Position numbers and translations under genes: made by a program
Notes under the pieces: model-generated
Database searches by the model: none
Told to the model about the DNA's origin: nothing
The model's input: only the letters and a program-made list of their open reading frames with translations
IMG/VR virus record: IMGVR_UViG_3300035701_000302
Span: 1 to 23,092 of that record
From: a virus
Direction: 5' to 3' (one strand)
DNA length: 23,092 nucleotides
In this document: positions 1 to 23,092 of the stretch, piece by piece
Layout of the letters: each line of letters starts with the position of its first letter
Position numbering within the stretch: the first letter of the stretch is position 1

Positions 1-1
1 T

Positions 2-130
2 GATGGGATTAAAAATGTTGTTTTGCAAGGAGATCCTCACAATCAAGGCGATGACAGTAGTGGTGAGATTACTATGAACTTTGGTGATTTTGAGACTTGG
101 CTGAACGTTGGTACCTTTAAGGAAATCTGA
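2..130 (+). CDS. C-terminal end of an upstream protein (partial)
   Basis: This frame is open from the left edge and stops at TGA 128-130, giving 42 residues that end in DFETWLNVGTFKEI. The start lies outside the window. The visible part is acidic and glycine/asparagine-rich and has no motif I recognise. Its stop overlaps the ATG of the next gene (TGATG), so it belongs to the same tightly packed late operon. A head or neck structural protein is likely from position only. Confidence 0.6.
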   Translation, partial: DGIKNVVLQGDPHNQGDDSSGEITMNFGDFETWLNVGTFKEI

Positions 131-633
131 TGTCTCTCTTTGTTAGCGATATTAAGAGTGAAATGAAACGGTTCCCAAGAACCGTTAAGCAGTATCCACG
201 TCTTAAGATCAAGAGCCTTGAAGAAGTGTTTATGGTTGGTGTCAAGTCTCTTCTCTACAAATCAGTTGTAGAAGGCGAAACCGATGATTACCTTACTACT
301 GTTAGATTTTTTGATATAGAAATCAATGAAACTAAGACTAAACAATTCACTGAAATTGTTAAAGTCGGCGATAAGGTAAAATATTTCAAATCACCAGGCG
401 TTCGTTCTAATTCAGTGATGCTAAAGTGCAGTTGTCCAGATTTTCGTTTTCGTTGGGAAAAACCGCTGTTTGATAACAAAGGTTTGATTGGTAATTGGAG
501 AAAGTACGAGCGTAAGACTCCACCTCCTCCAATTGGTTGGCCCTATGCTAACCCAGATGATTTAGTTGGTTTTTGCAAGCATATCTGGAGTCTACTCAAT
601 GCATTGAGAGATTCTGGTCGAGTTAGTGGTTAA
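130..633 (+). CDS. SWIM-type zinc-finger protein of the head/neck region
   Basis: This is a 167-residue protein. The C-terminal half carries C100-x-C102 (in CSCPDF) followed by C149-x-H151 (in FCKHIW). That is the CxCx(n)CxH pattern of SWIM zinc fingers, which in other proteins bind DNA or mediate protein contacts. The long spacer holds a proline run and aromatic residues (residues 120-140). The N-terminal 90 residues are basic and unrecognised. The ATG overlaps the previous stop by one base. The position just upstream of neck and sheath genes suggests a virion or head-completion role, but that is inference. The zinc-binding reading is fairly safe; the biological role is not. Confidence 0.75.
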   Translation: MSLFVSDIKSEMKRFPRTVKQYPRLKIKSLEEVFMVGVKSLLYKSVVEGETDDYLTTVRFFDIEINETKTKQFTEIVKVGDKVKYFKSPGVRSNSVMLKCSCPDFRFRWEKPLFDNKGLIGNWRKYERKTPPPPIGWPYANPDDLVGFCKHIWSLLNALRDSGRVSG

Positions 634-654
634 AATAAACTTTAGGAGGATGTT

Positions 655-999
655 ATGTCGAAGTCTCGCGCACGTGCTATTTTGGACAAAATTTCAGAAC
701 AAGATCTTGCCCCAGATGTCCCAGGGGAACAAAACCCACCACCTGAAAATGGTGATGCTGGTGGTCAACCAGATGATAACAACACCAACCCGATTGATAT
801 TCAGCAAATGGCTGGCAATCCAACGAACATGGGTGAGGCTCTAAACCAGATGGCAGACCTCACTGATCGTTACATGGATGAAGATGACACTGATACCTTC
901 ACTCCTGATGACGACCAAGAAAAGCAAGATTGTATGGAAGCTGGTCATATGATGCGTGAAGCTGCTATGCGTATGGGACGAATGAAACCAAGGACGTGA
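655..999 (+). CDS. Small acidic protein of unknown function
   Basis: This 114-residue protein starts at ATG 655 after a strong Shine-Dalgarno sequence (TAGGAGG at 642-648). It is rich in Asp, Glu, Asn and Pro, with a disordered-looking centre (residues 20-50). A methionine-rich, probably helical tail follows (MMREAAMRMGRM), just after an acidic stretch (DEDDTDTFTPDDD). I do not recognise a family. The acidic, flexible character would suit a head or scaffold-associated factor, but nothing in the sequence proves this. The stop is one base before the next ATG, which indicates co-translation. Confidence 0.65.
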   Translation: MSKSRARAILDKISEQDLAPDVPGEQNPPPENGDAGGQPDDNNTNPIDIQQMAGNPTNMGEALNQMADLTDRYMDEDDTDTFTPDDDQEKQDCMEAGHMMREAAMRMGRMKPRT

Positions 1000-1000
1000 A

Positions 1001-1405
1001 ATGTCTCTTCTTGTTGACATTGAAAGAATCATCAAGCACAATTCGTGTGGATGGCTTGTCGCTTTGGAGAAATACCAGGCGACAAAGATTAAGTTCTTTC
1101 ATGCTGTCAAGAATAACTTCACAACTGTTTACGGGGTTGATTCTGGGGAAGAGAACGTTGTTCATCATGGTGAGTTCGAAGCTATTGTTGTTAATGACGA
1201 TTTTTTCCCCATAGATCCTCTCTCTGGTGGTGCTTTCAAAGAAGGGTGGCTTTTCACTAATTCCACTTTGATTGATGTTGGCGACCGGGTAGAGCTTGAT
1301 CGTGAAGATTCCAGATCTCGTAGATATAAAATCATTTCAAAGCAAAGCATTGGAACAACTACCTCCGTTTTCCTTAAGTACAGGCTTTCAGCATTAGGTG
1401 ACTAA
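1001..1405 (+). CDS. Putative head-closure / neck protein
   Basis: This is a 134-residue protein. The C-terminal half has the outline of small beta-barrel head-completion proteins: GGAFKEG, then a turn, then DVGDRVEL, then RRYKIISKQS, then FLKYRLSAL. The order (loop, GD-x-V strand, R-Y-x-I strand, closing strand) resembles SPP1 gp16-type stoppers and related neck proteins. This is resemblance by eye only. It sits between two other small genes upstream of the sheath gene, where connector and neck genes normally lie in contractile-tailed phages. The ATG at 1001 immediately follows the previous stop (997-999). It could equally be another small structural protein. Confidence 0.55.
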   Translation: MSLLVDIERIIKHNSCGWLVALEKYQATKIKFFHAVKNNFTTVYGVDSGEENVVHHGEFEAIVVNDDFFPIDPLSGGAFKEGWLFTNSTLIDVGDRVELDREDSRSRRYKIISKQSIGTTTSVFLKYRLSALGD

Positions 1406-2101
1406 TTGGTTGACAACCCTAATAGTGCAGCTATCTCCGTAGTTTCGACTATGACTTTGGTTATGGCGAAATTCTTAGAGGTGTTGCATGAAGAGGTACC
1501 AAATGCCAAATTTGTCTACGATGAAAAATTGTCTTACCCTACTGCTTTAGCTGCTTTTCGAGCTAAAAACAACCTAACTGACACTTATACTAATTTTTAC
1601 CCTATGTTCGCTTTTCGTCGAACTGTTCTTCGTTATGCCAAGGATGGGATAGCTCAACGCCAAGTTTCAGCTAGGGTGAAGCGATTAGCCTCAGAACATG
1701 GGACTGGAAGATCAGAAATCTATAGACCGCTTCTAGGTGAATTCGATCTTGAGTTCATGTATATTACTAAAAATATGGAAGAACTCGAAGAATTTGAAGT
1801 TGCTTATCTCTCTGAGGAGAGCATAAGTGGTGAGAAGAAGATCGACGTTTTCCCTCAGAAGGCCATTGATGGTCCATTGCCAGCAGTGGTTCAAGGGCCG
1901 TTTCCTTATTATTTAAAATATGATAGCCTGTCTGATAAGAATATTGAGACTGATGAAGTTTATTTCAAGGCAGTTGGCGGTAAGATTACAATTCGCGGTC
2001 ATTATTTAGTCTTTAGAACTTTAGCTAAGCACATTCTTGAGATAAACTTTTTTTTAAAAGAACTTAACGGTAATGTGCTAGGACAAGAGCAAATCACATA
2101 A
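1406..2101 (+). CDS. Putative tail terminator / sheath-completion protein (gp15-like)
   Basis: This protein has 231 residues if it starts at TTG 1406. That codon follows the previous TAA directly and is preceded by TAGGTGA about six bases upstream; the first internal ATG would remove 15 or more residues. The middle has a basic helix-rich part (RRTVLRYAKDG, QRQVSARVKRL). A strand then helix follows (GEFDLEFMYITKNMEELEEF), which resembles the core of tail terminator or T4 gp15-like proteins. Later come a beta segment around DEVYFKAVGGKITIRGHY and a C-terminal hydrophobic helix. The location one gene before the sheath operon fits a tail-end protein. Function is inferred from fold outline and context. 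Confidence 0.5.
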   Translation: MVDNPNSAAISVVSTMTLVMAKFLEVLHEEVPNAKFVYDEKLSYPTALAAFRAKNNLTDTYTNFYPMFAFRRTVLRYAKDGIAQRQVSARVKRLASEHGTGRSEIYRPLLGEFDLEFMYITKNMEELEEFEVAYLSEESISGEKKIDVFPQKAIDGPLPAVVQGPFPYYLKYDSLSDKNIETDEVYFKAVGGKITIRGHYLVFRTLAKHILEINFFLKELNGNVLGQEQIT

Positions 2102-2106
2102 TTTTT

Positions 2107-2112
2107 GGAGGG
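2107..2112 (+). promoter_or_regulatory. Shine-Dalgarno deciding the start of the next gene
   Basis: GGAGGG lies five bases before ATG 2117 and only one base before ATG 2114, so the second of the two adjacent ATGs is the better start. Confidence 0.6.
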
Positions 2113-2116
2113 AATG

Positions 2117-2431
2117 ATGTCTAATTTCAAGAGTGCTCCTGTAAAAGCGTCTATCGGGCTGAAAGATGATCCAGAATCAATGAGGCCGCTGTCGAAAAAG
2201 AAAAACTACACCCAAGGTGATGTTGATCTGACAAAATCGACTGAAGTAGCCGAGAAAATGGTGAAGCCTGGACATGTGGTTTCTCGTTTAGATCACCAAG
2301 TCACTTTATCTTACAATGGTGAAGGAATGTGCGTCCCACCAAGAGGTAAAGAGTTGGTTGCTAATACAGACCTAATTGGTGCTCTACCACGTGGTATTTT
2401 CATCATCCCAGCACCAGATCTAACAGCATAG
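2117..2431 (+). CDS. Small hypothetical structural-region protein
   Basis: This 104-residue protein starts at the second of two adjacent ATGs, chosen because of Shine-Dalgarno spacing. The N-terminal half is charged and probably flexible (KDDPESMRPLSKKKNY). The C-terminal half looks like a compact beta domain, with HQVTLSYNGEGMCVPP and a hydrophobic strand ending in GIFIIPAPDL. I do not recognise a family. It lies directly upstream of the sheath gene, separated by the longest non-coding gap of the region (about 50 bases), so it may close the neck sub-operon. A small virion component is plausible but unproven. Confidence 0.6.
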   Translation: MSNFKSAPVKASIGLKDDPESMRPLSKKKNYTQGDVDLTKSTEVAEKMVKPGHVVSRLDHQVTLSYNGEGMCVPPRGKELVANTDLIGALPRGIFIIPAPDLTA

Positions 2432-2481
2432 TAAAGCAAATTTTGGTTTTGTTTTAACATAATTAATTTGGGGGATTTGAT

Positions 2482-4473
2482 ATGGGTAGTGCAGCAGTTA
2501 TCACAAAAGAAGTTGATATTTCCACTAGGGTTCCATCGTTTCCTGGTGTTTATGGTGCTATGATTATTAGAGCTAAGAAAGGACCGGTTGGTGAACCACA
2601 ACTAGTAACCAGTGATAGTCAACTGCTATCAGTGTTTACTCCTGACTCCAGAATTGATGTTGGTTTTGACCTAGCCTATTTTGCTGCACTAGCCTTTTTG
2701 CAGCAAAGTAATAAGTTGTGGGTTGTTAGAGCGGCGAAAACTTCGCTCTACTCTGGCTTATCTCTTCGGGCTTCCACTTCTCCTTATACTAACTTTGCTG
2801 TTCCAGGTATGGCCGATCCAACGGCTTATATGTTCGACTCTGGATCTGATGTCGCAGCAGTGGCAGAAGTTACTCAATTCACATTCTCCCAACTCGGATC
2901 GTTCTACGACGTTATTGGTGCTGGTAAGGCACTGCAACTGTTCAACTCCCTAGCTGTTGGTCATTATTTTTGGTTCTTAGTAACTGATGGTGCTAACGTA
3001 CAAACTGATCCTGTTCTTACTGGTACTGGTCATCAAGTAAGCATCTTGGCTGCTGATACTGCAGCACAAGTAGCGACGAAGTTCTTCACCCAGGTCGCTC
3101 TGGTTGTCGCAGCATTCACTGCTACCAATGCAGTCTCGGCTCAAGTTATCGTGACCAACGTTACGGTTGGTACTGCAACTGATGCAACGGCCACTGGTAC
3201 TGCTGCAGCGATTGTTGTTAACACTCAAGGTGCAGCATTAATCTCAGTTGTTGACGAAGCGGTTCTTATTTACGCAGCCAATCAAGGTGTGTGGGGTAAC
3301 TCAGTTAGTATTAAAGTCACTAACTATGTTACCAGCCCAGATCTAGTGAAAGAGCCTGGTGCTTTCCTCATTCAGGTCTTTAAATCTAGCAACTTGGTTA
3401 TTCCGGTCGAAAGTTTCGTTTGTTCTCGCGTCCAAGGTACTCTTGATGGTTTCGGCAGCAACATCTTTGTTGAAGATGCATTGACTGGCTCCAACTATAT
3501 TCGCGCCATTAGTAATCCAGCTGTTACTAGTTCTATCAATCCTAAGGATCAGTTGACCAACCTTACCATGACTGGTGGTACTGATGGTGTGACCGTTACC
3601 GATAGTGATATGGTTACGGCATCGAACGTGCTCATCAATCGTGATGCATTTCAGGTAACTGTTCTGATGGATGGTGGATTCGCTACTGCAACATACCAGC
3701 AAAACCTGGACCTCATCGCGACAACTCGTGGTGATGCTGTTTCGCTCATCTCGACTCCAATTTCCGAAGAAATCTCTGCTACTTACCTAGATGATCTGGT
3801 TGATTATCGTAAGGTGACTCTTGCCTTAAACAGCAGCTATTCGGCTCTTTATACGCCGCATGTGCTGGTGTTCGACCGGTTCAACGACCGAAGGATCTAT
3901 GTTTCTCCAGATGGCTACGCTGGAGCAGCAGTTTCATTCTCCGCGTCCAACTTCGAAATTTGGTTCCCACCAGCTGGTTTCAAACGTGGGCTTGTCCGAG
4001 TGCTTGACCTACGCCGTCGCTTCACTCGCGGCGAAATGGATGCTCTTTACGATGCTGGTATCAACCCGCTTCGTTTTGCTCCTGGCAAAGGTATTGCTAT
4101 TTGGGGACAAAAGACTCTTCTTTCTCGTCCTTCTGCTCTCGACCGTCTCAACGTTCGGTTGTTACTCATCACTATTGAACCAGCTGTTGCATCGGCGCTT
4201 GAAGATTTCCTCTTCGAACTCAACGACGCAGCTACCAGAAATCTAGCAGTGGCAATCATTGACACGTACATGGATGGTATCAAAGCTAAGCGAGGTGTTG
4301 ACGATTTCTTGACTGTCAGTGATGACAGCAACAACACTCCGTCCGACATTGATAACAACATTATGAACGTAGATTTGTTCGTCAAACCAAAGAAAGCGGT
4401 AGAATTCATTCCGTTCCGGGTGGTTATTACTTCCTCTGGTGTTAGTTTTCAACAAGCAGCGGCGTCAATCTAA
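2482..4473 (+). CDS. gp18: Tail sheath protein (contractile)
   Basis: This 663-residue protein is almost the length of T4 gp18 (659). It forms the contractile outer tail cylinder, whose contraction drives the tube through the host envelope. The N-terminus (EVDISTRVPSFPGVYG, then KKGPVGEPQLV) is the typical start of phage sheath proteins. The C-terminal part contains the conserved core: RGEMDALYDAGINPLRF, then GIAIWGQKTL, RLNVRLLL and the final strand FIPFRVVITSSG. Residues of about 131-251 are a separate Thr/Ala/Val-rich inserted domain. The ATG follows a G-rich Shine-Dalgarno (GGGGGA at 2470-2475). The tube gene follows 25 bases later, the usual sheath-tube order. Confidence 0.97.
   Translation: MGSAAVITKEVDISTRVPSFPGVYGAMIIRAKKGPVGEPQLVTSDSQLLSVFTPDSRIDVGFDLAYFAALAFLQQSNKLWVVRAAKTSLYSGLSLRASTSPYTNFAVPGMADPTAYMFDSGSDVAAVAEVTQFTFSQLGSFYDVIGAGKALQLFNSLAVGHYFWFLVTDGANVQTDPVLTGTGHQVSILAADTAAQVATKFFTQVALVVAAFTATNAVSAQVIVTNVTVGTATDATATGTAAAIVVNTQGAALISVVDEAVLIYAANQGVWGNSVSIKVTNYVTSPDLVKEPGAFLIQVFKSSNLVIPVESFVCSRVQGTLDGFGSNIFVEDALTGSNYIRAISNPAVTSSINPKDQLTNLTMTGGTDGVTVTDSDMVTASNVLINRDAFQVTVLMDGGFATATYQQNLDLIATTRGDAVSLISTPISEEISATYLDDLVDYRKVTLALNSSYSALYTPHVLVFDRFNDRRIYVSPDGYAGAAVSFSASNFEIWFPPAGFKRGLVRVLDLRRRFTRGEMDALYDAGINPLRFAPGKGIAIWGQKTLLSRPSALDRLNVRLLLITIEPAVASALEDFLFELNDAATRNLAVAIIDTYMDGIKAKRGVDDFLTVSDDSNNTPSDIDNNIMNVDLFVKPKKAVEFIPFRVVITSSGVSFQQAAASI
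2872..3234 (+). other. Inserted beta-rich domain in the sheath protein
   Basis: Residues of about 131-251 of the sheath break the usual sheath sequence. They read as a low-charge beta domain: a GSFYDVIGAG stretch, then HYFWFLVTDG, TDPVLTGTGHQVSILA, an Ala-rich helix (AADTAAQVATKFF), and Thr/Val strands ending in TDATATGTAA. The pattern of an aromatic strand, a D-P-x(3)-G turn, a helix with AAQVA and a T-D-A end resembles decorative domains that I recall from other phage structural proteins. It is probably exposed on the outside of the sheath. The boundaries are estimated by eye. Confidence 0.55.
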
Positions 4474-4498
4474 CAATTTAAGATAAAGGAGTCTCGAT

Positions 4499-5026
4499 AT
4501 GGCACGTCCAAGTATTGAAAACATCAGAGGACTTCCGGACTGGGCTCAAGTCATCCGGTGGGATCTTCAGTTTTCATCAATCCCAGCTGCAATTAATGCA
4601 AACATCACTATTGACGAACTCAACTTTCGTTGCGAATCAACAGCATTACCAACGGCTACCGTTGCGGCGATTGAAACCAACATTCGCGGCCACAAGGTCA
4701 AGAGTCCTGGTATCATGAGCTACGGCAACACGTTGGACTTGGTGTTCGCCGAGACTGTGGATTCGAAAATCCATTCGTTCTTCAAGGCTTGGCGTGATGC
4801 AATTTGGCAAGTCAAGACTGGAGTGGCAGCTGCTCCTGTCGCCGACCTTAAGGGGAGTTTTCTCCTTAATCGTCTCAACAATCAAGATGTTCAGATTTGG
4901 CAATACAAAGTGGTTGGGGCTTACCTTGAAAACCATTCTTTGCCAACTCTTGATGGTTCATCTAATGATGCATTAAAAGTTACGTTGACCTTCTCGTATG
5001 ATTATTACGAGGATAAGGCAGCGTAA
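4499..5026 (+). CDS. gp19: Major tail tube protein
   Basis: This 175-residue protein (T4 gp19 has 163) polymerises into the inner tail tube through which DNA passes. Family features visible are an N-terminal W-D-L-x-F strand, a loop then ELNFRCESTALPTATV, a charged beta hairpin (IETNIRGHKVKSPGI), a central helix with FFKAWRDAIWQ, and a C-terminal strand pair (QIWQYKVVGAYLENHS, then ALKVTLTFSYDYYE). It is preceded by AAAGGAG (4485-4491). Its stop overlaps the ATG of a second, related gene (TAATG). Confidence 0.95.
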   Translation: MARPSIENIRGLPDWAQVIRWDLQFSSIPAAINANITIDELNFRCESTALPTATVAAIETNIRGHKVKSPGIMSYGNTLDLVFAETVDSKIHSFFKAWRDAIWQVKTGVAAAPVADLKGSFLLNRLNNQDVQIWQYKVVGAYLENHSLPTLDGSSNDALKVTLTFSYDYYEDKAA

Positions 5027-5529
5027 TGGCGTTTCTCAATGGAATTGAGCAAATCCGATCTGTCGAATGGGGGGCGACGTATCTTTGGGATGTTAAATTT
5101 CCAGATGCACCACCACCATTCGACAGTTGGTTTCCTGCTGTCGATCTCAAAGAGGACCTAGCCAAACTTTCAACTTATGATTTTGAAGCTTACATTCATA
5201 AATTTAGTATTCCTCAAAGCACTAGCGTAAAAGAGATTCATCTAACTTTTCTAGATGATGCTAAACAAACTCTTTCTTCATGGATTGATTTTTGGATCAA
5301 TCAGACCATCTTAAACGGTGGTCAATCAGTTTCTTCGCTCGAAACATCACTTAAATTAATTCAAATACTTAAGCTCAATCGACAGCGTGAACAAGTCTCT
5401 TCTTTGACCTATGCAGTATTCCCTGAAGGTAATATCACTTTCAGTGGAAGCTCCGACACCGGACCACTGCAATACTCAGTCACCTTTAAAGTGGCTGGTA
5501 TAATCGGTCAAAAGAGGACATTCCCATGA
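5026..5529 (+). CDS. Second tail-tube-fold protein (tube paralogue or initiator)
   Basis: This 167-residue protein has the same outline as the preceding gp19-like tube: an early W-D-V-x-F strand, a helix with LSSWIDFWINQ in the same place as the tube's FFKAWRDAIWQ, and a closing pair of strands (YAVFPEGNITFSG, then LQYSVTFKVAG). The hairpin region is longer and proline-rich (PPPFDSWFPAVDL). The start overlaps the tube stop by one base, so both are translated together. Sequence identity to the tube is low by eye, so it is not a recent duplicate. It may form specialised rings at the tube base or tip, like T4 gp48 and gp54, but which end cannot be told from sequence. Confidence 0.75.
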   Translation: MAFLNGIEQIRSVEWGATYLWDVKFPDAPPPFDSWFPAVDLKEDLAKLSTYDFEAYIHKFSIPQSTSVKEIHLTFLDDAKQTLSSWIDFWINQTILNGGQSVSSLETSLKLIQILKLNRQREQVSSLTYAVFPEGNITFSGSSDTGPLQYSVTFKVAGIIGQKRTFP

Positions 5530-5541
5530 TGGAGCTTAAGT

Positions 5542-6360
5542 ATGAGTGGAAAATTTTCTCATAAGACGGGCACATTTGCCCAAAAACCTGGTGCTAGTGG
5601 TGCTCAAAAAGCCAAAATTGAGTTAGCATCTGCACATCTCCCCACAATTGATCTATCTTTTTCAGAAATTCCTTCTAAAGGTTTGACCTACCCTAAAGAT
5701 GGCAAGATTTCTTACCGACCTTACACTTTTGGTGAAGTCAAGAGAATCAGCCAGTCTAAAGTCGGTATTAAAGAGAAATATAAAGAGGCATTAGGTGGAA
5801 TTACCGTTAGCTTTGGCGCGGAAAATCTCACGATGTCGGACGCTCTTTACATTTCTCTCCTTCGGAAGCTTTCTTCTATTGGCACAGCAAAAGTGGTTGT
5901 TCCTTTCCTCTGTGCTGGTTGTTTCCAAACAAATCGGCCAACAGTAGATACTGGTGAATTGGAGTTCGATGATCTTGAAATCAAGAGTTCTCCAGTTTTT
6001 GTCGACCTTAGTGTTGGCGAAGTATCGTTTTCTCCGCTGACTGTCAAAGACTACTTCCATCTTGTTGATATTGGGAAAGAGGAGGATGAGATTGCTCTGG
6101 CGGCGATTCAGTGTCGTGATATGGAGTTCGACAAGGCTTATGAAATGATTGATCAACTGATGCCACAAGACGCAGCGGTTCTTAGTGAAGTTGATGATCT
6201 TCTCTATCATGGGTTAAAAGTGAAAGAGTTTGAGTGCAAACACTGCCAGAAAAGAACTTCTCTTGAGTTGGATGGCGGCCAAACTCTTTTCCTACCCTTT
6301 CGTCCATCCAGCGAACCTGTTCAGAATCGTATTCGTTTTGAGTCTAAAGTTAAGTGTTGA
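5542..6360 (+). CDS. gp26: Baseplate hub assembly / tail assembly chaperone (T4 gp26-like)
   Basis: This 272-residue protein (T4 gp26 has 208) shows the gp26/T4_baseplate family start: DLSFSEIPSKGLTYP, then KISYRPYTFGEVKRIS. This is followed by a helical region and a zinc-ribbon-like set of cysteines, C124-x2-C127 (FLCAGCF) and C232-x2-C235 (ECKHC). T4 gp26 is needed for hub assembly but is not clearly part of the mature virion. Its place between tube genes and tape measure is exactly that of tail assembly chaperones in many tailed phages. The start at 5542 has a GGAG seven bases upstream. A reading frame offset by +1/-2 continues past its stop to the tape measure. Confidence 0.8.
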   Translation: MSGKFSHKTGTFAQKPGASGAQKAKIELASAHLPTIDLSFSEIPSKGLTYPKDGKISYRPYTFGEVKRISQSKVGIKEKYKEALGGITVSFGAENLTMSDALYISLLRKLSSIGTAKVVVPFLCAGCFQTNRPTVDTGELEFDDLEIKSSPVFVDLSVGEVSFSPLTVKDYFHLVDIGKEEDEIALAAIQCRDMEFDKAYEMIDQLMPQDAAVLSEVDDLLYHGLKVKEFECKHCQKRTSLELDGGQTLFLPFRPSSEPVQNRIRFESKVKC

Positions 6361-6445
6361 TGCTTACAATATCAACTTTATGGATTATGGTGAAGTAAAA
6401 TTCTTGCATGATGAATTAAGTGGATATTTAGGCGGGAACACTTAA
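6338..6445 (+). CDS. Short reading-frame extension or small gene between chaperone and tape measure
   Basis: A frame shifted +1 (or -2) from the gp26-like gene stays open past that gene's stop and ends at TAA 6443-6445, which overlaps the tape-measure ATG. The part beyond the upstream stop reads DAYNINFMDYGEVKFLHDEL and ends in GYLGGNT, a protein-like sequence. Possible independent starts are TTG 6338 (35 residues) or ATG 6380 (21 residues), but neither has a Shine-Dalgarno sequence. It may therefore be reached by programmed frameshift, as in lambda gpG-GT and Mu, or by re-initiation after the TGA at 6358-6360. Which of these holds is not settled by sequence. Confidence 0.4.
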   Translation: MSLKLSVDAYNINFMDYGEVKFLHDELSGYLGGNT

Positions 6446-9429
6446 TGGGCAAACGAGAAGATAAACTCCGAAGAAGGTTGGCCAGACTCGACAAGAGGAA
6501 GGTTAAACGTGAAGAGTTTCTGCGCAAGCAAAAAGTCATTGATTCAAAATCAAAGGCAGCACTTGATGCTGCAATTTCTGCTGAAGTTGAATCAGGTAAC
6601 ACAATTGATGCAGAAATTGATTTTCTCGAAAGTTCTTTTGATACCTACGTTGCGTCTGATAAAGTTAGAGATGCTAACATAGCAACTAAGTCAGCTAAAA
6701 ACAAAGAAAAGCCAACTTCGGCGCTCCCGTTGGCAAGACAACTAGAGATGGCATCAGCTGGTCCTGAAGAAAAAGATACTACTTCACCTACAACTAAAAT
6801 AACTGTTGATCCTACTGAACCAAAAAGAAAATCTCAACCAATTGCGAAAAGAGCTAAAAGTTTAGCTAGAAAAGCTGGGAGAGCAATTTTTGGTGAGAGA
6901 ACTGCGACCAACGAAGAAGAAGGAATTCGTAAAGAGTATCAAAGGATTGTGTCTCAAAAGGATCAGTCGGTCCGGATTCTTATGGAGAATATGCAGCTTC
7001 TCCAAGAAAAGGCTGAGACTGATCCAGCTATAGCCAAGCTTCTAGTTCAACTCAAAGATAAAAAATATGAAGATGTTGAACGTTTGGTTAAAGAGGGGAG
7101 ACAGGTCTTTCCGGAGCAAGCCGAAGATTTCATTAAGGGAATTGAAGAACTAGCCAAATCTATGGAAGGGATCGATGTTTCCCTTAAAATGTCTATCCCG
7201 AGTATTATTGATCAAACCAAGAAAGTTCTTGGCGATAAAGATGCAACATTAGCTGAGAAACGAGAAACCCTTTCCGCGTTTCAAAATCTTATCAAAAAAA
7301 GTGATGTTGATCTTGACACGCAAAAAGAAATTAGAGTAATTGCTGCTGAGACTTTCAATGCTACTAAAGAAGAAAATGCATCTCTAAACCTAATACTTGA
7401 TAAAATTAGTAATAATAATAAAGATAAGAAGCTTGTTGCATCTTACCAAGAGTTAGTTGATCTCTCTGGCAATCAACTGCTTACACTCAAACAAATCAAG
7501 AAAACTAGTGATAAGCAGCTAGCCAATGGAGAATCTCAAAAAGATTCCTTTCTTAAAAGAGGTATTGGGGCTGTCAAAGGTACAGCTACTCGCGGTCTTT
7601 TAGGGTTCGGTCTTAGCCAAGTAGGTCTTGGCGGTCTTGATAATATCGTTGAAGATCTTGGTGATCTTAAAGATACTGCTAAGCTCGGATATAAAGGGGT
7701 TAAAAAGGGGTTAGGTGGTGCTGGTCGTCTCATCAATAAAATATCTGGTGGTCGTAGTGGTAGATTTGGCGGCAAGCTTCTATCGTCTGGTGGTAGACTT
7801 CTTAGCAAAATTCCAAGTCTTGGTAAATTTGGAACTGGGCTTTTGTCGGCTGGTTCTAAATTACTTCCGGCAGCTGTTGGTGGGGTTGGGGTTCTCGGAA
7901 CCGCAGGAGCGGCCGGTACTGCCACTGCTGCAGCTGGTGGACTAGCAACAGCAACAAAAGGCGCTGGGTTACTCTCCAAGCTTAGTGGATTTGCCGGTGG
8001 TGGCGCTAAACTGGCTGGAACAGCTGCTCGTTTCGCTGGTGGTCTTGCCAAATTCGCTGGTCCTATTGGTATAGCTATTACTGCTGGTATGGCAGTAAAA
8101 GATGCTGTAGATGGCTTCAATAATGCCGAGAAAATTGCTGGAATTGAACCAGGAAAAAAAGCTTCATTAGGTCAAAAAATTCAGTCAGGGCTTTCCTCTG
8201 CTGTTTCTGGTCTCACCCTTGGGTTTATCGAACCTGAAACGATTTATAGTGCAGTTGACGATTTCTTTTCCCCAATGTTTGGCAAAGACGGTTTTATTTC
8301 TCAAGTTGGAGATATTGGATCTAGATTTAGCAAAAAACTTGAAGATGGGGTTGATCTTAAAGATTTTACCAGCACTTTTGGTGAATTTTTTGATAGCGTA
8401 TTTTCGACAAATGGTATCTTGGCAAAGACTACCCAAATGGCTGGGAAAATCCTTGAGTATTCGCCTGTTGGTTATACAGCTAAAGCTCTAAACTGGATAT
8501 CTAACAAGGTTACTGGACAAAATACTTCAGTTGGTGAAAAGTTAGCATCGGTTTTACCAAAGGGTGTTGCCGAGTTTACTGGTATTTCGAAGCCAACTGA
8601 TACTGCTAGTTTTATTGGTAAGCATGAAGGAACCAACAATAATGTCTACAAAGATGTGGCTGGTCTTGATACTGTAGGGAAAGGACACCTTCTAACCAAT
8701 TCCAAACGTGACCAAGCTATTAAAGAACGTGGTTATGTGACGAAAGAAGAAGGAGAAGAGATCTTCCAAGAGGATATCGCAAAACATCAGACTTTCAAAC
8801 AACAATTGGCTGTACCTATTTCCAAAAATATGGAAACAGCAATGACTTCGTTGGCTTTTAACTTAGGGGCCAATCATCCAGCAATTCAAAAAATTACGGC
8901 TCTTGTCAACGCTGGTAAGACGCAAGAAGCTGCTGCTGAGTTTTTAAAATATGATAAAGCCAAAGATAAAGATACTGGGTTAAAGAGAGCGTTTGCTGGT
9001 CTCACCCGTCGTCGTCAAGATGAAGCCAATTTATTTCTCACTCCAGATGGCAGAGCAACACCATCCGTCTCTGGAACTGCAGCACTAGCGGCGACTTCGG
9101 AAGAGGGAGCCAAAATTATTCCGTCCCCACAGCAAGAAACATCTAGAATGGATATGGCATCTGGTCAAGATTTTGCAACTCCTTCTGGTATGAGGAAGTC
9201 AGCGATTTCTATGGAACCAATCTCTATTCAGTCAAAGGCTTTCCAAATCGCCAGTACACAAAATGCTACCGAAGTTGCAGCAACAAAGGCTAGCCTCAGT
9301 AAATCTCAATCTCCAAAAACTCCACCGATATCACTAGTTAGTAATGATAGTAGTTCTAAAGGTGGATCTAGAGCTACCCAGATTGATGACATGATGTTAT
9401 CAGTGATGAACACAACGATGCTCGACTAG
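6445..9429 (+). CDS. Tape-measure-like tail protein with embedded GH24 lysozyme domain
   Basis: This 994-residue protein has a very basic N-terminus (residues 1-40) and helical, coiled-coil-like segments to about residue 360. A Gly/Ala-rich hydrophobic region follows at about 373-555, as seen in tape measure proteins that contact membranes, then amphipathic segments to about 715. Residues 718-866 are a T4-type lysozyme domain, and a Ser/Thr-rich tail completes the protein. Tape measures set tail length and leave the tube at infection; the lysozyme would open peptidoglycan locally. It follows the chaperone gene, the standard tape-measure place, with TAATG overlap. T4 gp29 has 590 residues and no lysozyme. 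The reading as tape measure rests on position, length and the hydrophobic middle. Confidence 0.85.
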   Translation: MGKREDKLRRRLARLDKRKVKREEFLRKQKVIDSKSKAALDAAISAEVESGNTIDAEIDFLESSFDTYVASDKVRDANIATKSAKNKEKPTSALPLARQLEMASAGPEEKDTTSPTTKITVDPTEPKRKSQPIAKRAKSLARKAGRAIFGERTATNEEEGIRKEYQRIVSQKDQSVRILMENMQLLQEKAETDPAIAKLLVQLKDKKYEDVERLVKEGRQVFPEQAEDFIKGIEELAKSMEGIDVSLKMSIPSIIDQTKKVLGDKDATLAEKRETLSAFQNLIKKSDVDLDTQKEIRVIAAETFNATKEENASLNLILDKISNNNKDKKLVASYQELVDLSGNQLLTLKQIKKTSDKQLANGESQKDSFLKRGIGAVKGTATRGLLGFGLSQVGLGGLDNIVEDLGDLKDTAKLGYKGVKKGLGGAGRLINKISGGRSGRFGGKLLSSGGRLLSKIPSLGKFGTGLLSAGSKLLPAAVGGVGVLGTAGAAGTATAAAGGLATATKGAGLLSKLSGFAGGGAKLAGTAARFAGGLAKFAGPIGIAITAGMAVKDAVDGFNNAEKIAGIEPGKKASLGQKIQSGLSSAVSGLTLGFIEPETIYSAVDDFFSPMFGKDGFISQVGDIGSRFSKKLEDGVDLKDFTSTFGEFFDSVFSTNGILAKTTQMAGKILEYSPVGYTAKALNWISNKVTGQNTSVGEKLASVLPKGVAEFTGISKPTDTASFIGKHEGTNNNVYKDVAGLDTVGKGHLLTNSKRDQAIKERGYVTKEEGEEIFQEDIAKHQTFKQQLAVPISKNMETAMTSLAFNLGANHPAIQKITALVNAGKTQEAAAEFLKYDKAKDKDTGLKRAFAGLTRRRQDEANLFLTPDGRATPSVSGTAALAATSEEGAKIIPSPQQETSRMDMASGQDFATPSGMRKSAISMEPISIQSKAFQIASTQNATEVAATKASLSKSQSPKTPPISLVSNDSSSKGGSRATQIDDMMLSVMNTTMLD
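8596..9042 (+). other. GH24 (T4-type) lysozyme domain inside the tape measure
   Basis: The catalytic signature E-(8 residues)-D-(5 residues)-T of T4 lysozyme is intact as E728, D737 and T743, in KHEG, YKD and GLDT. GKGH follows, where the family usually has G-Y-G-H. Downstream are the helix QLAVPISKNMETAMTSLAFN, then FLKYDKAKDKDTGLKRAFAG and GLTRRRQDEANLF, the conserved R-R-x-x-E-x-x-L-F end of the family. The domain should cleave the beta-1,4 bond between MurNAc and GlcNAc. Confidence 0.92.
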
Positions 9430-9435
9430 GTGACT

Positions 9436-10080
9436 ATGGGCAATATTGATTTAGATTCATTAATTACAGCAAACCCAAGAGCAGAAATCCTCATAGCTGG
9501 GGATGGGGTTAATGTTAAAGCTTTTATTATTTCCGAGCTTAAGATTTCTGGTGGTAACAGTTATAACAATCCACTATCATCAAATCAGCAAGAATCAATT
9601 GATAAAACTGTTGGTGCTGCTCAGGCTCTTATTGGGGCGGCTGCTGCTAAGTTTGGTTATACTGATTTGCCTAGCTTCTCCCTTAGAACAGTTGGGCAAT
9701 CAGTCAATACATGGACAGGATCAGAGCGCCCAGTCTTTTCTATTGATGTCCTTTTCGTCGCTCTTCGTGCTGACGACGATGTTATGTTACCAGTTAAAGC
9801 ATTGTACAAAGCAGTTTTTCCAACTTTTTTTGATGAAGGAAATGGATCGGTTATTATCCCACCGATGAAATATTTGCCTCAAGGTAAGACAGCCCGTGGA
9901 ACTGTAGCAGTTAAAATTGGAACTTGGTTTCAGGCTACTAACCTACTAATCAAGTCAGTATCTTTTACCTTTTCTAAAGAAACACTTCCCACTGGTAAAT
10001 TGTTGTATGCATCTGGTAGCATTAATTTTGAACCATACCGCGTTCTCTCGTACGACGAAATCAATGGGTGGTTCAAATGA
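9436..10080 (+). CDS. Baseplate tube-initiator-like protein (gp48/gp54-like outline)
   Basis: This protein has 214 residues from ATG 9436. A GTG at 9430, directly after the previous stop, would add two residues; the AGGTGA at 9428-9433 makes the choice uncertain. The sequence has a strand near residue 15 (AEILIAGDGVNVKAFIISEL). An Ala-rich helix follows, then SFSLRTVGQSVNTWTGSERP and VFSIDVLFVAL, and a C-terminal strand pair (NLLIKSVSFTFSKE and ASGSINFEPYRVLS). The W-x-G-S-x-R-P then strand pattern is shared with phage proteins that cap the hub and start the tube. The position between tape measure and gp53/hub genes supports this. Assignment to gp48 or gp54 in particular is not possible. Confidence 0.6.
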   Translation: MGNIDLDSLITANPRAEILIAGDGVNVKAFIISELKISGGNSYNNPLSSNQQESIDKTVGAAQALIGAAAAKFGYTDLPSFSLRTVGQSVNTWTGSERPVFSIDVLFVALRADDDVMLPVKALYKAVFPTFFDEGNGSVIIPPMKYLPQGKTARGTVAVKIGTWFQATNLLIKSVSFTFSKETLPTGKLLYASGSINFEPYRVLSYDEINGWFK

Positions 10081-10433
10081 GTAATAACAGTGAATTTTTT
10101 ATAAATCTAGATAAACTCACCAAAGAACGGTTCGCTCTTGGTAAGTTCATGGAATTCACAGATAACCATGATCCACTAACTTCTTCCTTTATTGATGTGA
10201 TATCAAATTTGCCACAACGTGGCGTTTATGAGGTGAAAGGAGAAGATGGTCGCCCAGATCTTCTCTCTTATCGTATTTATGGCAACACACAATATTGGTG
10301 GATTCTCCTTATTTATAACAGAAAAATTGATTACAGAGAAATTACTACAGGTGAACTTATTCGATATCCATCTATTGATTCACTCGAAGATATTTATTTC
10401 TCGTTGAAGGCAAAACAAACTGGTAGGATTTAA
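10077..10433 (+). CDS. gp53: Baseplate wedge protein (gp53-like)
   Basis: This 118-residue protein starts at ATG 10077, overlapping the previous TGA (ATGA). The core RPDLLSYRIYGNTQYWWILL, then YNRKIDYREITTGELIRYPS, is the signature of gp53-like wedge proteins. It has a LysM-like look, in which a short helix and a strand pair end in a Y-P-S turn. T4 gp53 has 196 residues, so this is a short version. In T4, gp53 joins wedges to each other and to the hub. Flanking tube-initiator and hub genes agree with a baseplate role. Confidence 0.85.
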   Translation: MSNNSEFFINLDKLTKERFALGKFMEFTDNHDPLTSSFIDVISNLPQRGVYEVKGEDGRPDLLSYRIYGNTQYWWILLIYNRKIDYREITTGELIRYPSIDSLEDIYFSLKAKQTGRI

Positions 10434-11588
10434 ATGGCAGTAGGTACAGAAGGTTTTTACAGGTTTCAATTTTCAGTCGGTGATCTAGATGATTTCATCG
10501 AAGAGTCCGAACTTGTCAATTTTACTCTTATTGAAGAGGCTGGAAATGCACTCCCAACATTTGAAATTGCTTTTAACACCTCAAACGAAGAAGTTCTCAA
10601 CCTTCTCCATGAAGGTAACGATCTTAATGTCACTTTTGGTAAAGATCGTTCAGATTCTACTTCCGCTCCGCTTGCTATCACTCGTCTTCAAACAAATAAA
10701 GCTGGTGATTCCAAACGTCTTATCTCAGCCGTTGGAATGTTCTCCGCTCTCCCGTACATTGCAAATTCAAAAATTCTCCTCTCGTCGAAAAAATCGGCTA
10801 TTGAAGTCATTAAAGACGTTGTAACTAGTTTTGGATTTCAGACTAATTTTAACGTATCCAAAAGTAATGATTCTCAAGTATGGATTCAGCATAACATTTC
10901 AGGCAAAAAGTTCGTCAATGATCTTTGGATGCGGTCCGACCTTGGCGACTCTTTCCCAGCTGTTGGTATTTCTTCTGATGGGACATTTATCTTAAAAGAT
11001 ATTAAAAAAGATCTCAAAGATAAAAAAGCACCACTCGACCAACCCTACTCTTGGCGATTCACTAAAGAAATCTTGACAGATCGTGACATCCCGTTCGAAG
11101 GTAATCCATCTATTGATCTCAACACTGGCTTTCTTAATGCTTGGATGGGGTACGGTAGAGAGCGTACTGTCTACAATATGGAAGATGGTAATCAAGAAAA
11201 TGTCTTCTCTGATGCTGAACCTATATTGGCGATTTCTAATGACATGTCTCGTCGTCTTAATGTAATTAAACGTTATGCTTCTACAGCTATTGTTAATGAA
11301 AATGTTCATGCTAATTATTGGAAATCTTACCATCACAATTTGGTTCACTTAGCATCTTTTGGAAATGTTAAAACAACGATTTCATTTGCTAATTTGTTTG
11401 CTCCGATCAAGGTGTTGGATCAGGTTATTTTCAAAGATGACGATCTCATTAGTAATAAAAAAAGCTCATCAGAGTTTAACTCTGGTATTTATTATGTAGC
11501 AAAAGTAGCTCGTAACATTTGCCATCGCCAATTCGTGACTACGGTAGTTCTTTGCCGTGAGTCTCTTAACGCGATAAGGAATATTTAA
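10434..11588 (+). CDS. gp27: Baseplate hub protein (gp27 / late-control D-like)
   Basis: This 384-residue protein is close to T4 gp27 (391). The hub trimer joins the spike to the tube. The sequence opens with FYRFQFSVGDLDDFIEESEL and beta segments (FTLIEEAGNALPTFEIAF) of the first barrel. It continues with IEVIKDVVTSFGFQTNFNVS, then WIQHNISGKKFVNDLWMRS, a motif typical of hub proteins where the second domain begins. The C-terminal barrel ends in SGIYYVAKVARNICHRQF. The gene begins directly after the previous TAA and is followed two bases later by the spike gene, the usual hub-spike pairing. Confidence 0.85.
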   Translation: MAVGTEGFYRFQFSVGDLDDFIEESELVNFTLIEEAGNALPTFEIAFNTSNEEVLNLLHEGNDLNVTFGKDRSDSTSAPLAITRLQTNKAGDSKRLISAVGMFSALPYIANSKILLSSKKSAIEVIKDVVTSFGFQTNFNVSKSNDSQVWIQHNISGKKFVNDLWMRSDLGDSFPAVGISSDGTFILKDIKKDLKDKKAPLDQPYSWRFTKEILTDRDIPFEGNPSIDLNTGFLNAWMGYGRERTVYNMEDGNQENVFSDAEPILAISNDMSRRLNVIKRYASTAIVNENVHANYWKSYHHNLVHLASFGNVKTTISFANLFAPIKVLDQVIFKDDDLISNKKSSSEFNSGIYYVAKVARNICHRQFVTTVVLCRESLNAIRNI

Positions 11589-11590
11589 TC

Positions 11591-12829
11591 TTGTTGATTA
11601 AAGTTCAAGATTATTTGATGAAAACAGAGCCTCTTAAAAAGACTTATAGAGGAACTGTAGTTAATAACGCTGATCCAAGGAAACTTGGACGGGTTAAATG
11701 TACCGTTGACGATCTTATTGCCACCGATGACTTGACTCTCTTACCATGGATTTACAGAAAAACACCAGCTGGTCTTGGTGGACGCTCCGATACTAGAAAT
11801 TCGTTCGTTCCGTTGGTTGGTTCGGAACTAGTCATTGAGTTCCCTTATAATGATATTTACTCTGGTTTTTATACGGGTGTTTGGGAGTCTTCTGTCTCTC
11901 ATAATGGGATTTTTGATGAAGATTACCCAAGCAGCTACGGCTTTGTTGACCAGCAAGGTACTGGGTTCAAGGTCAATACTGCCAAAAAGTTCATGGAATT
12001 TCTTCATGGTTCCGGGTTTTCGGCTACTGTTGAGTCAGACGGAACTATAGAATTTAGGACTCCTAAGAAGTTTCGAGTTGTTTCTCTCGATGATAAATCG
12101 TTCATCGAGTTTGATACCACTACTGGTGAAATGATTACTGGTTCTAAAGGTACTACTACTCATGGTGGTGAACGAGTTCTTCAGAATCCGGCGAAATTAG
12201 AAACTGATGTTGGTTCCCATAAAGAACGAATTTCTGGTGGTAAAGACTCTGAAATTGTCGGTGGGATGAAGCGTTCTATTGGTGGTAGTTACGCTGAGTC
12301 TATTCTCAGTAACCACCAACAGATTATTGCTGGTAATGTTTCCAGAATGGTTAACCAATTTATTAATGAAACGATTGGTTTAGGGGTAATTAGAAGCATT
12401 GTTACTGGTGGTATCGCTGAGACTATTTATGCTGGTAATCATGCGGAGACAATTACTCTGGGTAACTACCTATTGTCAGTCATTGCAGGAACTCTCAACC
12501 TAACGTCTGCAGCTGGTATTACTAATATAACTGCTGGTACAGGTGTTAATATTACGGCTGGAGCGGCATTAACTTTAACTGCTGCGTCTTTGGTTGAACT
12601 CATTGCTGGGGCTATCACTCAAACTGTTGGTGGTGCTTACACTCTTAATGCTGTCGGTGCAGCTACAATTCAGGCCACTGCTGCAGCTAAAATTGCTGGA
12701 GCAACAACTCTTCTTGGTACTGGGGCCGGTCCTGGTATGGGGGTTTTAACATTTCTTGGCAATCCAGTTATTGATCTTATCACAGGAGCACCAAGTGTTC
12801 CTTGTACAACAGTTTTTGCAGGACCATAA
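11591..12829 (+). CDS. gp5: Central spike protein (gp5-like: OB fold plus beta-helix, no lysozyme)
   Basis: This protein has 412 residues from TTG 11591 (AAGGA about ten bases upstream); ATG 11618 is an alternative that removes nine residues. Residues 15-105 are the OB-fold domain, with YRGTVVNNADPRKLGRVKCT as in gp5/VgrG and a following LPWI strand. Residues of about 120-190 are short linking strands. From about 195 to 375 the sequence is a repetitive beta-helix (GGIAETIYAGNHAETITLGN, then Thr/Ala/Gly-rich turns). The end, from GPGMGVLTFLGNPVIDLITG on, forms the needle tip region. T4 gp5 (575) has a lysozyme between OB fold and helix; here it is absent. The trimer punctures the outer membrane. 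Confidence 0.88.
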   Translation: MLIKVQDYLMKTEPLKKTYRGTVVNNADPRKLGRVKCTVDDLIATDDLTLLPWIYRKTPAGLGGRSDTRNSFVPLVGSELVIEFPYNDIYSGFYTGVWESSVSHNGIFDEDYPSSYGFVDQQGTGFKVNTAKKFMEFLHGSGFSATVESDGTIEFRTPKKFRVVSLDDKSFIEFDTTTGEMITGSKGTTTHGGERVLQNPAKLETDVGSHKERISGGKDSEIVGGMKRSIGGSYAESILSNHQQIIAGNVSRMVNQFINETIGLGVIRSIVTGGIAETIYAGNHAETITLGNYLLSVIAGTLNLTSAAGITNITAGTGVNITAGAALTLTAASLVELIAGAITQTVGGAYTLNAVGAATIQATAAAKIAGATTLLGTGAGPGMGVLTFLGNPVIDLITGAPSVPCTTVFAGP

Positions 12830-13023
12830 TGGAAACTAGTTGGAAAAAAGTTGATACTTCTAAATTTTCTGTCCTTATTAAAGATCTTTGCAAAGCGATA
12901 GAGCATAACCTTAAACAAGACGTTGAAAGAGTACAAAAGCTAGTAGAGATGTCAAAGATAATGAAGGATCAAAATGACTTGGCAGAAACAGGACCTAGCA
13001 ACACCGATACCAAAGGCAATTGA
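12829..13023 (+). CDS. Small helical protein of unknown function, overlapping the next gene
   Basis: A 64-residue frame starts at an ATG that overlaps the spike stop (TAATG). It is Lys/Glu-rich and helical in look: FSVLIKDLCKAIEHNLKQDV, then ERVQKLVEMSKIMKDQNDL. The end overlaps the next gene by 50 bases in another frame. Phage baseplate operons often have such small helical genes, but I do not recognise this one. The start overlap and protein-like N-terminal 45 residues favour a real gene; the long overlap argues for caution. Confidence 0.5.
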   Translation: METSWKKVDTSKFSVLIKDLCKAIEHNLKQDVERVQKLVEMSKIMKDQNDLAETGPSNTDTKGN

Positions 13024-14110
13024 AGACGTCGTTGCCCCTATCAACGATCTCATTTCAGTTATTCTTCCTATCCTCAGTACGGTGCAAACCTTATTGACGG
13101 CGGCTCAAGTGTTTTTCGCCACTTATGCCGATCCTTATGTTACTCTTGTTGGCTCTCTTATTTCTCAAATAGAAGCTGTTATTAATGATCTTTTTGGCGC
13201 TGGAGCCTACTCTTTAGTTGTTACTCCGTTTTCTTTCGAAGTATCGGTAGCTCAATCTAAGGTAATTGCTGAAACTTACAACACCGAAATCAACAACGCC
13301 AATATAGCTTATGAAAAAGCTCTTTTAAAAGCTTCAGAAATCAAAAACGCTGCTGATAGAAAGGCTGCTCGCGAATCAGCGAAACAATCTCTTAATACTA
13401 ATAGAACTAAAGCTTATAATAAAAAGAATCGGGCTAGGAGTTTTGATCAAGTAACTGGTCTCCCAATTCTTTCTGCCAATGATGCTATTCTTGCTGCTAT
13501 TGAATCATTCGATGATAAAGGGGATGCCGCTCGTCCACAGTTCAGTAATTCTGCTAATGTATGCGCTTTTGGTATCCTTTTTACGGTTCCTACTATTCAG
13601 CAGTTAATTGATATTCTTGAAGCAATGTCTGATGTTTTCAAAATCCCAGAGTTCGAGTTTGCTTTAAAGAAAATTAAAAGATTTAAAACTACGGCTCAAG
13701 TTTCGGTTAACCCGGATTGGCAATCAGTAAGGCTCAACTCAATAGAACATTTATCAGCAATGCAAAAAGAGCTTCTTGGATTGCTTGAAACTTTCCGTGG
13801 ATATTTGGTTGTTCCAAGTGCTGGACTTGGCGACATCATTAATATTTTGCAACAAAAAACTGCTAAGATTCAGCAGTTATTAACCAGATTACAAGCTCTC
13901 CTTAACGCAATTAGTAGAGTTAGTGGTGTTTATTTCCTTGATGTTCCTGAAGGTCCTGGTGGTAATGCGAGAATCAAACGGGCTCTTGAAGATCCTTTCC
14001 TTCAAGATCCTTGTAATCAAACTGGCTTCACAGTGATGGCCTTATTTGTTGGTGGTGGTCCGAGCCTTCAACCAATTGAAACTATTCGGGCACTTTTGGC
14101 GGGGTCTTAG
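12974..14110 (+). CDS. Uncharacterised baseplate-region structural protein
   Basis: This 378-residue protein starts at ATG 12974 with AAGGA six bases upstream. Residues 16-75 are hydrophobic and helical (PINDLISVILPILSTVQTLL and a second segment to LFGAG). Residues 95-155 are a charged coiled-coil-like helix (NNANIAYEKALLKASEIKNA). The centre has VPTIQQLIDILEAMSDVFKI and VNPDWQSVRLNSIEHLSAMQ. The end has a conserved-looking glycine turn (ALFVGGGPSLQPIETIRALL). No enzymatic motif is visible. The position after the spike gene suggests a baseplate or virion-associated protein, possibly a periphery or tip component. I cannot name the family. Confidence 0.7.
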   Translation: MTWQKQDLATPIPKAIEDVVAPINDLISVILPILSTVQTLLTAAQVFFATYADPYVTLVGSLISQIEAVINDLFGAGAYSLVVTPFSFEVSVAQSKVIAETYNTEINNANIAYEKALLKASEIKNAADRKAARESAKQSLNTNRTKAYNKKNRARSFDQVTGLPILSANDAILAAIESFDDKGDAARPQFSNSANVCAFGILFTVPTIQQLIDILEAMSDVFKIPEFEFALKKIKRFKTTAQVSVNPDWQSVRLNSIEHLSAMQKELLGLLETFRGYLVVPSAGLGDIINILQQKTAKIQQLLTRLQALLNAISRVSGVYFLDVPEGPGGNARIKRALEDPFLQDPCNQTGFTVMALFVGGGPSLQPIETIRALLAGS

Positions 14111-14111
14111 T

Positions 14112-14546
14112 ATGGCAGTTGGATGGAAATGCGATCAATGCGGGAAAGACACACATATTCACCCGCCAACCGAACCTCTTTACGACGAAAAAGAGGTTGA
14201 AATTGAAGTACCAGAAATGGTAGAGCGTGATGTCCCGGTCTTGGATAAAAAAGGGAATAAGACCAACAAGACTGAAAAAAGAAAAGTTATCGAACTGGTC
14301 AAGAAAAAACAGCTAGTCAAGAGTCCAAGGATTATCAAGGTAAAGAAGCAAAATCTTTACACTAAGAAAATGGAGGAGATGGATGTGCATGAACAGCGTG
14401 ACCTATTTCCTCGCGCTTTTCTTGTCAGATTATCTTTTGGGATGACAGAAGAAGTGCAACGCGATTTTTGTAGAGAATGCTTAGATAAAATTATGCCAAA
14501 GCTGAAAGAAGTATGGGATCTTTTAGAAAAGGTTGAGCCTCAGTAA
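14112..14546 (+). CDS. Small zinc-ribbon-like protein
   Basis: This 144-residue protein starts at ATG 14112, one base after the previous TAG. It carries C7-x2-C10 at the N-terminus (WKCDQCGK) and C120-x2-C123 near the C-terminus (FCRECLDK), an arrangement that can bring four cysteines together on one zinc ion. Between them is a highly charged stretch (EKEVEIEVPEMVERDVP, a Lys-rich run near residues 48-70). A long C-terminal helix (KIMPKLKEVWDLLEKV) ends the protein. Function is unknown; a chaperone or structural zinc protein of the baseplate region is possible from context. Its stop overlaps the next ATG. Confidence 0.7.
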   Translation: MAVGWKCDQCGKDTHIHPPTEPLYDEKEVEIEVPEMVERDVPVLDKKGNKTNKTEKRKVIELVKKKQLVKSPRIIKVKKQNLYTKKMEEMDVHEQRDLFPRAFLVRLSFGMTEEVQRDFCRECLDKIMPKLKEVWDLLEKVEPQ

Positions 14547-15160
14547 TGCCACTACTTGGACCACATATGACGGCGACTGTGATTTCGGCTTTATCTGCTA
14601 AGGGTTTTGTCGGTACTGGTCTTCCATCTTTTGCTGCTGCTATTGGTACGGGTTCTGTCTTATCACTGGTTGGAAAGACGTTTTCCACTTCAGACATGGG
14701 TTCAACTGCATCAGCTGGCGTCGGTGTTGGTATTGGCTTAACTGGAGTTAGTTCAGCTACAATTAAAGGCGCAATGATGCTTGAGGCGTTATCTAAGGGA
14801 TTCACCCCAACAACACAACAAAGTGATGTCTTTGAAGCTGTTGGTGATGCTTTAGTTACCGAACTTGCTATTGCTTCTCTGACTTCTACTCACACTCCAG
14901 TTTACGTTGGGACTGGAACCATTGATGTTGGTTCCATTATGGTTACAGCTTCGGAGTGGGGAGGAAATATCGAGTCCACTGGCGCTGGTCTTGGTATGAG
15001 TGGTGACAAATGGCCAGATTTTGCAGCAGTTCTTGGTAAAGGTTGTGTAGCTGGAATGGCGACAGCTGCTGGAAATGTAGTTATTACTGGTGTTCCACCA
15101 GGAACCCCAGTACCGCCTTCTGGCGGTATCGATGGTGTTGGTTCTGGAGTAATAGCATGA
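14546..15160 (+). CDS. Glycine/alanine-rich conserved phage protein of unknown role
   Basis: This 204-residue protein starts with MPLLGPHMTATVISALSAKG, followed by GFVGTGLPSFAAAIGTGSV and FSTSDMGSTASAGVGVGIGL. A helix-rich middle follows, with SDVFEAVGDALVTELAIASL, and a beta-rich end (TPVYVGTGTIDVGSIMVTAS, GNVVITGVPPGTPVPPSGG). It is almost free of charged clusters. The order of a small-residue N-terminus, a helical middle and a T-H-x-P-V-Y-V-G-T-G strand is one I associate with proteins beside baseplate genes in large myoviruses; I cannot give the family name. It lacks PAAR-type histidines, so it is unlikely to be a spike tip. Stop/start overlaps link it to both neighbours. Confidence 0.65.
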   Translation: MPLLGPHMTATVISALSAKGFVGTGLPSFAAAIGTGSVLSLVGKTFSTSDMGSTASAGVGVGIGLTGVSSATIKGAMMLEALSKGFTPTTQQSDVFEAVGDALVTELAIASLTSTHTPVYVGTGTIDVGSIMVTASEWGGNIESTGAGLGMSGDKWPDFAAVLGKGCVAGMATAAGNVVITGVPPGTPVPPSGGIDGVGSGVIA

Positions 15161-15186
15161 ACAATGAAAGTATTGAGGCTAGTTGA
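15157..15186 (+). other. Nine-codon coupling frame upstream of gp25
   Basis: ATG 15157 overlaps the previous gene's stop (ATGA). A nine-residue frame (MNNESIEAS) ends in TGA 15184-15186, which overlaps the ATG of the gp25-like gene (TGATG). It may simply pass ribosomes from one gene to the next. It may also be chance; the gp25-like gene has its own GAGG seven bases upstream. Confidence 0.3.
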
Positions 15187-15554
15187 TGGCAGTCTATTCA
15201 GACCTAAACTCAATTAATCCAACTGATTTTCCTCTTCTCACTGAAGAGGAAGCTGTTTATCAGTCATTATTTAACATTTTTAATACTACTCCAGGAGAAG
15301 CACTCTTCGTTCCTGAGTTTGGTCTTGATTTAGAAGAAGAACTTTTCGAGCTTCTTGATGATATTTCGGCGCTACAAATTTTTAGAAAGATTTCAGCGTC
15401 AATAGAACGTTGGGAAACTAGGGTTATCATTGACAGTGTTAACACTATTATAACTCCGATTCCAGATGAAAATATTTTTGATCTTTTCTTAGTTTTTTCC
15501 ATTCAAGGGACCGATGGACAGCGCTTCGAGTTTAAAGGATCATTCACAAAGTGA
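15186..15554 (+). CDS. gp25: Baseplate wedge protein (gp25-like)
   Basis: This 122-residue protein (T4 gp25 has 132) starts at ATG 15186, chosen over TTG 15183 because GAGG is seven bases upstream. It shows the gp25/GpW family core: EEAVYQSLFNIFNTTPGEAL, then FVPEFGLDLEEELFELL and a C-terminal part with SIERWETRVIIDSVN. E-T-R occupies the place of the family's E-P-R motif. gp25 proteins bind the gp6 wedge dimer and the first sheath ring and help trigger contraction. The gp6-like gene follows 48 bases later, the classic gp25-gp6 pairing. Confidence 0.93.
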   Translation: MAVYSDLNSINPTDFPLLTEEEAVYQSLFNIFNTTPGEALFVPEFGLDLEEELFELLDDISALQIFRKISASIERWETRVIIDSVNTIITPIPDENIFDLFLVFSIQGTDGQRFEFKGSFTK

Positions 15555-15591
15555 AAAATTCTTATTCATATTTAGCTTTTCTATGATTTGT

Positions 15592-15598
15592 GAGGTGG
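15592..15598 (+). promoter_or_regulatory. Shine-Dalgarno for a TTG start
   Basis: GAGGTGG stands four bases before TTG 15603. No ATG lies near, so this site supports the TTG as the start of the gp6-like gene. Confidence 0.6.
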
Positions 15599-15602
15599 CG
15601 TT

Positions 15603-18026
15603 TTGACATTTATTATAGATCCATCATCAGTCTCTAATGATGCTATTTTAGCTGATCTTGAAGTTTTTCTTGATGCCGCTCCAGATTCAGCCAAGTGGAA
15701 AGATTTTTTTCAATCTTCTAGTGGCACTCTAGTAAAACAACTTATGGCTGGTCTTGGAACTTTTCTTTCCTACAACACAATTGTAGCTCGTCGTGAGTCT
15801 TTCATTTCTCATGCGTTAAATAGGTCTTCTGTTGTTGCTGCTGGTGAGACTCTTGGTTATTCTGCCTTTCGCGGTAGGAATGCCATTCTTGAATTGGACA
15901 TTGTTCCAAACGTTACTACAGTTTGGCCTAAATGGACGGTGATCGGATCGGTTAAAGACAAAGATTTGATTTTGACCACTCAAACTGTGGTCAATGCTGG
16001 TGTTCCAATTACTGTTCAGGTAATTGTTGGGGAAGTTAAAACTGACCAATTAGTAGCTGCTAATCAAAATCCGGCATCTTTCCGATTTAAAGAAGCTCTA
16101 ATTTCTCAAGATGTAAGAGTCTATTTAAACAATGTAGAGATGTCAACATCAGAGCTTCTCCTTAACCTGATCAATGAAAAGTTCATCATTCAAACCAATG
16201 TTTATGACTCTGTTAACATCCTTTATCTTAACCTTGATACCTTCGTCACCAGGTACAATACTGGGGGTGTCATCAGGATTGATTGGATCGAACGTAGTAA
16301 CTTATCCTTCGTTGTCGCCAATGTTAGTTTTGATTTCGGTGTTCTCACTGAAGCTAGGATTGCTGCTGTCTTTCAAGATGTAGAAGCTATTGAAACAATT
16401 AGAGTTAATGCTCCTCTTTTTAACGAAACACAATTCACTATTCGTGGCCGTGATGATTATCTTAAAACATTTAAACTTTCCGATCCAACTATTACCTCGG
16501 CATCAGGTGAAGATGTTTCCCCAGCTATCGTTAGGCTTTATTATGTTAGAATTGCCCAGCGATTGTTTACAGCATTGGAAAAATCTACTCTTATAACAAA
16601 GCTGTCATCTTACCGACCATTTGGAATGAGACCACCACTTATTTCAGATCCAACTATTGTTTTCCTAAATATAAATATTACTGCTACACTTACCGGAACT
16701 GGAAATATTGTTAATGACGTTCATACTATTGTTCAAAAGAATGCCCATGTACTGACTCAACTTCTCGATTTCGAGGCTGTAGAGCAAAGCATTGAAGAGT
16801 TGAGCTACGTCAAGATTGCTCGGATTGAATATGATCCGGTTGTTTGGTCTGCTAATACTATTTTCCGCCGTGGAACAAGAGTCTTACCAACTGCACCAAC
16901 CCTTTTCCAAGATCCATTTGTTTACGAAGCTGGTGGGAAGATTTACAAGTCAGGACCAACGGAACCTAAATGGCCAGATGCCGAAGGTGATACTGTTACT
17001 GATGAGTCTTTAGTTCTTTCTGCTGGGGTTAAAGCTAGCTCTACTCATAATGGTGATGTTTTCTGTGCCACTAATCCAGGACTTTCTGGTAACTTTATTA
17101 CTCTAGTTTTTGATGGTTTCGATACTAACAAAGAAGTAATTGATGTTTGGAACGAGGCTAACCCATTTAACCCAGTGAAGTTGTGTTCAGGTAATAGCGG
17201 CAATGTTAACCCAGCTGGAACTCTTGTAATCGGTAGAAACGCTGGTGATATAGAAACCGGTCTTTTACCGGCTGGTGGAACTATAGGTTCCGACGCTACC
17301 AACGGCAACGAACCATCTGGTGCTGATGCAGGGGTTAATAGAATCGGTACTGGTCTTTCTTGGACCACAATGAACCTTAGTGGTACACCACCAGTTTGGC
17401 TACCAAACTTCAAATATCCACTTGAGACCTGTGTTAAACCAAGTCCAGCTGCTATTATTGCTAACCCAGCACTTGCTGCTTTTATGTTTTGTGTCGACGG
17501 TTTTATTAATAGAGCTAACGAAGACACTACATCATCTACAGCCAAGGTTGTGTCAGTCGGAACTACTTATATTGCTAAAAATCCTGGTTATATTGGAAAC
17601 GGGATTTCTTTAGTTTTTGATGGTATCAAGACAATATCTGTTGTTGTGTCGGATTGGAATACCGCTAATCCAACCAACAAAGTATGTTTCTTTCCGACAG
17701 CTAACGGTTCTAATGTTCACTTAGCAGCTACTATTGTTTTGGTTGGTGGTGGTGGAACACAGGCAACAGTGGATGATTCTGGAACTACATTTATTTCTTC
17801 TGAAATTGGTCTTGACGGGAATTTGGTTACGCTAACCCCGAATGGGATAACATCAGTACAATCTATTGTTGATAGCTGGAACCTGTCTCACCCAGACAAG
17901 CCAATCTTTTTCATTCCACTATCTAATGCTGGAAATATTATCCCAGCTGGGACACTAATAATGATTGGTGGACAGAGCAAAATTAACAAGGAACCTGGTT
18001 GGCCGATTGGTCCAGTGGTTTGTTAA
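15603..18026 (+). CDS. gp6: Baseplate wedge protein (gp6 / baseplate J-like) with mosaic C-terminus
   Basis: This 807-residue protein (T4 gp6 has 660) starts at TTG 15603. Residues 1-410 are the gp6-like part. The N-terminus has IVARRESFISHALNRSSVVA, then GETLGYSAFRGRNAILELDI, a typical gp6 signature. Later parts include a beta domain and LINEKFIIQ. Residues 310-410 carry the helix ARIEYDP as the end of the core. Residues 414-807 are a mosaic of repeated modules: EP-W-P carbohydrate-binding-like segments (about 414-474, 598-635 and 796-807) with three inserted copies of a 70-residue repeat (475-545, 650-717, 723-790). The stop is in frame with the next gene, which continues the module pattern. 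Confidence 0.85.
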   Translation: MTFIIDPSSVSNDAILADLEVFLDAAPDSAKWKDFFQSSSGTLVKQLMAGLGTFLSYNTIVARRESFISHALNRSSVVAAGETLGYSAFRGRNAILELDIVPNVTTVWPKWTVIGSVKDKDLILTTQTVVNAGVPITVQVIVGEVKTDQLVAANQNPASFRFKEALISQDVRVYLNNVEMSTSELLLNLINEKFIIQTNVYDSVNILYLNLDTFVTRYNTGGVIRIDWIERSNLSFVVANVSFDFGVLTEARIAAVFQDVEAIETIRVNAPLFNETQFTIRGRDDYLKTFKLSDPTITSASGEDVSPAIVRLYYVRIAQRLFTALEKSTLITKLSSYRPFGMRPPLISDPTIVFLNINITATLTGTGNIVNDVHTIVQKNAHVLTQLLDFEAVEQSIEELSYVKIARIEYDPVVWSANTIFRRGTRVLPTAPTLFQDPFVYEAGGKIYKSGPTEPKWPDAEGDTVTDESLVLSAGVKASSTHNGDVFCATNPGLSGNFITLVFDGFDTNKEVIDVWNEANPFNPVKLCSGNSGNVNPAGTLVIGRNAGDIETGLLPAGGTIGSDATNGNEPSGADAGVNRIGTGLSWTTMNLSGTPPVWLPNFKYPLETCVKPSPAAIIANPALAAFMFCVDGFINRANEDTTSSTAKVVSVGTTYIAKNPGYIGNGISLVFDGIKTISVVVSDWNTANPTNKVCFFPTANGSNVHLAATIVLVGGGGTQATVDDSGTTFISSEIGLDGNLVTLTPNGITSVQSIVDSWNLSHPDKPIFFIPLSNAGNIIPAGTLIMIGGQSKINKEPGWPIGPVVC
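17025..17237 (+). repeat. Protein repeat R1 (WN-type repeat, gp6 copy 1)
   Basis: Residues of about 475-545 match the pattern NPGLSGNFITLVFDGFDT, then VIDVWNEANPFNPVKL, GNVNPAGTLVIG. Copies R2 and R3 in the same protein and R4 in the next large fibre gene share G-N-x-I/V-x-L-x-x-x-G-I/F, V-V/I-x-x-W-N-x-x-x-P and a terminal A-G-T-L/I-x-x-x-G. They are degenerate at DNA level. Confidence 0.7.
17550..17753 (+). repeat. Protein repeat R2 (WN-type repeat, gp6 copy 2)
   Basis: Residues of about 650-717 read NPGYIGNGISLVFDGIKTIS, then VVVSDWNTANPTNKVCFFP, GSNVHLAATIVLVGGG. This is the clearest match to R1, aligning at G-N-x-I-x-L-V-F-D-G and W-N-x-A-N-P. Copy R3 follows directly. Confidence 0.75.
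17769..17972 (+). repeat. Protein repeat R3 (WN-type repeat, gp6 copy 3)
   Basis: Residues of about 723-790 read SSEIGLDGNLVTLTPNGITS, then VDSWNLSHPDKPIFFIP, GNIIPAGTLIMIGG. They preserve the same order of strand, W-N helix turn and terminal A-G-T-L strand as R1 and R2. The sequence is more diverged, so the copies are old or selected to vary. Confidence 0.7.
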
Positions 18027-18030
18027 GGAG
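18025..18030 (+). promoter_or_regulatory. Shine-Dalgarno overlapping the gp6 stop
   Basis: AAGGAG at 18025-18030 begins inside the TAA stop (18024-18026) of the gp6-like gene and is six bases from ATG 18036. It gives the small in-frame downstream gene its own translation start. Confidence 0.65.
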
Positions 18031-18035
18031 AAGGT

Positions 18036-18365
18036 ATGGCAGCGGTTTTTATTCAAGATGGTAATCTGTTATGGTTAATGGTTGAAAAGGTTGGTTCACC
18101 ACTGGTCTGGAATGGTGGCACTAATTATGAACAAGGCGACGTTGTTATTCCGCGTTTTCCAGTTTCAGGACAAGAAAATATTATGTTTCAAGTGGTTGGT
18201 TATATAGGTTCCTCTGGGGCTGCAGAACCATCTTTCCCTATTCTGGCAGGACAAACTGTTGAGGATAGTGGTATCGAATGGACAGCAAGAAAAAAGACAG
18301 ACTCTCCGCTACAACTTGGACCTAATGAGTATTTCGAGATTCATGAAACGGTCACTGCGGTTTGA
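18036..18365 (+). CDS. Small module protein (EP-F/W-P carbohydrate-binding-like), in frame after gp6
   Basis: This is a 109-residue protein. Residues 25-84 form one full module: WNGGTNYEQGDVVIPRF, MFQVVGYIGSSGAAEPSFP, then AGQTVEDSGIEWTARK. The pattern Y-x-x-G-D-V-V-x-P, G-x-S-G-x-x-E-P-x-x-P, G-x-T-V-x-D and W resembles small beta modules on tail fibres and chitinase-like carbohydrate-binding domains. The first 20 residues (FIQDGNLLWLMVEKVG) look like the end of a second module begun in the preceding gene, whose frame this gene shares. It probably sits on the wedge or fibre base. It may be a gene split from gp6 or a reading-through extension of it. Confidence 0.7.
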   Translation: MAAVFIQDGNLLWLMVEKVGSPLVWNGGTNYEQGDVVIPRFPVSGQENIMFQVVGYIGSSGAAEPSFPILAGQTVEDSGIEWTARKKTDSPLQLGPNEYFEIHETVTAV

Positions 18366-18373
18366 GGTAAGTT

Positions 18374-18964
18374 ATGACTAGTGAAATTGATTCCATAATT
18401 TACGTCCCGGAGAAGCTTCGGGAATTCGAGCTTTACCCTAAAATCCAGGCGATGCTCAACTATATTATGGAGGGTTACTTTACCGAGATTGAAGATGTTC
18501 GTTACAAATATCGAGGCCCAGATATCGTTCGGGACGAAGTGATTCAAGAAATTATCAATGAACTTGGCTTCAAATACATTTCCAATGTGATGCAAACCAT
18601 CACCAATTATGAATTTAATATTCTTCTTGAGTTCCTCGGCCTTATTAACCTGCTGAAGGGAAGTAAAGAAGGGCTACAGCTGGTGCTCAAGCTCCTTGGT
18701 TTCGAAGCAATCATTTCTGAATGGTGGGAGCTTAACCCAGTTGGGGTACCTTACACTTTTATTATTACTATTATTATGGATGGCTCTTTTATCCAAGATC
18801 CAGTGCTGACGCTAAATAAGGTTAAGGATTTTATTAGGGAATACGTTTTCCCTACTATTCAGAATATTGATTTTCAGTTCAATTTCAATTTTGCTCAAAA
18901 GAATGTGAACTTCGGTGGTTTTTGGAAAGCCAAGTATTCAGGCTCAATCATCGGCACTACGTAG
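18374..18964 (+). CDS. I: Tail protein I-like baseplate-fibre connector (P2 gpI family)
   Basis: This 196-residue protein contains the family features of P2 gpI-like proteins: an N-terminal helical region with PEKLREFELYPKIQAMLNYI, a central hydrophobic helix set (ILLEFLGLINLLKGSKEGLQ), then LLGFEAIISEWWELNP and GVPYTFIITIIM. The E-W-W-E-x-x-P-x-G-x-P-Y-T-F motif is the clear mark. gpI-like proteins link the wedge to the tail fibre. The large fibre gene lies directly after, as in P2 (J-I-H order), and the gp6/J-like gene lies upstream. The Shine-Dalgarno is GAGG, overlapping the previous stop. Confidence 0.83.
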   Translation: MTSEIDSIIYVPEKLREFELYPKIQAMLNYIMEGYFTEIEDVRYKYRGPDIVRDEVIQEIINELGFKYISNVMQTITNYEFNILLEFLGLINLLKGSKEGLQLVLKLLGFEAIISEWWELNPVGVPYTFIITIIMDGSFIQDPVLTLNKVKDFIREYVFPTIQNIDFQFNFNFAQKNVNFGGFWKAKYSGSIIGTT

Positions 18965-18979
18965 TTTAGGGGCTAATTC

Positions 18980-21900
18980 ATGGCCGTTGTAGGATTGTTT
19001 ACTAATGTTGGTGTTGCCAAGTCAATTGAAGCCCAAAATAATGAAGGCTTCAAGATCTTTCCGACTGGGTTCACTGTTTCTGACCAAAAAACTATACCGC
19101 TACTACCAACATTAACAACGGCTAATGCTGGGGCTTGGTTCACTGGGGCAATCTCCTCTCGCGTTGTCATCAATGACCACACTGTAAAATTTATTTGTAC
19201 TATCCCTCCTGGTATCATCCCACCAGCTACAACTAAGTTCGTCCGTGAGATCTACCTAAATGGTCTCGACTCAATGTCGAACACATTTATTTTTGCTGCT
19301 GGACAGCCAACTAATGATGTTCTTTACGATCCAACTGGATCGGTGACTCTAGAACTAGAAGTCACCCTTTCTAATGCTGATCTTTCGGCTCAAATTGTGT
19401 TCTCGTTCACTCAGGCTACAGAGATCGGAGAGCATAACACTGATCCTAACGCTCATCCAGATCAAGTTGAAGCTATTAATAAGGCTGGTATCTTCCTTCG
19501 ATACGGAGGTTCGGCTTTTGATTATAAAGGTCAAGCATTTGACGAAAAAGCTGATTTCGCTGGTGCCAAATCTACGCTGGTCTATGGCGGCGTTACCTTC
19601 TCCTCCGACTACAATGGACCTAACCTTAACGGCCAGTCGTTAACTTTCAACGGTATCAAGACAGTCGCCGTTGTTGTTACCGAGTTCAACAACCTGCATC
19701 CAAACGATACAATCTCTCACACTGGTCTCGGAACAGTGGTTTTGGCTGTTGGTGGTGGTGTTTTTGGTGGTGGTTCTCTCTCTGTTGCCAACGGTGAAGT
19801 GGTTTACAGAGACACTGACGGATTTTATAAAAAAGCTCTTGCTGATGGTTCCATTAAGTCGAGAGTCTCCGGTCTTGCTGATCTTCCAGCCCGTATGGTT
19901 AGAGCTTCTGGTTTTGTCCGTAGAACCACTGGCTACCCTATTGGTACCGAACTCTTTCTTTCAGAAACTGTTGCTGGATCTATTACTAACTTAGCAACAG
20001 CGCTTAAGTTAGGGCATGTTGTTGGTACTACCTACGTCCTTATTGGTACTGGTGGTGGTGGGAGTGCTAGTAGTGGGGCCGCAAACCAGTTTGACGCCAT
20101 CGTTACTAATTCTCCTGGATTTGGTAACTTCACGACGACACAAGCGGCGATTGCAGCTGTTCTGGACGGCTCCAACATTCTTATTGATAAGTTGGAAACG
20201 CTATCTGCCACTATCGATACGTTAAATAAGAGCCTGACTTTTACCTTCGCCAACCCAGTCTCCGGTTGGCTCCGGTTTACTGGTAATGCCGAAGAACAAA
20301 AGATTACATTCTCCGCTATTCCAACCTCTGGGACTTGGCGTATTGAGTGGAATGGTAATGAGTCTGCTGATCTAGCATTCAACGCTAACGCTGCAACGGT
20401 TCAAGCTGCTCTTAATGCGATGATTGGACCAGGATTGCCGACAACGGTAACTGGTAACTATATTATTGGTTTCACTATTGTTTTCTCCTCTTTCATTGAT
20501 GTTCCAGAACCTACATTCTTGCATACTGGTACCGATGAAGTTCAAAAGCTGATGTTTAGTACTGTTCCAGATGACGGAACATTCAGAATTAATTTCAACG
20601 GCCAGGATACTGTTAATATTGCTTTTAACGATGATGCTGCTTACATAGAGTCGGCGCTCGAAGCTCTTTCTAACCTCGTCGATGTCGATGTTACTGGTAA
20701 TTTTGCATCTGATTTCACGGTCACTTATAAAAACCAAGACGGGAAGCAAAACCAGTCACAATTCACGATAAGCAATAACACTCTTACTCTTCTTTTGGCA
20801 CCAGTCACAATTACCCCGTCAACATTAACTCAAGGTCGTTTCCCAGCTTCTAACCTTAAGACTGGTGTTACCCCAATTGTTATTTCAGTAGCGACATTGC
20901 AAGGTGGTAATCCAATCGGACCGACGACTGCCATTGATGTTACTGAAGATAACACAATGTTTGTCGGTTATGGACAGATCAACAATTTCCTCAATGGTAT
21001 CAACCTTCAGGACCATACTGGGGTTACTGTTCAGGTAAATTTTGTTGGTGTACAAAATCCGATCATCAATAATAGTGGTGTCCGTCCAGGGGTTGATTAC
21101 CGAATTGAAGAGTCGCTTGGATTCTCTCGACAAACCATCAGGACAGTTGGTTATGGTGCTGATTACCAGACACTAGATGCAGCTTATTCGGCGGCTCTCT
21201 CTGGTGATAAGATTGTGGTATTTGAGGACCAAACGGTGGCAGTCGCCAAAGTTTGGACTAAAGATATTGAAATTGAGTTTATCAACGATTCTAAACTCAA
21301 TGTCACTGCGGTTATCCCGACAGTTATCACATTGGGTGGAACGATAAAAACTCGCAACATGCATCTAGTGATGACTGTTGCTGGAGCTTATACCAATGCC
21401 TATCTCGTTCAAGGGATTGGTGGCTACCATTCTAATTTAGGTCTCGAAACATCAGGAATTGGTGTTGTTGTCACCAATGGATTCCATCTTGACGCCGGAA
21501 GTCACATTCTATACGTTGAAGGTTGGATCAAGATCAACAGCAGTACCGTTACGACGGTTCTAACTAACTCATCTGGATTTGTCTCTCATAATGCAGTTAT
21601 CAGAGATAAAGACAATGGGATCACTCATGACTTGCTTAACAGCCAGCCACCGGTTCAGGAAGTACCGGTGGGAGTGGTCGATGGTATTAACAATACATTT
21701 GTATTATCTAATTTCCCTGCTAATGCTGATGCAGTATTGGTTATGATTGATGGTGTTCCTAGGGTTAAGACAACTCAATGGACACTAGCTGGTCTTAATA
21801 TTATCTTCACCCCTGGTAACTTACCGCAACCTAGCCAAGATGTGTATGTTTACTACTGGACTACTGCACTCCAAGCCACACCACCATCTGGTCGTGCTAC

Positions 21901-22273
21901 ACCATTTGATACCTATGAAAATAACGTAGTCAAATCTACTAGTACTCACAAGATAAACTTCCGTAACGGCTTGGATGTTACGTTAGATGCAGCTGGAGAA
22001 GTAACTGTCGATGTGTCTCCAGGTGGTGGTCTTGGTACCTGGACTAATGAAGTACATACTCTTACTGGGCCAGAGATTACTGCCAAGCAGTTCAATATGT
22101 CAAATGCTCCTGTCACCCCAACTGATATTCTTGTGGACATAGTTGGTGGTTCTCCTGCCCAGGTGTATGGTACTGATTTCACAATCTCTGGACTTGTATT
22201 TAATTTCAATGGCTTAGGGTTAGATGGACTCCTGGCTGCTGGTGATAAACTTCGTCTAGCATACTTTAGGTGA
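18980..22273 (+). CDS. Large modular tail fibre protein
   Basis: This 1097-residue protein starts at ATG 18980 (AGGGG seven bases upstream). Residues 1-150 are a tail-collar-type fibre N-terminus that should attach to the gpI-like protein, ending in EHNTDPNAHPDQVEAIN. At 203-260 stands one copy of the WN-type repeat also seen in gp6. Residues 270-360 are a trimeric-fibre-like region (GFVRRTTGYPIGTELFLSET). Residues 436-600 are two tandem 82-residue repeats. Residues 715-880 start with TVGYGADYQTLDAAYSAALS and look like a pectate-lyase-type beta-helix. Residues 892-960 and 1020-1097 are small C-terminal beta modules. It probably recognises host surface sugar or protein. Confidence 0.85.
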   Translation: MAVVGLFTNVGVAKSIEAQNNEGFKIFPTGFTVSDQKTIPLLPTLTTANAGAWFTGAISSRVVINDHTVKFICTIPPGIIPPATTKFVREIYLNGLDSMSNTFIFAAGQPTNDVLYDPTGSVTLELEVTLSNADLSAQIVFSFTQATEIGEHNTDPNAHPDQVEAINKAGIFLRYGGSAFDYKGQAFDEKADFAGAKSTLVYGGVTFSSDYNGPNLNGQSLTFNGIKTVAVVVTEFNNLHPNDTISHTGLGTVVLAVGGGVFGGGSLSVANGEVVYRDTDGFYKKALADGSIKSRVSGLADLPARMVRASGFVRRTTGYPIGTELFLSETVAGSITNLATALKLGHVVGTTYVLIGTGGGGSASSGAANQFDAIVTNSPGFGNFTTTQAAIAAVLDGSNILIDKLETLSATIDTLNKSLTFTFANPVSGWLRFTGNAEEQKITFSAIPTSGTWRIEWNGNESADLAFNANAATVQAALNAMIGPGLPTTVTGNYIIGFTIVFSSFIDVPEPTFLHTGTDEVQKLMFSTVPDDGTFRINFNGQDTVNIAFNDDAAYIESALEALSNLVDVDVTGNFASDFTVTYKNQDGKQNQSQFTISNNTLTLLLAPVTITPSTLTQGRFPASNLKTGVTPIVISVATLQGGNPIGPTTAIDVTEDNTMFVGYGQINNFLNGINLQDHTGVTVQVNFVGVQNPIINNSGVRPGVDYRIEESLGFSRQTIRTVGYGADYQTLDAAYSAALSGDKIVVFEDQTVAVAKVWTKDIEIEFINDSKLNVTAVIPTVITLGGTIKTRNMHLVMTVAGAYTNAYLVQGIGGYHSNLGLETSGIGVVVTNGFHLDAGSHILYVEGWIKINSSTVTTVLTNSSGFVSHNAVIRDKDNGITHDLLNSQPPVQEVPVGVVDGINNTFVLSNFPANADAVLVMIDGVPRVKTTQWTLAGLNIIFTPGNLPQPSQDVYVYYWTTALQATPPSGRATPFDTYENNVVKSTSTHKINFRNGLDVTLDAAGEVTVDVSPGGGLGTWTNEVHTLTGPEITAKQFNMSNAPVTPTDILVDIVGGSPAQVYGTDFTISGLVFNFNGLGLDGLLAAGDKLRLAYFR
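19586..19759 (+). repeat. Protein repeat R4 (WN-type repeat in the fibre)
   Basis: Residues of about 203-260 read GPNLNGQSLTFNGIKTVAVV, then VTEFNNLHPNDTISHTGLG and VVLAVGGG. They line up with R2 in gp6 (GNGISLVFDGIKTISVVVSD), sharing G-x-S-L-x-F-x-G-I-K-T and the V-V-V run. F-N replaces W-N. Confidence 0.7.
20285..20530 (+). repeat. Tandem protein repeat A in the fibre
   Basis: Residues of about 436-517 start EEQKITFSAIPTSGTWRIEW and include NANAATVQAALNAMIG and TVTGNYIIGFTIVFSS. They align with repeat B at a spacing of 82 residues. Confidence 0.75.
20531..20779 (+). repeat. Tandem protein repeat B in the fibre
   Basis: Residues of about 518-600 start DEVQKLMFSTVPDDGTFRIN and include FNDDAAYIESALEALSN and VDVTGNFASDFTVTYKN. 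Conserved with A are the Q at the start of the first strand, G-T-W/F-R-I, A-A-x-x-x-x-A-L, and V-T-G-N. The DNA copies are diverged. Confidence 0.75.
21653..21859 (+). repeat. Fibre C-terminal module (EVP-G-DG-N-F type), copy in first fibre
   Basis: Residues of about 892-960 read QEVPVGVVDGINNTFVLSNF, then VMIDGVPRVKTTQWTLAG and IIFTPGNLPQPSQDVYVYYW. The next fibre gene carries the same module (E-V-P-x-G-x-x-x-G-x-N-x-x-F, L/I-D-G, Q-P-x-Q-x-x-D-V-Y-x-Y). Confidence 0.7.
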
Positions 22274-22279
22274 TAATTT

Positions 22280-23092
22280 ATGGGTGCATTTAATGGTAAG
22301 TTCATACTGAACGGTAGTATTGAGGCTGCTAAGCTCAGTAGTGCTGCCAAGCAGGACATACGTGCTGATGGTTATTCAGATGTACTAAAAATACTAGAAC
22401 ATCCTAGTAATCATAAACGTATTATAGTGAACCCATCCATCGCTATCATGGATGATGGATCTACTATTATTGCGGAGATGAACCAGCTAAGATTAAAGTT
22501 TGATGGTGCCCAGATTGATTTCCAGACTGGACAGATTAGGTCTTTTGACGACACAACAATCATTGACACATTCAGTGTGCCTTCAGTAACTAATGGTTTA
22601 TATAAGTGGGTGTCAGTTAGTCTGATCCCATCTACAATAGATGCTAACAATATGATAACAGCCAGTCTTGTTGTACTGGCATCCCCAGATCAAAATGCAT
22701 CTAAGATACTAGCAGATAGACCAGCATTCCAAGTTGGTAAGCCACTAGCCCAGATTGCTTTACTTGGATCTGGTGGTTCCATCGCAAATATTTTGTATGC
22801 AGATATTGAAAGACTCTCTTTTGGTTCTGGTGGTGGTAGTAATAGTCAAATTATTAAGGAAGTACCTACTGGTACCATTAACGGTAGTAACACAATATTT
22901 ACTCTTGTCAATGAACCACAAGATCAATCTTCTACTTTCGTGTTCCTTGATGGTCTCTATGTACGTAATTCTCTATATACTGTTGTTAGCGATACTATCA
23001 CCTTTACTAACCCCCCTCAACCTTTCCAAGAGATTGATGTATACTACTATCCAGATCCATTAGGTGGCATAATAAGTGGTGGTACAGATTTA
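22280..23092 (+). CDS. Second tail fibre or fibre-adaptor protein (partial, 3' end missing)
   Basis: This frame starts at ATG 22280, seven bases after the previous stop, and runs open to the right edge (271 codons so far). Residues 1-120 are a new beta-rich N-terminus (IIVNPSIAIMDDGSTIIAEM, QIDFQTGQIRSFDD) that I do not recognise. The end has the module EVPTGTINGSNTIFTLVNEP, then VFLDGLYVRNSLYTVVSD and PFQEIDVYYY (from residue 194), matching the C-terminal module of the preceding fibre. Codon choice is unlike the rest: about ten ATA isoleucine codons in 271, against about six in the whole 1097-residue fibre. A fibre or fibre-like adhesin is likely. Confidence 0.75.
   Translation, partial: MGAFNGKFILNGSIEAAKLSSAAKQDIRADGYSDVLKILEHPSNHKRIIVNPSIAIMDDGSTIIAEMNQLRLKFDGAQIDFQTGQIRSFDDTTIIDTFSVPSVTNGLYKWVSVSLIPSTIDANNMITASLVVLASPDQNASKILADRPAFQVGKPLAQIALLGSGGSIANILYADIERLSFGSGGGSNSQIIKEVPTGTINGSNTIFTLVNEPQDQSSTFVFLDGLYVRNSLYTVVSDTITFTNPPQPFQEIDVYYYPDPLGGIISGGTDL
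22859..23050 (+). repeat. Fibre module (EVP-G-N-F type), copy in second fibre gene
   Basis: Residues of about 194-257 of the partial gene repeat the pattern seen at 21653-21859 in the preceding fibre: E-V-P-x-G, N-x-x-F, L-D-G and Q-P-x-Q-x-x-D-V-Y-x-Y. The two copies are diverged at DNA level. Confidence 0.65.

Follow-up and report, generated by a model that had tools for sequence, protein, structure and literature searches.

A putative +1 frameshift in a gp26-like tail assembly chaperone gene of T4-related phages

What is encoded by the reading frame that crosses the end of a gp26-like tail assembly chaperone gene and closes on the start codon of the tape measure, and how might ribosomes enter it? 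We analyzed this locus in IMG/VR record IMGVR_UViG_3300035701_000302, positions 1–23,092 (the window, meaning the whole 23,092-nucleotide stretch of DNA under analysis), which derives from an uncultured phage related to T4.

Gene context and an overlapping +1 frame

The window contains a contractile-tail gene block of sheath, tube, a similar-sized second gene, a gp26-like gene and a tape-measure-like gene. The tail sheath protein (2482–4473, plus strand) matches phrog_23 (E 1.9e-72), and the tail tube protein (4499–5026, plus strand) matches phrog_45 (E 7e-18) and, slightly below the cut-off, PF06841 (E 4.7e-6). The 167-aa ORF between tube and chaperone (5026–5529) has no family match; the annotation of Cobetia phage Carin-5 lists a second tail-tube protein at the corresponding position. 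The gp26-like ORF (5542–6360, plus strand) encodes in the 0 frame a 272-aa protein, the short form of the tail assembly chaperone, which ends at TGA 6358–6360, scores above the curated cut-off for PF12322 T4_baseplate (30.3 versus 24.5 bits, E 4.2e-7) and matches the phrog_150 baseplate hub (E 1.4e-9). Downstream lies a 994-aa protein (6445–9429, plus strand) with a phage lysozyme domain at residues 726–860 (PF00959, E 4.4e-23), whose role as tape measure is suggested by its length and its position after the chaperone. The placement of the chaperone between tube and tape-measure-like gene is identical in the annotated relatives L004 and L011. A search of the window for promoters, terminators and tRNAs found none.

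An earlier note on this DNA had described a +1 frame that stays open past the chaperone stop to a TAA overlapping the tape-measure ATG, and its coordinates are exact: the frame is open from 6224, past the 0-frame TGA, to TAA 6443–6445, the last A of which is the A of the tape-measure ATG. Counted from the proposed shift site, the +1 extension (6299–6445, plus strand) comprises 48 aa and would yield a long form of 300 aa. The two frames overlap at 6299–6360 (plus strand), where the 0-frame tail FRPSSEPVQNRIRFESKVKC and the +1 peptide FVHPANLFRIVFVLSLKLSVD are both conserved. The segment DAYNINFMDYGEVKFLHDEL, which the note had called protein-like, belongs to the +1 frame, and an extension HMM built without the window picks out this ORF among all window ORFs (E 3.4e-12; runner-up E 0.9), in a match that opens with the codon following the CCC of the slip site. 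The sequence CCCTTTCG occurs once in the window, which is not unusual by itself (at least one occurrence in 26 of 100 shuffles). As the note had also stated, the small frame has no Shine-Dalgarno-led start: none of the AGGA/GGAG type was found at the +1-frame starts of the window before or near the conserved core.

Conservation of the +1 reading across lineages

We compared 25 distinct lineages, comprising the window, nine other phage lineages and 15 IMG/VR loci. The nine phage lineages came from tblastn of public phages (Rhizobium RHph; E. coli IME392/EP_H11; Vibrio GR7B, GR11A, 1.031/150E35-1 and Va2; the Pseudomonas putida Voja-6 group; Acinetobacter Ab1-TPeters; Thermus phiLo), and the 15 usable distinct IMG/VR loci were recovered with a tail-tube profile together with a gp26 profile; single-protein scans of IMG/VR with RHph_TM39 or GR7B gave no match. 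We excluded a further locus (L026:2659–3534), in which the extension lies in frame with the main ORF, an arrangement best explained by an indel in an A run upstream of the site, either a sequencing error or a real fused allele. The long form is absent from the annotations of every annotated relative inspected.

Alignment of related phages, a check that the earlier note had proposed, reveals no lineage among the 25 in which the +1 frame is interrupted between the aligned site and the end of the 0-frame stop; the summed log10 P of −33.3 is somewhat overstated because lineages were treated as independent. The null model kept the 0-frame peptide and drew codons from each gene's own usage, with base composition taken for the part past the stop. 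In the +2 frame, by comparison, 24 of the 25 lineages are closed. In all lineages the 0-frame product stops 9–33 codons into the tail that begins at the site, and the +1 frame runs 44–78 codons from the site, staying open 18–62 codons past the 0-frame stop and ending near the next gene where this is visible.

One explanation of the open frame requires no recoding, with the +1 reading an untranslated by-product of a conserved 0-frame peptide. The 0-frame tail is indeed itself conserved, and several of these tails by themselves make a short open +1 overlap likely, but the openness of every lineage beyond the 0-frame stop is at odds with this explanation, as is the conservation within the overlap, where the +1 and 0-frame peptides are each conserved beyond what the other explains and 0 of 300 codon reshuffles in either direction reach the observed level. 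Beyond the stop, changes in close pairs fall mainly at third positions of +1 codons, and extension pN/pS is 0.07–0.10 in close pairs with enough changes and 0.17–0.28 in three wider pairs. These patterns indicate that the +1 extension is under purifying selection in close pairs of relatives, and we give a by-product a nearly negligible chance.

Conservation begins with the codon following the slip site, in a +1 peptide, FVxPxxLLxMxxxLA, that lies directly after CCC-TTT. The earlier note had taken this peptide for an out-of-frame shadow, a view contradicted by the reshuffles, and had preferred a later site near the stop, also allowing for a −2 shift as in Mu, which leads to the same frame. A start of conservation right after CCC-TTT argues against a later site, and reasoning from the bases, tRNA-Cys would re-pair poorly at UGU_U, the codon before the stop, while a −2 shift at CCC_UUU_C would place tRNA-Phe on CCU, where it would not re-pair. 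We consider either variant very improbable.

The extension could also be an independent short gp51 gene, with translation beginning at a start codon of its own or reinitiating once ribosomes have reached the gp26 stop. It is annotated as a gene in RHph_TM39, GR11A, Voja-6 and 1.031, the −1 counterpart in S-CRM01 is annotated as gp51-like, and TTG is common at extension codon 13 because of a shared TTTGGC. However, conservation begins 13 codons upstream of this TTG. Eleven of the 25 lineages lack any +1 start codon in the interval from the upstream +1 stop to the site. A +1 start led by a Shine-Dalgarno sequence, before or at the core, is missing from 18 of 25, whereas the starts of the gp26-like genes have such a sequence in 20 of 25. 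An Acinetobacter lineage (L011) and a Thermus lineage (L014) lack a start codon both upstream of the site and within extension codons 1–14. A separate gene would further leave the choice of TTT, CCC and CGN at the site unexplained, and we regard it as quite unlikely.

Codon choice and the proposed slip

Codon choice at the proposed site, CCC-TTT-CGT (6295–6303, plus strand), is strongly non-random across lineages relative to the codon usage of the respective genes. Phe is encoded by TTT in 24 of 24 lineages having that amino acid (P 4e-8), Pro by CCC in 17 of 24 where 16% is expected (P 1e-10), and Arg by CGN in all 20 lineages having that amino acid (P 6e-5). The earlier note had recognized CCC-TTT at 6295–6300 as a possible +1 slip site and set it aside; the relatives favor this site. 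TTT CGN is present in the window and 19 other lineages, with L010 and L034–L037 as exceptions; in L034–L037 a non-CGN codon follows TTT, and the protein alignment also permits a site several codons later, which makes its position less certain in these lineages. All lineages but one retain UUU_C (UUU_U in L034), while eight, including Thermus L014 and L025, have CCA, CCG, CCT or TTT in place of CCC. Within the window CCC makes up 2% of Pro codons, and neither protein requires CCC over other Pro codons, which points to the signal itself.

The persistence of UUU_C where CCC is replaced makes a P-site slip by tRNA-Phe the best common mechanism, on which the preceding codon may modulate the slip, as has been argued for PA-X. 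A +1 slip by tRNA-Pro on CCC_U (to CCU), rather than by tRNA-Phe on UUU_C, would give an identical product. Such a slip would account for the strong enrichment of CCC, for which the +1 frame has no need, and is the sole fit for Vibrio Va2, where the site reads CCC-TAT-TCA; the eight lineages with a replaced CCC speak against it, and CCC may instead serve as an E-site codon, a role considered for UCC in PA-X (PMC3498833). We judge a tRNA-Pro slip unlikely and prefer tRNA-Phe. A search for stimulatory RNA structure at the window site found none (fold z-scores −1.2 to 1.2 over six stretches), and CGU is not rare among window codons, so neither accounts for a pause at the site.

The single chaperone gene very probably gives both a short form and, by a +1 slip at CCC-UUU-CGU, a long form. 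Most ribosomes would terminate at TGA 6358–6360 to release the 272-aa short form, and a fraction would slip +1 at 6295–6303, with P-site tRNA-Phe shifting from UUU 6298–6300 to UUC 6299–6301 while CGU waits in the A site. The next codon would be GTC 6302–6304, and slipped ribosomes would continue in the +1 frame to TAA 6443–6445, producing a 300-aa protein that contains TLFLPFVHPANLF and would carry a small helical domain at its C terminus. If lambda G/GT is a guide, the short form would serve as a coat on the tape measure, and recruitment of the tail tube protein would fall to the rarer long form. From the conserved site, the conserved +1 reading, selection on the extension and homology of the fusion to T4-like long forms, all established by sequence comparison, we infer the slippage itself, its base-level direction, its rate and its function. 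The two forms differ in predicted tryptic peptides, with GVSQLAEPFVEMK (long, +1) versus GVSQLAEPFR (short) in E. coli phage IME392 and EDSMLVTPFVEPR (long, +1) versus EDSMLVTPFR (short) in P. putida phage Voja-6.

Relation to T4 gp26 and gp51 and to known recoding sites

T4 gp26 and gp51 are PF12322 paralogues, and gp51 carries ~48 residues past the shared domain that gp26 does not have. Profile–profile alignment matches the fused proteins to T4-like long forms with probability 98.8 (E 7.6e-17) and to gp51 proteins alone with probability 93.7 (E 2e-7), the latter alignment running through the extension, and the fusion also aligns with cyanophage gp26 plus its −1 extension; with T4 gp26 ending before the extension, these alignments support a short/long chaperone pair. 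The earlier note's reading of a recoded tail chaperone extension resembling G/GT is supported. The extension by itself matches the gp51 C terminus weakly (E 0.002–0.009; +2-frame control 0.78), and PHROG matches of the fused proteins stop short of the end of phrog_150, so homology of the extension rests on profile–profile alignment. A single gp26-family gene is present in 12 of the 13 records searched, and thus a separate long paralogue was not found in them; the 13th, RHph_TM39, has one additional weak match of 46 positions (E 0.005). AlphaFold models the 0-frame protein confidently over approximately residues 31–240, dropping off at the shift site, and models the extension separately as three helices (mean pLDDT 76). 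Of 619 aligned chains of solved structure, YqbN (Z 5.0) and the HK97 tail assembly chaperone gp13 (Z 3.8) rank highest, both at low Z, and a sequence-based search of solved structures gave nothing convincing.

Within the shared PF12322 family, T4 gp26 corresponds to the short form and gp51 to the short form plus C-terminal extension, but T4 uses two separate genes without a frameshift whereas the window has one gene with a +1 shift. T4-like phages with one short and one long fused gene, not frameshifting, are ascribed to Vladimirov et al. 2022 as cited in PMC10274946, and poly-T −1 signals in T4-like phages to the same work as cited in PMC12846349. Cyanophage gp51 is only ~20% as long (PMC3037559), and cyanophages, like the window, have a gp51-like tail (the 'short gp51') out of frame behind a gp26-family gene; this tail lies in the −1 frame behind U_UUU_UUN in cyanophages and in the +1 frame behind UUU_CGU in the window. 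We found a −1 extension behind T_TTT_TTN in P-SSM2, S-CAM22, S-CRM01, Pelagibacter HTVC008M, Desulfovibrio 7757, Rhizobium RHph_I1_9 and Vibrio phi-Grn1; in HTVC008M, S-CAM22 and Desulfovibrio 7757 the first 12 codons of the extension include no start codon. The gp26-family genes of cyanophages and other T4-like phages (L049, L051, L054, L055, L056, L059 and L060) end in T_TTT_TTC/T/G with a conserved gp51-like −1 extension, in several cases without a start codon, and a −1 frameshift appears likely in them. Vibrio D531 and Aeromonas phiA8-29 (L057, L058) have a −1 extension and no U_UUU_UUN heptamer; a TAATG overlap in D531 could act as a restart.

Cobetia phage Carin-5 (L048:2279–3175) carries a +1 extension at the same place, directly behind CCT-TGA-C, a stop-codon type of +1 site, and is with its CCU_UGA closer than the window to the Listeria PSA and Bacillus SPP1 type. 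In PSA and SPP1 the shift occurs at a stop codon, and the genes concerned encode capsid or tail-tube proteins. These +1 shifts (Tsh), mentioned in PMC3498833, resemble that of the window in recoding phage structural genes in the +1 direction. Lambda G/GT, P2 and Mu (PMC5009743) have in common with the window a position before the tape measure, a short form with a rarer long form, and recoding near the 3′ end; their shifts are −1 or −2 where that of the window is +1.

The site itself has closer counterparts elsewhere. Influenza A PA-X uses UCC_UUU_CGU (PMC3498833), one base different from CCC_UUU_CGU in the window, with a +1 P-site slip on UUU_C and Arg CGU in the A site; it operates on a eukaryotic ribosome in an unrelated gene, and CGU is rare in PA-X hosts but not in the window. 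As in the window, UUU_CGN +1 sites in general (PA-X, amalgaviruses) have a 0-frame UUU_C where +1 conservation begins, CGN next to it and no obvious RNA stimulator. A TTT-CGC +1 shift has been proposed in HF1-group haloviruses (PMC7230728), which share the TTT-CGn motif, the +1 direction and a tail chaperone before the tape measure; these viruses are archaeal, and their site adjoins the stop with no long overlap. In halovirus HF2 (L062:26028–26811, minus strand) we confirmed AAG TTT CGC AGA TAG with a +1 extension, which ends in LEMTPFQRQIFEAEK, similar to the cyanophage LENMMPWEREIY motif.

The literature searched, which covered few subscription journals, contained no description of a +1 UUU_CGN site for the gp26 family or for bacteriophages. 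The short/long chaperone pair of T4-like phages is already known, and its +1 version in the bacteriophage group of the window appears to be new. We think it probable that one family reaches this pair by four routes: +1 at UUU_CGN, +1 at CCU_UGA (Cobetia), −1 at U_UUU_UUN (cyanophages and Pelagibacter, Desulfovibrio and Vibrio phi-Grn1 phages) and two genes (T4). A 2016 review describes tail-chaperone frameshifting as conserved 'except T4' (PMC5009743); if the four-route reading is true, this exception to G/GT would reflect the replacement of a recoding site by two genes, and a PA-X-like UUU_CGN slip would be used by bacterial ribosomes. The group of the window would tie the T4 exception to the rule, as one frameshifted gene seems to be the source of the same pair in many relatives, and would account for the 'short gp51' or orphan gene of 50–70 aa that annotations of many large phages show ahead of the tape measure. 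Its site would offer a widely conserved and testable bacterial counterpart to the influenza PA-X slip site.
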